Shown: piece by piece, positions 1-64,000 of the stretch
Layout: each line of letters starts with the position of its first letter
Numbering within the stretch: the first letter of the stretch is position 1
NCBI RefSeq assembly: GCF_003850245.1
Contig: NZ_CP031015.1
Location: 124,001 to 188,000, forward strand
Origin: Microbacterium sp. ABRD28
GTDB lineage: Bacteria; Actinomycetota; Actinomycetes; Actinomycetales; Microbacteriaceae
Direction of reading: 5' to 3'
DNA: 64,000 nucleotides
Notes under the pieces: model-generated
The model's database searches: none
The model's input: the letters and a program-made list of their open reading frames with translations, nothing else
Told to the model about the DNA's origin: nothing
Position numbers and translations under genes: made by a program

Positions 1-131
1 TCGTCGTCTGGATCGCCCTCTCGATCACCGCAGGCCTGCTCGTGGGCCGCAGCATCTCCGTCGCCGACCAGCACGAGCGACCCGTCGTACCCGCCCGGAC
101 GATGTCAGCACGCAGCGCCCCGACGCACTGA
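1..131 (+). CDS. C-terminal end of a membrane protein (partial)
   Basis: An open frame enters from the left edge and stops at TGA 129-131. The visible 42 residues begin with a hydrophobic stretch (VVWIALSITAGLLVG) that looks like the last transmembrane helix, followed by a short polar tail ending in ...ARSAPTH. The 5' part lies outside the window, so no family can be named. A strong hairpin at 332-375 lies downstream on the same strand and may terminate it. Being cut at the edge, its length and function cannot be judged. Confidence 0.55.
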   Translation, partial: VVWIALSITAGLLVGRSISVADQHERPVVPARTMSARSAPTH

Positions 132-331
132 CCGATACCGAGGCACGGGCCGGCCCCGCGGCATCCGTCTGCGACGAATGCGTGAACAGGCCCGCGCGCC
201 CGAAGACGCTCTCAGGCTTCCCCTCTACGCTGATCGAGGACTCCCCCGGTCTGGCAACGCCCGCACGCACTCCCCCGGCGTGCGGTGACGTGCGAACTCC
301 CCCCGTTTCGCCGCCAGGCTTCGAGAGTCCG

Positions 332-375
332 GGCCCCCTCGAGCGCCCCTCGCCAGACGTGCGCTCGAGGGGGCC
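332..375. terminator. Strong inverted repeat, bidirectional terminator
   Basis: Fourteen-base perfect arms GGCCCCCTCGAGCG (332-345) and CGCTCGAGGGGGCC (362-375) enclose a 16-base loop. A short T run (GTTTC) follows on the plus strand. It sits between the end of the plus-strand partial gene (131) and the end of the minus-strand gene at 415, where a shared terminator is expected. The rest of 132-414 shows no credible gene. Confidence 0.7.
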
Positions 376-414
376 GTTTCCGCGTGCGGGTCTGAGATGC
401 GACGAGGCTGTCGA

Positions 415-1125
415 TCACGCCGCGGACGGCGACGCGGCCTCGAGGTGCGGACGCGCGGCATCCATGAAGGCCGTCGGATCGTCGGCCCAGAAGCGGATCT
501 CGTCGACACGCACGACGCCCTGCGGCATCGCCACCTCGACCGGACGCTCGAGCTCGACTGCGAGGTTGGTCTCATCCTGCATCGGCAGATGCACGATCCA
601 CGCGTCATCCGTCCGCCCGGGCGTGAACTTCTCGCCCTTGTGCCGGACTTCGCGCCGGCGGGCGACCGAGAGGACATCGTCCCAGGAGAGGGCGATCTCC
701 AGGTCGGTGCTCTGACGGATGCGAAGGCCGTCGGGACCGACGGCGTGCGGACGCGTGAGGTAGCCCGCGAGCATCCCGAGCATGAAGACGACACCCCAGA
801 TTCCGAGGATGAGCAGAGGAATGCGCACGAACGGCCACGGATGCACGATGAGATCGACGATCGGGACTTCGAGCGCCGAAAGCACGATGAAGATGGTGAG
901 GATGCCGGTGACCGGTCGGTGATACGAAACGGCCACCGCGCCCGCCGGTACCCGTGGCCGGAAGAAGACGAGCCGAGCAAGACTGACCCACCCCGCCGCC
1001 TCCATCTGGGCCGCACGCCGCGCGAGACGCTTCGCCCGATCGGCTCGCGTCTCGGCGGGGAAGGCGGGACCCGGAGCTCCCGGCTCTGTTCCGGCGGCCG
1101 ACACCGGGGCCGATGCGGATGTCAC
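415..1125 (-). CDS. Two-helix membrane protein of unknown function
   Basis: This 236-residue protein has a charged N-terminal segment (about 1-65), two closely spaced hydrophobic helices at about 72-90 and 98-118 (VTGILTIFIVLSALEVPIV and the IPLLILGIWGVVFMLGML stretch), then a soluble C-terminal half with a PH-like run of strands (LEIALSWDDVLSV ... DAWIVHLPM). I do not recognise the family. The GTG start at 1125 overlaps the stop of the marR gene by four bases (GTGA), so it is the third gene of the SnoaL-marR-membrane protein operon and probably co-regulated with it. No enzyme motif is visible. A PH-domain-like membrane protein is a reasonable guess only. Confidence 0.8.
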   Translation of the reverse strand: MTSASAPVSAAGTEPGAPGPAFPAETRADRAKRLARRAAQMEAAGWVSLARLVFFRPRVPAGAVAVSYHRPVTGILTIFIVLSALEVPIVDLIVHPWPFVRIPLLILGIWGVVFMLGMLAGYLTRPHAVGPDGLRIRQSTDLEIALSWDDVLSVARRREVRHKGEKFTPGRTDDAWIVHLPMQDETNLAVELERPVEVAMPQGVVRVDEIRFWADDPTAFMDAARPHLEAASPSAA

Positions 1126-1583
1126 GGGGCGTCCTTCCGCTCGCGGGCGGCGCCGAGCATGATCTCGTAACGGTCCGCCAGCTTGTTCAGGCCTGCGGCG
1201 AGCTCCGACTTCTCCGTCGGCGCGAGTTCGGCGACGAGATCATCGGCCATCTGATCGCGCTGAGCGACCATCTGCCGCATGACATCGCGCCCGAGAACGG
1301 TGAGGGTGACCAGCGTCGCGCGCCGATCGGTCGGGTGAGGGGCGCGCTCGACATGCCCGCTCGCCTCCAGCGCATCGACGAGTCCGGTGACGTTGCGGGG
1401 GCTGACCTCCAACGCCGTCGCCAGCGCCTGCTGCGTCGACGGCCCCGTCGACTGGAGAACCCAGAGAAGCGCGGCGCGAGACATCGTCAACGTCGTACCC
1501 GCGAAGGGCTCGGCCATGTCGCGCTGCACCAGTTCGGCCAAGCGCATCACGCCGTCGAGGATGCGCAGGGCGTCGCTCGTCAT
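1122..1583 (-). CDS. MarR-family transcriptional regulator
   Basis: This 153-residue protein has the MarR layout: N-terminal dimer helix, winged helix-turn-helix (about 45-105: TQQALATALEVSPRNVTGLVDALE, wing HPTDRRATLVTLT) and C-terminal dimer helices. I chose ATG 1583 because it overlaps the stop of the upstream SnoaL gene by four bases (ATGA); a longer in-frame extension upstream lacks homology and reads like a shadow of that gene. The likely target is the palindrome at 2034-2048 in front of the operon. MarR members usually respond to phenolic ligands or oxidants; no ligand can be inferred here. Confidence 0.88.
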   Translation of the reverse strand: MTSDALRILDGVMRLAELVQRDMAEPFAGTTLTMSRAALLWVLQSTGPSTQQALATALEVSPRNVTGLVDALEASGHVERAPHPTDRRATLVTLTVLGRDVMRQMVAQRDQMADDLVAELAPTEKSELAAGLNKLADRYEIMLGAARERKDAP

Positions 1584-2020
1584 GCGTCCTCGCTCGACGG
1601 GACAGACTGCGAGGTGAGCTGGCCCAGGAGGGCGGAGACATCGGAGGCGATCCACTCCTCGGCGATGAGTCCGTCGCTCACGCGATAGTGCTCGAGGCTC
1701 TGCCACGAGACCGTGCGGCCCGTGGCCGCAATCCCCAGGAAGTCACCCGTGTGGCGAGCGGTGTACGTGATGTTGAAGGCGACGAGGTCACCGTCGGCCA
1801 GTTCGTGTCGGACGTCGAGCGTCAGGTCGGAGAAGGACGCATTCATGATCGCGACATTCCCGAGCCAGGCTTCACGACCGACGAGAGTTTCCGGCGCACC
1901 GTGGACGGTAATGCGGAAGTCGTCGGCGAGGAGGGGAAGAACCTCATCCGACCGGCCGGCGGCCACGAGGTCGAGCCCTCTGCGCAGGAGGGTGATATTC
2001 GGATGTCTCGCCTCGGCCAT
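1580..2020 (-). CDS. SnoaL-like polyketide cyclase / NTF2-fold protein
   Basis: At 146 residues with the pattern LLRRGLDLVAAGRSDEVLPLLADDF, then FNITYTARHTGDFLGI and a terminal EHYRVSDGLIAEEW, this matches the SnoaL-like/ester cyclase branch of the NTF2 fold. Such proteins are small one-domain enzymes or binding proteins; the substrate cannot be read from sequence. It is the first gene of a three-gene operon with marR and a membrane protein. GGAGG lies only one base before the ATG, which is close for a Shine-Dalgarno. The promoter overlaps the palindrome at 2034-2048. Confidence 0.85.
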   Translation of the reverse strand: MAEARHPNITLLRRGLDLVAAGRSDEVLPLLADDFRITVHGAPETLVGREAWLGNVAIMNASFSDLTLDVRHELADGDLVAFNITYTARHTGDFLGIAATGRTVSWQSLEHYRVSDGLIAEEWIASDVSALLGQLTSQSVPSSEDA

Positions 2021-2033
2021 ACCTCCGCCTTTC

Positions 2034-2048
2034 GTGAATATACTTCAC
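2034..2048 (-). promoter_or_regulatory. Palindromic operator overlapping a promoter -10
   Basis: GTGAA (2034-2038) and TTCAC (2044-2048) form a perfect inverted repeat 14-28 bases upstream of the SnoaL start. Read on the minus strand the centre contains TATATT, a good -10 hexamer, so a bound repressor would block the promoter. AT-rich sequence stands out in a very GC-rich neighbourhood. The MarR product of the same operon is the obvious candidate ligand; that link is inference. Confidence 0.5.
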
Positions 2049-2118
2049 AATGTATCAGCATCACGGTTGCGTCAGCGACTCTGGCCGGTCAGTTCTCGAT
2101 GTCGTCTAGGCTCGCGGG

Positions 2119-2310
2119 ATGGCAAACGGCAAGAAGCGGCCGAAGAACGGCATCGCGCTGGGCATCGCGCTCGGCCTGCCCTTCGGGGCCGTCATCGGCA
2201 TGCTGCTGTTCGACAACATCGCGGTCGGGACGGCGCTCGGAATGGTCTTCGGCATCGCGATCGGCGCCGCCATCGACGCCCGATCGACGTCGGACGAAGA
2301 AACCGAGTAG
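2119..2310 (+). CDS. Small glycine-rich membrane protein
   Basis: This 63-residue protein has a basic N-terminus (MANGKKRPKNG), then about 40 hydrophobic residues rich in Gly and Ala in a G-x3-G pattern (GIALGIALGLPFGAVIG and GTALGMVFGIAIGAAIG-type repeats), and an acidic tail (DEETE). The two glycine-zipper helices suggest a membrane hairpin, possibly oligomeric. It resembles short conserved hypothetical proteins with glycine-zipper helices. It converges on the TspO-like gene with only six bases between stops. Function is unknown. Confidence 0.6.
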   Translation: MANGKKRPKNGIALGIALGLPFGAVIGMLLFDNIAVGTALGMVFGIAIGAAIDARSTSDEETE

Positions 2311-2316
2311 CCGGGG

Positions 2317-3147
2317 TCAGCGACGCGTCGCGCGATCGTGCCGTACGCGGGCGATCACGGTCGCGAGGACGATCAGGACGACGGCGATGATCGCCGCCAC
2401 ACCCGTCGGGGGCGAGTAAGGCTCGTCGGTGAATCGCGCCACGGCGACCCACGCGATCCCCCAGGTGAGCGACAGCGCCGGAGCGATGCGTCCGCCACCC
2501 CAGAAGGCCAGCGCGATGCCGACCGCGGCCGCGACGGCGAGGACGAACGACGACCACACCTCGGGCGCGATGCCGAAGCCTTCGAAGCCGATCGCGTAGA
2601 AGATCGCCGTGGCATTCGCGGCAGTGGCGATGATGACCCAGCCGAGATAGAGGCCGATCGCACCGTCGGCGACGACGACCTCGACCTTGTTCTTCGGGCG
2701 CGTCTGCCGCAGGATCACGAAGATCCGGCACAGCACCACCAGCAGCAGGGCGATCACCGGCAGGCTGAGGAAGAGCAGGTTCAGCTGGACGACGCCGATC
2801 CAGACCGCGTTGAGGATGAGGGAGGCGGCGACCCACCAGCCGATCCGCTGCTGCCGCTCATCGAAGCGCTGCGCGGGCAGGGCCTGCCAGATCGCGTAGG
2901 CGAGCATGCCGGTGTAGATGACGCTCCAGATGCGGAACGCCCCGGTGCCGGGGGCGATGAGCGTGGAGTCGGAGTTGAGGAACCCGCCGGCGGCCTCTTG
3001 GATCGGGGTGCCGAAGAACACCCCCGAGCCGATGAAGGCCGCCACGATCGCGAGGATCGAACTGACGAGGATGATCACCTGACGCGCGATCGCCCGGGTG
3101 CGGGTCGTGGCCTCGGTGGTCGTGTGAGACGCGGTCTTGCTGGACAT
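2317..3147 (-). CDS. TspO/MBR-related tryptophan-rich membrane protein
   Basis: A 276-residue integral membrane protein with seven or so helices and many aromatic residues (FRIWSVIYTGMLAYAIW, RIGWWVAASLILNAVWIGV, YLGWVIIATAANATAIFY). The FRIWSVIYTG and NAVWIG segments match the TspO-related tryptophan-rich sensory protein group, though classical TspO has about 160 residues and five helices, so this is the longer actinobacterial form. TspO proteins bind porphyrins and sterols; ligand binding here is not shown. It appears monocistronic; the 172-base gap upstream should hold the promoter for this gene and the divergent surface protein gene. Confidence 0.72.
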   Translation of the reverse strand: MSSKTASHTTTEATTRTRAIARQVIILVSSILAIVAAFIGSGVFFGTPIQEAAGGFLNSDSTLIAPGTGAFRIWSVIYTGMLAYAIWQALPAQRFDERQQRIGWWVAASLILNAVWIGVVQLNLLFLSLPVIALLLVVLCRIFVILRQTRPKNKVEVVVADGAIGLYLGWVIIATAANATAIFYAIGFEGFGIAPEVWSSFVLAVAAAVGIALAFWGGGRIAPALSLTWGIAWVAVARFTDEPYSPPTGVAAIIAVVLIVLATVIARVRHDRATRR

Positions 3148-3319
3148 CGTGACTCCTTGCTCGTGGCATCGAACGCTCCGCCAGACACCGGGCGCTCACC
3201 AGGTTGTTCTCACGGTAGGCCGGTCGCGGATGCACCGCGAGGAGTTGCTATTCAGGGGTCGGTGTGCGGGTGTAGCGTTCGACGCACGCCACCATGGCCC
3301 CCAGAGAGCGAGCCTCACC

Positions 3320-4216
3320 GTGACCTCCATTTCCGTCATCCGTCGCCCTCGTCGCCTCGGACTCGCCCTTCTCGCCGGTATCGGCTCCGCGCTGTTGGCG
3401 CTCGGAGGTTCCTCGGCGGCGCAGGCATCGGGCGCCCCGGAGGTGACGACGGCTGAGAGCTCGATCGCCGTCGGCGACTCCACCGTGGTCACCGCCACGG
3501 GGCTCGGCGGACTCGAGCAGGCCTTCTTCGGACTCGGCGACCCGTCGGCCGGCGTCTACACCGAGAGCAACGACAGCATCTACGAGGCCCCCGTTTCGAA
3601 CGGCGAGGCGACCGCGACCTTCAGTGCGCTGGCCGAGGGCACGAACACCATCTCGGTCGGCGATGGCGAGAACGTGCTCGCGACCGTCGAGATCACCGTC
3701 ACCGCCGGCGGAGGCGGCGCCACGATCACCGCGAACCCGACGTCGATCGAAACAGGTGAGAGCACGACGGTCACCGCGACCGGGCTCGGCGGAATCGAGC
3801 AGGCTTCGTTCGGGCTGGGCGGCACCGGAGGCGGCACCTTCGACGGCGGAGGCACGTCGGCGCAGGTGCCCGTCACCGACGGCGAGGCGACCACCACCTT
3901 CACCGCCACCGAGGCGGGCGACCTCGTCATCGCGGTCGGCGACGGCGAGACGCCGCTCGCGTCGGTGGAGGTGACGGTCACGGCCGCACCGACGCCGACA
4001 CCGACCCCCACCCCCACGACGGCGAGCCCGACACCGACGCCGGAGCCGGCGGGCGACGACTCGGGGCTGCTGATCGGGATCATCATCGCGCTCGTCGTGC
4101 TGATCCTCGCGATCGTCATCACCTGGATCGTTCTGTCGCGGCGAAGCAGGAAGGCGGGGGCGGGCTCGGGCACCAGCGGCCCCGGCGGGGACAGCATGCG
4201 GATGGACGGCGCGTGA
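3320..4216 (+). CDS. Surface protein with two Ig-like repeats and a C-terminal membrane anchor
   Basis: GTG 3320 gives 298 residues with a signal peptide (LGLALLAGIGSALLALGG, cleavage near AQASG). Two homologous beta-rich repeats follow (about 38-130 and 135-225), each running SI-VG/TGxSTxVTATGLGG(L/I)EQA-FGLG ... GEAT-TF ... VAVGDGE-x-LA-VE-TVTA. A Pro-Thr linker (PTPTPTPTP) then leads to one transmembrane helix (about 252-276) and a short basic tail. The plan is that of a surface-displayed, membrane-anchored adhesin-like protein; no LPxTG signal is present. The longer frame upstream has no signal peptide at its start, so I rejected it. Confidence 0.75.
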   Translation: MTSISVIRRPRRLGLALLAGIGSALLALGGSSAAQASGAPEVTTAESSIAVGDSTVVTATGLGGLEQAFFGLGDPSAGVYTESNDSIYEAPVSNGEATATFSALAEGTNTISVGDGENVLATVEITVTAGGGGATITANPTSIETGESTTVTATGLGGIEQASFGLGGTGGGTFDGGGTSAQVPVTDGEATTTFTATEAGDLVIAVGDGETPLASVEVTVTAAPTPTPTPTPTTASPTPTPEPAGDDSGLLIGIIIALVVLILAIVITWIVLSRRSRKAGAGSGTSGPGGDSMRMDGA

Positions 4217-4217
4217 T

Positions 4218-4268
4218 CCGCGGGACTGCGTCATCATCCGCGGGGTTCCGCGGGACTTAGGGCCCTGG
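4218..4268 (+). promoter_or_regulatory. Candidate operators: CCGCGGGACT repeat with a DosR-box-like palindrome
   Basis: The ten-mer CCGCGGGACT occurs at 4218-4227 and again at 4248-4257, exactly 30 bases (about three helical turns) apart. The second copy continues as GGGACTTAGGGCCCT (4252-4266), an imperfect palindrome. Against the mycobacterial DosR consensus TTSGGGACTWWAGTCCCSAA it matches 13 of 20 positions, including the GGGACT and CCC half-sites. It lies 67-117 bases before the BON gene start that opens an operon of DosR-regulon-like genes. Binding by a DosR-like regulator is inference; the first copy has a poor second half. Confidence 0.45.
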
Positions 4269-4334
4269 AAAGGGGCACCCTTGCGGGCGACGGTAGGCGA
4301 TGGAAGAACCGGAACCCGCAAGGAAAGGAACCCC

Positions 4335-5000
4335 ATGGCGATCGCAGCCGACCGCGACCTCGATGTGCAGACCCTGGTGAGCGACGAGCTCGCGTGGACT
4401 CCGGAGGTGGATGCCGCGGGGATCGGCGTCGCCGTCGAGGACGGAACGGTCACCCTCTCGGGCGAGGTGGACACCTATGCCGAACGCCTCGCCGCCAAGC
4501 ATGCCGCCCTGCGCGTGCGGGGCGTGCGTGCCGTCATCGACAACCTCAGCGTGCACCCCAAGACGGCGATGTCGGTCACCGAAACCGACATCGCGAGGGA
4601 GGTCGAGCGGGCACTGAGGGCCTCGACCAACGTCCCGGACACGGTGAAGGCCGAGATCGACGAGCACCACGTGACCCTCATCGGCGAGGTCGACTGGGAC
4701 TACCAGCGCCGGGCCGCCGCGCGCGCCGTGCACTACCTGCGCGGCGTGCACACGGTCAGCAACATGATCACCCTCGCGTCACGCCCGACCGCCGCCGACA
4801 CCGAGGAGCGCATCAAGAACGCGTTCGTGCGCAACGCCCGTCTGGATGCCAGCCACATCCACGCCAGCGTCACCGGCAGCAAGGTCACGCTCACCGGCAC
4901 GGCGACATCGTGGGCCGAGCGCCGCCACGCCGCACACGTCGCCTGGGCGTCGCCGCACGTCACCGACGTGGACAACCAGATCACCGTCCGCCCGCTCTGA
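4335..5000 (+). CDS. Triple BON-domain protein
   Basis: ATG 4335 follows a good Shine-Dalgarno (AAGGAAAGGAA). The 221 residues contain three BON domains at about 10-75, 84-149 and 155-219, each with helix-strand layout ending in a GEV/GTA-xxWxER/YQRRA-type helix and a V-N-I/L-V strand (VTLSGEVDTYAERLAA, VTLIGEVDWDYQRRAA, VTLTGTATSWAERRHAA). BON domains bind phospholipids or other envelope components and occur in osmotic and stress proteins. There is no signal peptide, so it is cytoplasmic or peripheral. It leads a stress operon with hsp20 13 bases downstream. Confidence 0.88.
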   Translation: MAIAADRDLDVQTLVSDELAWTPEVDAAGIGVAVEDGTVTLSGEVDTYAERLAAKHAALRVRGVRAVIDNLSVHPKTAMSVTETDIAREVERALRASTNVPDTVKAEIDEHHVTLIGEVDWDYQRRAAARAVHYLRGVHTVSNMITLASRPTAADTEERIKNAFVRNARLDASHIHASVTGSKVTLTGTATSWAERRHAAHVAWASPHVTDVDNQITVRPL

Positions 5001-5013
5001 AAGAGACCACATC

Positions 5014-5442
5014 ATGGCACGCAGCATCGTCCGATTCGACCCGTTCTCCGGCCTGGAGACACTGCGCCGAGACCTGTTCGACGACGGGTTCTTCCGCGGC
5101 CTGCGCGGAATGAACCTCCCCACCACCGACATCTACACCGAAGACGACAAGGAACTCGTCGTCGAAGCACACCTCCCCCACTTCGAGGAGAAGGACATCT
5201 CGGTCGACGTCGACGGCTCGCAGCTGGTCATCCAGGCCGAGCGCCACGAGAAGGAAGAGGACAAGAAGAAGAAGTACGTGATCCGCGAGAGCAGCAGCAG
5301 CTTCTACCACAGTATCGCGCTGCCCGAACAGGCCCAGCAGGATGCCATCACCGCCGGGTTCGAGAACGGCCTGCTGAAGGTGAGGGTGCCGCTCGCGCAG
5401 GCGTCGAACCCGCGGAAGGTCGCCATCGCCAGCGGGAGCTGA
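5014..5442 (+). CDS. Hsp20/alpha-crystallin small heat shock protein
   Basis: This 142-residue protein begins RSIVRFDPFSGLETLRRD, typical of actinobacterial Hsp20, and carries the alpha-crystallin domain at about 37-130. The hallmark near its end reads FENGLLKVRVP (A-x-x-x-n-GvL motif, 116-126), followed by a short tail. It is an ATP-independent holdase that keeps unfolding proteins soluble. It corresponds to the role of HspX (Acr) in the mycobacterial DosR regulon. It is second in the operon; the next start is only one base beyond its TGA, consistent with coupled translation. Confidence 0.95.
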   Translation: MARSIVRFDPFSGLETLRRDLFDDGFFRGLRGMNLPTTDIYTEDDKELVVEAHLPHFEEKDISVDVDGSQLVIQAERHEKEEDKKKKYVIRESSSSFYHSIALPEQAQQDAITAGFENGLLKVRVPLAQASNPRKVAIASGS

Positions 5443-5443
5443 C

Positions 5444-6544
5444 ATGGCTCTCGCCGCCCTCGCAAGGGTGCGCCCCCTCATCGATGCACGCGCACCCTGG
5501 TGCGTGACGATCTACGGAGAAGCCGCAGCCTGGCTGCACGGCAACCATCTGCCCGAGCCCGCACGCGCCCAGGTTCGCACCGCCGTCCGGATGCTTCTGG
5601 ACGGCGGTGCCCCGGCGCCCGTCGTCGCGCAGATCCGCGGGCAGCTCGACCAGCTGGCCAAGCCCCGCGCCGACCACGAGGCGCGCAGCCACCGCGTCCA
5701 CGGGGTGGGCATCTTCGCCACGCCAGAACATGCCGACCTGATCCCGCTGACCACGGCGCCCGCACCCTGGGTGGGGGTCGGCGACCGCTTCGTCATCGGA
5801 CCACTCGTGGAGGGGATGCTGGCAGCGCAGCCCCGCGCGTTCGTGCTCGCCGCGTCGGAGAACCGGGTGCGCCTGATCGATGCATCCGCCACCCACGCCG
5901 AGGAGATCGACGTCCCGGGGCTCCCCGATGACCTTCGGAGCGCGGCACGCCTCGATGTCGGTGGAGACCGCGAGACCCTCGCGCATCTGAGGATCTCGGA
6001 AGACCCCGACGAGCGCCTGCGGGCGTATGCGCGCGAGATCCACCACGCTGTCGAGGAGGTGCGACGCCCCGCACGCGCAGTGCTGATCCTCGCCGCGGCC
6101 GAGCCGCTGCTGAGCATCCTCGCCGCCACCGCGCCGGAGCCGAAGCTCGTCGTCGGTCGGCTGACCGGCAATCACGACGATGACGGGCCCGAGCAGCTGG
6201 CCGACCTCGCCGACCCGCACATCCGCGCACACCGCGACCGCTGGCGCGGCGCGCGGGACGAGCGCATGGCCGAGTCACCGCCCGACCGCCGTCTTCGCGA
6301 TCTCGACGCGATCGAGAAGGCCGCCGTCGAAGGTCGGATCGACACCCTCTTCATCGACACCGACTGGCGCGCGCCGGCCGCGGACGGTGAGAGCGGGGCC
6401 GGCGGAGCACGTCGGCCCGACCGCGGCGACGAACTCATCCGCAGCGCACTGGCGCACGACGCGACCGTCATCCCCGAGCATGTGCGCACCACCGGCGATG
6501 CCGGGGCGGTCGCGGCCCTGCTGCGCTACACGGTGGTCTCCTGA
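5444..6544 (+). CDS. baeRF-type (bacterial release-factor-fold) stress protein
   Basis: The 366-residue product shows the pattern of bacterial archaeo-eukaryotic release factor families: HGVGIFATPEHADLIPL, a PLVEGMLAAQPRAFVLAASENRVRLIDA strand-helix core (about 125-155) and a C-terminal half ending DATVIPEHVRTTGDAGAVAALLRY. Related proteins include mycobacterial Rv2629, a DosR-regulon member. Members are thought to act on stalled ribosomes or tRNA, but no catalytic GGQ motif is visible, and biochemical roles are poorly known. It starts one base after the hsp20 stop and is followed after 31 bases by a phosphoribosyltransferase gene. Confidence 0.75.
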   Translation: MALAALARVRPLIDARAPWCVTIYGEAAAWLHGNHLPEPARAQVRTAVRMLLDGGAPAPVVAQIRGQLDQLAKPRADHEARSHRVHGVGIFATPEHADLIPLTTAPAPWVGVGDRFVIGPLVEGMLAAQPRAFVLAASENRVRLIDASATHAEEIDVPGLPDDLRSAARLDVGGDRETLAHLRISEDPDERLRAYAREIHHAVEEVRRPARAVLILAAAEPLLSILAATAPEPKLVVGRLTGNHDDDGPEQLADLADPHIRAHRDRWRGARDERMAESPPDRRLRDLDAIEKAAVEGRIDTLFIDTDWRAPAADGESGAGGARRPDRGDELIRSALAHDATVIPEHVRTTGDAGAVAALLRYTVVS

Positions 6545-6575
6545 CCTCCGGGAGACGAGGGGCACGGAGACGATC

Positions 6576-7211
6576 ATGTTCGACGACCGGATCGACGCGG
6601 GGCGGCGCCTGGGGGCCCATCTGCGCCGATTGGGTGTGACGGCGAGTGTCGTGGCGGGGCTTCCCCGCGGCGGAGTGCCCGTGGCGGCCGAGGTGGCGAC
6701 CATCCTCGGAGCACCGCTCGACGTGATCATCGTCCGCAAACTCGGCTATCCCCGCCACCCCGAGGTCGCGATGGGAGCGATCGGCGAGGAGGGCGTGCGC
6801 CTGGTCGACACCGACCTCGTCCGCCACCTCGGTGTCACCCGCGCCGAGATCGACGCGGTCGAAGCGCGCGAGCGCGATGTGCTGACCCGCCGTGCCGCGG
6901 CGCTGCGCGGTGATCGACCGCCGCGGAACCTCGCCGGCGCGAGCATCCTCATCGTCGACGACGGCATCGCGACGGGCGCCACGGCCTCGGCCGCGTGCCT
7001 GGTCGCCCGCGAGCGCGGCGCCGCCGAGGTGATCGTGGCCGCACCGGTCGGGGGCAGCGACGCCGTCCGCCGCGTGCGCGGCGCCGACCGGGTGATCTGC
7101 CTCGAGCAGCCCGCCGGCTTCCAGGCGGTGGGCGAGTACTACCGCGACTTCGGCCAGACCACCGACGCCGAAGTGGTGGCTCTGCTGGAGAGCACGAAGG
7201 AACACCCATGA
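6576..7211 (+). CDS. Phosphoribosyltransferase-fold protein
   Basis: At 211 residues it has the type I PRTase core: substrate loop GLPRGGVPVA (28-37), conserved RKLGYPRHPEVAMGAI (54-69) and the PRPP-binding loop ILIVDDGIATGAT (124-136). The RKLG-P-PE-A-GA pattern matches the PRTase half of mycobacterial Rv2030c and Rv0571c. The natural substrate of this subgroup is unknown. ATG 6576 follows a GGAGA-type site. It overlaps the next gene by four bases (ATGA), so the two products are probably made in fixed ratio. In Rv2030c the equivalent domains are one polypeptide. Confidence 0.88.
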   Translation: MFDDRIDAGRRLGAHLRRLGVTASVVAGLPRGGVPVAAEVATILGAPLDVIIVRKLGYPRHPEVAMGAIGEEGVRLVDTDLVRHLGVTRAEIDAVEARERDVLTRRAAALRGDRPPRNLAGASILIVDDGIATGATASAACLVARERGAAEVIVAAPVGGSDAVRRVRGADRVICLEQPAGFQAVGEYYRDFGQTTDAEVVALLESTKEHP

Positions 7212-8509
7212 GCGCTCGGATGGATGATCTGTTCGCTGACGCGCACGACCTGGCGCGACCGCTCGCGGGCGGCGATGCGGCATTCGATGCGCTCGTCGAC
7301 GCCGCGCGCGGGCGCCGGTTCATCGCGATCGGCGAGGCCTCGCACGGCACGCACGAGTTCTACGCCTGGCGGGCCCGGCTCACCCGGCGCCTCGTCGAAG
7401 AGGGCGGCGTCACCTGGATCGGCGTCGAGGGCGACTGGCCCGACTGCTGGCGCATCGACCGCTGGGTGCGGGGCATCGCCGACACCGACCTCGACGCCCG
7501 CGGTGTGCTCGCCGGCTTCGACCGGTGGCCGACCTGGATGTGGGCGAACAGCGACGTCGCCGATTTCCTCGACGCCCTCCGCGACCACAACGCCCGCCTG
7601 CCCGCCGCCGAGAGGACGGGGTTCTACGGCCTCGATGTGTACTCGCTGTGGGATTCGCTGGCGCGCATCATGGCCTGGCTCCGCGAGCGGCAGCCCGACG
7701 CCCTGCCGCTGGCGGCGAGGGCGTGGCAATGCTTCGCGCCGTTCGACGAAGACCCGCACCGCTACGCCTGGAACACCCGGCTCGTGCCCGCCTCGTGCGA
7801 GACCGACGTCGTCGAGCTGCTGACCGAGGTGCGCCAGCGCGTCGCCGCAGACGGCGACGACGCCTTCGACGCCCTCCAGAACGCCACGGTCGCCGTGGAG
7901 GCCGAGAAGTACTATCGCGCGATGGTGCGCACCGATCGCGGCTCATGGAACATCCGCGACAGGCACATGACCGACACCGCCGACCGCATCGCCGCCCATC
8001 TCGGACCCACCGGCACCGGGGTGCTGTGGGCCCACAACACCCACGTCGGCGACGCCCGGGCGACGGACATGGCGAGCGCCGGGCTGCTGAACCTCGGTCA
8101 GCTGCTGCGAGAGCGCCACGGCGCTCGAGACGTGCTGCTGGTGGGAATGGCCGCGCACCGCGGCGAGGTCACCGCTGCCCGCGCCTGGGGCGATGCGGAG
8201 GAACGGATGCCGGTGCCCTCCGCGCGCGCCGACAGCCACGAGGGCATCCTCCACCGCGCGATCGGCGAGCCCGCCGTGCTCGCCTTCGGCGCCGACCGGT
8301 CACGGCCCTGGCTCACGCACCTCGCCGGGCACCGGGCGATCGGCGTCGTGTACGACCCCGCACGCGAGGTCGGCAACTACGTGCCCACGATCATGGGCGC
8401 CCGCTACGACGCCCTGCTGTGGGGCGAAGACACCGCTGCGCTCCGGCCCCTGCACCACGAGACCGTTCCCCACGAGGCGGAGTACGAGACCGAGCCCACC
8501 GGCTTCTGA
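7208..8509 (+). CDS. Erythromycin-esterase-fold protein (DosR-regulon type)
   Basis: The 433-residue protein belongs to the erythromycin esterase/EreA superfamily: IGEASHGTHEFY (41-52, with the conserved Glu43 and His46), GVEGDWPD, FYGLDVYSLWDS, the VLWAHNTHVGDAR segment and a C-terminal ALLWGEDTAALRPL. Close relatives are stress-cluster proteins rather than antibiotic-resistance enzymes, for example the C-terminal half of mycobacterial Rv2030c. The reaction is not known; a hydrolase acting on a nucleotide-sugar or ester is possible. It is the last gene of the operon and converges on the transporter gene at 8593. Confidence 0.85.
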   Translation: MSARMDDLFADAHDLARPLAGGDAAFDALVDAARGRRFIAIGEASHGTHEFYAWRARLTRRLVEEGGVTWIGVEGDWPDCWRIDRWVRGIADTDLDARGVLAGFDRWPTWMWANSDVADFLDALRDHNARLPAAERTGFYGLDVYSLWDSLARIMAWLRERQPDALPLAARAWQCFAPFDEDPHRYAWNTRLVPASCETDVVELLTEVRQRVAADGDDAFDALQNATVAVEAEKYYRAMVRTDRGSWNIRDRHMTDTADRIAAHLGPTGTGVLWAHNTHVGDARATDMASAGLLNLGQLLRERHGARDVLLVGMAAHRGEVTAARAWGDAEERMPVPSARADSHEGILHRAIGEPAVLAFGADRSRPWLTHLAGHRAIGVVYDPAREVGNYVPTIMGARYDALLWGEDTAALRPLHHETVPHEAEYETEPTGF

Positions 8510-8592
8510 CCCCATGGTGGGGACTCTGGTCGATGACGGGAGAGGACGGGGAAGGCGGGACCGCGCCGAAGCCGAGCGCCGCGAGCCTGCAC

Positions 8593-9591
8593 TCACCGCC
8601 CTCGCTGAGCTCGATGGATTGACGCCCGACCCGCCACGGGGGTGAGGGCCGGCACGACGCGGAGGAAGACGACCAATCCGACCAGCTCGACGAGCGTCTG
8701 AGTGACCACGGCCAGCGGAGTGAGCGCAAAGGACGCGGGCAGGGCAAGGGCGAGGGGCAGCACAACGAGCGAGTTGCGCGTGGCGCCGCTGAAGATGAGG
8801 GCCCGGGTTTCGGCAACCGGCAGCCGCGCGAGCCGCGCCGCACCCAGACCGGCGAAGAGCATGATCACGAGGAATGCGGCGTAGATCGGCATGAGGCGCA
8901 CGAGCGCGGCGGCCGCGGCACCGACATCCGCGATCTGCGACCCGACCACCACCGCGAGCGTCGACATCATCAGCGGCACCATCGCCGCCGCGAAGAACCG
9001 CTCGATCCGACGGCCGACCCGGTGCCGGCGAGCCAGAGCCTGCACGATCGCGGCCGCCGCGAGGGGGACTGCGATGAGCCAAAGGAAGGCCTCGGCGAAA
9101 GGAGCGGGTGCGACGTCGGCGGCCACCGCTCCGCCGGCGAAAAGCCACAGGTAGACGGGGAGCAGCACGATCTGCACCAGCATGAGCAGCGGCGTCGCGG
9201 CGAGGAGGCGCGTGCGAGCGCCGCCGGCGAGTCCGGTGAAGACGATGACGTAGTCGACGCACGGGGTGAGCAGCACCAGCAGCACGCCGACGAGGAGGGC
9301 GCGGTCGTCGGCGACGAACCGGGAGAGGCCGAAGGCGACGAGCGGCACGATCACGAAGTTGACGGCGAGCACCGTGCCGAGGAACCGGATGTCGCGGAAC
9401 GCCCGCCCCACCTCGATCAGCGGAACCCCGAGGAAGGTGGCGAACAGCAGCAGGGCGAGCACCGGCGTCGTCGCAAGCGACAGCGCGGGGCCGGCCGCGG
9501 GAAGCGCGAGCCCGACGACGACGCCGAGCGCGATGGCGGCGACGTACAGCCAGACCTGGTGGCGATCCCACCATGCGGCTGCCGACGTCAC
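8593..9591 (-). CDS. ACR3/BASS-family transporter (arsenite or bile-acid-symporter fold)
   Basis: This 332-residue protein has about ten transmembrane helices of the bile acid:sodium symporter fold. The segment LLTPCVDYVIVFTGLAGG carries the conserved Cys found in the fourth helix of ACR3 arsenite exporters, and FSGATRNSLVVLPLAL matches the second conserved crossing region. It begins AAAWWDRHQVWLYVAAIALGV, typical of the group. No arsR, arsC or other arsenic gene lies nearby, so arsenite export is a family-based guess; other anions are possible. It is read alone, downstream of nothing obvious. Confidence 0.8.
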   Translation of the reverse strand: MTSAAAWWDRHQVWLYVAAIALGVVVGLALPAAGPALSLATTPVLALLLFATFLGVPLIEVGRAFRDIRFLGTVLAVNFVIVPLVAFGLSRFVADDRALLVGVLLVLLTPCVDYVIVFTGLAGGARTRLLAATPLLMLVQIVLLPVYLWLFAGGAVAADVAPAPFAEAFLWLIAVPLAAAAIVQALARRHRVGRRIERFFAAAMVPLMMSTLAVVVGSQIADVGAAAAALVRLMPIYAAFLVIMLFAGLGAARLARLPVAETRALIFSGATRNSLVVLPLALALPASFALTPLAVVTQTLVELVGLVVFLRVVPALTPVAGRASIHRAQRGR

Positions 9592-9626
9592 GGGCTCAGC
9601 CTAGGGACCTCGGTTGCCGCCGGAAT

Positions 9627-11087
9627 TCACGTGCCGCAGAAGGTGACATAGGGGCCGAAGGCCTCGGGCGCCGGGTGCTCGTACCGGGTGAGCCCGGGAC
9701 GGGCGGCGAAGGGATCGCGGATGACGCCGACCAGCTCGTTCAGGGGGGCCAGGTCACCGTCACCGGATGCGGCGGCGAGCGCCTCCTCCACCAGGTGATT
9801 CCGTGGGATGTAGAGCGGATTGACCCGGTCCATCAGGTCGGGGTCGGGTGCGAGAGCCAGCCAGCGCCCGACCCACAGGTCGAAGGGCGCCGGATCGGCG
9901 AAGAGGGCGCGCGCGGGCTCACGATCCCCCCGCGCCGCCGACGCGAGACGGCGGAAGAACGAGGTGTAGTCGACCCGCGCCATCGCCAGCATGTCGAACA
10001 TGTCGTTCACCAGCGCGGCCGTCTGCTCATCGTCGGGCGTGCCGCCGAGCTTGGCGTGCATCCCCCCGGCCCAGGCGGCGTTGTAGGTCTCGCGGTAGGC
10101 GGCGAGCGACTGCTGGGCGGTCGCGACGGCAGCATCCGTGTCCGCCGCCAGCAGCGGCAGGAGGGCCTCGGCGAAGCGCGCGAGGTTCCACTCGCCGATC
10201 GCGGGCTGCGCGCCATACGCATAGCGGCCCTGCTGATCGATGGAGCTGAAGACGGCGCCGACGTCGAAGGTGTCGAGAAAGGCGCAGGGGCCGTAATCGA
10301 TGGTCTCGCCCGAGACGGTCATGTTGTCGGTGTTCATGACGCCGTGGACGAATCCGACGAGCATCCACTGAGCGATGAGACGGGCCTGTGCGTCGATGAC
10401 CGCGTCGAGAAGCGCGAGGGCCCGGTTCTCGGCGCCCTCGGCGTGGGGATAGTGGCGCGCGATCGCGTGGTCGACGAGGCGCTCGAGGAGCGGCACGTCG
10501 CCCATCGCCCGCGCGAGCACGAATGTGCCGACCCGCAGGTGGCTCGACGCGACCCGGGCCAGCACCGCGCCCGGCAGATCGCTCTCGCGCCGCACCGTGC
10601 GACCGGTCGCGACGACGGCGAGCGCGCGCGTCGTGGGGATGCCGAGCGCGTGCATCGCCTCGCTGATGATGTACTCGCGGAGCATCGGACCGACCGCGGC
10701 GAGGCCGTCGCCTCCGCGTGAGAAGGGCGTCGGACCCGAGCCCTTGAGATGGATGTCGCGGAGTGCGCCGTCTGGCCCCTCGACTTCGCCGAGCAGCAGG
10801 GCCCGGCCGTCACCGAGCCGGGGGTTGAACGCCCCGAACTGGTGTCCGGCGTAGGCCTGCGCGACGGGTCGGGCGCCGCCCGGCACGGCGGTGCCGGTGA
10901 GGAAGTTGACGCCCTCCGACGTGCGGAGGTGCGCGGGGTCGAGCCCGAGGTCGGCGGCGAGCGCGTCGCCCAAGACGAGCAGCCGCGGCGCCGGCGGCTC
11001 GACCGCCTGCCAGTCGACAGCGAGCTCGGGCAGCTCATCGGCGAAGCGATGCGAGAGGGTGATCTCTGCGGCGGCCGTCGGGGTCAT
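9627..11087 (-). CDS. selO: SelO family protein adenylyltransferase (AMPylase)
   Basis: About 486 residues of the SelO/YdiU pseudokinase family: [19 protein letters not shown], the nucleotide loop [36 protein letters not shown], and the catalytic HGVMNTDNM with following [10 protein letters not shown]. Family members transfer AMP to Ser, Thr or Tyr of redox proteins with Mg2+. The C-terminus is TFCGT: the Cys stands where eukaryotic SelO has selenocysteine. ATG 11087 is used here; a GTG at 11105 in frame would overlap the tetR stop by four bases (GTGA) but has AGGAGG abutting it with no spacer, so the start is uncertain by six residues. Confidence 0.92.
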
Positions 11088-11101
11088 GAGGTGAGGGTAC
11101 G

Positions 11102-11794
11102 TCACCCTCCTGGGGAAGGGCGGGCCGAGGCGATGAGCATCGTCAGGCCCATCTCGAAGGCTCGCGTGGCGATCGGATCATCTGGGTCCTCGTCACGCAG
11201 GGTCGCGAAGGCTGCCGCGAAGGTGGGGAACTGCTCCTCCTGGCCCCGCGGATCGAAGACGACCGTCGGGCCCGACATGTCGAGCACGCTGCCGAGGATG
11301 AACGACTCGAACGCGGTGAGGAGGGGCAGGATGTCGCGATCGGGCCATCCCACCCCACGCGCCGCCACCGCGAAATCCTCGTACCCGGCCAGCAGCACCG
11401 GTGCGGATGCCGGATGGGTCATCAGCAGCGGCACCGCGCGCGGGTGATCTGCGAACGCCCGCCGGTAGGAGCGCGCCCACTCGCGCAACCCGTCCTCCCA
11501 CTCCAGGGTGCGCAGCGGCGACGAGTCGATCCGGGCCGACACCAGGGACCGCACATCCTCGATCATCGCCGCGAGGTTCGGCACGTGGTTGTAAAGAGAG
11601 GTGGGGTTCACCGCGAGCTTCGTCGCCACCCGGCGGATGCTCGCCCCCTCGGCCCCGTGCCGATCCACGAGGGCGAGCGCCGTCTTCGCGATGAGTTCAC
11701 GGCTCAGCAGGGGGCGGGGCGGTCGGGCGATGACGGACTCCTCGAGGTCGGTGCCGAGCCTACGCGGCAGGTGTCGGAAGAAGTGGTGGCGCAA
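11102..11794 (-). CDS. TetR-family repressor
   Basis: A TetR regulator of up to 230 residues. The DNA-binding domain runs [44 protein letters not shown] in pieces (about 29-75), with the recognition helix around NPTSLYNH. The C-terminal ligand domain has the TetR_C layout ([18 protein letters not shown]). The only upstream start is TTG 11794 without a clear ribosome site, so the N-terminal 20 residues are doubtful. It is divergent from the amidase gene, and the perfect palindrome 11799-11817 sits between them. On its other side it overlaps or abuts selO. Confidence 0.88.
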
Positions 11795-11798
11795 AGAA

Positions 11799-11817
11799 AA
11801 ACATACGGTGTATGTTT
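11799..11817. promoter_or_regulatory. Perfect TetR-type operator palindrome
   Basis: AAACATACGGTGTATGTTT is an eight-base perfect inverted repeat with a three-base centre, the usual geometry of a TetR dimer site. It fills the space between the divergent tetR and amidase starts, so one bound dimer could repress both. It is AT-rich against its surroundings. The first possible amidase ATG (11812) lies inside the palindrome, which argues for the start at 11824 and for a very short or absent leader. Confidence 0.75.
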
Positions 11818-11823
11818 ACGCCC

Positions 11824-13860
11824 ATGGTCGCCCCTCCGTCCACCCCTCTGGCCACCGTGGTCGAAGCCGACATCGCCGAGCTCGCAGCCGCACTCGGCGA
11901 GGGCCGGGTCACGAGTGTCGAGCTCGTCGCCCGCTATCTCAACCGCATCGCGTTCTACGACCGCGCGGGCATCGCCCTGAACTCGGTGATCGTGCTGAAT
12001 CCGTCCGCCTTCGCCGAAGCGCGCGCTGCCGATGAACGCCGCGCCCGCGGTGAGACGCGCGGGGTGCTCGACGGCATCCCGTTCACGGCGAAGGACAGCT
12101 ACTGCGTCACGGGCCTTCCCGTGGCATCCGGATCCCCCGCCTTCGAGAACCTCATCGCCCAGCGCGACGCGTTCGCCGTCGCCCGGTTGCGTGAGGCCGG
12201 CGCGGTGTTCCTCGGCCTGACCAACATGCCGCCGATGGCGGCCGGCGGCATGCAGCGAGGGCTCTACGGTCGGGCGGAGTCGCCCTACAACGCCGCGTAC
12301 CTCACCTCGGCGTTCGGTTCAGGGTCGTCGAACGGGTCGGGCACGGCGACCGCTGCGAGCTTCGCCGCCTTCGGTCTGGGCGAGGAGACCTGGTCGTCGG
12401 GGCGCGCCCCGGCATCCCACAACGCCCTGTGCGCCTACACCCCGTCGCGCGGAATGATCTCCGTGCGCGGCAACTGGCCCCTCGTCCCCACGATGGACGT
12501 CGTCGTCCCCCACACCCGCAGCATGGGCGACCTCGCCCACGTGCTCGACGCCGTCGTCGTCGACGACCCCGAGACCGACGGCGACCTCTGGCGGAGCCAG
12601 CCGTGGATCGCCCTCCCCGCGCCGTCGGAGGTGCGCCCGGACTCGTTCGCCGCCCTCGCACCGGCCGACCTCGCGGGGCTGCGGTTCGCCGTCCCGCGCA
12701 TCTACGTCGGCGCCGACGACGACAGCGCCTACCCGATCGACCTGCGCCCGTCGGTGATGGAGCTGTGGCGCGCGCTGCGCGCCGACCTCGAAGCCGCCGG
12801 GGCGGAGGTGGTCGAGGTCGACTTCCCCGCGGTCAACAACTACGAAAAACTCCACGCCGGCGATGAGGACTTCGTCGACCGCGGGTTCGTTCCCCGCGAG
12901 TTCCTCACCGATGAGGTCGGCGACCTGGCCGTCTGGGGCTTCGACACCTTCCTGCGCCTGAACGGCGACCCGACACTGAACCGACTCGCCGATGTCGACG
13001 GCGACCGCATCTTCCCCCTTCCCACCGGCGCCCTCCCCGACCGCTACGGCATCTACCCGTTCGACATCGCGTACGACATCGCCGAGTACGTCGGCGCCGC
13101 GCGTGCCGGAGTGCGCGCGCCCACCGACATCCCGAGTGTGGAGCAGGGGATGCGAGGACTCGAGCACACCCGCAGAGTCGACGTCGACGACTGGCTCGTC
13201 GCCGAGGGGTTCGACGCCGTCATCTTCCCCACGCACTCCGATGTCGGGCCGGCTGACGCCGACGTGAACGAGGCCTCGGCCGACATCGCATGGCGAAACG
13301 GGGTGTGGGTCTCCCACGGCAACCTCGTTCCCCGGCACCTCGGCATCCCGACCGTGACCGTGCCGATGGGAACGATGGATGACACGGGCATGCCCGTCGG
13401 CGTGACGATCGCCGGCGCCGCCTACGCCGATGAGCGCCTCGTGCAGCTCGGCGCCGCGATCGAGGCCCTCGGGCGTCGGCGCACCCTGCCCCCGCGCACT
13501 CCGGCGTTGCCCGACGAGGCACTGTTCGACGCCCCGCGCCCCGCCGCGGCCGGACCCCTCGAGGTGCGGATCGACGAGGTGCGGATCGACCCGGATCACG
13601 ACCACACCACCGTCACCTTCACCGCGACCGTCGAGGGCGGACCGATCGACGAGGTCGTCGCCTTCGTCGACGGTGTCCGCGCGACTCTCACCGTGAGCGG
13701 TTCGCGCGTCGACGGCCGCCATCACCTCGCCGCCCACGCGCACACGACGCCGTTCAGTGAGTGGCTGCCGCCGTTCGGACCGCTCGTCGTCGTCGTCGCA
13801 CGCGGCTTCACCGGCGCTGCGGCGGGGGCCGTGGCAACCACGGAAGGATCTCCGCTATGA
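11824..13860 (+). CDS. Amidase-signature hydrolase with C-terminal beta domain
   Basis: About 678 residues. The amidase signature domain covers 10-575 with an intact Ser-cisSer-Lys triad: Lys in FTAKDSY (about 90), cis-Ser in GSGSSNGSG (about 168) and nucleophile Ser in WSSGRAPA (about 192, 24 residues later, as in other members). A roughly 95-residue beta-rich extension (LEVRIDEVRIDPDHDHTTVTF onward) follows and is unusual for the family. It hydrolyses an amide bond; context with an agmatine-deiminase-like gene (ATGA overlap) suggests a guanidine or ureido compound catabolic step. ATG 11824 is preferred over 11812, which is inside the operator. Expression is likely TetR-controlled. Confidence 0.88.
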   Translation: MVAPPSTPLATVVEADIAELAAALGEGRVTSVELVARYLNRIAFYDRAGIALNSVIVLNPSAFAEARAADERRARGETRGVLDGIPFTAKDSYCVTGLPVASGSPAFENLIAQRDAFAVARLREAGAVFLGLTNMPPMAAGGMQRGLYGRAESPYNAAYLTSAFGSGSSNGSGTATAASFAAFGLGEETWSSGRAPASHNALCAYTPSRGMISVRGNWPLVPTMDVVVPHTRSMGDLAHVLDAVVVDDPETDGDLWRSQPWIALPAPSEVRPDSFAALAPADLAGLRFAVPRIYVGADDDSAYPIDLRPSVMELWRALRADLEAAGAEVVEVDFPAVNNYEKLHAGDEDFVDRGFVPREFLTDEVGDLAVWGFDTFLRLNGDPTLNRLADVDGDRIFPLPTGALPDRYGIYPFDIAYDIAEYVGAARAGVRAPTDIPSVEQGMRGLEHTRRVDVDDWLVAEGFDAVIFPTHSDVGPADADVNEASADIAWRNGVWVSHGNLVPRHLGIPTVTVPMGTMDDTGMPVGVTIAGAAYADERLVQLGAAIEALGRRRTLPPRTPALPDEALFDAPRPAAAGPLEVRIDEVRIDPDHDHTTVTFTATVEGGPIDEVVAFVDGVRATLTVSGSRVDGRHHLAAHAHTTPFSEWLPPFGPLVVVVARGFTGAAAGAVATTEGSPL

Positions 13861-14909
13861 CCGACAGCTCCACGCCGCCCCTCGGGTGGCGCATGCCCGC
13901 CGAGACCGCGCGGCACGAGCGGACGTGGATGGCGTTCCCCCGCGAGGGCTTCACCCTCGGCGACAGCGACGCCGAGCGCGAGGAGGGCTACGCCGCGTGG
14001 GCAGCGGTCGCCCACGCCATCACCGACTTCGAACCGGTCACGATGGTGGTCGACCCCACCGAGATCACCCGCGCGCGGCGGATGCTCAGCGCGGAGATCG
14101 AGATCGTCGAAGCCCCCATCGACGAGTTCTGGATGCGCGATGTCGGCCCCACCTTCGTCGTCGACGATGCGCGACCCGGCACGCTCGCCGCGGTGGACTG
14201 GGGGTTCAACGGTTGGGGCGCACCCGACTGGGCGGAGTGGCAGAAGTCCGCCCTCATCGGCCGATTCATCGGCGACCTCCTCGGCGTCGAGGTGATCAGC
14301 TCACTGCTGGTCAACGAGGGCGGCGGCCTGCATGTCGACGGGACGGGCACCGTCCTGCTGACCGAGACGGTGCAGCTCGACCCGCGTCGCAACCCCTTCG
14401 CCGACAAAGCCCGCGTGGAGGCCGAGGTGGCCCGCACGATCGGCGCGACCGACGCGATCTGGCTCTCGCGCGGACTCACCCGCGACTACGACGACCTGGG
14501 CACCAACGGTCACGTCGACATCGTCGCGACCTTCGCCGCGGAGGGCCACGTGCTGCTCCACGAGCAGCATAACCCCGACCACCCCGACTACGAGGTGTCA
14601 CGCCAGATCCGCACCGAGCTCGAGGAGGCGTTCGCCGCCCGCGGTCGGGACGTCACGATCACGGGGCTGCCGGCACCGGCGACACTCCGCGACGACACCG
14701 GCGTCGTCGACTGGAGCTACGTCAACCACCTCGTCGTCAACGGCGGGGTGATCGCCTGCGGCTTCGGGGAGGAGCTCGCCGACACCCGCGCGCGTGAGAT
14801 CCTGGCTGACGCCTACCCCGGTCGTCGCGTGGTGACCGTCGACGCGCGCCCGCTGTTCGACCGCGGGGGCGGCATCCACTGCATCACCCAGCAGCAGCCC
14901 GCCGTCTGA
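13857..14909 (+). CDS. aguA: Agmatine deiminase / peptidyl-arginine-deiminase family protein
   Basis: This 350-residue protein is of the PAD_porph/agmatine deiminase fold: WMAFPREGF, DEFWMRDVGPTFVV, NGWGAPDW, the EGGGLHVDGTGTVLLTE segment, NGHVDI and the catalytic Cys342 in GGGIHCITQQQP. Agmatine deiminases convert agmatine to N-carbamoylputrescine and ammonia. It overlaps the amidase by four bases and shares its promoter. The usual partner, a nitrilase-fold N-carbamoylputrescine amidase (AguB), is absent; the amidase-signature enzyme upstream may take that place. Substrate agmatine is likely but other guanidines are possible. Confidence 0.88.
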   Translation: MTDSSTPPLGWRMPAETARHERTWMAFPREGFTLGDSDAEREEGYAAWAAVAHAITDFEPVTMVVDPTEITRARRMLSAEIEIVEAPIDEFWMRDVGPTFVVDDARPGTLAAVDWGFNGWGAPDWAEWQKSALIGRFIGDLLGVEVISSLLVNEGGGLHVDGTGTVLLTETVQLDPRRNPFADKARVEAEVARTIGATDAIWLSRGLTRDYDDLGTNGHVDIVATFAAEGHVLLHEQHNPDHPDYEVSRQIRTELEEAFAARGRDVTITGLPAPATLRDDTGVVDWSYVNHLVVNGGVIACGFGEELADTRAREILADAYPGRRVVTVDARPLFDRGGGIHCITQQQPAV

Positions 14910-14916
14910 GCCGCGG

Positions 14917-15444
14917 TCAGGGCGTGAGGGGCGTGATCGTGAGGTCGACGCTCGCGAACGGGAAGGGGAACAGGAAGAAGTACCCGCTCGCCGGATCCCA
15001 GTCCCTGACCGGCAGCAGCGCGAACCAGACCTGCGCGATGACGACCGACAGCCCCGCGACGATCATGATCGCGAGGGCCGCGCGGCGGAGCATCCGTGTC
15101 GCCGACTCGAGATCGTCCGCCACCCGGATGACGCGACCGAGCGTCACCAGGACGATCGCCGCGATGGCAGCGAAGACGAAGGGGCCGGGCCCCATCTGCA
15201 GCGACAAGCACTGCGGCACGATGTCGGTCGGCTGTCCGTTGCCGTCGATGAAGCCCCCCTCTGCGCCGAATCCGCCGAGGCAGGAGGCGCTCGACGCCCG
15301 CGTGAAGCCCGGGTAAATCACGCACGCCACGAGCGTGACGACGAGCAGACGCCGGATCTGGACCACGAGCTCGCGGCCGGCAAGCCCCGGAGCCGGGGCG
15401 CGCGGCGCGGCGGCGTCGGGCTGGGGAGGCGAGAACGTGGGCAT
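14917..15444 (-). CDS. Membrane protein of unknown function
   Basis: A 175-residue protein with a Pro/Ala-rich N-terminus and three hydrophobic helices (about 29-48 RLLVVTLVACVIYPGF, 90-110 FVFAAIAAIVLVTLG, 123-145 LAIMIVAGLSVVIAQVWFALL). Between the first two helices is an exported-looking loop with two Cys (SASCLGGFG and VPQCLSL) that could form a disulfide. ATG 15444 was chosen over GTG 15453; neither has a strong ribosome site. It resembles DUF2975-like actinobacterial membrane proteins in size and layout but I cannot assign it. It converges on the agmatine deiminase gene. Confidence 0.65.
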   Translation of the reverse strand: MPTFSPPQPDAAAPRAPAPGLAGRELVVQIRRLLVVTLVACVIYPGFTRASSASCLGGFGAEGGFIDGNGQPTDIVPQCLSLQMGPGPFVFAAIAAIVLVTLGRVIRVADDLESATRMLRRAALAIMIVAGLSVVIAQVWFALLPVRDWDPASGYFFLFPFPFASVDLTITPLTP

Positions 15445-15492
15445 CGCCGCCACGCTACCTGAGCTGCGGAGCGCGGGAAAGGCCTCTCCGAG

Positions 15493-15660
15493 TCAGGCGG
15501 CGCCGCCGAAGAGGCGCGCGAGCATGCCGGCGCGGGGCGCCGACTCGTGACCGGGGCAGCGCTGACCGGCGGGAACGGCGGTCATAACCTGGTCGGCGTG
15601 CTGGCCGCATCCATCCCAGGTGGTCTTGCCGCAGGTGGCGCAGGGGACGGGGTAGCACAT
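15493..15660 (-). CDS. Cys-rich 55-residue putative metal- or persulfide-binding protein
   Basis: A 55-residue frame starts MCYPVPCATCGKTTWDGCG and ends in LARLFGGAA. It contains five Cys (2, 7, 10, 18 and 34) including CxxC and the later CPGH, a layout fitting a zinc ribbon or thiol-rich carrier. An AGAAGGAGAC-type ribosome site lies just upstream of ATG 15660. It is immediately downstream of the CstR-like regulator on the same strand, so it may be the third gene of the sulfur operon. Similar short proteins are common near CsoR genes in Microbacteriaceae by my recollection. Function is not known. Confidence 0.7.
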   Translation of the reverse strand: MCYPVPCATCGKTTWDGCGQHADQVMTAVPAGQRCPGHESAPRAGMLARLFGGAA

Positions 15661-15679
15661 GGGAAGTCTCCTTCTCGGG

Positions 15680-15955
15680 TCAGGCGAGCATCATGAAGAG
15701 CTTCTCCAGCTCTTCGGGCGTGGTGCCGTCGTCTTCGAACGCGGCATCGGGGTCGGCCAGGCATTCCTTCATCGCGGTGGAGACGATGGCGAATCCGGCA
15801 CGGTCGATCGCGCTGCCGACGGCCGCGAGCTGGGTGATCACGTCACGACAGGGCTTGTCCTGCTCGACGGCGGCGATGACCGCATCGAGCTGGCCGCGGG
15901 CGCGGCGCAGGCGGTTGACGATTCGGCGCTGGACCTCGGGGTCGGCGGTGCGCAT
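15680..15955 (-). CDS. CsoR/CstR-family repressor, persulfide-sensor type
   Basis: This 91-residue all-helical DUF156 protein has RRIVNRLRRARGQLDAV, then Cys36 (DKPCRDV), and Cys65 (MKECL). Copper-sensing CsoR needs Cys-His-Cys with His at position 61; here 61 is Ala, so the ligand set is Cys-x-Cys as in CstR, which senses persulfides. The next gene encodes a rhodanese-fused reductase, which fits. The ATG overlaps the preceding stop as TGATG. The probable operator is the perfect palindrome at 17691-17708 ahead of the operon. Other CsoR-like metals sensors cannot be excluded but are less likely. Confidence 0.85.
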   Translation of the reverse strand: MRTADPEVQRRIVNRLRRARGQLDAVIAAVEQDKPCRDVITQLAAVGSAIDRAGFAIVSTAMKECLADPDAAFEDDGTTPEELEKLFMMLA

Positions 15956-17682
15956 CAGCGGACTCCTTCCTCACGGGCGGCGGGTTCGGACCGGACCCAC
16001 AGCAGATCGGCGGCGCGCGATCCGAGCGCCGCACGCAGGGTGAGGATGCCGCCCGAGAGCGACGCGGCATCGAAGCCCGCCTGCACGAGCACACGGTAGG
16101 CGATCGCCGACCGCACCCCCGACGCGCACATCACGCGGACCGGACGGCCGTCGGCGGCATCCGCCACCTCGGCCAGCCGAGCACGCAGCTCCGTGTGCGG
16201 AATGTGCAGCGCGCCGGGCAGATGACCGGTGGCGACCTCGTCAGCCGTGCGCACATCGAGCACGAGCGCCGAGGCGAGCACCTCGTCGAGGTCGTCGGCG
16301 TACCAGAGGCGCAGTTGACCGGTGCGGACGTTCTCACCCAGCATGCCGACGAGGTTCACCGGGTCTTTCGCAGCACCGTAGGGCGGCGAGTAGGCGAGGT
16401 CGAGATCGATGAGGTCATCGACGGTGAGAGAGGAGCGGATGGCGGTGGCCAGGACGTCGATGCGCTTGTCGACGCCGTCCTCCCCCACCGCCTGCGCTCC
16501 CAGAAGCAGGCCGTCGTCCTCGCGGAAGTGCACGATGAGGTGCAGCTGCGCGGCGCCCGGGAAGTAGCCGGCGTGCTGAGTGGGGTGCAGGTGCAGGGTG
16601 CGGTAGCGCGTGCCCGCGGCGTCGAGCGACGCGCGGTTCGCGCCGGTGAGGGCTGCGGCGAGAGAGCCGACCCGCACGATCGCCGTGCCCACCGACGAGG
16701 GCACCGCCCGCGCGGAATCGGGGCGGAGGATATCGTCGGCGATGAGCCGACCGGCGCGGTTGGCCGGGCCCGCCAGGGCGATCGGACGCCGGCCGCCGGT
16801 GACCGCATCGACCGCGGCGGTGGCGTCACCGACCGCCCAGACTCGCGGAGCAGAGGTGCGTCCGTGTTCGTCGACGACGATGGCGCCCCGGTCGCACACG
16901 ATGCCGGCCGCCTCGAAGGGGGCGGTGTCGGGGCGAACGCCCACCGACAGGACGATGAGGTCGGCGTCGATGCGGGTGCCGTCGGTCAGCACGACGACGT
17001 CGTGCTCGGTGCCGTGCTCGACCGCGTTCGCGCCGACCCCGATGTGCAGATCGACGCCGAGGTCGACGAGCTCGTCGGCGACGAGGGTCGCAAGCTCCCG
17101 CTCGAGCGGCGGCAGCACATGGTCGGCGAGTTCGACGAGCGAGACGGCGAGCCCCCGAGCGGCGAGCGCCTCGGCGGCTTCGAGCCCGATGAACCCGGCG
17201 CCGAGCACCACCGCCCGGCGTGCGCCGGCGTCGACGCGGTCTCGGAGGGCCAGGGCGTCGTCGACGGTGCGGAGGGTCCGCACCCGCGGGGAGTCGAGGC
17301 CCGGCAGCGGCGGACGCACCGCCTGCCCGCCCGGGGAGAGCACGAGGGCGTCGTAGTGGATCTCTTCGACCCCGTCGGCGGTCATGACGGTGACCGTCTG
17401 CGCCACGGTGTCGACCGCCGTGACGTCGTGGTCGGTGCGCACGTCGAGGTTCAGCGCGGCGCGAAGCGAGGCCGGAGTCTGGACGAGGAGCTTGTCGGCA
17501 TCGGCGATCTCTCCGCCGACGTAGTACGGCAGACCGCAGTTCGCGAAGGAGACGTGCGGGCCGCGCTCGAGCACGATGATCTCGGCGGACTCGTCCAGCC
17601 GTCGCGCGCGGGCGGCGCAGCTCATTCCGCCGGCGACGCCTCCGACGATGACGATCCGGTGTGGGGCGGGACTCTGGGGCAT
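15955..17682 (-). CDS. CoA-disulfide reductase / persulfide reductase fused to rhodanese
   Basis: At 575 residues it combines a FAD/NAD-binding reductase (about 1-450) with a C-terminal rhodanese domain (about 465-560). Motifs: FAD loop IVGGVAGG (12-19), active Cys49 in SFANCGLPYY, NAD loop VVLGAGFIGLEAAE, second FAD motif RVWAVGDA, and rhodanese Cys519 in VMCASGVRS. CoADR-RHD proteins reduce CoA disulfide or persulfide using NAD(P)H and handle sulfane sulfur. With CstR-like repressor and operator it forms a sulfide/persulfide detoxification unit. The ATG at 17682 is only eight bases from the operator, so transcription may start close to the gene. Confidence 0.92.
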   Translation of the reverse strand: MPQSPAPHRIVIVGGVAGGMSCAARARRLDESAEIIVLERGPHVSFANCGLPYYVGGEIADADKLLVQTPASLRAALNLDVRTDHDVTAVDTVAQTVTVMTADGVEEIHYDALVLSPGGQAVRPPLPGLDSPRVRTLRTVDDALALRDRVDAGARRAVVLGAGFIGLEAAEALAARGLAVSLVELADHVLPPLERELATLVADELVDLGVDLHIGVGANAVEHGTEHDVVVLTDGTRIDADLIVLSVGVRPDTAPFEAAGIVCDRGAIVVDEHGRTSAPRVWAVGDATAAVDAVTGGRRPIALAGPANRAGRLIADDILRPDSARAVPSSVGTAIVRVGSLAAALTGANRASLDAAGTRYRTLHLHPTQHAGYFPGAAQLHLIVHFREDDGLLLGAQAVGEDGVDKRIDVLATAIRSSLTVDDLIDLDLAYSPPYGAAKDPVNLVGMLGENVRTGQLRLWYADDLDEVLASALVLDVRTADEVATGHLPGALHIPHTELRARLAEVADAADGRPVRVMCASGVRSAIAYRVLVQAGFDAASLSGGILTLRAALGSRAADLLWVRSEPAAREEGVR

Positions 17683-17690
17683 GCTCCGAT

Positions 17691-17708
17691 GATACCCCCG
17701 GGGGTATC
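17691..17708. promoter_or_regulatory. CsoR/CstR-type operator palindrome
   Basis: GATACCCCCGGGGGTATC is an 18-base perfect palindrome. The ATACCCC...GGGGTAT core matches the known CsoR/CstR operator class. It lies just upstream of the CoADR-rhodanese gene whose operon encodes the CstR-like repressor, so it is the likely autoregulatory site. It also borders the truncated DUF2975 gene on the plus strand, which may have come under the same control. Confidence 0.82.
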
Positions 17709-17723
17709 CAGGGCACCTGGGAG

Positions 17724-18083
17724 TTGCCCGGGCTATCGACTTTCGTGGTCCTGGGGATCGTGACCCTCCAGGTCTTCGCCGTCTGCGTCTGGCGCCTCCT
17801 GACGATGGTGCGCCGCGACGCCGTGTTCACCCCGGCCGCGTTCCGCTACGTCGACGTGATCATCGGCGCGGTGATCGCGGCATCCGTCGTCACCTTCGCC
17901 TTCGCCGTCGTGCTCCGTTTCGGCGAGGCAGCCCCCGGAATCATCGGCCTCATCTCGGGCTTCGCCCTCGTGCTCGCCGGCATGGCCCTGCTGGTGGTGG
18001 TGATGAGGATGCTGCTGACGCAGGCCATCGCCCGCGAGGTCGAGGCGGGGCGGCTCCGCGCCGAGCTCGACGAGGTGATCTGA
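17724..18083 (+). CDS. DUF2975-family membrane protein, N-terminally truncated
   Basis: The frame matches DUF2975 from about WELPGL onward (TLQVFAVCVWRLLTMVRRDAVFTPAAFRYVDVI, ending ARLRAELDEVI-like), with three helices left. Typical members have about 160 residues and begin with an extra helix plus about 40 residues; those are missing here. The sequence before 17720 is instead the CstR operator and CoADR start. Possible starts are TTG 17724 (AGGG ten bases ahead), GTG 17745 or GTG 17661; none is strong. It is followed by its usual HTH partner with a one-base overlap. Either it works as a shorter protein or it is a decaying remnant. Confidence 0.55.
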   Translation: MPGLSTFVVLGIVTLQVFAVCVWRLLTMVRRDAVFTPAAFRYVDVIIGAVIAASVVTFAFAVVLRFGEAAPGIIGLISGFALVLAGMALLVVVMRMLLTQAIAREVEAGRLRAELDEVI

Positions 18084-18340
18084 TGCCGATCATCGTCGAC
18101 ATCGACGTGATGCTCGCCCGGCGCAAGATGGCCGTCGGCACGCTTGCCGACCTCATCGGCATCACCCCCGCGAACCTCGCCGTCCTGAAGAACGGCCGGG
18201 CCAAGGCGGTGCGCTTCTCGACCCTCGATGCGCTCTGCCAGGCGCTGAATTGCCAGCCCGGCGACATCTTGAGATTCGAAGCCGACGGGGCGGGACGCCC
18301 ACTCAGTGACGGGGCCCCGGGCCGCGAAGCCACTCCATGA
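18083..18340 (+). CDS. Xre-type HTH regulator (YozG-like) paired with DUF2975
   Basis: This 85-residue protein is a single Cro/C1 helix-turn-helix domain: MPIIVDIDVMLARRKM, TLADLIGITPANLAVLKNGRA (recognition helix), FSTLDALCQALNCQPGDIL. It starts within the stop codon of the DUF2975 gene (TGATG), a coupling seen widely because the two families form a membrane-linked regulator pair. The pairing suggests it controls its own two-gene unit. The ligand or signal is unknown. It looks intact although its partner lost its N-terminus. Confidence 0.85.
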   Translation: MPIIVDIDVMLARRKMAVGTLADLIGITPANLAVLKNGRAKAVRFSTLDALCQALNCQPGDILRFEADGAGRPLSDGAPGREATP

Positions 18341-18374
18341 CAGGGTGGGAGGAGAACCCGAACGAAAGAGCGCC

Positions 18375-19160
18375 ATGCCCGAGTCATCCTTCTCCTTCCG
18401 CCCGCAGGGTCATGAGCTGCGGTTCCGCCGCCTTCGCCTGGCCGAACGCGAGTGGATCACGCCCGGGTATGTGAGGGTCCGGCTGATCGGGGACGACATG
18501 GCGGACTTCGTCTCGGCGGCACCCGACGACCATGTGCGCATCTTCTTCCCCGACGGCGACCCTCACACCGACGAGGAACTCGCCGCCGCGCCGAGCCGCG
18601 AATACACCCCGGCGCGGTGGGGCACCGACTGGCTCGATCTGGAATTCGTGCTGCACGGCGATCCGGTCGGGGAAACAGCCGGAGCAGCGTCGACGTGGGC
18701 GGCGACCGCCCCGACGGGGGCCCTCGCGGGTATCCGCGGACCGCGCGGCTCGAAAGTCGTCGACGGCCGGCCCGACTTCTGGCTGCTCGCGGGCGACGAG
18801 ACCGCCGTGCCCGCGATGCGCCGCTTCGCGGCGATCATGGACGATCAGGCCCGCGGGCGTATCTTCGTCGAGGTGGCCGACGCCGCCCACGAGCTGCCGA
18901 TCGACGCGCCCGCGGGTGTCGTCGTCGAACAGGTGCACCGCGGCACGACGGCACCCGGGTCGGCGCTGGCTGCGCGGCTGAGCGCGCTCGGCGGCGAGGA
19001 GCGGCCGACCGGCAGCATCCTGGGGTTCATCGCGGCCGAGCAGTCGATCGTCAAGCCCGGTCGTGAGCTGCTGCTCGAGCGCTGGGGCGTGCCGGCAGAC
19101 CAGACCGTCATCAAGGGCTACTGGAAGCGCGGCGAGACCTCGGAGAAGAAGCCGCGCTGA
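18375..19160 (+). CDS. Siderophore-interacting protein (SIP family ferric reductase)
   Basis: The 261-residue product has the ferredoxin-reductase-like SIP layout: FAD-binding barrel with SREYTPARW (flavin-binding R-x-Y-[ST] motif), GPRGSKVV, WLLAGDETAVPAM (NAD(P)H domain) and the family-ending KGYWKRGE. These enzymes reduce ferric siderophores in the cytoplasm and release Fe2+. ATG 18375 is preceded by GAAAGAG. No clear iron-box was found upstream, and no siderophore uptake gene is adjacent, so iron control is not demonstrated. It converges with the glutamate-cysteine ligase family gene. Confidence 0.9.
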   Translation: MPESSFSFRPQGHELRFRRLRLAEREWITPGYVRVRLIGDDMADFVSAAPDDHVRIFFPDGDPHTDEELAAAPSREYTPARWGTDWLDLEFVLHGDPVGETAGAASTWAATAPTGALAGIRGPRGSKVVDGRPDFWLLAGDETAVPAMRRFAAIMDDQARGRIFVEVADAAHELPIDAPAGVVVEQVHRGTTAPGSALAARLSALGGEERPTGSILGFIAAEQSIVKPGRELLLERWGVPADQTVIKGYWKRGETSEKKPR

Positions 19161-19173
19161 CGGGCGAGGGCGG

Positions 19174-20640
19174 TCAGCGCTCCCAGGTGTGCACCGGCTC
19201 GTTGGTGTGCATGCCGGCGGTGTAGTCCAGCAGGGTGGCCCGCAGGGCGTCGAAACGCTCCATGCCGCGGCGCTGGTGCATGCGCCCGATGAACCACTCC
19301 GCGCCGGTGACACCCGTGAGGCACCGCTGCTCGATGATGCCCAGCAGGCGCTCGCGCTCGGCGGTGTCGACACCCCATGCCTCCAGTCCGCGGTGGGCGA
19401 GGGGGAGCAGGCGCCGGAGCACGAGCTCGGTCGCCGCCACCTGGCCGACGCCGGGCCAGTAGACGCGCGCATCGATGCCGTCGCGCGCGCCGGCGTGGAA
19501 GTTCTCCTCGGCCGCGCTGAAGGACATCTGCGACCACAGCGGCCGCTCATCCTCGGCGAGCGCGCGCACGAGCCCGAAGTAGAACGCGGCGTTCGCCATG
19601 ATGTCGGCGACGGTGGGACCGGCGGCGAGCAGCCGGTTCTCCACGCGGAGGTGCGGCATCCCGTCGGCGATGTCGTACACCGGGCGGTTCCAGCGGTAGA
19701 CGGTGCCGTTGTGGAGCTTGAGCTCGGCGAGCGACGGCACCCGGCCCTCGTCGAGGGCGACCGCCGGGTCTTCGTCGTCGACCACGGGGAGAAGAGCCGG
19801 GAAGTACCGGACGTTCTCTTCGAACAGGTCGAACACCGAGGTGATCCACCGCTCGCCGAACCACACCCGGGGCCGGACGCCCTGGGCCTTCAGCTCCTCG
19901 CTGCGGGTGTCGGTCGCCTGCTCGAACAGCGGGATGCGCGTCTCTCGCCAGAGCTCCTTGCCGAGAAGGTAGGGCGAGTTCGCCGACACGGCGAGTTGCA
20001 CGCCCGCGATCACCTGCGAGGCGTTCCAGTACGCGGCGAAGTCGTCGGGCGAGGTCTGCACGTGGAACTGCGTACTCGTGCACGCCGCTTCGGGAATGAT
20101 CGAATCGGCCGTGGTGCGGAGCTTCTCGGCACCCGTGATCGAGATCGCGATGTCCTCCCCGCGCGCGTCGAGGATCTGCTCGCTGAGGAGCGCGTAGCGC
20201 GGGTTGGCGCTCAGGGTCTCGCGCGTGAGATGCCCCTCGGCGAGGGTCGGCAGGATGCCGATCATGACGAGATGTGCGCCGACACCCGCCGAGCGCTCCT
20301 CGGCTCGGTTGAGGCTGCGGCGCAGACCGTCCTCGAACGTCGTCAGCCCTCCCCCGCGCAGTCGCGCCGGGGGGACGTTCATCTCGATGTTGAACTGACC
20401 GAGCTCGGTCTGGAACGCCGGGTCGGCGATCGCGGCGAGCGCCTCGGCGTTGCGGAAGGCGGGATCGCCGACTTCGTCGATGAGGTTGAACTCGACCTCC
20501 AGCCCCGTCAGCGGATCGTCGGTGTCGAACCGCGATTCGCGCAGCATCTGCGCGAAGACGTCGAGGTTCTGCCGCACCTTCTCACGGTGGCGGGTGCGGT
20601 CGGCGCGGGTGAACTCCTGCGGTGCGACATCCTCTCCCAT
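19174..20640 (-). CDS. Glutamate-cysteine ligase family (GCS2-like) ATP-grasp-type enzyme
   Basis: A 488-residue protein with the carboxylate-amine ligase pattern: TGLEVEFNLIDEVGDP (Glu metal ligands), LGQFNIEMN, ACTSTQFHVQTSPDDFA (glutamate-binding), WITSVFDLFEENVRYFPALLP, and RVENRLLAAGPTVADIMANAAF (conserved R-E-N). Homologues in actinobacteria are annotated as glutamate-cysteine ligases. Mycothiol, not glutathione, is expected to be the main thiol here, so the real product may be another gamma-glutamyl amide. It is monocistronic. Stop and downstream SIP gene stops are 13 bases apart. Confidence 0.8.
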   Translation of the reverse strand: MGEDVAPQEFTRADRTRHREKVRQNLDVFAQMLRESRFDTDDPLTGLEVEFNLIDEVGDPAFRNAEALAAIADPAFQTELGQFNIEMNVPPARLRGGGLTTFEDGLRRSLNRAEERSAGVGAHLVMIGILPTLAEGHLTRETLSANPRYALLSEQILDARGEDIAISITGAEKLRTTADSIIPEAACTSTQFHVQTSPDDFAAYWNASQVIAGVQLAVSANSPYLLGKELWRETRIPLFEQATDTRSEELKAQGVRPRVWFGERWITSVFDLFEENVRYFPALLPVVDDEDPAVALDEGRVPSLAELKLHNGTVYRWNRPVYDIADGMPHLRVENRLLAAGPTVADIMANAAFYFGLVRALAEDERPLWSQMSFSAAEENFHAGARDGIDARVYWPGVGQVAATELVLRRLLPLAHRGLEAWGVDTAERERLLGIIEQRCLTGVTGAEWFIGRMHQRRGMERFDALRATLLDYTAGMHTNEPVHTWER

Positions 20641-20701
20641 GGGGGCACTCTAGGGGCGCGGGCCCGGCCGGGCGAGGGGTTGCGGACGAGTGCGACCGCG
20701 G

Positions 20702-21121
20702 TCAGCCCGTGCCGGTCGCCCTCAGATCGAGCTCGCGCACCAGCTTCTTCGGCGCCGTGACGCGGTACGACGCGTCGATGAGTTCGGCGACCTCGGCCCA
20801 CTCGGCATCGGGAGCGTCGCCGGCCGGAACGTCGACGCCGAGCCACCCGGCCGGCCAGAGGTACGCGGGCTCCCAGAATCGGGGGTCCTGCCGGAGGGCC
20901 GGCTCGTCGACCGGATCGGGCCGGACGAGGATGGCGCGATCGTGCCGCGCCCCCACATGGTCGCCGCGTTCCGACCCGCCGAAGTAGCAGAAGGTCTTCG
21001 TGGTGAAGAAGTTCGGCCGGCCGTGCGAGACCCGCTCCGCCGCACCCGGCAACGCCAGGGCGATCTCGCGGATGCGCCGCAGCGCAGCATCCGCCTCATC
21101 GAACATGATCGGATGACTCAC
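20702..21121 (-). CDS. MmcQ/YjbR-family protein
   Basis: About 139 residues with the MmcQ/YjbR (CyaY-like fold) signature: ADAALRRIREIALALPGAAERVSHGRPNFFTTKTFCYFG, followed by PAGWLGVDV and the terminal YRVTAPKKL. Members bind DNA in structural studies of YjbR, but their role is unclear. GTG 21121 (MSHPIMFDE) is chosen; ATG 21106 is an alternative and a longer frame upstream is a shadow of the divergent acetyltransferase region. It appears monocistronic. Confidence 0.85.
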   Translation of the reverse strand: MSHPIMFDEADAALRRIREIALALPGAAERVSHGRPNFFTTKTFCYFGGSERGDHVGARHDRAILVRPDPVDEPALRQDPRFWEPAYLWPAGWLGVDVPAGDAPDAEWAEVAELIDASYRVTAPKKLVRELDLRATGTG

Positions 21122-21167
21122 GCGCCGCACGCTACCGCCGCGCGCCGCCGTCGGCAATGATGAACCC

Positions 21168-21641
21168 ATGCCGACGCCGGTCACAGTGCGATTCGCCACC
21201 GAAGAGGATGCCGCGACGGTCGGCGCGCTGCTTCACGACTTCAACACCGAGTTCGAATCGGCCACCCCCGGTGCCGCGTTCTTCGGCGAGCGTTTCGACG
21301 CACTCCTTCCTCGGGACGACGTGCTGGTCGTCCTCGCCGAGGATGACACCGGCGCGGCTGTGGCCTTCGCCTTCCTCACACTGCGGCCGACGCCGTACTA
21401 CCGGGGTCCGCTCGCCCAGCTCGAAGAGCTCTACGTGCGCCCGCCCCTGCGCGACGAGGGCATCGGCACCCGCGTCCTCATGGCCGCGATCGACGAGGTG
21501 CGTCGCCGCGGGGCCGGCGAGATGCACATCAACGTCGACGAGATCGATCACGACACCCGCCGGTTCTACGAGCGGCACGGCTTCGTGAACATCGAGCCCG
21601 GCGAGGACTATCGGATGCTCTGCTACCTCCGTGAGCTCTGA
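21168..21641 (+). CDS. GNAT-family N-acetyltransferase
   Basis: This 157-residue protein has the GNAT fold: VRFATEEDAATVGALL at the start, LEELYVRPPLRDEGIGTRVLMAAIDEV containing the acetyl-CoA loop (R/Q-x-x-G-x-G/A as RDEGIG), and NVDEIDHDTRRFYERHGF near the end. It transfers acetyl from acetyl-CoA to an amine of unknown substrate. Its stop overlaps the convergent membrane protein gene by 19 bases. The position between MmcQ-like and membrane protein genes gives no functional clue. Confidence 0.88.
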   Translation: MPTPVTVRFATEEDAATVGALLHDFNTEFESATPGAAFFGERFDALLPRDDVLVVLAEDDTGAAVAFAFLTLRPTPYYRGPLAQLEELYVRPPLRDEGIGTRVLMAAIDEVRRRGAGEMHINVDEIDHDTRRFYERHGFVNIEPGEDYRMLCYLREL

Positions 21642-22048
21642 TCGCTCTCCGGGTCGCCCGGCGTCGGAGTGAGCAGCCGGCGGACGCCCGCCCGCGCGAG
21701 CGTCAGCACGATGATGAGCGCCGTGACGGCGAAGAACCCGCCGAGGCGCACCTCGTCGCCGAAGACGAGGTCGACCAGCAGCAGCACCGCGAACTTGCTG
21801 CCCGGCAGGATCAGCACGAGCGCGACAACGTTGACCGAGCGTGTGAGCGCGGTGCTCGAGGCGCGGATGCGCGCGACCACGCGCTTCTTCAGCCACAGCA
21901 CGACCTCGAGCACGACCTTCAGCAGGATCGCGGTGAGGAGGGCGAGGAGGAAGGTCTCGGAGATGACCTCGGGGAAGAGCTGAATGAACACGCCCAGCAC
22001 GACGAGGTAGACGAAGACGTCCACGAGATCGATCGGGCGAAGGCGCAT
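21623..22048 (-). CDS. Small integral membrane protein
   Basis: A 141-residue protein with four helices (about 9-28, 32-53, 80-100, 101-121): VDVFVYLVVLGVFIQLF, FLLALLTAILLKVVLEVVLWL, SVNVVALVLILPGSKF, GFFAVTALIIVLTLARAGV. A basic stretch (KKRVVARIRASSTALTR) lies between helices two and three. Family not recognised; similar proteins are annotated only as hypothetical. The 3' end overlaps the acetyltransferase gene by 19 bases, a convergent arrangement that could limit both transcripts. Confidence 0.75.
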   Translation of the reverse strand: MRLRPIDLVDVFVYLVVLGVFIQLFPEVISETFLLALLTAILLKVVLEVVLWLKKRVVARIRASSTALTRSVNVVALVLILPGSKFAVLLLVDLVFGDEVRLGGFFAVTALIIVLTLARAGVRRLLTPTPGDPESDQSSRR

Positions 22049-22098
22049 CGGCGGCAGGCTATACCCGGCGGGTGGATCTCAGGAACGGGTGCCACCAT

Positions 22099-22695
22099 GT
22101 GCGGGTGCGCTCCTCCGCGGCATCCCGCATCCAGACCGTGCTCGCGGGGCTCGTCACCGTCGCCGTCGTCGCGGTGATCGCCGTCGTGGTGCTGTTCTCG
22201 CCCCGCGGGAGCGCACCCGAATGCCGCACCTGGACCGCCGAGCAGCGCGAGAACGCCGCGACCGTCATCCGGGCGGGTCGGGATCTCGGGCTCTCAGAGC
22301 GCGACCAGACCATCGCCGTGATGACCGCCATGGGCGAGTCGTCACTGCGGAACCTCGACTACGGCGACTGGGAGACCAGCGGCGTGCGAAACCCCGACGG
22401 CAGCCCCACGACCTCGGTCGGACTCTTCCAGCAGCAGGACGAGTGGGGCCCGCGCGAGGCACGCATGGATCCGTACACCGCCGCGACGATGTTCTACCGG
22501 GCGATGCTCGACGAGGTGCCCGAGGCCGAGCGCCTGGCGATGGAGCCGACACTCGTCGCCCATCGCACGCAGATCAACGCCCAGCCCGACCACTACGCGC
22601 CGTACTGGCCGGCCGCCGAGGCGCTGGTCGCGGAGCTGACCGGCGCGGAGAGCACGCCGGACGAGTCGGATGCCGCGGTCTCAGGAGGCTGCTGA
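22099..22695 (+). CDS. Membrane-anchored lysozyme-like protein
   Basis: About 198 residues starting at GTG 22099 (GTG 22072 also possible). An N-terminal signal anchor (TVLAGLVTVAVVAVIAVVVLF) is followed by a domain with AATVIRAGRDLGLSERDQTIAVMTAMGESSLRNLDYGD, then TTSVGLFQQ and ATMFYRAML. The GESSLRN...GLFQQ pair matches lysozyme-like domains in actinobacterial cell-wall hydrolases; the Glu of MGESSL would be the acid. It probably cleaves or binds peptidoglycan outside the membrane. Its end overlaps the convergent SGNH gene by 15 bases. Confidence 0.72.
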   Translation: MRVRSSAASRIQTVLAGLVTVAVVAVIAVVVLFSPRGSAPECRTWTAEQRENAATVIRAGRDLGLSERDQTIAVMTAMGESSLRNLDYGDWETSGVRNPDGSPTTSVGLFQQQDEWGPREARMDPYTAATMFYRAMLDEVPEAERLAMEPTLVAHRTQINAQPDHYAPYWPAAEALVAELTGAESTPDESDAAVSGGC

Positions 22696-23553
22696 CGGCG
22701 TCGTCGCAGCGGGGTCGCCCACCCCTGCGCCGGCGAGTGCGCGCACGAAGATGCCCGTGAGGGCGTCGTGCCCTGCCGGCGAGAAGTGACGGTCGTCGAC
22801 GAGGAACGGCGAAAGACCGGATGACGCGACCCAACCGGTCGTGTCGACGAACGCGATCCCGCGCGCCCCGGCGACCTCGGCGAGCGTCGCGCTCACCGCA
22901 CGGCGCTGGGGCGCCCATGCCTCCACCTGCACGAGCGGTCCGACGACGACGATCGTCGCCTCGGGGAAGGCGGCGCGCAGCTGGTCGAGCGAGGCCTCTG
23001 CGGCGGCGCGCACGTGCTCGATCGGGAAGGTCTGGTCGTTGCCGCCGGACTGCACGACGATGAGCGCGGGATCGGCGGGCGGTTGCCACAGCCCGCCGGC
23101 GAGGGCATCGCGGATGCTCGGATGCCCCGCCGAGGCGTCAGAGCCCGGCGGTGCAGCGACGAAACCGATGCCGCCGCGCGCGGAGAGGGTGACGTCGTAG
23201 CCGAGGTCGGCCGGGGCGCGCGCCACCCACGACGCCTCCGCGGCGGCCTGCGAGTCACCGATGACCCAGGCGGCGGGCGGGGGCGGGGGTGCGGGTGGGG
23301 CGGGGTCCGCGGGCGCGTCGTCGAGCACCGGGGTGGGCAGGAGCGGCGTCGCCGCGGGTGTCGGGGCGGAGGGGGCCTCGGCGGGGACCGGTGCGGGCGT
23401 CAGGGGAGCCGCGGCCCGGGCGACGCCGTTGAGGGGCCCGAGCGTGAGCGCGAGCCACCCGACCGTGAGGGCTGCGATGAACAGGATGCCGCCCAGCACC
23501 GTCCCCGCGCGACGCAGGCGAGCGCGGCGTCGACGTCGTGCACGCTCCCCCAC
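22681..23553 (-). CDS. Membrane-anchored SGNH/GDSL hydrolase
   Basis: The 290-residue protein begins with a very basic segment and one helix (about 16-38), then a Pro/Ala-rich linker (about 45-95) and a SGNH hydrolase domain: block I WVIGDSQ (Ser), GGIGF (Gly), QSGGNDQ (Asn) and DDRHFSPAGH (Asp/His). Such domains deacetylate or deacylate cell-wall or polysaccharide substrates. GTG 23553 is the start. It lies opposite a lysozyme-like gene with which it converges, so both may act in the wall. It is similar in plan to the SGNH domain of the OatA-type protein at 51-53 kb. Confidence 0.82.
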   Translation of the reverse strand: MGERARRRRRARLRRAGTVLGGILFIAALTVGWLALTLGPLNGVARAAAPLTPAPVPAEAPSAPTPAATPLLPTPVLDDAPADPAPPAPPPPPAAWVIGDSQAAAEASWVARAPADLGYDVTLSARGGIGFVAAPPGSDASAGHPSIRDALAGGLWQPPADPALIVVQSGGNDQTFPIEHVRAAAEASLDQLRAAFPEATIVVVGPLVQVEAWAPQRRAVSATLAEVAGARGIAFVDTTGWVASSGLSPFLVDDRHFSPAGHDALTGIFVRALAGAGVGDPAATTPSAAS

Positions 23554-23623
23554 TCGGCCAGGCTAGGCAAACGCACCAGATCCGCGGAGGAGACATGCAG
23601 GAGTACCTGGTTTTGTGTTCCCT

Positions 23624-24508
23624 ATGGATTCACGCGTCGCCTTGGTCACCGGAGCATCCTCGGGAATCGGAGAGGCCACCGTCCTCGAACTGATCCGCCG
23701 CGGATTCGTCGTCTACGCGGGAGCGAGGCGTGTCGAGCGCATGGCGCACCTCGCCGATCACGGCGCCCGCGTCATCCACCTGGATGTCACCGACGACGAA
23801 TCGATGACGGCTGCCGTCACCGGCATCCTGAATGATCGAGGGCGCATCGACGTGCTCGTCAACAACGCCGGCTACGGCTCGTACGGGGCCGTCGAAGACG
23901 TGCCGATCGACGAGGCGCGACGCCAGTTCGAGGTCAACATCTTCGGGCTCGCGCGGCTCACCCAGCTCGTGCTGCCGACGATGCGGCGCCAGCGCCGGGG
24001 CACGATCGTCAACATCTCCTCGATCGGGGGCCGCATCTACGAGCCGCTCGGCGCCTGGTATCACGCGACCAAGTACGCCGTGGAGGGACTCAGCAACTCG
24101 CTGCGGGTCGAGGTCGAGCCGCACGGGGTGCGGGTGGTGCTGATCCGTCCCGGGGCGATCCGCACCGAGTGGAACGAGATCTCGCGGCGGAGCGCCCTCG
24201 AGGTCTCGGGCGAGACCGCGTACGGCCCGCAGGCGCACGCGCTCGTGCGGGCGCTGAGCGCGGCCGACACCGAGAGGGCGCCGGGGCCGGCGGTCGTCGC
24301 CGAGGCGATCGGGCGGGCCGTGGATGCCGCGAAGCCGCGCATCCGGTACACCGTCCCCTTCGCCGCGAAGGCGATCGTGTTCGCCCGCTGGCTGCTGCCC
24401 GACCGGGTCTTCGACGCCGCGGTGCACCGCGTGTTCGGGGTCACTCCCGCCGATCGGCTGGCCGCGGAGGAGTCGGCCGCGGGCGCGCGGGTGGAGAGCG
24501 TGGGCTGA
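23624..24508 (+). CDS. Short-chain dehydrogenase/reductase
   Basis: Classical SDR of 294 residues: cofactor loop TGASSGIG, LDVTDD, NNAGYGSYG, catalytic Ser in NISSIGG and YHATK (Tyr-x3-Lys), then RPGAIRTEW. The Arg after strand two (GARRVERM) suggests NADP(H). The extended C-terminus (KPRIRYTVPFAAKAIVFARWLLPDR) matches oxidoreductases of the retinol/hydroxysteroid-dehydrogenase-like group. ATG 23624 is preferred over GTG 23615. Substrate unknown; it is transcribed alone, divergently from the SGNH gene. Confidence 0.9.
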   Translation: MDSRVALVTGASSGIGEATVLELIRRGFVVYAGARRVERMAHLADHGARVIHLDVTDDESMTAAVTGILNDRGRIDVLVNNAGYGSYGAVEDVPIDEARRQFEVNIFGLARLTQLVLPTMRRQRRGTIVNISSIGGRIYEPLGAWYHATKYAVEGLSNSLRVEVEPHGVRVVLIRPGAIRTEWNEISRRSALEVSGETAYGPQAHALVRALSAADTERAPGPAVVAEAIGRAVDAAKPRIRYTVPFAAKAIVFARWLLPDRVFDAAVHRVFGVTPADRLAAEESAAGARVESVG

Positions 24509-24533
24509 CGGAGACTCGCGCGGGCGGGCCCGG

Positions 24534-24968
24534 TCAGTCCGCGGTGGCCCGCAACAGGCACGCCTCGGCGGCGACCCAGCCGAGCATCGCGCACTTCACG
24601 CGCATGACGTAGCGGGCGACGCCCCGAAAGGCTGCGGCATCTTCGAGACGCTCGGGCGGCTCGACGCCCGGCGAGCGCAGCATGGTGCGGAAGTCCTCGA
24701 TGAGCGCCCGCGCCGTGTCGACGTCAACGCCCGTCAGCAGGCCCGACATCACCGACGCCGATGCCATGGAGATGCTGCAGCCCTGCCCCTCCCAGGCGAG
24801 CTCGCTCACGACTCCGTCCTCGACCGCGAGGCCGAGGGTGATCTCGTCGCCGCACGACGGGTTCAGCTCGTGATGGGTCACGGCGAAGCCCGCGACATCG
24901 CCTCGGCCCTCGGGGTGACGCGAGTGGTCGAGGATCACCTCGCGGTACAAGCTCTCGAGATCACTCAT
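24534..24968 (-). CDS. sufU: Iron-sulfur cluster assembly protein SufU
   Basis: This 144-residue IscU-like protein starts SDLESLYREVILDHSRHP and has the three conserved Cys: NPSCGDEI, WEGQGCSISMAS and VKCAMLGW. The insertion before the third Cys marks SufU rather than IscU. SufU is a zinc-dependent sulfur acceptor that takes persulfide sulfur from SufS. ATGA overlap with sufS upstream shows co-translation. Other suf genes (sufBDC) are not in the window. Confidence 0.95.
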   Translation of the reverse strand: MSDLESLYREVILDHSRHPEGRGDVAGFAVTHHELNPSCGDEITLGLAVEDGVVSELAWEGQGCSISMASASVMSGLLTGVDVDTARALIEDFRTMLRSPGVEPPERLEDAAAFRGVARYVMRVKCAMLGWVAAEACLLRATAD

Positions 24969-26227
24969 CGGTCGGCTCCGAAGAAGGGGCGCACCTCGGC
25001 GAGCGCGGCGGCGAAGCGCGCGACCTCGGCGGCGTCGGTATAGACGTAGGCGCTCGCGCGCGTGGTCGCCGCCACCCCGAGACGGCGGTGCAGGGGTTGG
25101 GCGCAGTGATGCCCGGTGCGCACCGTGATCCCCCGGTCGTCGAGGAACTGCCCGACGTCATGCGCGTGCACGCCGTCGACGACGAAGCTCACCAGCGGCC
25201 CCCGCGCGGCCCCGGCGGGCGCGCCGACCAGGCGCACGCCCGGCGTGCCGACGACCGCGTCGACCAGGAGGCCCGTCATCTCGTGCTCATGGGCGGCGAC
25301 AGCCGGCATCCCGATCGCCTGCAGGAAGTCGGATGCCGCAGCGAACCCGACCGCCTGGCTCACCGGCTGCGTGCCCGCCTCGAAGCGGGACGGGGCGGGG
25401 AGGAACTGCGCAGACTCCATCGTCACCGTGGTGATCGTCGACCCGCCGGTGCGGGCGGGCGGCAGCAGGTCGAGGAGGTCCTTGCGGCCCCACAGCGCGC
25501 CGATGCCGGTGGGCCCCAGCATCTTGTGGGCCGAGAACGCCGCGAAGTCGACCCCGAGGGCGGAGAAGTCCACCGGATGATGCGGCACCGACTGACACGC
25601 ATCGAGCACCGTCAGCGCACCCACGCGCTCGGCGAGGGCGACGACGTCGGCGACGGGAGCGACCATGCCGGTGACATTGGAGACGTGGGCGAAGGCGATG
25701 ACCCGGGTGCGCGGGGTGACCACGGCCGCGAGCGCATCGACGTTCCAGAGACCGTCATCGTCCGTCGCCGCCCACCGGAGGGTCGCACCGGTTCGTGCCG
25801 CGAGGCGCTGCCAGGGGATGAGGTTGGCGTGATGCTCGGCCTCGGTAACGACGATCTCGTCACCGGGCCCGAGGCCGAACCGGGCCCGGGCGTCGTCGCC
25901 GCCGAGGCCCAGCGCGGCATCCGACATGCCCAGAGACACCATGTTGATCGCGTCGGTGGCGTTCTCGGTCCACACGATCTCATCGGCCGCCGCCCCCACG
26001 AACGAGGCGACCCGCGCGCGGGCGTCTTCGAACGCCTGGGTCGCCGCCCCGGTCGCCATGCTCGAGCCCCGATGGACCGCGGCGTAATCGGCGGCCACGA
26101 ACGTCGCCTCGGCGTCGATCACCTGCCGCGGGCGCTGCGAGGTCGCCGCGGAGTCGAGGTACGCGCGACCGGGATGCGCGGCGAGGAAGGGGAAGTCGTC
26201 GCGCACGCGAGTCGGGATGGTGTTCAT
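24965..26227 (-). CDS. sufS: Cysteine desulfurase SufS
   Basis: A 420-residue fold-type I PLP enzyme: YLDSAATSQRPRQVI, EAEHHANLIPWQ, FAHVSNVTGM, DACQSVPHHPVD, PLP Lys in AFSAHKMLGPTGIG and the active Cys in RTGHHCAQPLHRR. It removes sulfur from cysteine as a protein persulfide for Fe-S clusters and passes it to SufU, encoded just downstream with a four-base overlap. ATG 26227; an upstream continuation of the frame runs antiparallel through the MFS gene and is not real. Confidence 0.95.
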   Translation of the reverse strand: MNTIPTRVRDDFPFLAAHPGRAYLDSAATSQRPRQVIDAEATFVAADYAAVHRGSSMATGAATQAFEDARARVASFVGAAADEIVWTENATDAINMVSLGMSDAALGLGGDDARARFGLGPGDEIVVTEAEHHANLIPWQRLAARTGATLRWAATDDDGLWNVDALAAVVTPRTRVIAFAHVSNVTGMVAPVADVVALAERVGALTVLDACQSVPHHPVDFSALGVDFAAFSAHKMLGPTGIGALWGRKDLLDLLPPARTGGSTITTVTMESAQFLPAPSRFEAGTQPVSQAVGFAAASDFLQAIGMPAVAAHEHEMTGLLVDAVVGTPGVRLVGAPAGAARGPLVSFVVDGVHAHDVGQFLDDRGITVRTGHHCAQPLHRRLGVAATTRASAYVYTDAAEVARFAAALAEVRPFFGADR

Positions 26228-26268
26228 CACCCTCCAGTCTCTCGCGGATCGACGCCGCGCGCTCCCGG

Positions 26269-27810
26269 TCAGGCGGTCGTGGTCGACGGCCGCCGCGGCG
26301 GCACGAGGGCGATGCAGACGACGGCAGTCGCGGCCAGCACCGCCGCGGCGACCCAGGATGCCGACCCGAGGCCGATCGCGAAGGCATCGCGCGCAGCCTC
26401 GGCGATGGCGTCGCCTGCCGGGCCGAAGGCCTCGGAGGCCCCGATCGCCGCACCGGCCCCCGACTCGATCACCTCCTGGGCCGGCTCGGGCACCCCGTCG
26501 AGCACGCCGGCGATCTCGTCGCGATAGCTCGACAGCAGCACGCTGGAGAGCACCGCGATGCCGAGCACCCCACCGACCTCGCGGGTGATGTCGTTCACCG
26601 CGCTCGCGATCGACCGACGCTCGGCGGGCAAGCCCTCGATGATCAGCTCGGTGCCCGGGGTGATGCCCATTCCGAACCCGACCCCGAAGACGGCCAGCGC
26701 GACGGCGAGCACCCAGATCGAGGCGTCCGTTCCCTCGGCGAGCGTCACGGCGGCCCCGGCGAAGCCGGCCGCCATCAGCACGAGGCCGAGCGCGCCCGGC
26801 GTCCCCTGCCCGAACCGCTTGGCCAACGCCACCGATCCGCCGATGCCCGCCCCCACTCCCACCGGAATGACCAGCAGCGACAGCGCCGCCCCGAGAGGAG
26901 TGAACTCCTGCACGAGCTGGAGGTACTGCGGCGCCAGAACGAAGAGACCGAGCGAGGCGAAGAACTGGGCGGTGACGATGAGAGACCCGGCCGACAGGCC
27001 GCGACTGCGGAACAGTCGCACGTCGAGCGACGGATGCTTCGCCCGCAGCTGATGCACGATGAACGCGCCGACACCGAGGATGCCGACGACGAGCGCCGCG
27101 AGCACCAGCGGGTCGTCCCACCCCCGCTTGGGCCCCTCGATGACGGCGAAGACGATGCCGGTGAGCGCGAGAACCGACCAGAGCGCCGCGAGCGGGTCGG
27201 CCGACAGGCGCGGGTTGCGGTTCTGCGCCACGAGGATCACCGACGGGATGACGAGAAGCAGCGCCACCCCGCCGAAGAGAAGCTGCACACTCCCCCACCA
27301 GAACCACTCCAGGAGCACCCCCGCGACGATCGTCCCGCCGACAGCGCCGGCCGAACTCACCCCCGACCACACGGCGATGGCGAAGGTCCGCCGCTCGGGC
27401 GGATAGGCGTCGACGAGCGCCGACAGGGTCACCGGGAAGATGGCCGCGGCGCCCGCCCCCGAGATCGCGCGGAGGGCGATGAACCAGGCGGGATCGGGCG
27501 CGAAGGCCGAAGCGACGGATGCCGCGCCGAAGACGGCCAAGCCGACGATGATGACCGTCCGCCGACCGATCTTGTCCGCCAACAACCCCGCCGTCAGCAG
27601 GAACGCGGCGAAGGTGAGCGCGTAGGCGTCGATGATCCAGGTCAACTCCGACTGATCGGCCTCGAGGTCGGTCGCGATGTCCGGAAGAGCGATCGCGAGG
27701 GCGGAGTTCCCCGCGACGACGAGTGCGAGCGCGACGCACAGGCTGATGAGAAGGCCCCGCAGCCGCCCCTCGGACGAGGTGCGGGGCGTGGTGACGCTCT
27801 GAGCGGACAT
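26269..27810 (-). CDS. MFS drug exporter, DHA2 (14-helix) type
   Basis: At 513 residues with about 14 helices this is a DHA2-family proton antiporter: motif A region LLADKIGRRTVIIVGL, motif C-like ISGAGAAAIFPVTLSALV, and motif-rich ends such as GMGITPGTELIIEGLPAERRSIASAVNDITREVGG in pieces. The family exports cationic or lipophilic compounds. It is divergent from a MarR gene (27887) with an inverted repeat in the shared 76-base gap, the standard repressor-pump pair. The substrate cannot be predicted. Confidence 0.92.
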   Translation of the reverse strand: MSAQSVTTPRTSSEGRLRGLLISLCVALALVVAGNSALAIALPDIATDLEADQSELTWIIDAYALTFAAFLLTAGLLADKIGRRTVIIVGLAVFGAASVASAFAPDPAWFIALRAISGAGAAAIFPVTLSALVDAYPPERRTFAIAVWSGVSSAGAVGGTIVAGVLLEWFWWGSVQLLFGGVALLLVIPSVILVAQNRNPRLSADPLAALWSVLALTGIVFAVIEGPKRGWDDPLVLAALVVGILGVGAFIVHQLRAKHPSLDVRLFRSRGLSAGSLIVTAQFFASLGLFVLAPQYLQLVQEFTPLGAALSLLVIPVGVGAGIGGSVALAKRFGQGTPGALGLVLMAAGFAGAAVTLAEGTDASIWVLAVALAVFGVGFGMGITPGTELIIEGLPAERRSIASAVNDITREVGGVLGIAVLSSVLLSSYRDEIAGVLDGVPEPAQEVIESGAGAAIGASEAFGPAGDAIAEAARDAFAIGLGSASWVAAAVLAATAVVCIALVPPRRPSTTTA

Positions 27811-27821
27811 GACTTTCCCTT

Positions 27822-27862
27822 CGGATTCGGAATGATTTGGTTTCCATATTCTTCCGATTCCG
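27822..27862. promoter_or_regulatory. Inverted-repeat operator between MFS pump and marR
   Basis: CGGATTCGGAA (27822-27832) and TTCCGATTCCG (27852-27862) are inverted repeats matching at 10 of 11 positions with a 19-base AT-rich spacer. They sit between the divergent pump and marR starts, where both promoters must lie. A MarR dimer pair could bind the two arms. Each arm also contains a shorter GGAA/TTCC repeat. Confidence 0.6.
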
Positions 27863-27886
27863 CAGAGTTGTCAATAGACTCGGGAT

Positions 27887-28423
27887 ATGGCCTCCGCCCC
27901 CTCCGACGACCACGCCCAGCCCGACGACTACGACGACATCGAGCACCTGGAACGCGGACGCACCGACGCCCACGAGGTGAGCTGGGCGCTGCGCGACCTC
28001 AATCGCGCGACGGCGGATGTGGAGCGGGCACTCGCGGAGCACATGCACCTGCGCCCCATGGACTACGACGCCATCGGACACCTCATGGAATCCGAGCGCT
28101 CGCCGCTCGGCACCCTCGAGCTGGCCGCACGCCTGCGCATCAGCCCGGGGTCGGCGACCGAGCTGGTCGACCGCCTCGAGCGGGCGGGTCACGTCGCCCG
28201 GGAGCGCAGCCCGCGCGATCGCCGCCGGGTTCAGCTGACGGTGCAGCCGCAGGCGGTCGACCAGGTGATCGGAGGGCTCACACCGCTGTTCCGCACCCTC
28301 GACGATCTCGCCGACGAGTACTCCGAGGAGCAGCAGCGGGCGATCGCCGACTACCTCCGGCGGGCCGCCGCGCACACCCGCACGTTCATGGCGGGCCTGG
28401 ATGCTGATAACCTCCCTTCGTGA
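27887..28423 (+). CDS. MarR-family regulator of the divergent MFS pump
   Basis: The 178-residue protein has an acidic N-terminal tail and the MarR fold: LRPMDYDAIGHLME, TLELAARLRISPGSATELVDRLERAGHVARE (winged helix recognition), SPRDRRRVQLTVQ (wing) and a C-terminal dimer helix. It is divergent from the exporter gene, so repression of pump and self through the inverted repeat at 27822-27862 is likely. Its last codons overlap the first codon of the Cys-rich leader (28420), so leader expression might also depend on its transcript. Confidence 0.9.
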   Translation: MASAPSDDHAQPDDYDDIEHLERGRTDAHEVSWALRDLNRATADVERALAEHMHLRPMDYDAIGHLMESERSPLGTLELAARLRISPGSATELVDRLERAGHVARERSPRDRRRVQLTVQPQAVDQVIGGLTPLFRTLDDLADEYSEEQQRAIADYLRRAAAHTRTFMAGLDADNLPS

Positions 28424-28449
28424 CCCTGACGTGTCGTTGTTGTGAGTGA
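28420..28449 (+). CDS. Cys-rich leader peptide (attenuator uORF)
   Basis: GTG 28420 opens a nine-codon frame: M-T-L-T-C-R-C-C-E then TGA 28447. The Cys codons are TGT, CGT(Arg), TGT, TGT, unusual choices in a genome that favours TGC. A TGATAA-type -10 lies 10-15 bases before the GTG, compatible with leaderless transcription. It precedes the PLP sulfur enzyme gene (28522) and is overlapped by a hairpin, matching the Cys uORF attenuators reported upstream of sulfur genes in mycobacteria. The frame is too short to prove by composition. Confidence 0.6.
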   Translation: MTLTCRCCE

Positions 28450-28514
28450 GCGCCCCTCGGCGCGCCTTCGACGACCACTCACCTCCGGTTGCCACGAGCA
28501 GCCCTTACTCAGGA
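28442..28514 (+). promoter_or_regulatory. Mutually exclusive hairpins of a cysteine attenuator
   Basis: GTGAGTG (28442-28448), which includes the end and stop of the Cys leader, can pair with CACTCAC (28476-28482). The overlapping TGAGTGAG (28443-28450) can instead pair with CTTACTCA (28504-28511; one G-U pair), whose last base begins the AGGA ribosome site (28511-28514) of the following gene. A ribosome stalled at the Cys codons would free one partner and change access to that site. This is a model from pairing alone. Confidence 0.5.
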
Positions 28515-28521
28515 ACACACC

Positions 28522-29472
28522 GTGCGCTACGCCTCCCACGTCGCCGACCTCGTCGGCCACACTCCCCTCGTCCGCCTGAACCGCGTCGTCGCTGATGTCA
28601 AGCCGACCGTGCTGGCGAAGGTCGAGTACTTCAACCCCGGCGGATCGGTCAAGGACCGCATCGCGCGTCGCATGATCGACGCCGCCGAAGAGAGCGGCCA
28701 GCTCCAGCCCGGCGGCACGATCGTCGAGGCCACGAGCGGCAACACCGGCGTGGGCCTGGCCCTCGTCGCCCTCCAGCGCGGGTACCGCATGATCTTCGTG
28801 GTGCCCGAGAAGTTCTCCGGCGAGAAGACCGCGGTCCTCCGGGCCTACGGCGCCGAGATCGTCACCGTTCCGACGAACGTGCCGCCGGATCATCCCGACT
28901 CCTACTATTCGGTCAGCGACCGGCTGGCCGAGGAGATCCCGGGGGCGTTCAAGCCCAACCAGTTCGCCAACATCAACGGGCCGCTCTCGCACTACGAGAC
29001 CACCGGCCCGGAGATCTGGGACGACACCGAGGGCCGGGTCACCCACCTCGTCGCGGGCATCGGCACCGGGGGCACGATCACCGGCACGGGCAAGTATCTG
29101 AAGGATGTCTCCGACGGCCGCGTCACGGTCATCGGCGCCGACCCCGAGGGCTCGATCTACTCCGGCGGCCCGGTGCACGGCTACCTCGTCGAGGGCGTGG
29201 GCGAGGACTTCTGGCCCACCACCTTCGATCCGAACGTGGTCGACCGCTATGAGCGGGTGGATGACCGCGAGTCGTTCGAGATGACCCGGCGCCTGGCGCG
29301 CGAGGAGGGCCTCCTCGTCGGAGGATCGTGCGGGATGGCGGTCGTCGCCGCCCTTCGCACCGCACGCGATCTCGGCGAGGACGACGTGGTCGTCGTCATC
29401 CTTCCCGACTCCGGCCGCGGCTACATCAGCAAGATCTTCGATGACGAATGGATGACGAGGAACCTGCCGTGA
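28522..29472 (+). CDS. PLP-dependent cystathionine beta-synthase / cysteine synthase
   Basis: GTG 28522 has AGGA seven bases ahead. The 316-residue fold-type II PLP enzyme shows GHTPLVRLNRV, PLP Lys in PGGSVKDR, SGNTGVGLA (substrate loop), GIGTGGTITG (phosphate loop) and LPDSGRGYISK at the end. It lacks C-terminal CBS regulatory domains. GSVKDR and YYSVSDRLAEEI are typical of the actinobacterial CBS/OAS thiolyase group, but the following cystathionine gamma-synthase favours a cystathionine beta-synthase role in transsulfuration. It is controlled by the putative Cys leader upstream; GTGA overlap couples it to the next gene. Confidence 0.88.
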   Translation: MRYASHVADLVGHTPLVRLNRVVADVKPTVLAKVEYFNPGGSVKDRIARRMIDAAEESGQLQPGGTIVEATSGNTGVGLALVALQRGYRMIFVVPEKFSGEKTAVLRAYGAEIVTVPTNVPPDHPDSYYSVSDRLAEEIPGAFKPNQFANINGPLSHYETTGPEIWDDTEGRVTHLVAGIGTGGTITGTGKYLKDVSDGRVTVIGADPEGSIYSGGPVHGYLVEGVGEDFWPTTFDPNVVDRYERVDDRESFEMTRRLAREEGLLVGGSCGMAVVAALRTARDLGEDDVVVVILPDSGRGYISKIFDDEWMTRNLP

Positions 29473-30626
29473 GCGTCGACAAGAGCACCCACCGCTTCGA
29501 CAGCCTCGCCGTCCACGCCGGTCAGGAGTTCGACCCCACCACCGGAGCGGTGATCCCCCCGGTGCATTTCTCCACCACCTTCGCGCAGGACGGCATCGGC
29601 GGGCTCCGCCAGGGCTACGAGTACGGCCGGAGCGGCAACCCGACCCGCACGGCCCTACAGCGTCAGCTCGCGGCCCTCGAGGGCGGCGCCCACGCCTTCT
29701 CGTTCTCGTCGGGCCTTTCCGCCGAAGACGCGCTGCTGCGCGCGACACTGAAGCCCGGCGACAGCGTGCTGCTCGGCAACGACGTCTACGGCGGCACCCA
29801 CCGGCTGCTGGCCCGCGTGCTCGCGCCGTGGGGTGTGCAGATGCGCACGGTCGAGATGTCCGACGCCGCGGCGGTCCGCTCCGCCCTCGCCGAGCGCCCC
29901 GCGCAGCTGGTGTGGGTCGAGACGCCGTCGAACCCCCTGCTGAAGATCACCGACATCGCCGAGCTCGCCGCGATCGGGCACGAGGCCGGAGCGCTCGTCG
30001 TCGTCGACAACACCTTCGCCACCCCAGCGCTGCAGCGTCCCCTCGCCCTCGGCGCCGACGTCGTCGTCCACTCGGTGACGAAGTACCTCGGCGGGCACTC
30101 CGATGTCGTCGGCGGCGCGCTCGTGCTCGATGACGACGAGCTCGCCGAGAAGATCGGGTTCCTGCAGTTCGCCGTCGGCGCGGTCTCGGGGCCGATGGAC
30201 GCGTGGCTGGCCTCACGGGGTATCAAGACCCTCGGAATCCGGATGGCACGCCACAGCGCCAACGCGGCCGCGATCGCCGCCTTCCTCCGAGACCACTCCC
30301 ACGTTGCGCACGTGTACTACCCCGGGCTGGAAGACCATCCCGGTCATGCCATCGCGGCGCGTCAGATGTCGGACTTCGGCGGCATCGTCTCGGTCGCCTT
30401 CGAGTCGGGCGAACTCGCCCGCCGGTTCGCGGAGTCGACGGCGCTCTTCCAGCTCGCCGAGTCGCTCGGCGGCGTGGAGTCGCTCGTGAACTACCCCGAT
30501 GCGATGACCCACGCCTCGGTGCGGGGTACCGACGCAGCCGTGCCGGTCGAGGTCGTGCGCCTGTCGGTGGGGATCGAAGACCCCGCCGACCTCATCGCCG
30601 ACATCGAGCAGGCGCTGCGCGCCTAG
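29469..30626 (+). CDS. metB: Cystathionine gamma-synthase / lyase
   Basis: The 385-residue Cys/Met metabolism PLP enzyme begins RFDSLAVHAGQEFDPTTGAVIPP and has YGRSGNPTR, the SFSSGLSAE helix, VVVDNTFATPALQRPL, PLP Lys in HSVTKYLGGHSD and the SLGGVESL(V)NYPD loop, ending with RLSVGIEDP. Synthase and lyase forms share these motifs, so the exact direction is not settled. It overlaps the upstream PLP gene by four bases (GTGA). Together they interconvert homocysteine and cysteine. A perfect terminator at 30655-30689 follows. Confidence 0.88.
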   Translation: MSVDKSTHRFDSLAVHAGQEFDPTTGAVIPPVHFSTTFAQDGIGGLRQGYEYGRSGNPTRTALQRQLAALEGGAHAFSFSSGLSAEDALLRATLKPGDSVLLGNDVYGGTHRLLARVLAPWGVQMRTVEMSDAAAVRSALAERPAQLVWVETPSNPLLKITDIAELAAIGHEAGALVVVDNTFATPALQRPLALGADVVVHSVTKYLGGHSDVVGGALVLDDDELAEKIGFLQFAVGAVSGPMDAWLASRGIKTLGIRMARHSANAAAIAAFLRDHSHVAHVYYPGLEDHPGHAIAARQMSDFGGIVSVAFESGELARRFAESTALFQLAESLGGVESLVNYPDAMTHASVRGTDAAVPVEVVRLSVGIEDPADLIADIEQALRA

Positions 30627-30654
30627 CCCACGCCTCCACCTCACCGGAGGCGAA

Positions 30655-30689
30655 ACGGCCCCGGCATCCGCAGGGGATGCCGGGGCCGT
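30655..30689. terminator. Fifteen-base-pair terminator hairpin
   Basis: Arms ACGGCCCCGGCATCC (30655-30669) and GGATGCCGGGGCCGT (30675-30689) are perfectly complementary with a five-base loop. It lies between the end of the cystathionine gamma-synthase gene (plus) and the end of the first csbD gene (minus, 30710), so it can serve both strands. Confidence 0.8.
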
Positions 30690-30709
30690 CGGTGTCGTGG
30701 GAGGACGTC

Positions 30710-30880
30710 TTACTTGAAGGCGTCCTTGACGTTCTCGCCGGCCTGCTTGACGTTGGCCTTGGTCTGGTCGCGCTCGCCTTCTGCCTCGAGACGCTCGTTG
30801 TCGGTGGCCTTGCCGAAGGCCTCCTTGGCCTTGCCCGTGGCTTCTTCGGCGGCGTTCTTGATCTTGTCGTCGAGTCCCAT
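30710..30880 (-). CDS. CsbD-family stress protein (copy 1)
   Basis: A 56-residue protein of the CsbD family: MGLDDKIKNAAEEATGKAKEAF, an acidic middle and ending KDAFK. It is made of two amphipathic Lys/Glu-rich helices and contains no Cys or enzyme motif. AAAGGAGAACC is a strong ribosome site before ATG 30880. CsbD proteins are induced by general stress and starvation in other bacteria; function is unknown. It is closely similar to the copy at 31031 (MGLDDKIKNAA start), so they arose by tandem duplication. Confidence 0.92.
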   Translation of the reverse strand: MGLDDKIKNAAEEATGKAKEAFGKATDNERLEAEGERDQTKANVKQAGENVKDAFK

Positions 30881-30984
30881 GATGGTTCTCCTTTCGATCG
30901 GCTGTCGTCGACGCTACGCCGACCGGCCTGAACGGGAAGGGACTTGCCAAGCCGTTGCGGGTGCGTTACACCGCGGAAAAGGTG

Positions 30985-31018
30985 AACGCCCCGACCGCTG
31001 TGGGACGGTCGGGACGTT
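30985..31018 (-). terminator. Terminator hairpin after csbD copy 2
   Basis: The core CCCGACCG (30990-30997) pairs with CGGTCGGG (31006-31013); outer bases AACG and CGTT extend the stem with one mismatch. It follows the stop of the second csbD gene (31031) on the minus strand and precedes the upstream region of the first copy, so the two csbD genes seem to have separate transcripts. Confidence 0.65.
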
Positions 31019-31030
31019 CGAGGGGCCGGC

Positions 31031-31204
31031 TTACTTCTTGAAGGCGTCCTTGACGTCTTCGCCGGCCTGCTTCATGTTCGCCTTGGACTGGTCGGCCTTG
31101 CCCTCGGCAGCGAGCTTGTCGTTGTCGGTCGCGTTGCCGATGACCTCCTTGGCCTTCCCGGCGATCTCCTGCGCGGCGTTCTTGATCTTGTCGTCGAGTC
31201 CCAT
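31031..31204 (-). CDS. CsbD-family stress protein (copy 2)
   Basis: A 57-residue CsbD paralogue: MGLDDKIKNAAQEIAGKAKEV, NDKLAAEGKADQSKA and ending KDAFKK. AAAGGAGACC precedes ATG 31204. It differs from copy 1 mainly in the middle, so both are under constraint. The gene follows the AmaP/Asp23 operon on the same strand after 58 bases, which places it in the same stress island; whether it shares that promoter is not clear. Confidence 0.92.
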   Translation of the reverse strand: MGLDDKIKNAAQEIAGKAKEVIGNATDNDKLAAEGKADQSKANMKQAGEDVKDAFKK

Positions 31205-31262
31205 GGGGGTCTCCTTTCTGTGTGTGTGTTTCTTCGGATGGGAGGGAACGTGAGGGGCCGGC

Positions 31263-31877
31263 TCAGGCGAGTCGGCGGTGGTCTGCGGCGAGCTTGGCCC
31301 GCAATCCCGAGTGCACCGAGATGTACGTGGGGATCTGCTGCCCGGTGACGATGGCGAGATTCGCCACGAGCCGATCGACGTCTTCGGCCAGCGCCCGCGG
31401 ATCGGTGTTCTGGCGGGGCGTGACCGCCACGTGCATGACCGGCTGCCGACGGATGTCGGCGGCCGACACCGACACCGACAGCACGTCGGGCCTGGTCGAC
31501 AGTGCGTTCTTGAGCGCGTCGGAGGCGAACCCCTCCCGCACGACCACGCGGCCGAGAGGCGTCTCGGACGCAGCCGATCGCAACACCACTCGGGAGCGCC
31601 CGCCTCCCACGCGGGTGAGGAGGAAGATCAGCAGGGCGACGGCGAGGACGATCACGGCGACCCCGCCGACGGCGACCCACGAGGCCGTGGTGGCACCGAT
31701 GGCGGTGGCCTCCGCTGCACCCGCGAGCCAGGAGTCGCCGGCCCCGGTCGCCGCCGACCACGCGTCCCGCGCGGGGTTCCAGGCGGTGGCGAGGACGGCT
31801 ACGGCACCCAGAGCGATGAGCACGAGGCCCACCACGAACAGAACGACGCGGTTCAGTACGCGATTGGTGTCGTTCAT
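31263..31877 (-). CDS. AmaP-like Asp23 membrane-anchor protein
   Basis: The 204-residue protein has two N-terminal helices (about 10-32 and 65-90) and a C-terminal cytoplasmic domain of Asp23-like type (DVLSVSVSAADIRRQPVMHVAVTPRQNTDP). In firmicutes AmaP tethers Asp23 to the membrane. It is the last gene of a five-gene operon joined by four-base overlaps (31874-31877). No other enzyme motif is visible. The assignment comes from position plus architecture. Confidence 0.78.
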   Translation of the reverse strand: MNDTNRVLNRVVLFVVGLVLIALGAVAVLATAWNPARDAWSAATGAGDSWLAGAAEATAIGATTASWVAVGGVAVIVLAVALLIFLLTRVGGGRSRVVLRSAASETPLGRVVVREGFASDALKNALSTRPDVLSVSVSAADIRRQPVMHVAVTPRQNTDPRALAEDVDRLVANLAIVTGQQIPTYISVHSGLRAKLAADHRRLA

Positions 31878-32464
31878 CGGAAATCGTCCTCCTGTCGGGC
31901 CTGCTCGATACGCGCCCGGACCTTGACCCGGGGCACCAGGCGGTAGGCGTCCAGCGCTTCGGTGGCGGCACGGCGAACGCTCTCGCGCTCGATCTCCACC
32001 CCGGGATCGGGACGAACGGTCACGTCGACCGTGCGGTGCGCGACCCCGACGGTCACCCGGTCGCGGGCGACGCCGGAATCGGCGCTGACCTTCTGGGCGA
32101 CCGCTGCGGCGATCACGCCGTTGTCGACGACGACGGCGCGCTCGGAACCGTCGAAGGCGAGCTCATGCTTGGACAGCCGTCCCGGGGTCACCGCCAGGAT
32201 GACGAACACCAGGCCGAGGATGGCCACGATGACGCCGCCGACGATGACCAGCGGGGCGGGCTGGTCGCCGGGAAGGGCCACCAGCCACTGCGCGATCGCC
32301 CCCGGCGCGGCCACGAGCGCCGGCTGCGCGAGCAGCGACAGCACCAGTTCCACACCGACGTAGATCAGAGCGAGGATCAGCAGGATGACCGCGACGAACA
32401 TCGCCACGGTGCGCGGCGAGTGCGTCTCACGACGCACGACGCGCGACAGCGCCCGATCGGTCAT
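31874..32464 (-). CDS. Asp23-operon membrane protein (DUF6286-like)
   Basis: This 196-residue protein has a basic start, two helices (about 20-46 and 70-92), then a domain reading AVVVDNGVIAAAVAQKVSADSGVARDRVTVGVAHRTVDVTVRP, typical of DUF6286 proteins in actinobacterial Asp23 clusters. It overlaps genes on both sides by four bases. Its soluble domain resembles the Asp23-like repeats of its neighbours, so it may anchor or polymerise with them. Function in envelope stress is inferred from the cluster only. Confidence 0.75.
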   Translation of the reverse strand: MTDRALSRVVRRETHSPRTVAMFVAVILLILALIYVGVELVLSLLAQPALVAAPGAIAQWLVALPGDQPAPLVIVGGVIVAILGLVFVILAVTPGRLSKHELAFDGSERAVVVDNGVIAAAVAQKVSADSGVARDRVTVGVAHRTVDVTVRPDPGVEIERESVRRAATEALDAYRLVPRVKVRARIEQARQEDDFR

Positions 32465-32844
32465 CTCACTCTCCTTCGTTCGGGGGTCACCGCTCCGGTG
32501 ACCGTGATGTCGATTCGTGTGATGTCCCGGCCGGTGAGGCGTGACAGGCGCTCCTGCAGGTGTTCCTGCAGAGCCCTGCTGCGCTCGATCACTCCGGGCA
32601 TGGCCCGGACGGCATCAGGATCATCGAGGGGGGGTACGGGGAGGGGTGTCGCCAGGCGTACGGCCAGACCGCCGCGGTATCCGGCGACCTCCGCCCTGAG
32701 GGCATCGCGTCCGATCCCGATCAGTTCGGCGGAGGCCGCCCGTACCACCTTGGTGAAGACGCGCTCCGTGACGTCGACCCGGCCGGCGGGGGTGGCCGTC
32801 TGCCGGCCGCCCACCGCCTGTCCCACCGAGTCGGCCAGGGTCAT
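32461..32844 (-). CDS. Asp23-like soluble protein
   Basis: ATG 32844 gives 127 residues without a membrane helix. The sequence TERVFTKVVRAASAELIGIGRDALRAEVAGYRGGLAVRLATPL followed by LSRLTGRDITRIDITVTG matches the strand-helix layout of Asp23/Gls24-related proteins. A longer frame upstream crosses the DUF2273 gene and is not credible. The start overlaps that gene by four bases. It is the middle gene of the chain, so translation is likely coupled. Confidence 0.72.
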   Translation of the reverse strand: MTLADSVGQAVGGRQTATPAGRVDVTERVFTKVVRAASAELIGIGRDALRAEVAGYRGGLAVRLATPLPVPPLDDPDAVRAMPGVIERSRALQEHLQERLSRLTGRDITRIDITVTGAVTPERRRVR

Positions 32845-33029
32845 GACGTCCGCCTCCCGCTGAATGCTCCGGCGACGGCCCGGAGGTCGAGCTGGCCCGA
32901 GGCCACGCGCGCGACCCCCGCGCCGATCGCCATGAACAGGGCGACGAGGAGGAATCCCCAGAACCCGAACAGCAGAGCGGCGAAGGCGAGCACCGCCCCG
33001 ACGAGTACTCCGGTCATCGTGGCACTCAT
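32841..33029 (-). CDS. DUF2273-like small membrane protein
   Basis: A 62-residue protein with one long hydrophobic hairpin: TGVLVGAVLAFAALLFGFW and GFLLVALFMAIGAGVARV, then a short basic tail. DUF2273 proteins are encoded next to asp23 and amaP in many bacteria. Four-base overlaps join it to the genes on both sides. Function unknown; it probably helps place Asp23 proteins at the membrane. Confidence 0.8.
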   Translation of the reverse strand: MSATMTGVLVGAVLAFAALLFGFWGFLLVALFMAIGAGVARVASGQLDLRAVAGAFSGRRTS

Positions 33030-33514
33030 GAGACGCGCGACTCCTCGGCGCTGTCGTCGTCGTCACCGGGCAGGTGCACGTCGTTGACCTCGACGTTGAC
33101 CTCGACGACCTCGAGTCCGACCAGGCGCGTGATGGCGCCGGCGACGGCGGTGCGGACGTGGGAGGCGACCTCCTGGATGGGCGCCGGGTACTCCACCACG
33201 ATGGTGAGGTCGGCGGCAGCCTGGGTCTCACCCACCTCGACCTTCACGCCCTGCGTGAGGTCGGTGGCGTTGATGGCGTCGCGGATCGCACCGAAGGCAC
33301 GCGAGGCTCCGCCGCCGAGGGCGTAGACGCCCGAGACCTCGCGAGCGGCGATGCCGGCCACCTTGGCGACCACGTTGTCCGCGATCACGGTGCGACCGCC
33401 GGCGGAGCTGTCCGCGCCCGTCAGCGAGCTCGAGACGGAGCGGTCGACGCGCGACGCGACCTTGGGCGCGGCGGGGGCGGCGGGGGCGGCGGGGTTCTGG
33501 TCCGAAGTGGCCAT
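33026..33514 (-). CDS. Asp23/Gls24 envelope stress protein
   Basis: ATG 33514 (GGACTT ribosome site) gives 162 residues. A Pro/Ala-rich tail leads into the Asp23 domain (about 42-150): RTVIADNVVAKVAGIAAREVSGVYALGGG, GVKVEVGETQAAADLTIVVEYP, HVRTAVAGAITRLVGLEVVEVNVEVNDVHLP in parts. Asp23 is abundant at the membrane and acts in cell-envelope homeostasis. It is the first gene of the minus-strand operon, divergent from the ECF sigma gene across a 145-base gap. Confidence 0.92.
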   Translation of the reverse strand: MATSDQNPAAPAAPAAPKVASRVDRSVSSSLTGADSSAGGRTVIADNVVAKVAGIAAREVSGVYALGGGASRAFGAIRDAINATDLTQGVKVEVGETQAAADLTIVVEYPAPIQEVASHVRTAVAGAITRLVGLEVVEVNVEVNDVHLPGDDDDSAEESRVS

Positions 33515-33659
33515 GAGAAGTCCTTTCACTATCTGATCGTTCCGGGGTGCGCAAGAGCATGCGCTCCGGCACCGAAGCAGTACGTTCGCTTCAGAGATAA
33601 GAGGGTCGTCGGAGCGGATTCGTCACGAATTCGTCGCAAGATTTTTCTGAGAGGTCGCT

Positions 33660-34211
33660 GTGGCCCAAGGGCTCGTCGAGGTGTCCGACGCGATGCTCGT
33701 CGCGCGCTCGCTCGACCAGGACACCGTCGCCTTCGGCGAGCTGGTGCGTCGCCACTCGGGACTCATGCGCGCCTACGTCATCCGGATGGTCGGATCGCGC
33801 AGTGAAGCCGACGACGTGGTGCAGGAGGCGTTCGTCACGGCGTGGCGCCAGTTGCCGAGCCTGCGCGACCACTCGACCGTGAGGGCCTGGCTCATGCGGA
33901 TCGCCAGCCGCGAGGCATCCGCGTACCTCCGCCGGCGCCCGAGGGACGCCGACATCGCCGATCTCGACGCGCCGCACAGCGCCGACACTCAGCCGGAGAA
34001 CGTCGCGATGCGCCACGCGCAGCTGACCGCGCTGTCGGCAGCGCTCGACACACTGCCCTCCGATCAGCGACGATGTTGGCTACTGCGTGAGGTCGCCGAA
34101 CTCAGTTACGACGAGATCGCCGACGAGATGCAGATGCCGGTGAGTACCGTGCGGGGCACCCTCGCCCGTGCGAGAGCGCGGATCACCGCGCAGATGGAGG
34201 GATGGCGATGA
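33660..34211 (+). CDS. ECF-type RNA polymerase sigma factor
   Basis: A 183-residue sigma-70 family protein with region 2 (VQEAFVTAWRQLPSL, about 60-75) and region 4 (LPSDQRRCWLLREVAELSYDEIADEMQMPVSTVRGTLARARARI in pieces, about 120-170). GTG 33660 is the start. It is read divergently from the Asp23 operon and overlaps by four bases a gene that begins with a zinc-binding anti-sigma-like segment. Most likely it activates the two Asp23 arms. The promoter it recognises is not identified. Confidence 0.92.
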   Translation: MAQGLVEVSDAMLVARSLDQDTVAFGELVRRHSGLMRAYVIRMVGSRSEADDVVQEAFVTAWRQLPSLRDHSTVRAWLMRIASREASAYLRRRPRDADIADLDAPHSADTQPENVAMRHAQLTALSAALDTLPSDQRRCWLLREVAELSYDEIADEMQMPVSTVRGTLARARARITAQMEGWR

Positions 34212-34798
34212 GCGAGGACGGTCGGGTGGTTCTCGACTGCGGGAAGACGATCGAGGAACTGAGCGAGTACCTCGATGCCGACCGCGCGCCCTACGACGCC
34301 GACATCGAGACGTGCCCCGAGTGCCTCAACGCCCTCGACGCGCTCGCGCGGGTCGGGGCGCTCTCGCGCGACCTCGTCGCCGACGACGCCTCACGCCTCC
34401 CCCCACCCCCGGACAGCTGGTTCGACGCCCTCTTCGCCACGATCCAGGCCGAGCTGAAGGCGGGGCGGAGCTTCCCGATCCACCACCCCGACCCGCGGGT
34501 GAAGATCACGGTCTCGGAGGGGGCGGTGCGCACGCTGCTGCGGGCGACCGGCGACGCCCTGGACGGCGTGGTGGTGGGCCGGACGCAGATCGTCGGCGAC
34601 GCCGAGATCCCCGGCGCCCCCGTGGAGATCAACATCAGCGCCTCGGTGGCCTACGGTGAGCCCTTCGCCACTGTGGCGGGCACCCTCCGTTCCCTCGTCT
34701 ACGACGCCCTCACCCGCCACACCGAGCTGAACGTCGCCGCCGTCAACGTCACGGTGGAGGATGTGCACGGGAGCCGTTCCTCGAAGGAGAAGCGATGA
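34208..34798 (+). CDS. Asp23-family protein with N-terminal anti-sigma-like Cys cluster
   Basis: The 196-residue protein starts at ATG 34208, overlapping the sigma gene stop (ATGA). The first 60 residues look like a reduced zinc anti-sigma domain: LDCGKTIEELSEYLDADR and then ETCPECLNALDAL (CxxC with an earlier Cys), where the canonical His is not clear. The rest is an Asp23 domain: VKITVSEGAVRTLLRATGDALDGV, GAPVEINISASVAYG, ELNVAAVNVTVEDV. A sigma-adjacent gene carrying both suggests a membrane-stress sensor that inhibits the ECF factor. The interaction is inferred. Confidence 0.8.
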   Translation: MSEDGRVVLDCGKTIEELSEYLDADRAPYDADIETCPECLNALDALARVGALSRDLVADDASRLPPPPDSWFDALFATIQAELKAGRSFPIHHPDPRVKITVSEGAVRTLLRATGDALDGVVVGRTQIVGDAEIPGAPVEINISASVAYGEPFATVAGTLRSLVYDALTRHTELNVAAVNVTVEDVHGSRSSKEKR

Positions 34799-35106
34799 GC
34801 ACACCCCTCACCAGCACCGGGCTCTCGCCGATCGTCCGCGGCGTCGCGGGCGTCACCGACGCGTACTCGCCGAGACCCGCTCTCACCCAGGTCGCCGACA
34901 TGGCCACCGCCGCCCTGCGCGGCGCCGCGGTTCCGCCGCCCGAGGTCGTCGTCGAGACCGCGGGCGACGTGGTGTCGGTGTCGACGCGGATCGCGGTCGA
35001 CCGGGCGGCGAGCGCCGCGGATGTTGCGCGGGGCGTGGCCGACGCGCTTCTGGATCAGCTTCCGGACGGAGCCACGGTGTCGGTGGACGTCGGACGCATC
35101 AGCTGA
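34795..35106 (+). CDS. Small Asp23-like protein
   Basis: This 103-residue protein overlaps the previous gene by four bases. It shows one short strand-helix unit (TQVADMATAALRGA, EVVVETAGDVVSVSTRIAVDRAAS, ARGVADALLDQLPDGATVSVDV), the shape of a minimal Asp23-like fold without a membrane helix. It closes the plus-strand arm of the island. Its 3' end overlaps the convergent zinc-ribbon gene by 52 bases. Confidence 0.7.
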   Translation: MSTPLTSTGLSPIVRGVAGVTDAYSPRPALTQVADMATAALRGAAVPPPEVVVETAGDVVSVSTRIAVDRAASAADVARGVADALLDQLPDGATVSVDVGRIS

Positions 35107-35267
35107 GCATCCTTTTCGACCGCCCGAGGGGCGAGGTCGGGAAGGAACACCAGCCCGCACGCCGGACAGCGGTACCCCCGGCGGATGTCACGGAGCGCCG
35201 TGCCGCATTCCGGACACGCCGGCTGGGCGAGCACGTCGAGGCCGTCCAGGTCGTCGCAAGCGGTCAT
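35055..35267 (-). CDS. Small zinc-ribbon protein
   Basis: ATG 35267 gives 70 residues with a zinc ribbon: PACPECGTALRDIRRGYRCPACG (two CPxCG pairs, about 17-40), then a tail that runs through the convergent Asp23-like gene. Zinc ribbons of this type bind nucleic acid or protein; no function can be set. A longer frame upstream includes no further homology. It overlaps the next upstream gene by four bases (ATGA). Confidence 0.65.
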   Translation of the reverse strand: MTACDDLDGLDVLAQPACPECGTALRDIRRGYRCPACGLVFLPDLAPRAVEKDAQLMRPTSTDTVAPSGS

Positions 35268-35542
35268 CGCGGCACCGGACGCCGACCCCAGTCGGCGATC
35301 GCCCCACCGCCGGGCCCGTGGGCGCGCAGGTACGCGCGGTGGATCTGCTCGCACGCCAGTCGCAGGGTGGTCGACCACCCTAGGATCTCGCCGCGATACA
35401 TCGCCCGGTACCGCACGTCCGCACCGTTCATCACCCGTCGAATCTCCACCGTTCCGTAATCGTCGCCGGCCGGATCGACCATCCGCCACGTTCCGGTCGG
35501 GCCCTCGACCGCGGCGAGGATCGGGTTCCATCCTTCGGCCAT
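35264..35542 (-). CDS. Conserved hypothetical protein, 92 residues
   Basis: ATG 35542 follows GAGAGAGGACTCCC and gives 92 residues starting MAEGWNPILAAVEGPTGTWR. It is a single-domain mixed alpha/beta protein with a strand-rich start (TWRMVDPAGDDYGTVEIRRV) and a helix with Trp/Cys (WSTTLRLACEQIHRAYLRAHG). I recognise no family. It overlaps the zinc-ribbon gene by four bases, forming a two-gene unit. The neighbouring stress genes suggest, weakly, a stress role. Confidence 0.6.
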   Translation of the reverse strand: MAEGWNPILAAVEGPTGTWRMVDPAGDDYGTVEIRRVMNGADVRYRAMYRGEILGWSTTLRLACEQIHRAYLRAHGPGGGAIADWGRRPVPR

Positions 35543-35625
35543 GGGAGTCCTCTCTCCGGCCGATGACCACAGGGTACTCCGACGCGCCGACACCGCCCAG
35601 TGGCGGTCGCCGGTGCGCTGCGCGG

Positions 35626-36009
35626 TCAGCGGGACAGGAGCCCTGACGAGGCGAGGAATCGGTCGGGATCGATCCGGATGACCACCCGTCGCGGATTCTC
35701 CCGGGGCGTCCGGTAGCGCTCGGCATAGAGACGCTCGGCCCATCGCACCGCGTCGGGGTCGCGCTCGATGCGCGCGGAGCCGGCGATGCTCAGCCATCGT
35801 GCACCCTCGACCTGAGCGACCGTGGCGCGGGCGTCGCGCTCGACGTTGCGCACCTTCTGCGTCCCCTCGGTGGTGATCACGCGCACGACACCGTCGACGA
35901 GGGTGAACCCTACCGCCACGACGTGGATCCCGCCGTGCGGCCCGATGGTGGAGAGGGTGGCCAGATGCCGGTCGGCGACGAACCGCTCTCCCTCGGGGCT
36001 GAGACTCAC
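35626..36009 (-). CDS. PPOX-class F420/flavin-dependent oxidoreductase
   Basis: GTG 36009 gives 127 residues with the split-barrel fold of the PPOX family: GERFVADRHLATLSTIGPHGGIHVVAVGF, DGVVRVITTEGTQKVRNVERD, ATVAQVEGARWLSIAGSARI, then RIDPDRFLAS in pieces. Members bind FMN or coenzyme F420. F420 is plausible in an actinobacterium but the cofactor cannot be read from sequence. The start overlaps the upstream gene by four bases (GTGA). Substrate unknown. Confidence 0.85.
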   Translation of the reverse strand: MSLSPEGERFVADRHLATLSTIGPHGGIHVVAVGFTLVDGVVRVITTEGTQKVRNVERDARATVAQVEGARWLSIAGSARIERDPDAVRWAERLYAERYRTPRENPRRVVIRIDPDRFLASSGLLSR

Positions 36010-36308
36010 GAGGCGGGCCCGAGGTAGCGGCGGAGGGTGACCTCGACGGTCGAGAACGCCCGGCGGATCCGCACCTGCGAGACGCCGAGCGCGAGAAGCG
36101 ACCGCGCCGTGTCGGGGTCGAGACGCTGATCCTTCACCGGCTCCCACCCGCGCATGCCGTGGTATTCGGCGATGATCTTCGGGGTCGCGTCGACAGCCCC
36201 CAGCTTCTTCCGCCGGTAGACCGCGGTCGCTCCGTCCGGCGCTCCGGCGGACGAGCGCGACGAGGTCGAGGTTCGCCGCCGCCGAGGCGGCTCATCGACG
36301 TCGGACAT
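36006..36308 (-). CDS. Hypothetical protein with basic N-terminus
   Basis: ATG 36308 with a GAGGAGA site gives 100 residues. The first 30 are Arg/Ser-rich and look disordered (PPRRRRTSTSSRSSAG), followed by a folded part with YRRKKLGAVDATPKIIAEYHGMRG and a C-terminal helix-rich end (SLLALGVSQVRIRRAFSTVEVTLRRYL). No family recognised. It is upstream of and coupled to the PPOX gene. Positions 36309-36412 hold no gene. Confidence 0.6.
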   Translation of the reverse strand: MSDVDEPPRRRRTSTSSRSSAGAPDGATAVYRRKKLGAVDATPKIIAEYHGMRGWEPVKDQRLDPDTARSLLALGVSQVRIRRAFSTVEVTLRRYLGPAS

Positions 36309-36412
36309 GGGTCTCCTCACTTCGCCCGCAGCTTCGGGTGATGCGGACCTTCGTCATTGTGCTCCTGCCCCCGAGGGGGCCGCCAATCGAATCGCCCGCT
36401 GTCACGAGATGT

Positions 36413-36862
36413 TCACGGTTCATGCGCCGGAATACGTCGAGGACGACGGCGGCGGCGTTCGAGAACGGTCACGATCCCCCAGCCCACGAGACCGCCGAGG
36501 GTGTTGGCCACGACGTCGCGGAGCGTGGCGGTGCGTTCGGGAAGGAGGAGCTGTCCGCCCTCCACGAAGAGGGTGGTGGCGAGGATCACCGGGAGCATCA
36601 GCGGGCGCTCGGCGCGAAGGATCAGCGCCAGCAGCACCCCGAGCGGCACGAAGAGCAGGATGTTGGCACTGAACTCGATCACGTCGTACGTCAGCCACGG
36701 AAGCGCCCTCGTGAGCCCGCGCAGCAACGGGCCCGCTCCCCGATCGACCGGGGTCGGCCAGAAGGCGATCACGAGGAGGGCGAGTCCGTAAGCGCCCAGC
36801 AGGAGAACCGCACCGAGTCGCGGGGCGCGGGGGCGAACAGGAGACGTCGGATGTGCGGTCAC
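36413..36862 (-). CDS. VanZ-like membrane protein
   Basis: GTG 36862 gives 149 residues with four hydrophobic segments and the VanZ pattern: FWPTPVDRG, then YDVIEFSANILLFVPLGVLLALI, PVILATTLFVEGGQLLLPERTATLRDVVANTLGGLVGW in pieces. The conserved Glu/Arg motifs (E-G-x-Q, R-x-D-V-x-x-N) are present. VanZ proteins raise teicoplanin resistance, but many envelope-cluster members have no drug role. It is divergent from the DUF4012 gene. Confidence 0.85.
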   Translation of the reverse strand: MTAHPTSPVRPRAPRLGAVLLLGAYGLALLVIAFWPTPVDRGAGPLLRGLTRALPWLTYDVIEFSANILLFVPLGVLLALILRAERPLMLPVILATTLFVEGGQLLLPERTATLRDVVANTLGGLVGWGIVTVLERRRRRPRRIPAHEP

Positions 36863-36967
36863 GCGGTCCCTTCGGGTCCGGCGCCGCGACCCTGCCGCGC
36901 GATGATGGGTGCGAGCATACCCCCTCGTGCACCGGCGCGCGCGGACAAGACCGCTTAGGGTGATCGG

Positions 36968-38770
36968 GTGAGCGAATCGGCCAACCCCCGCGCCCTCCGC
37001 CAGGCCGGCGTCGTCTTCGCCTGGGTCGTCGCCGCCTTCCTCATCGCGCTGGTCTTCCTCGCCGGCTGGGTGGGGGTGCGCGGGTTCCTCGCCTCCCAGC
37101 ACCTCATCGACGCGCAGGCGACGGCCACCGCGGTGCGCGAAGACCTGACCGACCCGGCGCTCGCGTCCGCGGCGATCGCCGATGTCGCGGCCGACACCGC
37201 CGCCGCCCGTGCTCTCACCTCCGACCCGCTCTGGCAGGTCGCCGAAGCCCTTCCGTGGGCGGGGCCGCAGCTGTCGGCGGTCTCGACCGTCGCGGCCGCC
37301 GTCGACGACGTCGCGGGGTCGGCCCTGGCTCCTCTCGCCGATGTCGCGAGCGGGTTCGACCTCGCCGCCCTCCGTCCCCAGGACGGCAGGATCGATCTGG
37401 CACCGTTCACCGACATCCGAGAGGCCGCCGCCACCGGCGCCGCATCGATCGGCGGCGCAGCCGAGGCGGTCGCCGCGATCGACCGGGCCCCCCTGATCCG
37501 CCCGCTGCGCGAGGCCGTCGACGAGGTCGGCGCCCTCCTCGACGAGACCGAGACCGCCACCGGCGCGCTGACCCGCGCGGCGACCCTGCTGCCGGCGATG
37601 CTCGGCGCCGATGGACCGCGGTCCTACCTCGTGCTGTTCCAGAACAACGCCGAGTGGCGCTCGCTCGGTGGCATCCCGGGCGCGACCGCGCTCGTGCGCA
37701 CGGACGGCGGAGCGATCTCGCTGGCCGAGCAGGCGTCATCCTCCGACTTCCCCCGCTACGACGAATCGGTGCTGCCGCTCGGCTCGGATGTCGAGGGGAT
37801 CTTCTCGGCACGACCCGGACGATTCATCCAGAACGTCACCCAGATCCCCGACTTCGCCGTCTCCGGCGCCCTCGCCCGCGAGATGTGGGCGCGTGAGCGC
37901 GGCGGCGAGCAGGTCGACGGGGTGATCGCGATCGATCCCGTGGCACTGTCGTATCTCCTCGCCGCCACCGGGCCTGTGACCCTCCCCACCGGCGACGTGA
38001 TCACGGCGGAGAACGCGGTGCCGCTGCTGCTGAACGAGGTGTATTTTCGCTACGAGGACCCCGCCGACCAGGACGCCTTCTTCGCCGCCGCGGCGGCCTC
38101 GGTCTTCAGCGCGCTGACGGCGGGCGGCACCGACCCCACCGCGCTCGTGGACGCTCTGACGCGTGCGGGCGACGAGCGACGGCTGCTGCTGTGGAGCGCC
38201 CGCGAGGACGAGCAGACCCTCCTCGACGGCACGTCCCTCGCGGGGCCCCTGCCCGAGACCGACGACGACATCGCCCGGTTCGGGGTCTACCTCAACGACG
38301 GCACGGGCTCGAAGATGGACTATTACGTCAGCGCGACTCCCACCCTCACCTGGGACTCCTGCGTCACCGGGGGCTCCGCTGCCTCGCCCACGGCGTCGGG
38401 CACGGCCACCCTCACCGTCACGCTGACCAACAACGCGCCCGCCGACGCGGCCACCTCGCTCCCCCGCTACATCACCGGCGGCGGCGCGTTCGACGTCGAT
38501 CCCGGCATCGCGCGGACCGTCGGCTACGTGTACCTGCCCGAGGGCTTCGAGCTGCAGGATGCCACCATCACCGGCGACGTCGGATTCGGCGGCGGCACCC
38601 ACGACGGGCGGCGGGTGCTGAGCTTCGCCGTCGACGTGGCACCCGGGGCATCGGCGACGGCGACGGTCACGGTCACCGCCCCGGAGGGCTCGGCTCCGCA
38701 ACTGGAGCTGGTGTCAACCCCCACGCTGGTTTCGCCTCCCGACCTCGTCGCCGTCTGCGAGCCCGCCTAG
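36968..38770 (+). CDS. DUF4012 envelope protein
   Basis: The 600-residue protein has one N-terminal transmembrane helix (about 15-37, VVFAWVVAAFLIALVFLAGW) and an extracytoplasmic DUF4012 domain: DGPRSYLVLFQNNAEWRSLGGIPGATALV (hallmark), TQIPDFAVSGALAREMW, DGVIAIDPVALSYLLAATGPVTL in pieces. It ends with about 120 residues of beta-sandwich-like sequence, and has no sorting signal. DUF4012 genes accompany polysaccharide biosynthesis genes in actinobacteria; function is unproven. GTG 36968 follows GGGTGATCG. A small exported-protein gene follows nine bases later. Confidence 0.85.
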   Translation: MSESANPRALRQAGVVFAWVVAAFLIALVFLAGWVGVRGFLASQHLIDAQATATAVREDLTDPALASAAIADVAADTAAARALTSDPLWQVAEALPWAGPQLSAVSTVAAAVDDVAGSALAPLADVASGFDLAALRPQDGRIDLAPFTDIREAAATGAASIGGAAEAVAAIDRAPLIRPLREAVDEVGALLDETETATGALTRAATLLPAMLGADGPRSYLVLFQNNAEWRSLGGIPGATALVRTDGGAISLAEQASSSDFPRYDESVLPLGSDVEGIFSARPGRFIQNVTQIPDFAVSGALAREMWARERGGEQVDGVIAIDPVALSYLLAATGPVTLPTGDVITAENAVPLLLNEVYFRYEDPADQDAFFAAAAASVFSALTAGGTDPTALVDALTRAGDERRLLLWSAREDEQTLLDGTSLAGPLPETDDDIARFGVYLNDGTGSKMDYYVSATPTLTWDSCVTGGSAASPTASGTATLTVTLTNNAPADAATSLPRYITGGGAFDVDPGIARTVGYVYLPEGFELQDATITGDVGFGGGTHDGRRVLSFAVDVAPGASATATVTVTAPEGSAPQLELVSTPTLVSPPDLVAVCEPA

Positions 38771-38779
38771 ACTCGAGGC

Positions 38780-39343
38780 GTGTCCCGCCGCTCCCCCCGC
38801 GTCGCGCTCATCGCCCTCCTGGCGATGGCGGCTGTCGGCGCGCCGGGCGCCGCGCACGCGGCATCCCCTGCCGACGCCTCATCGATCTACCCGCCCTCGG
38901 GGTCGTGCACGACGAGCCCCGCGACCGTCGAGCCGGGCGGCGGCTTCGCCTTCCAGTGCGCGCCGGCGACATTCTCCAGCGCCGAGCAGGTGACCATCAC
39001 CGTCACCGGCGAGAGCGGCGCCGGTGCCGACATCGGCATGGTCCGCTTCGCCATCACCACCGCCAGCGGCACGACGACCTCGGCCGGCGACGGTTCGATC
39101 GCCCCGGTGCGCATCACCCTCCCGCAGAACGCCTCGGGCACGTACAACATCGCCGCGGTGTCGTCGACCTCGGCGGGCAGTACGGCCGCGGTGACGGTGA
39201 CCGCTCCGGACGGGGCGCTCCCGGTCTCGGGGATGGATTCCGGCTCGCTCATCGGCCTCTTCGTCGGTGGCGGTGCGCTGGTGCTGGCCGGCGTCGCCCT
39301 CGCCGTGGCAGCGCTCCTCCGACGCGGGCGCGCGCGCCGATAG
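38780..39343 (+). CDS. Exported beta-sandwich protein with C-terminal anchor
   Basis: This 187-residue protein starts at GTG 38780, ten bases after the DUF4012 stop. A signal peptide (VALIALLAMAAVGAPGAAHA) is followed by a beta-rich domain of about 100 residues (TSPATVEPGGGFAFQC, two Cys likely in a disulfide) and a C-terminal helix (about 155-178) with a basic tail, but no LPxTG. It resembles surface proteins with Ig-like domains. It belongs to the DUF4012-GT4 unit. Function unknown. Confidence 0.75.
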   Translation: MSRRSPRVALIALLAMAAVGAPGAAHAASPADASSIYPPSGSCTTSPATVEPGGGFAFQCAPATFSSAEQVTITVTGESGAGADIGMVRFAITTASGTTTSAGDGSIAPVRITLPQNASGTYNIAAVSSTSAGSTAAVTVTAPDGALPVSGMDSGSLIGLFVGGGALVLAGVALAVAALLRRGRARR

Positions 39344-39357
39344 GGTCGGGACCCTCG

Positions 39358-40842
39358 GTGCTCACCGCCCCTCTCCCGACCGGTCGGCACTTCGCCGTGA
39401 CCTGGTCGATCCCGGACGACTTCGGGGGGATGACCGGCGCCCTCCTCCATCGTTCCCGGGGCTTCCGACGCGAGGCCGGCGTCGCCGTGACGGTCCTCAC
39501 CCTGGATGACCGCATCGACTACGCCGACGTCGCGTCGCGCCTCCGGGACGCGGGGGAGCTGATCGACGGGGTGTCGCTGCTGAACCTCTACGACTGGCTC
39601 CGCACCCATCCCCTCCCCGGCGAGCGGGGATCCGGCGCTCGTCATCCCTTCCGTCCCCTCCGCCCGGACGACCCCGACGTCGTCGGCCTCGAGCATGACG
39701 GCAGGGTGTTGCGCCGAGAACGGCGGGGCCCAGGCGGCGAGATACTGCAGGTCGACCACTACCGCCAGGACGGATCGCTCGTCGTCTCCGATCGACGTGA
39801 CCTCGACAGACGCGGCGGGTCGGCCAAGCGATCGGTCGTGGTCTGCGATCAGCGCGGTCAGCCGCATCGCTCCTGGTCCCACATCTCAGGGCTCTACGCG
39901 GCATGGATCGACGCCCTCGTCGCCGGATCGAGGGCGTGGCTCGTCATCGACAGCAAGACCGCGGCCCGGAGCCTGCTCGGCTACCGCAGACGCGGGACGG
40001 TCGTCGTGCACGTCGTACACGGCGCGCACGTGTCGTCCTCGCCAGGTTCCGACGTGATTCCGTCACGTCGGAAGGTGTTCTCACGACTGGACGCGTTCGA
40101 TGCCGTGGTCTTCCTCACCCGTCGACAGCGCGACCACGCCGCGCGGCTGACCGCCCACCGCGGCCGGCTGGTGACCATTCCGCTCGGGATCACCCTCCCC
40201 CCTTCGAACCCCCCTGCCGAAAGCGAACGAGCGGGAGCGGTGGTGCTCGCCCGGCTGTCCGCCCTGAAACGGGTGGACCACGCGATCGCGGCGATCGAGC
40301 GGGTCAATGCCGTCGTCACACCGCCCCTGACCCTCGACATCTGGGGCGACGGCTCACGCCGCGCCGCCCTGATGCGAAGGATCGACGGCGACCCGGTGCT
40401 CACCCTGCATCATCATGATCCGGCCGCCAGAGGCGTGCTGCGAGAGGCCTCCGTCCTCCTCGTGACGAGCCGGTCCGAAGGATTCGGATTGGCGATCCTC
40501 GAGGCCATGGCGGCGGGATGCATCCCCGTCGCCTACGACGTTCCCTATGGCCCCGGGGAGATCATCCGGCACGGACGGAACGGGATGCTGGTGGCGGACG
40601 GCGATGTCGATGCCTTGGCCGACGCCGTCCGCAGCGTGATCGCGCAACCCCCGGCCGCACGCGACGCCCAACGCCGCGCGGCTCGCGAACGGGCGGCGCA
40701 GTTCTCCGACGATCGCGTGACCCGGCTGTGGGGACGGGCACTGCGGCGCGCGCGACGTCGCGGCATGTCGCGACGCACGGTCGAGGGCGTGACCTGGCGC
40801 GCACGCCGCTGGGCGCGCGTGCTGACTCGCCGGCGCCGATAG
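39358..40842 (+). CDS. GT4-fold glycosyltransferase
   Basis: GTG 39358 gives 494 residues. The N-terminal half resembles poly(glycerol-phosphate)/surface glycan glycosyltransferases (HVVHGAHVSSSPGSDVI, donor-side Ala/Arg patches); the C-terminal Rossmann domain holds the GT4 retaining signature LVTSRSEGFGLAILEAMAAGCIPVAYDVPYGP (E-x7-E motif). A tail rich in Arg (RRARRRGMSRR) may sit on the membrane. It probably transfers sugar to an envelope polymer. The longer upstream frame belongs to other frames of DUF4012 and is not used. Confidence 0.85.
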   Translation: MLTAPLPTGRHFAVTWSIPDDFGGMTGALLHRSRGFRREAGVAVTVLTLDDRIDYADVASRLRDAGELIDGVSLLNLYDWLRTHPLPGERGSGARHPFRPLRPDDPDVVGLEHDGRVLRRERRGPGGEILQVDHYRQDGSLVVSDRRDLDRRGGSAKRSVVVCDQRGQPHRSWSHISGLYAAWIDALVAGSRAWLVIDSKTAARSLLGYRRRGTVVVHVVHGAHVSSSPGSDVIPSRRKVFSRLDAFDAVVFLTRRQRDHAARLTAHRGRLVTIPLGITLPPSNPPAESERAGAVVLARLSALKRVDHAIAAIERVNAVVTPPLTLDIWGDGSRRAALMRRIDGDPVLTLHHHDPAARGVLREASVLLVTSRSEGFGLAILEAMAAGCIPVAYDVPYGPGEIIRHGRNGMLVADGDVDALADAVRSVIAQPPAARDAQRRAARERAAQFSDDRVTRLWGRALRRARRRGMSRRTVEGVTWRARRWARVLTRRRR

Positions 40843-40852
40843 CATCGCTCTC

Positions 40853-41878
40853 GTGGCCACTGCCCCCGCACCCGTGCGTCGTCGCCGCCGCGGGTTGCCG
40901 CGGTGGCTCATCATCGCGTTCGTCGTGCTGGCCGCCTCGGGGCTGCTGGCCATCCTCGCGGCGATCGGCTGGGTCGCCACCTGGGGGTTCCAGATGCTCA
41001 GCGCCCGTCCCCCCGCCCTCGGCACGACGATCGTCGTGCCCGACGAGTCGAAGGCGGCCAAGGCCCTTGCCGCCGAAGATCCCGGCACCGACGCGTACGC
41101 CGCGACGGAGTACCTCGCCGCACAGCCCACCGCGTACTGGCTCACCCCCGAGGAAGACCCGATCGGCGAGGTGTTCGGCCGCATGACGCACCTCGCCGAG
41201 GAGGCGCGCGCTCAGGACGCCTCGATCGCCGTCGTGGTCTACGGCCTTCCCGGACGAGACTGCGGCAACTTCTCCGCCGGGGGCTTGGACGAACCCGACT
41301 ACGTCACGTGGACCGAGGAGATCGCCGCGGGCCTGCGCGCGGCGGGCGACCTGCAGAAGATCGTCGTCCTCGAGCCCGACAGCCTGGCCCTCGCCCCCGA
41401 GTGCGGGAACGTCGCCGAGCGGGTCGCGCAGCTGCGCGGGGCCATCGATCGCCTCGCGGGCCCGAACACCTGGATCTACGTCGACGGCGGCCATTCCACC
41501 TGGCTTCCGCCTGAGGAGATGGCCGGCCTCATCTCGCAGCTCGATCGCACCGGCAGCATCCGGGGATTCGCCACCAACGTCTCCAACTACAACCACGCCA
41601 CCGAGGAGTTCGCCTACGCCCGGCAGCTGTCGGGTCTGCTCGGCGGCGCGAAGGCCGTCGTCGACACGTCGCGCAGCGGCGCCGGTTCCAACGGCGAATG
41701 GTGCAACCCCCGCGGCCGCCTCATCGGCGAGCCCGGCGGCACCCTCGCCGACGACGTGGTGGACACCAACCTCTGGATCAAGCCTCCCGGCGAGTCCGAC
41801 GGCGAATGCAACGGCGGCCCGGCCGCGGGGGTGTGGTGGCCGAAGGCCGCCATCGAACTGACCCGCGAGGTGGAGTGA
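40853..41878 (+). CDS. Membrane-anchored GH6 beta-1,4-glucanase-like protein
   Basis: GTG 40853 gives 341 residues: basic N-terminus, one helix (about 17-45) and a GH6 domain. Catalytic signatures are VVYGLPGRDCGN (Asp136) and VVLEPDSLA (Asp176, proton donor), with DTSRSGAGSNGEWCNPRGR and a final LWIKPPGESDGEC. GH6 enzymes cleave beta-1,4-glucan by inversion. The anchored form suggests action on a nascent or surface glucan rather than free secreted cellulase. Streptomyces has a comparable GH6 (CslZ) next to its cellulose-synthase-like cslA; here a GT2 lies 1.2 kb away. Confidence 0.88.
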   Translation: MATAPAPVRRRRRGLPRWLIIAFVVLAASGLLAILAAIGWVATWGFQMLSARPPALGTTIVVPDESKAAKALAAEDPGTDAYAATEYLAAQPTAYWLTPEEDPIGEVFGRMTHLAEEARAQDASIAVVVYGLPGRDCGNFSAGGLDEPDYVTWTEEIAAGLRAAGDLQKIVVLEPDSLALAPECGNVAERVAQLRGAIDRLAGPNTWIYVDGGHSTWLPPEEMAGLISQLDRTGSIRGFATNVSNYNHATEEFAYARQLSGLLGGAKAVVDTSRSGAGSNGEWCNPRGRLIGEPGGTLADDVVDTNLWIKPPGESDGECNGGPAAGVWWPKAAIELTREVE

Positions 41879-41911
41879 TCCCAGACCCGGCCGCGGTCGA
41901 TCCGACCCGGG

Positions 41912-42988
41912 TCAGGCGCCGGCGACGAGCTCCGAGGTGAGGCGATAGCCCACGCCGCGCACCGTCTCGATGTACCGGGGGTTGGTGGGGTTGTCGCCGA
42001 GCTTGCGGCGCAGGTTCGTCATGTGCGCCTCGATCGCGCGCTTGTCGGCTTCGCCGACGAAGTACGAGGTGACGTACGACTCTCCCCGGAGGACCAGCGT
42101 CAGGTCGGCCTTGCTGCGGACGCGGCGCTTGGACTCCATGAGGGTCGCCAGCAGGTCGAACTCGGTGCGGGTGAGATCGAGGGTGTCGCCGGCGACCATG
42201 ACGATCCGCGTGTCGGGGTCCAGCTGGAGGTCGCGGTGAGCGAGCACATTCACGCCGGCGAGCTCGCGCGGCCCCTGGTCGGCGGGCACGAGGTCGGTGC
42301 CGGCGTTCGGATCTGCGACGGGGTCGCCCGAGGATGCCGACTGCGCGGCCATGATGATCGGCTCGAGCGGCGATCCCGGACCGGTCTGCGGCGCCGGCTG
42401 CCCGGGGTGTCCGCCCTGTTCGCCGGTGTAACCGGGGAAGGGCATCGCGGGACCGCTCGGCATCTGCGACATCCCGGGCATGCCCTCGTAGGGATACGGG
42501 TAGGGCGCCGGAGCCTGAGGATCGTACGGGCGCTGCGCGATCGGGCGGGCGCCGGGGAAGGATGGACCGACGCTGTCCTGGCGCGGCGCATGAGCGACCT
42601 GCTGGGTGCGGGGACGGCGCAGCAGCGCGTCGATGCGGGCACGCAGCTCGCGCGGGCGGAACGGCTTGACGATGTACTCGTCGGCGCCGGCGCCGAGCCC
42701 GAGCACGACGTCGGCCTCGTCCTCGAGGCCCGTGAGCATGATGATGTAGGTGTCGGACTGCGCGCGGATGCGGCGTGCCGCCTCGAACCCGTCCATGCCG
42801 GGCATGTTGACATCGAGCGTGGTGATCAGCGGCTGGTAGGACACCACCGCGCGGACCCCGTCGATCCCGTTGCCGACCGAGACCGTCGAGAACCCCGCCG
42901 CCTCGAGCACCTCGACGAGGAGGTGACGGATGTCGGGATCGTCTTCGACGATGACGGCCGTCCGCAGAGCCATCGAGGGGTCGCTCAT
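41912..42988 (-). CDS. OmpR-type response regulator with long Pro-rich linker
   Basis: The 358-residue protein has a receiver domain at about 9-125 (Glu15-Asp16-Asp17 pocket, phosphoacceptor Asp59 in TLDVNMPGMDG, Thr86 and Lys108 in IVKPFRPREL) and a C-terminal winged helix (about 260-355: FDLLATLMESKRRVRSKADL, NPRYIETVRGVGYRL). Between them is an unusually long Pro/Gly/Ala-rich linker of about 130 residues (QRPYDPQAPAPYPYPYEG). ATG 42988 follows GGGAG. It probably partners the histidine kinase at 47534-49216 and binds CTTG repeats with 11-base spacing; both links are inference. Confidence 0.9.
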   Translation of the reverse strand: MSDPSMALRTAVIVEDDPDIRHLLVEVLEAAGFSTVSVGNGIDGVRAVVSYQPLITTLDVNMPGMDGFEAARRIRAQSDTYIIMLTGLEDEADVVLGLGAGADEYIVKPFRPRELRARIDALLRRPRTQQVAHAPRQDSVGPSFPGARPIAQRPYDPQAPAPYPYPYEGMPGMSQMPSGPAMPFPGYTGEQGGHPGQPAPQTGPGSPLEPIIMAAQSASSGDPVADPNAGTDLVPADQGPRELAGVNVLAHRDLQLDPDTRIVMVAGDTLDLTRTEFDLLATLMESKRRVRSKADLTLVLRGESYVTSYFVGEADKRAIEAHMTNLRRKLGDNPTNPRYIETVRGVGYRLTSELVAGA

Positions 42989-43110
42989 CGGCGGTTGCTC
43001 CCAAAAGTCGAAGAAGGGCGAAGGTGCCACGGCGGTCCGCCGTGCGTAAGCGCTGTCCACGGTCATGCTACACATCTCCCGTCCTGCGAGGCCGTCACGG
43101 CCGCTCGAGG

Positions 43111-44589
43111 TCAGACCTTGTATCCCTGGTAGCGGCGGATGAGCTTGAAGAACATCAGCAGCGTCTGGAGCACCGTGACGACGCCGACGATGGGCCACCC
43201 GATCCACAGGATGGTGGACTGCACCATGGGTCCGAGCATGGTCCAGATGACCGCCATGGCCACCAGCACCGCGACCAGGAGAACCAGCGGGAGCCAGTGG
43301 GCGCTTCCGCCGCCCTTCTCGGCCTTGGCCTGCATCGCCCAGTTGTCGACCTTCTTGCGCGAGAGGAACCGCGTCCACGACCGCAGGAAGTGGCTGAGGC
43401 GGATCCACATGAAGATCTCGGCGGGGAACATCAGGCCCGCGAACAGCAGGTCGCGCGAGTTGTGGCTCTTCATGGTGCGCGCGATCCGCAGGTTCAGCAG
43501 CGTCGCCACGACCGGCGGGATCAGCCACCACGGCGAGAAGATGAACGCGCCGATCGAGAGTGACCCGGCGAGGAGGATGAGGAAGGCGACGCGCACGAAG
43601 AGGTTCGTCAGCATGCCGAAGTTCTCGAACCACCGCAGCCGCAGGTTCGGGTGCAGGGGCTGTCCCTTGGTGTCGCCCCGCTGCCCCGGCCACATCAGCT
43701 CGATGGCGCCGTACGTCCACTTCACCTGCTGGGCGTCGTAACCCTTCAGCGTGGTCATGCCACCGACATCCGCACGGGCATAGGGGCTGATCTTGGTGAG
43801 GTACCCGGCGCTCTTGATCTGCAGCGACAGCAGCGAGTCCTCCACCTCGCTGTCGCGCACCCACGGCGTGGACTGGTGGTTCTGGCGCATGACGTCGCGG
43901 AGGGCGTTGGTGGAGAAGATCGAGAACTGCCCGCCCAGCACCGCCATGTTGCGTCCGCGCAGCAGGTTCTGCAGGTTGAACGCCGCGAACTGCGTGCGCT
44001 GACCGGCGATGAGGAACTTGCCGACGAGACCCTTGATCGGCCGGTCGTCGATGGAGTAGATGGCCGAGATGCCGCCGATGCGCGAGTCCGAGACCGCCTC
44101 GGTCTCGAGGAACTCGACAGCCTTCGGATCGGCCATGGTGTCGCCGTCGACGCCCAGGAGGTAGTCGTAGCCCTCGACCAGCGAGTAGCCGTAGTTGAGC
44201 GCCCCGACCTTCTTGTCGGGGTTCTTGCCGATGTCGTGGACGAAGACCTCGGTGAACTGCTCACCCAGGTCGTTGGTGATCTGGTGTGGGCCGGCGAACT
44301 CCGAGGCGACCTTGACGGTGGCGTCGGAGGAGTTGTTGACCACGACGTGGATGACGTCGGGCACCCGGGTCTGACCGAGGAGGGACTCGATGACCCCGGC
44401 GATCGACTCCTCCTCGTTGTAGGCGGGGATGATGCAGCCGATCGTGGAGCGGTGCCCGGTGAGGTTCTCCAGCACCGAGGAGAAGTCGTCGGCGAACCCG
44501 GGCTCCAGCGGCACATCGACCGGGGGACGGGGCACGGCCGACATGGGCGCGGTGCGGGGAAGGGCGACGGGGGAGTTCTGCTCGGTCAT
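43111..44589 (-). CDS. Processive-type GT2 glycosyltransferase, membrane
   Basis: The 492-residue protein has a cytoplasmic GT2 domain and about five helices at 331-480. Signatures: CIIPAYNEE (52-60), LGVDGDTM (DxD, 148-150), VEDSLLSL (acid-base Asp, 249-251) and QQVKW (287-291), where processive synthases have QxxRW. The acceptor-channel helices follow. Such enzymes make beta-linked glucan, chitin-like or hyaluronan-type polymers. No PilZ domain is present, so it is not a classic BcsA. It is preceded by three CTTG repeats and lies by the GH6 gene. Confidence 0.88.
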   Translation of the reverse strand: MTEQNSPVALPRTAPMSAVPRPPVDVPLEPGFADDFSSVLENLTGHRSTIGCIIPAYNEEESIAGVIESLLGQTRVPDVIHVVVNNSSDATVKVASEFAGPHQITNDLGEQFTEVFVHDIGKNPDKKVGALNYGYSLVEGYDYLLGVDGDTMADPKAVEFLETEAVSDSRIGGISAIYSIDDRPIKGLVGKFLIAGQRTQFAAFNLQNLLRGRNMAVLGGQFSIFSTNALRDVMRQNHQSTPWVRDSEVEDSLLSLQIKSAGYLTKISPYARADVGGMTTLKGYDAQQVKWTYGAIELMWPGQRGDTKGQPLHPNLRLRWFENFGMLTNLFVRVAFLILLAGSLSIGAFIFSPWWLIPPVVATLLNLRIARTMKSHNSRDLLFAGLMFPAEIFMWIRLSHFLRSWTRFLSRKKVDNWAMQAKAEKGGGSAHWLPLVLLVAVLVAMAVIWTMLGPMVQSTILWIGWPIVGVVTVLQTLLMFFKLIRRYQGYKV

Positions 44590-44692
44590 CGTGACATCCT
44601 GTGTCGTTCAGAGCGGCCTGCTTCTGCCGGGTGGCGTCCTGCCGCTGAGACCACAGTGCCCGCCCGACCGCGACATCAGGCCGAGGTCTCAC

Positions 44693-44719
44693 CAAGCGCC
44701 CCGCAAGGTTGCCTCAAGG
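44693..44719 (-). promoter_or_regulatory. Three direct repeats with 11-base period upstream of the GT2 gene
   Basis: On the minus strand the core CTTG occurs three times, at 44715-44719, 44704-44708 and 44693-44697 (as CAAGG, CAAGG, CAAGC on the plus strand), each start 11 bases apart. The reading is CCTTGAGG, CCTTGCGG, GCTTGG. Tandem 11-base direct repeats are typical of OmpR/PhoB-class regulator sites. They lie 104-130 bases before the GT2 start, overlapping the last codons of the lipoprotein gene. A matching set is at 45606-45645. Confidence 0.5.
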
Positions 44720-45460
44720 CTGGGTGGGGGGACCCGCCACCGCGGCGGAGCCGTCGGGGTAGATGGCGACCGGAAGGTACTGGTAGACCGTCTGCTGCGA
44801 GAAGGAGTTCTCGTCGTTGGCGTTGCCCTCGACCCAGACGGTGAGGGCGAACTCCAGCGTGATGCCGTAGGTGTCGGCGGGGAGCTGGCTGATCGTCGTC
44901 TCGGGGACGAGGAGGCCGCCCTGGAAGCTGTTGAGCAGCAGGCCGCGGTCCGAGCGCAGGGTGTCCGTCGGAACGAGCGTGCGGGGGTCGGCGCTGAACT
45001 GGAAGGGACTCTGCACCTGACCGCTCGTCTGAGCGGTCTGGGAGGTCACCGAGACCGAGGAGAGGTAGACGCGACGCTTGTCGGTGAGCACGGCCTTCTC
45101 ATCCACGCGGTGATCGTGGACGTTCACGGCGAAGCCGAGCGTCTTCGCTCGTGTCGGGGTCCACTCCTGCGTGCGCTTCGGGTCGGCGGCCCACACATCC
45201 AGGCGCACTTCGAGCTGATCGGCCACCTCGGTGGACAGCGCGACCGAGCCGTCGTAGGTGAACTGCGAGTCGAAGTCCATCGACGGCGAGGCGAGCGGTG
45301 TCGGAGTCGCCGCCGCGGCCGGTGCGCCCGCGGATTGCTGGAACTGGTTGAACGCATCGGCGACCTGGGCGCACCCCGTCATCGCCACGGCGAGCGCGCC
45401 GGCGACGGCGACGACGAGGAGTCGCCGGGGGCGGCGGGTACGGGGGGCTGAGATACGCAC
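44714..45460 (-). CDS. Putative lipoprotein A of the GT2 cluster
   Basis: GTG 45460 gives 248 residues. The signal peptide ends in a lipobox (AVAMTGCAQ), so it is probably lipid-anchored outside the membrane. The mature part is beta-rich: TEVADQLEVRLDVW, RRVYLSSVSVTSQT, then LPADTYGITLEFALTVWVEG and VYQYLPVAI near the end. These blocks match lipoprotein B at 45722 in order, so the two are paralogues. It is encoded directly upstream of the GT2 gene and probably co-transcribed; a role in polymer handling is a guess. Confidence 0.75.
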   Translation of the reverse strand: MRISAPRTRRPRRLLVVAVAGALAVAMTGCAQVADAFNQFQQSAGAPAAAATPTPLASPSMDFDSQFTYDGSVALSTEVADQLEVRLDVWAADPKRTQEWTPTRAKTLGFAVNVHDHRVDEKAVLTDKRRVYLSSVSVTSQTAQTSGQVQSPFQFSADPRTLVPTDTLRSDRGLLLNSFQGGLLVPETTISQLPADTYGITLEFALTVWVEGNANDENSFSQQTVYQYLPVAIYPDGSAAVAGPPTQP

Positions 45461-45605
45461 GGCGGGACTCCTGACGGGCCGGAGGTGACGGGGTGGGGGC
45501 CGGTCGATTCCGCGAACTGTGGGCACACCGCCCGGTTCGGGTTCGAGCGGTCTGCGGAAGCAACCGGTCCCACCCCTCGCCGGTTACACAATCACGCCGA
45601 TCGGC

Positions 45606-45645
45606 GATCTTGAGGATCTTGAGGTGATCTTGCGTCAGCCTTGCG
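45606..45645 (+). promoter_or_regulatory. Four CTTG direct repeats upstream of lipoprotein B
   Basis: GATCTTGAG occurs at 45606-45614 and 45615-45623, then GATCTTGCG at 45626-45634 and CCTTGCG at 45639-45645. CTTG starts fall at 45609, 45618, 45629 and 45640 (spacing 9, 11, 11). The last three resemble the 11-base-spaced set at 44693-44719. The site is 77-116 bases before ATG 45722. It fits an OmpR-class activator or repressor; the local response regulator is the obvious candidate. Confidence 0.5.
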
Positions 45646-45721
45646 CTGGGAGGTCCGTAGACTGACGCCACTGTCTTCCCCGCCGGAAGGCTTTCGCACT
45701 CATCCGCCTCCGGGAGGTTCC

Positions 45722-46378
45722 ATGGGCACCCATCGTCGTGCCGCCGCGGGCGCTGCGGGAATCGCCTTCACCCTGTCGCTCGGTCTCGTCCTGACCGGCT
45801 GCGGGCCCGCGCCCTGGGACTTCGGCGCCGAGCCGACTCCCTCCGCCTCCACCAGCTCGACCCCGACCGAGGCCCCCACGCCGGTGCCCAACGACCTCTC
45901 CAGCGGGTCGACCGCCCGCGAGCTCGTCGCGGGCGCGGTCGCCGCGTCGGTGGATTACTGGTCGACGCTGTCGATGGATCGGTGGACCGCCGAGGCTCTC
46001 AAGCCCGTCAACCTGTCGATGACCACGACCGTCACTCCCGACGACGGCCAGAAGGTCTATCTCCAGCGTGCGGTCATGGTGGCGGTGCCGCAGGGACCGG
46101 ATGGCGCGATGGCGCCGTTGGAGGCCCAGGTCGACCAGTCCTCGGTCGCCCCGGGGTATCTGGTGCTCTCGCCGTACAGCTACTCGCAGACGTTCAACGT
46201 GGGATCGGTGCCCGCCGATGCGACGCACGTCCAGCTGCAGTTCAGTTACGACTTCCTCGTGCAGACCACCCCCACCTCGAGCGAGTTCGCCAAGCAGACC
46301 GCGAGCGACACCGTCACGGTGGCGATCGCCGCGGCGCCGGACTCCGCCGACGACGCCGGGTCGGAGTCGGACGGCTGA
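45722..46378 (+). CDS. Putative lipoprotein B of the GT2 cluster
   Basis: ATG 45722 has GGGAGG just upstream and gives 218 residues. Lipobox LVLTGCGP marks a lipid-modified Cys. After a Ser/Thr/Pro linker the mature domain has WSTLSMDRWTAEALKPV, KVYLQRAVMVAVPQG and VPADATHVQLQFSYDFLVQ blocks that parallel lipoprotein A, so both come from one ancestor. It is divergent from gene A across a 261-base gap and has its own CTTG repeats. Function unknown. Confidence 0.75.
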   Translation: MGTHRRAAAGAAGIAFTLSLGLVLTGCGPAPWDFGAEPTPSASTSSTPTEAPTPVPNDLSSGSTARELVAGAVAASVDYWSTLSMDRWTAEALKPVNLSMTTTVTPDDGQKVYLQRAVMVAVPQGPDGAMAPLEAQVDQSSVAPGYLVLSPYSYSQTFNVGSVPADATHVQLQFSYDFLVQTTPTSSEFAKQTASDTVTVAIAAAPDSADDAGSESDG

Positions 46379-46391
46379 GACGTCTCCGACG

Positions 46392-47537
46392 TCAGACGCC
46401 GACCCGCTCCCACCGGTCGCCGCCGGCGCGGCTCGCCGTTTCGGCGGCTGCCTCGGCGCGGTCCAGGAGCGCTTCGACATCGCCCTCGGCGGCGCTGTCG
46501 GGGTCCACCGCGACCCAGCCGACGCTGGCGGAGACCTGGATCTCCATGCCGCCGGCGTTCTCCATCCGCCCGACCCGCCCGAGCGCGCCGCGCAGAGCGG
46601 CGCGCAGCACCGGCTCGGGGCGGGAGACGAGCACCACCACCGTGCCCGGACGCCGTTCGGCGACGTCGGCGTCGGCGGGGAGGTCGACCAGGATCTCCTG
46701 CGCGAAACTCGTGCAGACCGCGTCGAATCCGGCCACGCCCACCGCATCCCGCACGTCGGCCTCGTCATCGAGCCGGAAGACCAGGAGCGCCCAGGAGCGC
46801 TCCCCCCGCCGGGCGGCGCGGGCGATGCGGTCGCGGCATCCCGAGGCGAACTCCTCCCACGGGGTGCGCTCCCCGGGACCGACCACCCGTTCACGGCGGG
46901 TGGCGAACCCCACCAGCGACACCAGTGCGCACACCATGTACACGATGAACCCGAGCTGGTTGACGGAGCGGACGAACTGCAGATCATCGCCGCTGGACGC
47001 GGGGAAGACGAAGCCTGCGATGGCGACGAAGGCGGCCAGCGCGGAGTTCAGCACCGAGATCACCACGAGGGGGTAGAGCACCGCGTCGCCGCGGTCGGGG
47101 AGACGCAGCCACTCGACCAGGAGGAGGAAGGCGAAGACCGCTGAGAGGAAGAACAGGATGCGGAAGGCGACGCTGTAGGCCTCGGTGGCCCCGGCCGCGA
47201 CCAGGACGATCGGGCTGAGGACCGACAGCAGCGCCGCCAGCCACCACCGCGACGGCGCGCCCCGCAGCGTGCGGAAGCCCGCCCAGAAGAACCCCGGCGC
47301 GCCCAGGAGAGCGCCCAACGCCACCCGGCGCATCGTCTCGGAGTCGACGGTCTCGGCGAGAACGACGCCCCATGAGGATGTCATCGCCACAAGGAACGCG
47401 ATCGACCACAGCAGCGTCGAGCGATGCGGTCGATCCAGGAACGCCACCCCGATCATGATGACGACACCGAGCGTCGCGACCGTGGCCTGCGCCAGCGCGA
47501 GATTCGGCCCGCTGAACGAGGGGATGCCGTCGATCAT
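46392..47537 (-). CDS. Membrane protein with degenerate GGDEF domain
   Basis: The 381-residue protein has about seven helices in the first 215 residues, then a cyclase-like domain (about 240-375). Where active diguanylate cyclases carry GG[DE]EF in an R-x-GGDEF-x-x-L strand, this reads ERRPGTVVVLV, so the metal and GTP-binding motif is gone. The ending helix after VDPDSAAEGDVEALLDRAEAAAE is typical of GGDEF domains. It could sense or bind a ligand rather than make c-di-GMP. It overlaps the histidine kinase gene by four bases (ATGA), so it is made with it. Confidence 0.75.
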   Translation of the reverse strand: MIDGIPSFSGPNLALAQATVATLGVVIMIGVAFLDRPHRSTLLWSIAFLVAMTSSWGVVLAETVDSETMRRVALGALLGAPGFFWAGFRTLRGAPSRWWLAALLSVLSPIVLVAAGATEAYSVAFRILFFLSAVFAFLLLVEWLRLPDRGDAVLYPLVVISVLNSALAAFVAIAGFVFPASSGDDLQFVRSVNQLGFIVYMVCALVSLVGFATRRERVVGPGERTPWEEFASGCRDRIARAARRGERSWALLVFRLDDEADVRDAVGVAGFDAVCTSFAQEILVDLPADADVAERRPGTVVVLVSRPEPVLRAALRGALGRVGRMENAGGMEIQVSASVGWVAVDPDSAAEGDVEALLDRAEAAAETASRAGGDRWERVGV

Positions 47538-49216
47538 GCGTCGGCCGCCCGGGGCAGGACGACCTGGGCCGTGGTCCCCGCACCGACTTCCGAAGCGAGG
47601 GTGAGGGTTCCGGCATGCGCCTCGACGATGTCGCGGGCGATCCCGAGGCCCAGGCCCGTCCCCTGCGCCGTCTGCCCCGCTTCGGGCGAACGGAAATACG
47701 GCTCGAACACCCGGTCGATCTCGTCGGCCGGGATCCCGATCCCCGAGTCGATCACGTCCACACGCACGACGTAGCCGGCGACGGCCGCCCGCACCGAGAC
47801 CGTCCCCTGGCGAGGCGTGTACTTCACGGCGTTCGTGAGCAGGTTGTCGAAGACCTGGCGAAGGCGGAAGGCGTCGCCCCGCACCGGCAGGACCGGCGGC
47901 AGCTCGGTGTGCAGGGTGATGTTGCGCGCCCGCGCGTTGGCCTGCACCCCGACCAGAGCCGCCTCCAGCACGCTTCGGAGGTCGATCTCATCCGTTCCCC
48001 GTGGCGCGGTGAACGACGATCGAGAGTCGCGGAGGGTCTGTTCGAGCATCGTGAGCATCCGCTCGGCCGAGGCCTCGATGACGGCGAAGTCGTCTCTGCT
48101 GACGGGGTCGACGTCGCGTTCGAGCGCGAGCTCGGCGCGACCGAGGATGACGGTCAGGGGGTTGCGGATCTCGTGGGAGGCCATCGCGACGACCTGATCC
48201 CGCGCGCGCTGCGCCTGCAGCAGCGCGGTGACCTCGCGCGCGACCAGGAGCATGCTGGCCTCACCCTCGCTCCGCGATGCCAGCGGGCTCGCCGACACCG
48301 TCACGGCCCGCCACGCGCCCTCGGCGTCGAGGAGCCAGTAGGTCTCGGGCTCGAAGGCCTCGCCGCGTGCCGCGCGGGCGAACGGGCGCTCGTCGACCGG
48401 CACTTCCGGTCCGTCGATGCCGGTGTGCTCCACCACGGCCGCGTCGGCCAGGCTCTCCTGCTCGCCGAGTCCGTAGAGACCGCGGTAGGCGGCGTTCAGC
48501 GCAAGCAGTTCGCCGGTGGGAGACAGACGCACGATGCCCAGATCGATGCCGTCGATCATCTCGGCGATCCGCCGCTCCTGCGCGGTCGCGCGATCCAGCG
48601 TCGACCGCAGTCGGCGTGCCTGCTGACGCAGCAGCCGCTTGAACGCCCGGGTGCGCCGGGACCCCACGTGCAGGGTGATGCCGATGAAGCTCAGCACGAT
48701 GACGATCAGCACCACGCGGATCGTGGAGTCGGTGCCGGGGCCGAGGCTGGCGACGACGAGGAGGAAGAGGCCGACCGCACCGAGCGCGACGGCGAGGGTG
48801 CGGGCGCCGTAGTGCAGCGCGATCCACACGATGGGGAAGGTCCACAGGAACGCGAACCGCAGGTCGCCCTCGAGGTTGAGCAGCCCGACCGCGAAGAGGT
48901 CGGCGAAGGGCACGATCAGAACCGCCGCGGCCGACAACCGCCCCCACGGCGCGATCATCGTGGCCGCGGTGATCGCCACGAGCAGCAGGATGCCCCCGGT
49001 GAAGGTCCAGCTGGCCAGCTGCCCCGGCTGGATGAACAGCAGCAGGATGACCACGGCGAGAACCGTCGCGCCGAGCACGAGCTGGCTCAACCAGATCGAT
49101 CGGGTTCGGCTGGAGATCGGCGCCGGAGCCAGCACGCGCGTATCCGGAGAGGTCGACCACGTTGCGGACGGCGCGGGGGCGACGTCGACCGTTCGCGACC
49201 TGCCCCCCGCTGACAT
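47534..49216 (-). CDS. Membrane-bound sensor histidine kinase with PAS domain
   Basis: A 560-residue kinase: about six helices (40-185), a PAS domain (about 218-335), dimerisation helix with phospho-His348 in MASHEIRNPLTVI, and HATPase domain with N box FDNLLTNAVKYTP, G1 DSGIGIPADEI, F box VFEPYFR and G2 GTGLGLGI. All kinase boxes look intact. Its signal is probably membrane-linked. It is coupled to the degenerate-GGDEF gene, and the likely partner regulator is 5 kb away at 41912-42988, the only response regulator in view; that pairing is inference. Confidence 0.93.
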   Translation of the reverse strand: MSAGGRSRTVDVAPAPSATWSTSPDTRVLAPAPISSRTRSIWLSQLVLGATVLAVVILLLFIQPGQLASWTFTGGILLLVAITAATMIAPWGRLSAAAVLIVPFADLFAVGLLNLEGDLRFAFLWTFPIVWIALHYGARTLAVALGAVGLFLLVVASLGPGTDSTIRVVLIVIVLSFIGITLHVGSRRTRAFKRLLRQQARRLRSTLDRATAQERRIAEMIDGIDLGIVRLSPTGELLALNAAYRGLYGLGEQESLADAAVVEHTGIDGPEVPVDERPFARAARGEAFEPETYWLLDAEGAWRAVTVSASPLASRSEGEASMLLVAREVTALLQAQRARDQVVAMASHEIRNPLTVILGRAELALERDVDPVSRDDFAVIEASAERMLTMLEQTLRDSRSSFTAPRGTDEIDLRSVLEAALVGVQANARARNITLHTELPPVLPVRGDAFRLRQVFDNLLTNAVKYTPRQGTVSVRAAVAGYVVRVDVIDSGIGIPADEIDRVFEPYFRSPEAGQTAQGTGLGLGIARDIVEAHAGTLTLASEVGAGTTAQVVLPRAADA

Positions 49217-49247
49217 ACGCAGAGTTTAGCCACGGACGCCGAGGCAC

Positions 49248-49949
49248 TCAGCCCGCCGTCGGAACCTCCGCCGGCTGCGCCGCCGTGATGTTCGCCGTCA
49301 CCAGGATCGGCAGGTGATCCGACAGGCCCTGCGGAAGGGTGCGGACCCGATCGATCGTGAATCCGGATGAGGTCACGAAGTCGTAATGGCCGCGGAAGAA
49401 TCGATAGCGGGTGTATGTGCGGGAGTCGCTAAGGCTGAGCTCGTACCCCTGCTCGCGCACCTTCTGCCCGAGGTTCTCCTTGAACACCGGGTAGTTGTAG
49501 TCGCCCACCATCAGCGTCGGAAGGCCCACCCCCAACTGCTCCAGCTCCGACAGCGCCGTGCGGATCTGATGTCGGCGTAGCGAGTTGAGTGCCGTCAGGG
49601 GCGCCGCGTGGAAGGACGCCACGATCAGGTCGGTGCCGTGATCGATGTCGTGCAGCCGCACCCCGAGCATCCGTTCCTCGGCGGGCTTCAGCAGGTGATC
49701 GTGCAGCGACTTCTTCAGCGCCAGGGCCCGCACCTCGACCGCGCGGAACGTGTTGGCGCGGTAGTAGACCGCAAGACCCAGCCGGTTGCGCGAGGTCGCG
49801 TCCGCGAGGCGGAGCCCCGCGATCTCGTCGGGGATGTCGGAGGTGTCGTACTCCTGCAGACACAGGACGTCGGCACCGTGGCGTTCGACGAGCTCGGCCA
49901 GCTCGCCCGCGGCGCGATGCTTGCGCAGGTTGTACGAGATCACTCTCAT
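49248..49949 (-). CDS. Endonuclease/exonuclease/phosphatase-fold protein
   Basis: This 233-residue protein has the EEP fold: MRVISYNLRKHRAAGEL, DVLCLQEYD (catalytic Glu), FHAAPLTALNSL, LMVGDYNYPVF (Asp-x-Asn), and GLSDHLPILV (final Asp-His). Such enzymes cut phosphodiesters in nucleic acids, lipids or small molecules; which applies here is unclear. A signal peptide is absent, so it is cytoplasmic. It reads alone between the histidine kinase and truA. Confidence 0.88.
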   Translation of the reverse strand: MRVISYNLRKHRAAGELAELVERHGADVLCLQEYDTSDIPDEIAGLRLADATSRNRLGLAVYYRANTFRAVEVRALALKKSLHDHLLKPAEERMLGVRLHDIDHGTDLIVASFHAAPLTALNSLRRHQIRTALSELEQLGVGLPTLMVGDYNYPVFKENLGQKVREQGYELSLSDSRTYTRYRFFRGHYDFVTSSGFTIDRVRTLPQGLSDHLPILVTANITAAQPAEVPTAG

Positions 49950-50024
49950 CGACGCCCAGCCTACGGCCGCGACGGGAGACGCGGGCTGACCAGGAGGTGT
50001 CCCATAAGCGATGATCAGGTTTCG

Positions 50025-50888
50025 TCACTCCGCTTCGCGTCGCGCCCGGGTCTGCTCGGCGCGGGCGGCGAGCAGGTCGTCGGAGGGGTAGCCCACCTCG
50101 GCGAGGGTCAGTCCGCGCGCGGCGAGGACGTGGATCTCGGGCACCTTCCCGCCGCGATCGCGGATCGCGGCGAGGTCTCCCGGATCGAGGCGCCCCTCCC
50201 CCACGGCGACGCACCCCCCGACCAGGGCCCGCACCATGCTGTGGCAGAACGCGTCGGCCCTGACGTCGGCGATCAGCACGCCGTCGGCGTCGCGGCGCCA
50301 ACCGAAGTCCAGCAGGGTGCGGATGGTCGTCGCCTCCTCGCGCGGCTTGCAGTAGGCCGCGAAATCGTGGAGTCCGATGAGCGAGCGTGCCGCGGCATCC
50401 ATCCGCTCCTCATCGAGGTGCGACCGCACGCTCGTGGTGCGGTGGCGCTCGAGAGGGTCGTATCCTGTGGCGCGGTCGGCGATGCGGTAGACGTAGCGCC
50501 GCCAGACCGCCGAGAAGCGGGCGTCGAACCCCGCGGGGGCGAGCGTGGTCGCCCGCACCGCCAGATCGGCGTACGCGCCCAGCACCCCGTTGATGCGACG
50601 CGCGAGCTGCGCGACGGGACCGTGCGTCGTGCCCGGACTCGCCGCGCCGCGCGGCGCGCGCGCGGCGGCCAGACGTTCCTCCTGCGCCGGGTCGAGGTCG
50701 AGGTGGGCGACCTGCCCGGTGGCGTGGACGCCGGCGTCGGTGCGCCCGGCGACCACGACGCGGGGATCGCCTCTGAGCACGCGGCCGAGGGCGGACTCCA
50801 GCGTCCCCTGCACCGTCCGAAGGCCCGGCTGACGGGCCCACCCGCGGAAGTGCGTGCCGTCGTAGGAGAGATCGAGGCGGATGCGCAC
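50025..50888 (-). CDS. truA: tRNA pseudouridine(38-40) synthase TruA
   Basis: GTG 50888 gives 287 residues starting VRIRLDLSYDGTHFRGW, with catalytic Asp in GRTDAGVHATGQV, RRYVYRI and FCHSMVRALVGGCVAVGEGRL near the end. TruA modifies uridines 38-40 of tRNA anticodon stems. A longer frame starting at 50954 has no homology. It follows rplQ in many actinobacteria, but here an acyltransferase gene (51044-53071) is inserted between them on the other strand. Confidence 0.95.
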   Translation of the reverse strand: MRIRLDLSYDGTHFRGWARQPGLRTVQGTLESALGRVLRGDPRVVVAGRTDAGVHATGQVAHLDLDPAQEERLAAARAPRGAASPGTTHGPVAQLARRINGVLGAYADLAVRATTLAPAGFDARFSAVWRRYVYRIADRATGYDPLERHRTTSVRSHLDEERMDAAARSLIGLHDFAAYCKPREEATTIRTLLDFGWRRDADGVLIADVRADAFCHSMVRALVGGCVAVGEGRLDPGDLAAIRDRGGKVPEIHVLAARGLTLAEVGYPSDDLLAARAEQTRARREAE

Positions 50889-51043
50889 CGCACCAGCGTA
50901 GTTCGCCCCGGCCGAACGCCCCGAGCCATCGCCACGGGGCGTTCGCGAGAGCATCGCTCTCGGAGATTCCTCGGGGGCCGGGACGAGGACCGACGTACAC
51001 TGTGGTGTCCCCCCGCAGGATCGTCGACCTGACCGGTTACCTC

Positions 51044-53071
51044 ATGACGCTCACCGCCCCCATACGTCTCAGCGCCCCCAGCTCGCCGACCGCCGATCTT
51101 CCGCGCCGGTATGCGGGATTGGACGGGATGCGAGCGGTCGCCGTGGCGCTCGTGGTCATCTACCACCTCTTCCCCGCCATGCTGCCGGGCGGGTTCATCG
51201 GCGTGGACGTCTTCTTCGTCATCAGCGGGTTCCTCATCACGAGCCTGCTGCTGCGCGAGCACGCTCGGAACGGCCGGATCGCGCTGGTCGGGTTCTGGCG
51301 TCGACGGGCACGGCGGCTCCTGCCGGCGCTCGCGCTGGTGGTGCTCGTCTGCTCCAGCGCGGCCCTCCTCGTCGGCGGCGATGTGCTCGTGCGCCTGGGG
51401 GCACAGGTGCTCGGAGCGGCGACCTTCAGCTACAACTGGGTCTCACTGGCCGGTGACAGCGGCTACTTCTCCGCCGCCACCCCCGAACTCTTCCGCAACT
51501 TCTGGTCGCTCGCCGTCGAGGAGCAGTTCTACGTCATCTGGCCGCTCCTGCTGCCGCTCTTCCTCCTCCTCCCCCGCGCGTGGGCGCGTGCCGGGGCGGC
51601 CGTGCTGCTGGCGGCGGCCTCGGCCGCGTGGATGGCGGTGCTGGTGACCTCCGCTCTCGGCACGCCCGGCGGCGACCTCACCCGCGTGTACTTCGGCACC
51701 GACACCCACGCCTTCGGCATCCTGCTGGGGGTGGCCCTGGCGTTCGCCACGACGAGGGTGCTCGCGCGTCCGTCGGCGACGTCGCGTCCGCAGTGGACCG
51801 GGCCGGTCGGCGCGGCGGCGATCTCGGGACTCGTGCTGCTGTCGTTCCTCGCACCGGTCGACGGGGTGGTGACCTTCCCCGGCGCGCTGGTGGCGGCGAG
51901 CCTCCTCTCCGCCGCGGCGATCATCGCCGGGGTGTGGCCCGGTTCGCGGTTCGGCGCGGCGCTCGACACCCAGCCGCTGCGGTGGATCGGCGACCGCTCG
52001 TACGGCATCTACCTCTGGCACTGGCCGATCCTCGTCCTGCTCCTCGCGGGGCTCCAGGGCACCGGCGCCGAGGCCGGGGTCCCCGGGAGCGTCGGCCTCA
52101 CCGCCCTCGCGCTCACCCTCCTCGCCGCCGAGCTGTCGTATCGCTTCGTCGAGACGCCGGTGCGTCGGCACGGGTTCCGTGGATCGCTCCGCCGGCTCGG
52201 GAGGGCGCTGCGCGCTGGTGCGGGCGCGCGCATCGGTGCGGTGACCGCCGGCGCCGTCGCGATCGCACTCGTGGCCGGGACCGGTGCCGCGGTCGCCGCG
52301 GCACCGACGGTGTCGTCGGGACAGGCGATGGTGGATGCCGGTCAGCGCGCGCTCGCCGAGGTCGACGCCCCCGCAGCGCCCGCTCCGACCCCGTCACCGG
52401 AGGCGACGGGGTCGACCGGCGCGGAGGGTGCCCCCGCGGCATCCGGATCATCACCTCCTGCCGTGCCGGGCGTCCCGTCCGGCGACAGCGTGCCCCGCCC
52501 CGCCCCGACGCCTGTGACGGGGGATCAGATCTCGGCGGTCGGCGACTCGGTCATGCTCGCCTCTGCCCCGGCGCTGCTCGAGCGCTTCCCCGGCATCGCC
52601 GTCGACGCGGCCGTGTCACGCTCGGCGTGGGCGGGCCCGGGCATCCTGCAGCAGCTCGCCGACAGCGGGCAGCTGCGCCCGTACGTGGTCCTGGGCCTCG
52701 GGACCAACGGTCCGGTCGATCGCGACGCCCTGGAGCGGATGGCGACGATCGCGGGGCCCGAGCGCACCCTCATCCTCGTCAACGCCTTCGCGCCGCGCGA
52801 CTGGATCCCCGGCGTCAACGCCGAGCTGGCCGACTTCGCCGCGACGCACCCGCGCGTGTTCATCGCCGACTGGTCGGGGGCGATCACCCCGAAGCCCGAG
52901 CTGCTCGCCGGCGACCAGATCCACCCCGACTCCGGGGGCGGGACGGTCTTCGCCGACGCCGTCGGGCAGGCCGTCGAGCGCGCGGAGGAGCATCGCGCCC
53001 TCCTCGCCTACGAGCAGGAGCTGCGCGCCTGGCGGCGCGCGCACTTCACCGTCGGCCGCGAGTTCGAGTAG
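51044..53071 (+). CDS. OatA-type acyltransferase with SGNH domain
   Basis: About 675 residues from ATG 51044 (GTG 51002/51005 also possible). The N-terminal acyltransferase-3 domain has about ten helices with YAGLDGMRAVAVALVVIYH, GGFIGVDVFFVISGFLI, FWSLAVEEQFYVIWP and YGIYLWHWP. A Pro/Ala linker leads to an extracytoplasmic SGNH domain: ISAVGDSVMLAS, GLGTNGP and DQIHPDSGG. OatA proteins O-acetylate peptidoglycan or other wall polymers with the SGNH domain as acceptor side. It is inserted in the alpha-operon region on the plus strand. Confidence 0.92.
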   Translation: MTLTAPIRLSAPSSPTADLPRRYAGLDGMRAVAVALVVIYHLFPAMLPGGFIGVDVFFVISGFLITSLLLREHARNGRIALVGFWRRRARRLLPALALVVLVCSSAALLVGGDVLVRLGAQVLGAATFSYNWVSLAGDSGYFSAATPELFRNFWSLAVEEQFYVIWPLLLPLFLLLPRAWARAGAAVLLAAASAAWMAVLVTSALGTPGGDLTRVYFGTDTHAFGILLGVALAFATTRVLARPSATSRPQWTGPVGAAAISGLVLLSFLAPVDGVVTFPGALVAASLLSAAAIIAGVWPGSRFGAALDTQPLRWIGDRSYGIYLWHWPILVLLLAGLQGTGAEAGVPGSVGLTALALTLLAAELSYRFVETPVRRHGFRGSLRRLGRALRAGAGARIGAVTAGAVAIALVAGTGAAVAAAPTVSSGQAMVDAGQRALAEVDAPAAPAPTPSPEATGSTGAEGAPAASGSSPPAVPGVPSGDSVPRPAPTPVTGDQISAVGDSVMLASAPALLERFPGIAVDAAVSRSAWAGPGILQQLADSGQLRPYVVLGLGTNGPVDRDALERMATIAGPERTLILVNAFAPRDWIPGVNAELADFAATHPRVFIADWSGAITPKPELLAGDQIHPDSGGGTVFADAVGQAVERAEEHRALLAYEQELRAWRRAHFTVGREFE

Positions 53072-53098
53072 CCCCCGGCGGGCCCCCGCACCAACGAC

Positions 53099-53130
53099 GA
53101 GACCCGCCGCCCCTGGGGGCGGCGGGTCTC
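53099..53130. terminator. Terminator hairpin between oatA-like gene and rplQ
   Basis: Arms GAGACCCGCCGCCCC (53099-53113) and GGGGCGGCGGGTCTC (53116-53130) are perfect complements with a two-base loop; in practice the closing pairs open to give a tetraloop. It lies between the convergent stops of the acyltransferase gene (53071) and rplQ (53147), ending both. Confidence 0.82.
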
Positions 53131-53146
53131 GGTACGACCGGGGTCG

Positions 53147-53761
53147 TTACTTCTTGTCGGCGTCGGCGTCGGCGGTGGAGTCGCCCTCCACCACGGCGTC
53201 CTCTGCGGCCTGCTCGGCGGCGGCACCCTCCTCGGGCGACTCCGAACCGGCGTCGGCACTCTGGTCAGCGGTGCTGTCTTCCACGGCGGCCTCCTCGGTG
53301 GTGTCCTCCGAGACAGTCTCCTCCGCGGCGGCGTCCTCCGAAGCGGGCTTGACAGCCGGGGCCGCGGTGGTCGACGTGCGCGAGCTCTTCACCTTCGGGG
53401 TGACCGGCTCCAGCACGAGCTCGATGACCGCCATCGGGGCGTTGTCACCCTTGCGGTTGCCGATCTTGGTGATGCGGGTGTAGCCACCCGGGCGGTCGGC
53501 GACCAGCGGCGCGATCTCGGTGAAGAGGACGTGCACGACCTCCTTGTCACCGATCACCGACAGCACCCGGCGACGCGCGTGCAGGTCGCCGCGCTTGGCG
53601 AAGGTGATGAGGCGCTCAGCCAGGGGACGCAGCCGCTTGGCCTTGGTCTCCGTGGTCTGGATCGACTTGTGGGTGAAGAGGGCCGCGGCGAGGTTCGCAA
53701 GAAGCAGGCGCTCGTGGGCGGGGCCGCCTCCGAGGCGGGGACCCTTCGTGGGCTTGGGCAT
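53147..53761 (-). CDS. rplQ: 50S ribosomal protein L17 with acidic C-terminal extension
   Basis: The first 120 residues are L17 ([62 protein letters not shown]). A further 80 or so residues are Ala/Glu/Asp/Thr-rich and low complexity ([19 protein letters not shown]), ending DADKK. Extensions occur in actinobacterial L17, but their role is not known; this one is long and acidic. Last gene of the alpha operon, after rpoA. Confidence 0.96.
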
Positions 53762-53801
53762 GTCAGTTACTCCAGTCGAAAGTCAGTCGGGACGCCGCAG
53801 C

Positions 53802-54791
53802 TCAGGCGGTCTCGTCGTCGTAGCCGCCGTAGAAGTGCGCGCCGTCGAACCCGGGGACCGAGTCCTTCAGCGACAGGCCGAGCGAGACGAGCTTGTCGCG
53901 CACCTCGTCGACCGACTTCTGGCCGAAGTTGCGGATGTTCATCAGCTGCGTCTCCGAGAGGGCGACGAGCTCGCTGACGGTGTTGATGCCCTCGCGCTTG
54001 AGGCAGTTGTACGAGCGCACCGACAGGTCGAGGTCCTCGATCGGCATCGACAGCTCGTTGGACAGGACGGTCTCGACCGGCGCGGGGCCGATCTCGATGC
54101 CCTCGGCCTCGACGTTCAGCTCGCGGGCCAGGCCGAACAGCTCGGTCAGGGTGCGACCGGCCGAGGCGACGGCATCGCGCGGGGCGATGGAGGGCTTGGA
54201 CTCGACATCCAGCACCAGCTTGTCGAAGTCGGTGCGCTCACCGGCACGGGTGGCCTCGACGCGGTACGACACCTTCAGCACGGGCGAGTAGATCGAGTCG
54301 ATCGGGATCTGCCCGGCCTCGGCGTACTCGTTGCGGTTCTGGGTCGCCGACACGTAGCCACGGCCGCGCTCGATGGTCAGCTCGAGCTCGAAACGCGCGG
54401 TGTCGTTGAGGGTCGCGATGACCAGCTCGGGGTTGTGCACCTCGACGCCGGCGGGAGCGGAGATGTCGGCCGCGGTGACCTCACCGGCGCCGGTCTTGCG
54501 CAGGTAGGCGGTGATGGGCTCGTCGCGCTCGCTGGAGACGACCAGCTGCTTGATGTTGAGGATGATCTCGGTGACATCCTCCTTCACACCGGGGATGGTG
54601 CTGAACTCGTGGAGGACGCCGTCGATGCGGATCGACGTCACGGCAGCGCCGGGGATCGACGACAGGAGGCTGCGACGCAGCGCGTTGCCGATGGTGTAGC
54701 CGAAGCCCGGCTCCAGCGGCTCGACGACGAAACGGCTGCGGAACTCCCCGATCTTCTCCTCGGTCAGAGTGGGACGCTGTGCGATGAGCAC
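53802..54791 (-). CDS. rpoA: RNA polymerase alpha subunit
   Basis: GTG 54791 with AAGGA upstream gives 329 residues. The N-terminal assembly domain ([20 protein letters not shown], about 1-230) and C-terminal domain ([41 protein letters not shown], about 245-315) are both complete. It assembles RNA polymerase and binds UP elements and activators. It lies between rpsK and rplQ, with a strong hairpin upstream at 54862-54909. Confidence 0.98.
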
Positions 54792-54861
54792 GATGTGTTC
54801 CTTTCAATCACGTGCCCGCTATATGACACGTGCGGTGGGTGAAGTATTGAGTTGTGTTCAG

Positions 54862-54909
54862 GGATGCCGCGGGGGCGCGCACCACGAGGGACCGCGCCCC
54901 GCGGCATCC
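54862..54909 (-). terminator. Strong hairpin between rpsK and rpoA
   Basis: GGATGCCGC-GGGGGCGCG (54862-54879) pairs with CGCGCCCC-GCGGCATCC (54893-54909), a 17-base-pair stem with one bulged G. On the minus strand it lies just after the rpsK stop (54929) and 71 bases before rpoA. It may act as partial terminator or processing/attenuation site adjusting rpoA against the ribosomal genes. No long U run follows. Confidence 0.6.
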
Positions 54910-54928
54910 GTGAGTCAGAGAGCGAGCG

Positions 54929-55327
54929 TCAGACGCGGCGACGCTTGGGCGGGCGGCACCCGTTGTGCGCCTGCGGGGTGACGTCCTGGATCGAACCGAC
55001 CTCGAGGCCGGCGGCCGTCAGCGAACGGATCGCGGTCTCGCGACCCGAGCCCGGACCCTTCACGAAGACGTCGACCTTCTTGACGCCGTGCTCCTGCGCC
55101 TGGCGGGCGGCCGACTCGGCGGCCATACCGGCGGCATAGGGGGTGGACTTGCGCGAGCCCTTGAAGCCCACACCCCCCGAGGACGCCCAGCTGATCACGG
55201 CGCCCGACGGGTCGGTGATCGAGACGATGGTGTTGTTGAACGTCGACTTGATGTGGGCCTGACCCACGGCGATGTTCTTCTTCTCCTTGCGGCGCGGCTT
55301 GCGCGCGGCGGACTTGGCCTGTGCCAT
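54929..55327 (-). CDS. rpsK: 30S ribosomal protein S11
   Basis: The 132-residue protein begins with a Lys/Arg-rich N-terminus (AAQ.. [14 protein letters not shown]) and has the S11 core: [30 protein letters not shown] in pieces, [32 protein letters not shown], ending [11 protein letters not shown]. It forms the platform of the 30S subunit. It lies after rpsM with 32 bases between. Confidence 0.98.
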
Positions 55328-55359
55328 GTGCGTGTTCTCCTAAACCCTGCAGGCCGCGC

Positions 55360-55734
55360 TCAGCGCGCCTTCTTCTTGCCGGCGACGGTGCGCTTCGGGC
55401 CCTTGCGGGTGCGCGCGTTGGTCTTGGTGCGCTGTCCGCGCACCGGGAGGCCGCGGCGGTGACGCAGGCCCTCGTAGGAGCCGATCTCGACCTTGCGGCG
55501 GATGTCGGCGGCCACCTCGCGGCGGAGGTCACCCTCGACCTTGAAGTTGGCCTCGATGTAGTCGCGGAGGGCGATGAGCTGGTCATCGCTGAGGTCCTTC
55601 ACGCGGATGTTCTCGTCGATCTGCGTCTCGGCGAGGATCGCGTGCGAACGGGTACGGCCCACGCCGTAGATGTAGGTCAGGGCGATGACCACGCGCTTAT
55701 CGCGCGGGATGTCGACGCCGGCAAGACGTGCCAT
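55360..55734 (-). CDS. rpsM: 30S ribosomal protein S13
   Basis: 124 residues: [90 protein letters not shown], ending GKKKAR. It contacts tRNA and the 50S subunit in the head of 30S. AGGAG overlaps the palindrome CTCCTAGGAG (55741-55750) before the ATG. Confidence 0.98.
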
Positions 55735-55766
55735 GCGGCTCTCCTAGGAGTTGGTGGAGGTGTGGA

Positions 55767-55825
55767 GCAGGATCGGTGCCCGGGCCTCCGCCCCGAGGTG
55801 TCCCCCTTGCGGGTTCTGATCCTGC
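55767..55825 (-). repeat. Inverted repeat in the rpmJ-rpsM spacer
   Basis: GCAGGATC (55767-55774) and GATCCTGC (55818-55825) are perfect eight-base arms with a 43-base GC-rich spacer that can fold further. The 133-base rpmJ-rpsM gap is long for this operon, so the element may be a leader or attenuator ahead of rpsM. The evidence is pairing only. Confidence 0.35.
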
Positions 55826-55867
55826 CTGTGTGTGTTCAGTTATGGGTCTTCGTCGTGAGGTCTGCGC

Positions 55868-55984
55868 TCAGCCCTGACGCTGCTTGTGGCGCGGGTTGGA
55901 CTTGCAGATCACCATCACGTTGCCGTGGCGACGGATCACCTTGCAGTGATCGCAGATGGGCTTGACGGAGGGGTTGACCTTCAT
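55868..55984 (-). CDS. rpmJ: 50S ribosomal protein L36
   Basis: A 38-residue frame with the zinc-binding L36 pattern: [38 protein letters not shown] in parts. The ligands C-x2-C (ICDHC), CK and a late His are present, so this is the zinc form. It sits between infA and rpsM as in other actinobacteria and was too short for a longer ORF list. Confidence 0.97.
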
Positions 55985-56058
55985 GATGTTCCTGTTCGCT
56001 GTCTTCGCCGGGCACGCGGGCTCTCCCGAGCCGCGAGGGGCGTTACTTCTCGACCGGT

Positions 56059-56280
56059 CTAGCGGTAGCGGTAGACGATCCGGCCGCGGGTGAGGTCGTA
56101 GGGGCTGAGCTCCACGACCACGCGGTCCTCCGGAATGATGCGGATGTAGTTCTGCCGCATCTTGCCTGAGATCGTGGCGAGCACCTTGTGACCGTTGGTG
56201 AGCTCCACGCGGAACATCGCGTTCGGCAGCGCCTCGGAGATGACACCCTCGATCTCGATGACACCGTCTTTCTTCGCCAT
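56059..56280 (-). CDS. infA: Translation initiation factor IF-1
   Basis: 73 residues from ATG 56280: [27 protein letters not shown], then [20 protein letters not shown] and [22 protein letters not shown]. It is a single OB-fold that occupies the ribosomal A site in initiation. The promoter at about 56377-56405 likely starts the infA-rpmJ-rpsM-rpsK-rpoA-rplQ transcript. Confidence 0.97.
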
Positions 56281-56376
56281 AAACTCGCTAACGCTTGCAT
56301 GCAGACCGGCCGGTCTGCGGTGGATGGGATTGTGGTGCGGCGACACGCCGATAAAGGCGCAACGCACCAAAGATCA

Positions 56377-56405
56377 ACTATAGGTGATATCGCGTGCCGC
56401 GGCAA
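56377..56405 (-). promoter_or_regulatory. Sigma-70-type promoter of the infA operon
   Basis: On the minus strand TTGCCG (56400-56405) and TATAGT (56377-56382) are separated by 17 bases, a good -35/-10 pair in an AT-rich patch, about 97 bases ahead of infA. The space allows an untranslated leader that carries an imperfect palindrome (ACCGGCCGGT near 56305). Confidence 0.55.
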
Positions 56406-56442
56406 ACCGTCCTTGCCCTTCGCCCGCGCACATCAGCCGCCC

Positions 56443-56472
56443 GCCCTTCCGCGCCACGCCCTTCCGCGCCAC
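56443..56472. repeat. Perfect tandem duplication of 15 bases
   Basis: GCCCTTCCGCGCCAC is present twice head to tail at 56443-56457 and 56458-56472 in the gap between infA and the thioredoxin-fold gene. It lies beside the inverted repeat at 56481-56538. The origin is probably replication slippage; no protein is encoded. Confidence 0.7.
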
Positions 56473-56480
56473 CATGGGGA

Positions 56481-56538
56481 TTCATCCGTCGCAGATGCAC
56501 GCTACATGCGCCCTCGGCGTACATCTGCGACGGATGAA
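56481..56538. repeat. Perfect 17-base inverted repeat with 24-base loop
   Basis: TTCATCCGTCGCAGATG (56481-56497) and CATCTGCGACGGATGAA (56522-56538) are exact reverse complements. Transcribed, they form a long stem ahead of infA on the minus strand and after the thioredoxin-fold gene (stop 56593). It could be a terminator for that gene or a REP-like element. The rest of the 312-base gap 56281-56592 holds the infA promoter and the tandem repeat. Confidence 0.75.
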
Positions 56539-56592
56539 GGAACGGAGAGGGGCGCGCGAAGCGCGCGGGAGCGGGTGGGCGCGGGTCGCGGG

Positions 56593-57273
56593 TCAGGAGA
56601 AGAGCGGGGCGAGATCGACCAATGGATCGCCCGTGAGTTGCAGGAACTCACCGTTCAGCAGGACCGTCGGCGTTCCCACTCGCCCGGTCTCGGGATTCGG
56701 CGGCGTCTGCTGCGTCATCGATGACACGAACCCGCTGTACCGCTGCTCGCTCACGCACGCGTCGACACCCTCGGCGCCGACCGACCCCGCGATCTCGATC
56801 AGCTGCGCGTCCGTCAGTCCCGACGAGCCCTCCGCCGGCTGGTTCGCGTACAGCGCCTGCATGTACGACACCGCGGAATCGGGCGCCGTCTCGGCGACGC
56901 AGTACATGGCGTTGGCCGCGCGCGTGGAGTACTCGGTGCCCTGGGAGTACCGGTCGAGGATCGCGATCGGATGGATGCCCAGGGTGATGGTCCCGTCGTC
57001 GACGAGCTGCTGCATCGACTCGCCGTAGGCCTGCTCGAACTGGTTGCAGATCGGGCACATGAAGTCGATGTAGGTGTCGAGGGTCTGCTCGCCCGTCCCG
57101 ACCTCGATGGCACCGGTCTCGGCGTTGATCGAGGCCGACTGGGGTGCCGGCCCCGCGTCATCCGTCGCGTTGTTCGACCACACCACGATCGCCGCCGTCA
57201 CGACGAGCGCCAGAACCACGGCGACACTCACGAGAATCGCGAACCAGTTGACCTTGCGCGTGGCGGTTGCCAT
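56593..57273 (-). CDS. Membrane-anchored DsbA/thioredoxin-fold protein
   Basis: ATG 57273 gives 226 residues with one N-terminal helix (about 10-33) and an extracytoplasmic DsbA-like domain. The active site is DFMCPICNQFEQ (CxxC), and VGTPTVLLNGEFLQL is the cis-Pro loop. A second Cys pair in the middle (MYCVAET, DACVSEQ) may form a structural disulfide. It should oxidise or isomerise disulfides of secreted proteins. It sits between map and infA in the ribosomal cluster, an arrangement also seen in related actinobacteria. Confidence 0.9.
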   Translation of the reverse strand: MATATRKVNWFAILVSVAVVLALVVTAAIVVWSNNATDDAGPAPQSASINAETGAIEVGTGEQTLDTYIDFMCPICNQFEQAYGESMQQLVDDGTITLGIHPIAILDRYSQGTEYSTRAANAMYCVAETAPDSAVSYMQALYANQPAEGSSGLTDAQLIEIAGSVGAEGVDACVSEQRYSGFVSSMTQQTPPNPETGRVGTPTVLLNGEFLQLTGDPLVDLAPLFS

Positions 57274-57299
57274 CGGCGTCCTCCCTGAAAATCCCGGCG

Positions 57300-58145
57300 C
57301 TACCGGATCGGTGCCGGGGTGACGCCGAACGGCGCGAGCCCGGCTGCGCCGCCGTCGGGCGCGGTGAGCACCCACACACCCTCATCATGCACCGCGACGC
57401 TATGTTCCCAGTGTGAGCCGGCCGAGCCGTCGACGGTCGAGACGGTCCAGCCGTCGTCCTCGACGAACGTCGCATCCGACCCCGCGACGACCATCGGCTC
57501 GATCGCGAGGGCGAGCCCGGGCCGCACCTCGGGGCCGGGGTCGTCGACGCGGTAGTTGAACACCGACGGCGACTCGTGCATCTTCCGGCCGATGCCGTGA
57601 CCGACGTACTCGCGGAGAATCCCGTAGTCCTCGCCGTGAGCCCGGATGTAGTCCTCGATCGCCGCGCCGACGTCGGCGATGTGCCGGGCGGAGGCGAGCG
57701 CCGCGATGCCCGCCCACAGCGACCCCTCCGTTACCCGCGAGAGCTGCTCCCGCTCGGCGACGAGCTCGGGGCGCGACGGGTCGGGCAGGACGACGGTGAA
57801 CGCCGAGTCGCCGTTCCAGCCCTTGTACTCCGCGCCGGCATCGATCGAGAGGATGTCGCCGGGTTCGAGCGGGCGGTCACCGGGGATCCCGTGCACCACC
57901 TGCTCGTTCACCGACGCGCAGACGGTGTGCCGGTACCCGCGCACCATCTGGAAGTTCGATTTCGCCCCGCGCGAGACGATCAGATCGGATGCCGCGGCAT
58001 CCAGCTCCCGCGTCGTGACGCCGGGTGCGATGAGGGCCTTCACGGCGGCGAGGGCATCGGCCGTGATGAGGCCGGGTTCGACCATCGCCCGCAGCTGCGC
58101 GGGGGTCTTGTAGATCGAGCGGCGCAGTCCCACGTTCAGACTCAC
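57300..58145 (-). CDS. map: Type I methionine aminopeptidase
   Basis: The 281-residue enzyme has the pita-bread fold: MVRGYRHTVCASVNEQVVHGIPGD (substrate His), metal ligands DAGAEYKGWNGDSA, EYVGHGIGRKMHE, AIEPM and HWEHSVAV. It removes the initiator Met. GTG 58145 overlaps adk by four bases. Actinobacterial Map here lacks an N-terminal zinc finger. Confidence 0.96.
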   Translation of the reverse strand: MSLNVGLRRSIYKTPAQLRAMVEPGLITADALAAVKALIAPGVTTRELDAAASDLIVSRGAKSNFQMVRGYRHTVCASVNEQVVHGIPGDRPLEPGDILSIDAGAEYKGWNGDSAFTVVLPDPSRPELVAEREQLSRVTEGSLWAGIAALASARHIADVGAAIEDYIRAHGEDYGILREYVGHGIGRKMHESPSVFNYRVDDPGPEVRPGLALAIEPMVVAGSDATFVEDDGWTVSTVDGSAGSHWEHSVAVHDEGVWVLTAPDGGAAGLAPFGVTPAPIR

Positions 58146-58735
58146 GCGGCCGCGGGGCTCCCGAGCCCTCGGGCCCGGAGCGCGGCGAGGATGCGCTCGG
58201 TGATCTCGTCGACCGTGCCGGTGCCGTCGATCTCGTCGACGATGCCGCGCGTGGCGTACACGCCGATGATCGGCGCCGTCTCGCTCTCGTAGATCGCCAG
58301 GCGCTGCGCGATGACGGCCTCGGTGTCATCGGCGCGTCCCTGCTCGAGCGCACGCTTGCTCAGGCGGGCGATCGACTCCTCGCGGGGCACCTCGAGCACG
58401 ATGACCGCGTCGAGCTCCTCCTCGCGGCCGCCCAGGAACTCGTCGAGGTGCATGACCTGCGGAAGGTTGCGCGGATATCCGTCGAGGAGGAAGCCGCTCG
58501 CGGCATCCTCCTTTGACAGTCGATCGCGCACGACCGCGCTCGTCAGCTCGTCGGGGACGAGCTGCCCGGCGTCGATGATCTCCTTGACCTGCACACCGAG
58601 CTCGGTGCCGCCTGCGACGTTCGCGCGGAAGACGTCGCCGGTCGAGACGACCGGCACGCCGAGCGCCTCGGCGATGCGGACGCCCTGGGTGCCCTTGCCC
58701 GAGCCCTGCGGCCCGACGATGAGGAGACGAGCCAT
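58142..58735 (-). CDS. adk: Adenylate kinase (short-LID type)
   Basis: 197 residues: P-loop GPQGSGKGT (8-16), STGDVFRANV, AMP-binding LDGYPRNLPQ, and a short LID (RALEQGRADDTEAVI) instead of the long zinc lid of gram-negative Adk. It balances AMP, ADP and ATP. TGATG joins it to secY; ATGA-type overlap joins it to map. Confidence 0.97.
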   Translation of the reverse strand: MARLLIVGPQGSGKGTQGVRIAEALGVPVVSTGDVFRANVAGGTELGVQVKEIIDAGQLVPDELTSAVVRDRLSKEDAASGFLLDGYPRNLPQVMHLDEFLGGREEELDAVIVLEVPREESIARLSKRALEQGRADDTEAVIAQRLAIYESETAPIIGVYATRGIVDEIDGTGTVDEITERILAALRARGLGSPAAA

Positions 58736-60057
58736 CAGCGCAGAAGCCCTTCGTAGTGACGCTGCTGCAGCTGCGCGTCGATCTGCTTCACGGTCTCCAG
58801 ACCCACACCGACGATGATGAGGATCGAGGCGCCGCCGAACGGGAAGTTCTGGTTCGCCCCCACGAGCGCCAGCGCGAACAGCGGCAGGAGCGCGACCAGG
58901 CCCAGGTAGATCGAACCCGGCAGGGTGATGCGGGTCAGCACGTAGTCGAGGTACTCCGCCGTCGGACGTCCGGCGCGGATGCCCGGGATGAAGCCGCCGT
59001 ACTTCTTCATGTTGTCGGCGACGTCGACCGGGTTGAAGGTGATCGCGACGTAGAAGTAGGTGAAGCCGACGATCAGCAGGAAGTACAGCGCCATGTACAG
59101 CGGGTGATCGCCCGAGACGAGGTACTGCTGGATCCACGCCACCCAGCCCGGAACCTCCTGGCCCGGCTGCGGCTGGTTGAACTGCGCGATGAGCGCGGGG
59201 ATGTACAGCAGCGACGAGGCGAAGATGACCGGCACCACACCGGCCATGTTGACCTTGATCGGGATGTAGGTGTTGGTGCCGCCGTAGGTGCGCCGGCCGA
59301 CCATCCTCTTGGCGTACTGCACCGGGATCCGGCGCTGCGACTGTTCGACGAAGACCACCAGCGCGACCACGACCATGCCGACGGCGAGGACGAGGAGGAA
59401 GACCTCGAAGCCGCGCGACTGAGCGATCGCCCACATCGAGGCGGGGAACGCGGCGGCGATCGAGGTGAAGATCAGCAGAGACATGCCGTTGCCGATTCCT
59501 CGCTCGGTGACGAGCTCGGCGAACCACATGATGAGGCCGGTACCGGCGGTCATCGTGATGATCATCAGCAGCTGCGCCCACCACACGTCGTTGGTGAGCA
59601 GCTGCTCGCACTCGGGGATGCCGGTGATGCCGAAGAGCTGGCCGCTGCGCGCCACGGTCACCAGGGTGGTGGACTGCAGCAGCGCAAGCGCGATGGTCAG
59701 GTACCGGGTGTACTGCGTGAGCCTGGCCTGACCCGCCTGGCCCTCCTTGTACAGCGCCTCGAAGTGCGGGATGACCACGCGCAGCAGCTGCACGATGATG
59801 GTCGCCGTGATGTACGGCATCACACCGAGCGCGAAGATGGACAGCTGCAGCAGCGCACCGCCCGAGAACAGGTTCACGAGCGACAGCAGGCCCTCGGTCC
59901 CGGCGCTGTCGCGCAGGCAGGACTGCACGTTCGGGAAGTCCACGAACGGCGCCGGCACGTGCGCACCGAGTCGGTACAGGGCGATGATGGCGAGGGTGAA
60001 AGCGATCTTCCGCCGCAGATCCGGAGTGCGGAAGACACGCGCGATGGCGCTGAACAA
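58735..60057 (-). CDS. secY: Preprotein translocase subunit SecY
   Basis: The start is TTG 60057, with GGAGG seven bases ahead; the ATG frame upstream has no homology. The 440-residue ten-helix protein begins FSAIARVFRTPDLRRKIAFTL and has the plug and lateral-gate regions (ALYRLGAHVPAP, VIPHFEALYKEGQAG, IGNGMSLLIFTSI, RTYGGTNTYIPIKVNMAGVVPVIFASSLL in part). It forms the SecYEG channel. Following adk is overlapped. Confidence 0.97.
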   Translation of the reverse strand: MFSAIARVFRTPDLRRKIAFTLAIIALYRLGAHVPAPFVDFPNVQSCLRDSAGTEGLLSLVNLFSGGALLQLSIFALGVMPYITATIIVQLLRVVIPHFEALYKEGQAGQARLTQYTRYLTIALALLQSTTLVTVARSGQLFGITGIPECEQLLTNDVWWAQLLMIITMTAGTGLIMWFAELVTERGIGNGMSLLIFTSIAAAFPASMWAIAQSRGFEVFLLVLAVGMVVVALVVFVEQSQRRIPVQYAKRMVGRRTYGGTNTYIPIKVNMAGVVPVIFASSLLYIPALIAQFNQPQPGQEVPGWVAWIQQYLVSGDHPLYMALYFLLIVGFTYFYVAITFNPVDVADNMKKYGGFIPGIRAGRPTAEYLDYVLTRITLPGSIYLGLVALLPLFALALVGANQNFPFGGASILIIVGVGLETVKQIDAQLQQRHYEGLLR

Positions 60058-60120
60058 GAGGCTGCCTCCATTGGGGATGCCGACGACCACGCGGGCACGC
60101 CGACTCCCAGGGTAACGCGA

Positions 60121-60150
60121 GGAGGGGCCGGAGCGAACTCCGACCCCTCC
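60121..60150 (-). terminator. Hairpin between rplO and secY
   Basis: GGAGGGGCCGGAG (60121-60133) pairs with CTCCGACCCCTCC (60138-60150) with one mismatch and a GCGAAC-type closing loop. It follows the rplO stop on the minus strand and precedes secY, so it may reduce read-through between ribosomal and secretion genes. Confidence 0.55.
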
Positions 60151-60158
60151 TGCAGGCC

Positions 60159-60755
60159 TTACTGGGCGGTGCCCGCCGACTCGCCGGCGGAGACCGAGCC
60201 GCCCGCGGCGACGATCTTCTGCTCAGCGGAGCCCGACACCTTGTCGACCGAGACGTTGAGCGCGACCGAGATGTCGCCGGTGCCGAGCACCTTGACCTTC
60301 TCGTTCTTGCGCACCGCGCCCTTGGCGACCAGGTCGCCGATGGTCACGTCGCCGCCCTGCGGGTAGAGCTCGGCGAGCTTGTCGAGGTTGACCACCTGGT
60401 ACTCGACGCGGAACGGGTTCTTGAACCCGCGCAGCTTCGGCGTACGCATGTGGAGGGGCATCTGCCCACCCTCGAAGCCGACCTTGACCTGGTAGCGGGC
60501 CTTGGTTCCCTTGGTACCGCGACCGGCCGTCTTGCCCTTCGAACCCTCACCGCGACCCACGCGGGTCTTGGCGGTGTGAGCACCGGGGACCGGGCGGAGG
60601 TGGTGCACCTTGAGCACGCCCGGGCGCGAAGCCGGGGCATCCTTCTTCGGCGCGCTCTTCGCAGCGGTCTCCTTCTTGGGCGCAGTCTTGCGCGCCGTGG
60701 TCTTCTTCGGCGCGGACTCGACGGCCTCGGCCGTCTCTTCCTTCTTCTCCGCCAT
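60159..60755 (-). CDS. rplO: 50S ribosomal protein L15 with Lys/Ala-rich N-terminal extension
   Basis: The L15 core runs from about 46 ([38 protein letters not shown] in parts) to the end. The first 45 residues are K/A/T-rich ([19 protein letters not shown]), histone-like and probably disordered, and not found in E. coli L15. Total 198 residues. The ATG overlaps rpmD stop region (TGATG style). Confidence 0.95.
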
Positions 60756-60940
60756 CAGTCGATCTCCTCAACCTTCACGAGGTGGGCGACAGTGCGCACG
60801 TACCCGCGGGTCTGGGCGTCATCGGGACGGACGACGGTGTCGCCGATCCGCTTGAGACCCAGGCTCCGGAGGGTGTCGCGCTGATTCTGCTTCTCGCTCA
60901 CCTTGGACTTGATCTGCGTCACCTTCAGACGCGCAGCCAT
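60755..60940 (-). CDS. rpmD: 50S ribosomal protein L30
   Basis: 61 residues from ATG 60940: [46 protein letters not shown], in the usual L30 length and order rpsE-rpmD-rplO. A longer frame extends through rpsE and is not used. It binds near the central protuberance. Confidence 0.97.
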
Positions 60941-61626
60941 CAGGCACCTACCTTCGCTGCTGCCGCGGCCTCGGCCTCGGCGCGGACCAGACGGGCGGGA
61001 GCGACCTGGTCGAAGTCCAGTCCACGGCGCGCGGCGACGTGACGGGGCTCCTCCAGCTGCTTCAGCGCCTCGACGGTCGCGTGGACGATGTTGATCGTGT
61101 TCGACGAACCGAGCGACTTCGACAGCACGTCGTGGATACCCGCGCACTCGAGGACGGCACGCACCGGGCCGCCCGCGATCACACCGGTACCGGCGGCGGC
61201 GGGGCGCAGGAGCACCACACCGGCGGCAGCCTCACCCTGGACGGGGTGCGGGATGGTCGAGGCGACGCGGGGTACGCGGAAGAAGTTCCGCTTGGCCTCT
61301 TCGACGCCCTTCGAGATCGCCAGCGGCACCTCTCGGGCCTTGCCGTAGCCGACGCCCACGAGCCCGTTGCCGTCGCCGACGACGACGAGCGCGGTGAAGC
61401 TGAAGCGACGACCACCCTTGACGACCTTCGACACGCGGTTGATCGTCACGACGCGCTCGAGGAACTGGCTCTCGCTGCGGTCGCGCGACCCACGGTCGCG
61501 GTTCGGGTTGCGCTCACGTCCACCGCGGCGCGGCTCGCGCTCACGCTCGGCGGGAGCGGTGGCGGCCTCGGCCGGAGCCTCGGCAGCGGCCTCTGCGGTC
61601 ACGTTGTTCTCCTTGTTGTCACTCAC
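60940..61626 (-). CDS. rpsE: 30S ribosomal protein S5 with Arg-rich N-terminal extension
   Basis: GTG 61626 gives 228 residues. After an Ala/Glu and [12 protein letters not shown] tail of about 55 residues comes the S5 core: [44 protein letters not shown] in parts, and [29 protein letters not shown]. It helps decoding fidelity. Overlaps rplR by four bases. Confidence 0.97.
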
Positions 61627-61982
61627 AGGTTGAGCCCCCCTTCGCGGGCGCCGTCGGCGATGGCCGCGACACGACCTGCGTATCGGTTGCCGCCGCGGTC
61701 GAACACCACGTCGGAGACGCCGGCGGCCTTCGCGCGCTCAGCGACCAGCTCGCCGACCTTGCGGGCCTTGGCGGTCTTGTCACCGTCGAACCCGCGCAGG
61801 TCGGTTTCGAGCGTCGATGCGGATGCCACGGTGTGGCCCTTGCTGTCGTCGACGACCTGGACGAACACGTGGCGTGCCGAACGGGTGACGACCAGGCGGG
61901 GACGCTCGGAGGTGCCGACGACCTTCTTGCGAAGGCGGGCGTGACGGCGCGACCGCGCGTCGGACTTCGTCTTCACAGCCAT
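61623..61982 (-). CDS. rplR: 50S ribosomal protein L18
   Basis: 119 residues: [46 protein letters not shown] and [25 protein letters not shown], the 5S rRNA-binding protein. Order rplF-rplR-rpsE is standard. The three-base gap to rplF and GTGA overlap to rpsE keep it in the operon. Confidence 0.98.
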
Positions 61983-61984
61983 GG

Positions 61985-62521
61985 TTACTTACCAGCCTTT
62001 CCGGCCTTGCGCCGAACGACCTCGCCGGCGTAGCGCACACCCTTGCCCTTGTACGGCTCGGGCTTGCGGATCTTGCGGATGTTCGCAGCCACCTCGCCGA
62101 CGGCCTGCTTGTCGATGCCGCTCACGGTGACCTTGTTGTTGCCCTCGACCGTGAGCGTGATGCCCGCGGGGGGCTCGACGAGCACCGGGTGCGAGAAGCC
62201 GAGCGCGAACTCGATCGAGCTGCCCTTCTGCGCGACGCGGTAGCCGGTGCCGACGACCTCGAGGCCCTTGGTGTAGCCCTGGGTGACGCCGATGATGTTG
62301 TTGTTGATGAGCGTGCGGGTCAGGCCGTGGAGCGACCGCGACTCGCGCTCGTCGTCGGGACGGGTGACGATCACCTGGTTGTCCTCGACCTTGACTTCGA
62401 TGGGACGGGCCACGGTGAGCGCGAGTTCGCCCTTGGGGCCCTTGACCGCGACGTCCTGTCCGGTCACCGTGATGGTGACGCCGGAGGGGATGTCGATCGG
62501 GAGACGTCCGATACGCGACAT
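61985..62521 (-). CDS. rplF: 50S ribosomal protein L6
   Basis: 178 residues with two L6 repeats: [33 protein letters not shown] and [29 protein letters not shown], ending [16 protein letters not shown]. It binds domain VI of 23S rRNA near the factor site. Follows rpsH directly. Confidence 0.98.
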
Positions 62522-62527
62522 GTCAGA

Positions 62528-62926
62528 TCACCACACGTAGGCGAGGACTTCCCCACCCACGCCCTTCTGCTCGGCCTGACGGTCGGTGAGAAGACCGGAG
62601 GAGGTGGACAGGATGGCAACGCCCAGACCGCCGAGGACCGTGGGGATCTCGGAGGACTTCGCGTAGACGCGCAGGCCCGGCTTCGACACGCGCTTGATGC
62701 CGGCGATGGACCGCTCGCGGTTCGGGCCGTACTTCAGCGTCAGGGTCAGCGTCTGGCCGACACGGGCGTCCTCGACGGCCCAGTCGGAGATGTAGCCCTC
62801 CTGCTTGAGGATGTCGGCGATGTGGGTCTTGAGCTTCGAGCTCGGCAGCGACACGGAGTCGTGGTGCGCCGAGTTCGCGTTGCGCAGACGGGTCAGCATG
62901 TCAGCGACCGGGTCTGTCATCGTCAT
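62528..62926 (-). CDS. rpsH: 30S ribosomal protein S8
   Basis: 132 residues: [33 protein letters not shown] and [27 protein letters not shown], the S8 signature at the end. It binds the central domain of 16S rRNA and often represses its own operon. It follows rplE without the rpsN gene seen in many bacteria. Confidence 0.98.
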
Positions 62927-62995
62927 TTCTTAGCTTCTTTCGTTCATGAGGTATCGGCAGCCGTTACACGACTGACGACCTTCCATGGTCAGGTG

Positions 62996-63586
62996 TTACT
63001 GCTGTGCGCCCTCGGCGCGGAAGGGGAAGCCGAGGTGGCGCAGGAGCGCGCGGCCCTCGTCATCCGTCTTCGCCGACGTCACGATCGTGATGTCGAACCC
63101 GCGGACGCGGTCGATCTTGTCCTGGTTGATCTCGTGGAAGACCGACTGCTCCTGCAGGCCGAAGGTGTAGTTGCCGTTGCCGTCGAACTGCGTGCCCGAC
63201 AGGCCGCGGAAGTCGCGGATGCGAGGCAGAGCCAGGTTGACCAGGCGGTCCAGGAACTCCCACGCGCGGTCGCCCCGCAGGGTGACGTGCGCGCCGATGG
63301 CCTGGCCCTCACGCAGCTTGAACTGCGCGATGGACTTGCGGGCCTTGGTCACGACCGGCTTCTGACCGGTGATCTTGGTGAGGTCGTCGACCGCACCATC
63401 GATCACCTTGCTGTCGCGAGCTGCCTCGCCGACACCGGTGTTGACCACGACCTTCACGAGGCCCGGAATCTGCATGACGTTGGCGTAGCCGAACTCGTCC
63501 TGCAGCTTCTTCTGGATCTCGGACTTGTACTTCTGCTTCAGGCGGGGCTGGATTTTGCCAGCCTCGACGGCAGTTGCGCTGCTCAT
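62996..63586 (-). CDS. rplE: 50S ribosomal protein L5
   Basis: 196 residues: [68 protein letters not shown] in parts, and [26 protein letters not shown]. It contacts 5S rRNA and P-site tRNA. Two bases separate it from rplX. Confidence 0.98.
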
Positions 63587-63588
63587 AT

Positions 63589-63948
63589 TCAGAGGTCCTT
63601 GCCTGACTTCTTCGCGTAGCGCACGCGGACGGTGCGCTTCACGCCGTCCTTGACCTGCTCCTCGACGCGGTGACCGACGCGGGTCGGCTTCTTCGTCTGG
63701 GGGTCGACCAGGGAGACGTTGGAGATGTGGATCGGGGCTTCCATCGTTTCGATGCCACCCGTCTTGGTGCCGCGCTGGGACTGGCCCACGCGGTTGTGCT
63801 TGGTGACGAAGTTCACGCCTTCGACGATCACGCGGTTCTGCTCGGGAAGGACCTCGAGGACCTTGCCCTGCTTACCGCGGTCTCCGCCGCGCTCGGGCTT
63901 GGCGCCCGAGATGACCTGAACCAGGTCGCCCTTCTTGATCTTCGCCAT
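63589..63948 (-). CDS. rplX: 50S ribosomal protein L24
   Basis: 119 residues with the KOW motif: [46 protein letters not shown] in parts, and a tail [17 protein letters not shown]. An early assembly protein of the large subunit. It is close behind rplN (two bases). Confidence 0.98.
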
Positions 63949-63950
63949 GA

Positions 63951-64000
63951 TCAGATGACCTCCGGGGCGAGCGAGACGATCTTCATGAACCGCTTGTCGC
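63951..64000 (-). CDS. rplN: 50S ribosomal protein L14 (partial)
   Basis: Only the last 16 codons are in the window: the frame reads [15 protein letters not shown] then stop (TGA 63951-63953), the typical L14 C-terminus. The rest continues beyond position 64000. It is upstream of rplX as in the spc operon. Confidence 0.93.

Follow-up and report, generated by a model that had tools for sequence, protein, structure and literature searches.

Gene content and organization of the locus

Do a membrane glycosyltransferase, a cellulase-like hydrolase, two lipoproteins and three signalling proteins encoded side by side in Microbacterium sp. ABRD28 form one system for a surface polymer, and which polymer would that be? 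The question is raised by positions 40853 to 49216 of a 64,000-nucleotide stretch of this genome, referred to here as the window. A preliminary description had grouped a GT2 synthase, a GH6 glycanase, two lipoproteins, a response regulator, a histidine kinase and a degenerate GGDEF protein at this place, and all seven genes were confirmed there (Table 1). With a probability of roughly 0.6, they form a dedicated system in which GT2, lipoproteins and GH6 make an extracytoplasmic, probably beta-1,4-linked glycan under the control of kinase and regulator. This reading is based on gene content, catalytic residues, joint conservation, joint loss and the position of a repeat box, all of which were observed in the sequences.

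Table 1. Genes and candidate regulator boxes of the locus, with positions in the window
Feature	Position	Strand	Assignment
GH6 glycanase, membrane-anchored, endoglucanase-like, 341 aa	40853..41878	+	PF01341
OmpR-type response regulator, long P/Q/G-rich linker, 358 aa	41912..42988	-	Response_reg + Trans_reg_C
Membrane GT2 synthase, 492 aa, DxD / ED / QQVKW	43111..44589	-	PF00535/PF13641/PF13632
Candidate box for the regulator, CTTG three times with 11-bp spacing, ahead of GT2 and overlapping lip1 end	44693..44718	-	
lip1 lipoprotein, 248 aa, putative arrestin-like beta-sandwich	44714..45460	-	
Candidate box for the regulator, CTTG three times with 11-bp spacing, in the gap between the divergent lip1 and lip2 genes	45618..45643	+	
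lip2 lipoprotein, 218 aa, putative arrestin-like beta-sandwich	45722..46378	+	
Membrane protein, about 6 hydrophobic segments, degenerate GGDEF domain	46392..47537	-	PF00990 below cut-off; hydropathy
Membrane PAS-like histidine kinase, 560 aa	47534..49216	-	HisKA, HATPase_c; PAS_4 just below cut-off

Homologue lengths point to ATG 45722 as the most likely start of lip2, which had been listed from TTG 45641, and to 45460 instead of 45526 for lip1. No RNA element was found at the gathering threshold between positions 40000 and 50000. A defence system was also considered and rejected, the one PADLOC match at E <= 0.001 being a weak one to PDC-M43B (E 1.3e-6) that involves the ATPase region of the kinase. 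A description of the cluster was not found in the open-licence literature (one library, short queries); broader queries led to papers on the Streptomyces csl system, among others. Should the reading given above hold, a switchable surface polymer undescribed in the open-licence literature searched would be present in Microbacterium, in its relatives and in a Nocardioides-like family.

Synthase, hydrolase and lipoproteins

The DxD, ED and QxxKW-type motifs attributed to the GT2 in the preliminary description were retained in at least 111 of 114 aligned rows: D148/D150, E250/D251 and Q287 in all, K290 in 113 and W291 in 111 (in the alignments of GT2, GH6, regulator and kinase some genomes contribute two rows). 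The motifs DxD, ED and Q..(R/K)W of membrane synthases are present, and three clear hydrophobic segments are found in the C-terminal third. Against three CslA-like proteins, so labelled because they match BcsA and are encoded next to genes for PF09118 and GH6 proteins, blastp gave E-values of 0.22, 1.3 and 9.9, and against BcsA 0.077 over 54 residues. E. coli PgaC showed 23% identity over 359 residues (E 2e-14). In the tree, CslA and BcsA formed a branch apart from the GT2 (support 100/99, with a long-branch warning), and the GT2 was placed on the PgaC side. A kinship of the synthase to CslA of Streptomyces, with whose csl system the group had been compared earlier, was not borne out, and orthology to CslA was rejected on both the insignificant similarity and the branch placement. 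By these comparisons, the synthase does not belong to the characterised cellulose branch. Carriage of the GT2 on plasmids was rejected as well: at E <= 1e-30 only one of 72,556 plasmid records matched, through a GT2 of Lacticaseibacillus with 27.7% identity, and 11 matched at E <= 1e-8, icaA/pgaC genes among them.

The description of the hydrolase as an anchored GH6 with catalytic Asp residues proved accurate. It matched PF01341 with E 8.9e-54 and 183.8 bits (cut-off 27), Asp136, Asp176, Asp211 and Asp316 were kept in 101 of 101 rows, and there is a single N-terminal hydrophobic segment (residues 20-38) and no second Pfam domain. The closest solved structures were 1uoz (putative cellulase, E 5.9e-46), 1up0 (Cel6/CelA1, E 8.5e-46) and 1tml (endoglucanase E-2, E 2.6e-45), and identity to the GH6 proteins adjoining cslA-like genes was 38-40%. 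The hydrolase hints at a beta-1,4-linked glycan. Of the beta-glucan-like product proposed earlier, the GH6 is the sole pointer; the GT2 is nearer to PgaC than to CslA or BcsA.

The lipobox Cys is invariant in both lipoproteins (40 aligned rows for lip2 and 29 for lip1). The relatedness assumed for the two was corroborated by their profiles, which aligned with an hhalign probability of 96.4 and E 1.3e-9, the signal peptides lying within the aligned stretch. No Pfam family was matched by either, in agreement with their having been called new parts. Both appear to have a beta-sandwich fold, and their structural matches among Foldseek's top 1000 form a broad beta-sandwich group, too broad for a function to be drawn from the fold. 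The lipoproteins may be outer partners of the synthase. In the proposed machine the membrane GT2 would use a nucleotide sugar for polymerisation at the inner face and export the chain, the outer-face beta-sandwich lipoproteins would guide or hold this chain as the outer partner of the GT2, and the membrane-anchored GH6 would trim it or open its passage through the wall.

Nature of the product

The PgaC/IcaA poly-N-acetylglucosamine synthases are the nearest characterised GT2 proteins among those compared, and the best NCBIfam match of the GT2 was PgaC/IcaA (TIGR03937, E 1.2e-14), although at 54.1 bits it is far under the family cut-off of 422.3. Together with the position in the tree, and with the hydrolysis of peptidoglycan, cellulose and alpha-chitin reported for CslZ in PMC9040799 and PMC11022532, this would fit an amino-sugar polymer (PNAG- or chitin-like) for which the GH6 opens a passage through wall action or a broad, CslZ-like specificity. 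Such a product is rather unlikely. The hydrolase is nearest to cellulases and endoglucanases, and no deacetylase domain was detected in the ten window proteins scanned, a weak argument since the unnamed neighbours in other genera lack annotation. The cluster also differs from the PgaC/IcaA type in carrying QQVKW where PgaC has QRLRW and in having a GH6.

The comparison with cslA-glxA-cslZ (with lpmP) of Streptomyces leads to the second alternative. There, too, a GT2 gene lies beside a GH6 gene, the GH6 is membrane-tethered and an extracytoplasmic partner is present, according to PMC9040799 and PMC11022532. In the present cluster, however, the synthase comes from another GT2 branch, lipoproteins stand where csl has the copper oxidase, and a two-component system and a box are included. 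The csl arrangement of GH6 beside the synthase was found (PF01341; 73 of the best 80 loci), and in sequence the likeness to the csl system is confined to the GH6. The absence of the GlxA radical copper oxidase, noted in the preliminary description, held for the GlxA-like E-set domain PF09118, which had no match in the own genome at E <= 1e-15 and was positive in 66 of 325 genomes of the class; a search with PF07250 matched no genome at all and is uninformative. CslA has PilZ elements and its complex is most active with c-di-GMP, as reported in PMC11022532. The PilZ/c-di-GMP switch had likewise been described as lacking, and no PilZ match was obtained in the complete genome at E <= 0.001, the identical search being positive in 5 of 14 control genomes. 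True cellulose from a CslA-type synthase complex, with the lipoproteins replacing GlxA, would share the arrangement of synthase, outer partner and GH6 and would suit the identity of the hydrolases, but it is improbable given the insignificant similarity of the GT2 to CslA-like proteins and BcsA and the missing PilZ and GlxA-like domains. The logic of synthase, outer partner and endoglucanase is also that of BcsA-BcsB-BcsZ (E. coli gene order), from which the cluster differs in its GT2 without significant BcsA similarity, its GH6 hydrolase and the genome without PilZ.

Conservation and joint loss of the genes

Conservation of the group, named earlier as a check, was observed. The best 80 of 329 GT2 loci contained the regulator in 79, lip2 in 75, GH6 in 73, the kinase in 65, the GGDEF protein in 62 and lip1 in 54, with regulator and GH6 no more than 500 bp apart in 72 of 73. 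In other Microbacteriaceae genera, kinase, lipoprotein, GT2, regulator and GH6 were found together in 17 of 20 loci, and the flanking genes vary; these 20 were examined out of 30 other-genus genomes of the family with a GT2 at 65-72%. Lipoprotein, GT2, regulator and GH6 were mostly kept together in a second family, probably Nocardioidaceae, whose 13 loci (12 genomes) had GT2 in 13, regulator in 13, lipoprotein in 12, GH6 in 11 and kinase in 5.

Loss is shared as well. Among 34 same-genus genomes, all 13 with a full GT2 had lip2 (E <= 1e-30) and a GH6 orthologue (E <= 1e-100), and of the 21 without a full GT2 only G033 had lip2 and GH6, its lip2 being partial (Fisher p 1.5e-8 for the co-occurrence of GT2, GH6 and lip2 in the 34 genomes, kinship ignored). 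In samples of 394 genomes of the class, the 11 with a lip2-profile match were all among the 22 with a GT2. Chance neighbourhood was rejected on this conservation and joint loss. Seven far GT2 relatives (31-54%) had no GH6 in the stretch examined, one had a lipoprotein match (28%) and one a box match with two mismatches, and the loci of families f25, f6 and f57 had neither GH6 nor regulator nor a box upstream of GT2.

Two-component genes and candidate regulator box

The response regulator was recognised as such by its receiver and Trans_reg_C domains, and its phospho-acceptor Asp59 was present in 101 of 103 rows, the remaining two being gaps. The kinase showed HisKA (E 1.2e-14) and HATPase_c (E 4.4e-28) domains, with His348 in 91 of 91 rows. 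It had been described as a PAS kinase coupled to a degenerate GGDEF protein. The kinase domains and the degeneracy of the GGDEF protein stood, the latter with 19.8 bits to PF00990 (cut-off 23.8), and the two genes overlap by 4 bp; the PAS_4 match stayed under its cut-off (22 against 23.1 bits). An active diguanylate cyclase is not indicated, the GG[DE]EF motif being missing from all 37 aligned rows as read by eye. The phospho-residues are present in both proteins, kinase and regulator may be paired, and the earlier proposal of two-component control appears supported, with a candidate CTTG box added. The PAS-like kinase and its GGDEF membrane partner would signal to the OmpR-type regulator, and the GGDEF domain without catalytic motif may act as a sensory or docking part. 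The regulator would bind the 11-bp-spaced CTTG repeats and turn on the GT2; in this genome it would probably also switch on the divergent lipoprotein genes.

The shared CTTG repeats noted earlier were recovered as four matches of CTTG-N7-CTTG in the 64 kb, each of them before GT2 or lip2 (expected 0.31; 0 of 100 shuffles reached four), a figure that flatters the box because the spacing was chosen from these same stretches, so that relatives are the better test. One more CTTG lies 9 bp upstream of the box between lip1 and lip2. Upstream of GT2, the box was found in 46 of 76 Microbacterium loci at <=1 mismatch, where 0.001 would be expected per 350 bp, counts within Microbacteriaceae being non-independent since the pattern was set on 26 upstream stretches of that family. 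L110, L118 and L152, with broader titles, are included in the 76 loci, and L156 is left out of these and of the exact-box counts. The second-family loci were unseen when the pattern was set, and 8 of 13 had the box upstream of GT2 at <=2 mismatches, against 0.007 expected. The direct CTTG repeat with 11-bp spacing that precedes GT2 across genera is a probable regulator box, defined well enough for testing. In the relatives the exact box was rare before lip2 (4/75), lay before lip1 in 16/51 and before the kinase in 12/63, and was absent before GH6 (0/73), regulator (0/78) and GGDEF (0/60); these counts do not establish joint control of the whole set. A wider regulon was rejected: at <=1 mismatch five boxes were counted genome-wide, two of them in the cluster, and a reversed control pattern occurred four times, which puts the three boxes outside the cluster at chance level.

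The GGDEF protein is more widespread than GT2, GH6 and lip2, being encoded in 8 of the 21 genomes of the genus that lack a full GT2, so the sensor pair may have other targets, and regulator, kinase and GGDEF genes persist in three genomes with a decayed GT2. That the genes are mere neighbours, with the GH6 serving as a scavenging cellulase and other targets for the two-component genes, would account for these genomes but is very improbable against a set conserved amid changing surroundings and jointly lost, boxes before GT2, and a GH6 that is membrane-anchored and without a second Pfam domain.

Phage relatives of the synthase

Outside the bacterial clade, the nearest relatives found for the GT2 were phage "moron" glycosyltransferases. 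The GT2 matched the PHROG 22973 glycosyltransferase with E 3.8e-49 over residues 50-490. Of the enzymes of phages RikSengupta, Cantare, LpeD, Lb338-1, T25 and OE33PA, five showed 26-31% identity (E 1e-40 to 4e-33) and that of OE33PA 23% (E 7e-19). By similarity, the synthase is closer to phage-carried enzymes than to known bacterial cellulose synthases. The phage enzymes share the GT2 branch and retain DxD, ED and Q..KW, whereas their annotated neighbours, many of them only "hypothetical", name no GH6 or two-component gene. In the phage tree, from which 10 of 37 rows had been removed beforehand (three CslA-like, BcsA and six bacterial-clade members), the enzyme of phage Count fell on a different branch with other GT2s (86/84), which counts against a single phage group.

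It is tentatively suggested, and may well prove otherwise, that the cluster is a separate machine of synthase, outer partner and hydrolase for a surface glycan, with a GT2 branch common with phage morons and a new arrestin-fold lipoprotein family, bacteria and phages using the same type of synthase for surface remodelling. If true, the bacterium would remodel its surface under two-component control, and a phage would perhaps alter the host surface and exclude rivals; the link to phage-borne synthases allows the moron role to be tested against the bacterial counterpart. Phages of Microbacterium are described in PMC7302621 and a prophage-borne gtf of Oenococcus in PMC4047060. The OE33PA enzyme was not equated with the beta-glucan synthase Gtf, PMC6256464 calling it a glycosyltransferase moron. 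In phage T25, repressor-type regulators are encoded beside the glycosyltransferase.

Gene content and conservation within Microbacterium

The cluster is a real, conserved and regulated system for a predicted glycan. All seven genes of the preliminary description were recovered where it had placed them in the window (C1:124001-188000 of the complete 3.27-Mb genome, C1 being its own contig). Among the matches listed, the closest GT2 proteins were those of Microbacterium kunmingense and Microbacterium sp. AK009, with 97% identity.

Genes of the cluster, in window positions
Gene	Position	Strand
GH6	40853-41878	+
Response regulator (RR)	41912-42988	-
GT2	43111-44589	-
lip1	44714-45460	-
lip2	45722-46378	+
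Degenerate GGDEF protein	46392-47537	-
Kinase (HK)	47534-49216	-

Full GT2 was found in 13 of the 34 same-genus genomes searched (identity 78-88%), and lip2 (E <= 1e-30) and the GH6 orthologue (E <= 1e-100) occurred in the same 13. Among the 21 genomes without full GT2, lip2 (partial) and the GH6 orthologue were present in G033 only; here GT2 is lost, GH6 is retained, and lip2 ends at residue 138 with a truncated RR gene immediately after it. Genomes G012, G017 and G019 carry shortened GT2 frames with much of the protein lost; lip2 and the cluster GH6 were not found genome-wide, nor lip1 at the locus, and RR, HK and GGDEF are still present. This joint retention in 13 genomes and joint absence in the decayed ones shows that GT2, lipoprotein and GH6 go together as a set. 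The GGDEF protein is more widely distributed than GT2, being present in 8 of the 21 genomes lacking full GT2, and some of these matches, at 30-42% identity, are perhaps paralogues.

Of 329 titled loci (GT2-bearing records with organism titles), the 80 best, some of which end early at contig ends, contained RR in 79, lip2 in 75, GH6 in 73, HK in 65, GGDEF in 62 and lip1 in 54. Nearly all are Microbacterium, the rest being two Agromyces, one Plantibacter, three with broader titles and L156. The latter, a contig titled Stenotrophomonas maltophilia P13, bears the Microbacterium cluster and is most likely a Microbacterium contig contaminating a Stenotrophomonas assembly.

Some observations on arrangement were also made. 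The deletion in G033 juxtaposes lip2 and RR, and elsewhere GT2 decay is seen in three stages (loci of the set: L082, L083, L084 and L199). The RR gene has the same direction as GT2 in the window and in loci L101 and L102; the two genes face opposite ways in 74 of the 78 titled loci, so a local inversion of RR in this lineage is probable. At 36968-39343 of the window, the gene for a DUF4012 protein stands before one whose product has an LPxSG-like end, and matches to these two proteins lie near the cluster in 45 and 40, respectively, of the 80 best titled loci.

Distribution beyond the genus

Within the Microbacteriaceae, GT2 was detected at E <= 1e-30 in 39 of 249 genomes (own included) and 19 of 85 genera. 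Of 30 other-genus loci having GT2 at 65-72% identity, 20 were fetched, and 17 of these 20 contain HK, lipoprotein, GT2, RR and GH6; of the exceptions, no GH6 was seen in L076 and no lipoprotein in L096, while L094 ends at the contig end. At seven farther GT2 loci (31-54%), no GH6 was found, and no lipoprotein apart from one weak match. Loci L080, L081 and L098, from one genus, hold far GT2 relatives (31-33% identity) with no GH6 or lipoprotein matches nearby, and the Q..KW motif is altered in the two GT2s inspected from this group.

Of 394 genomes sampled from the class, 22 matched GT2 at E <= 1e-60, counting the own genome; a single other family accounts for 12 of these, and all 11 genomes of the sample with a lip2-profile match fall within the 22. 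For one of the 12 (G379), the nearest named relatives of GT2 were Nocardioides proteins. The 13 loci fetched from this second family contained GT2 and RR in all 13, lipoprotein in 12, GH6 in 11 and kinase in five. Loci of three further families (f25, f6 and f57) gave no GH6 or RR matches; a lipoprotein accompanies GT2 in f25, a weak lipoprotein-profile match lies near GT2 in f6, and in f57 two lipoprotein copies are located elsewhere in the genome than GT2. Genome G504 has two lip2-like genes (L193, L194) away from its GT2 locus, which indicates that the lipoprotein family extends outside the cluster.

Candidate regulator site and sensor genes

OmpR/PhoB-type regulators use repeats spaced by one helical turn. 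Four CTTG-N7-CTTG repeats, the candidate RR site, are present in the window, every one upstream of GT2 or lip2. The preliminary description had listed shared CTTG repeats. Among 79 titled loci, 49 carry the repeat upstream of GT2, where any other spacing turned up at most once; it was rarer before lip1 (16/51), HK (12/63) and lip2 (4/75) and absent before GH6, RR and GGDEF in the titled loci. A longer pattern, CTTGMGGNNNNCTTGMGG, was scored upstream of GT2 and found with up to 1 mismatch in 46 of 76 loci, 5 of 23 loci of other genera and 4 of 13 of the second family, the last two rising to 15 and 8 with up to 2 mismatches; the expectation, estimated at other positions within these loci, was 0.000 to 0.007 per 350 bp. 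The higher frequency before GT2 than before the lipoprotein genes points to GT2 as the main target of the candidate box, the lipoprotein genes being putative targets in some genomes only. In a genome-wide search, box sites outside the cluster were not above control.

HK and GGDEF genes are adjacent in 56 of 60 loci having both. Locus L201 carries a second RR-HK-GGDEF set, three genes in a row, which supports a predicted working triad of these proteins.

GH6 hydrolase and comparison with the csl system

The nearest PDB structures to the cluster GH6 were the M. tuberculosis Cel6/CelA1 cellulase (1uoz, 1up0) and endoglucanase E-2 (1tml). Four Asp residues, catalytic according to GH6 enzymology, are invariant in 101 of 101 aligned rows. 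The protein has an N-terminal membrane anchor, and no further domain was found by Pfam scan. One additional GH6 is encoded in the own genome (C1:1029506-1030516, L001), inside a larger, 578-residue open frame; it is unlike the cluster GH6.

The analogy drawn earlier with the Streptomyces CslA-GlxA-CslZ (csl) system stands for GH6, which is 38-40% identical to GH6 proteins adjoining cslA-like genes, but not for the synthase: the window GT2 was not significantly similar to the CslA-like proteins encoded next to GlxA-like genes in three genomes. The GlxA copper oxidase, already reported as absent, was not matched either by PF09118 at E <= 1e-15. Membership of csl was rejected, as synthase and copper oxidase do not fit. 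CslZ, the GH6 of Streptomyces, is reported to be a lipoprotein that works with LpmP in glycan deposition and is active on peptidoglycan, cellulose and chitin (PMC9040799, PMC11022532).

GT2 synthase and its phage relatives

The alignment showed that GT2 retains the DxD, ED and Q..KW motifs. It had no significant match to E. coli BcsA and was matched by PgaC (23%, E 2e-14). PHROG 22973, a glycosyltransferase family labelled 'moron, auxiliary metabolic gene and host takeover', matched residues 50-490 (E 3.8e-49). Matches at E <= 1e-8 were obtained in 30 of 50,697 phage records, including duplicate versions of one phage and weak or PgaC-like ones. In a 27-row tree, whose long branches leave the exact branching order unsure, the bacterial GT2 clade has lactobacillus/oenococcus phage and plasmid enzymes as its sister group (100/99); three actinophage enzymes branch next (98/97), and that of phage Count lies on another branch.

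In phages RikSengupta, Cantare, AWGoat and Count (L256, L258, L262, L263), GT2 is directly followed by a gene encoding a small protein of some 50 residues. In 4/4 inspected, this protein combines LAxTG with a hydrophobic stretch and a basic tail, resembling a miniature sortase-type signal; Count has this gene although its GT2 belongs to the other branch.
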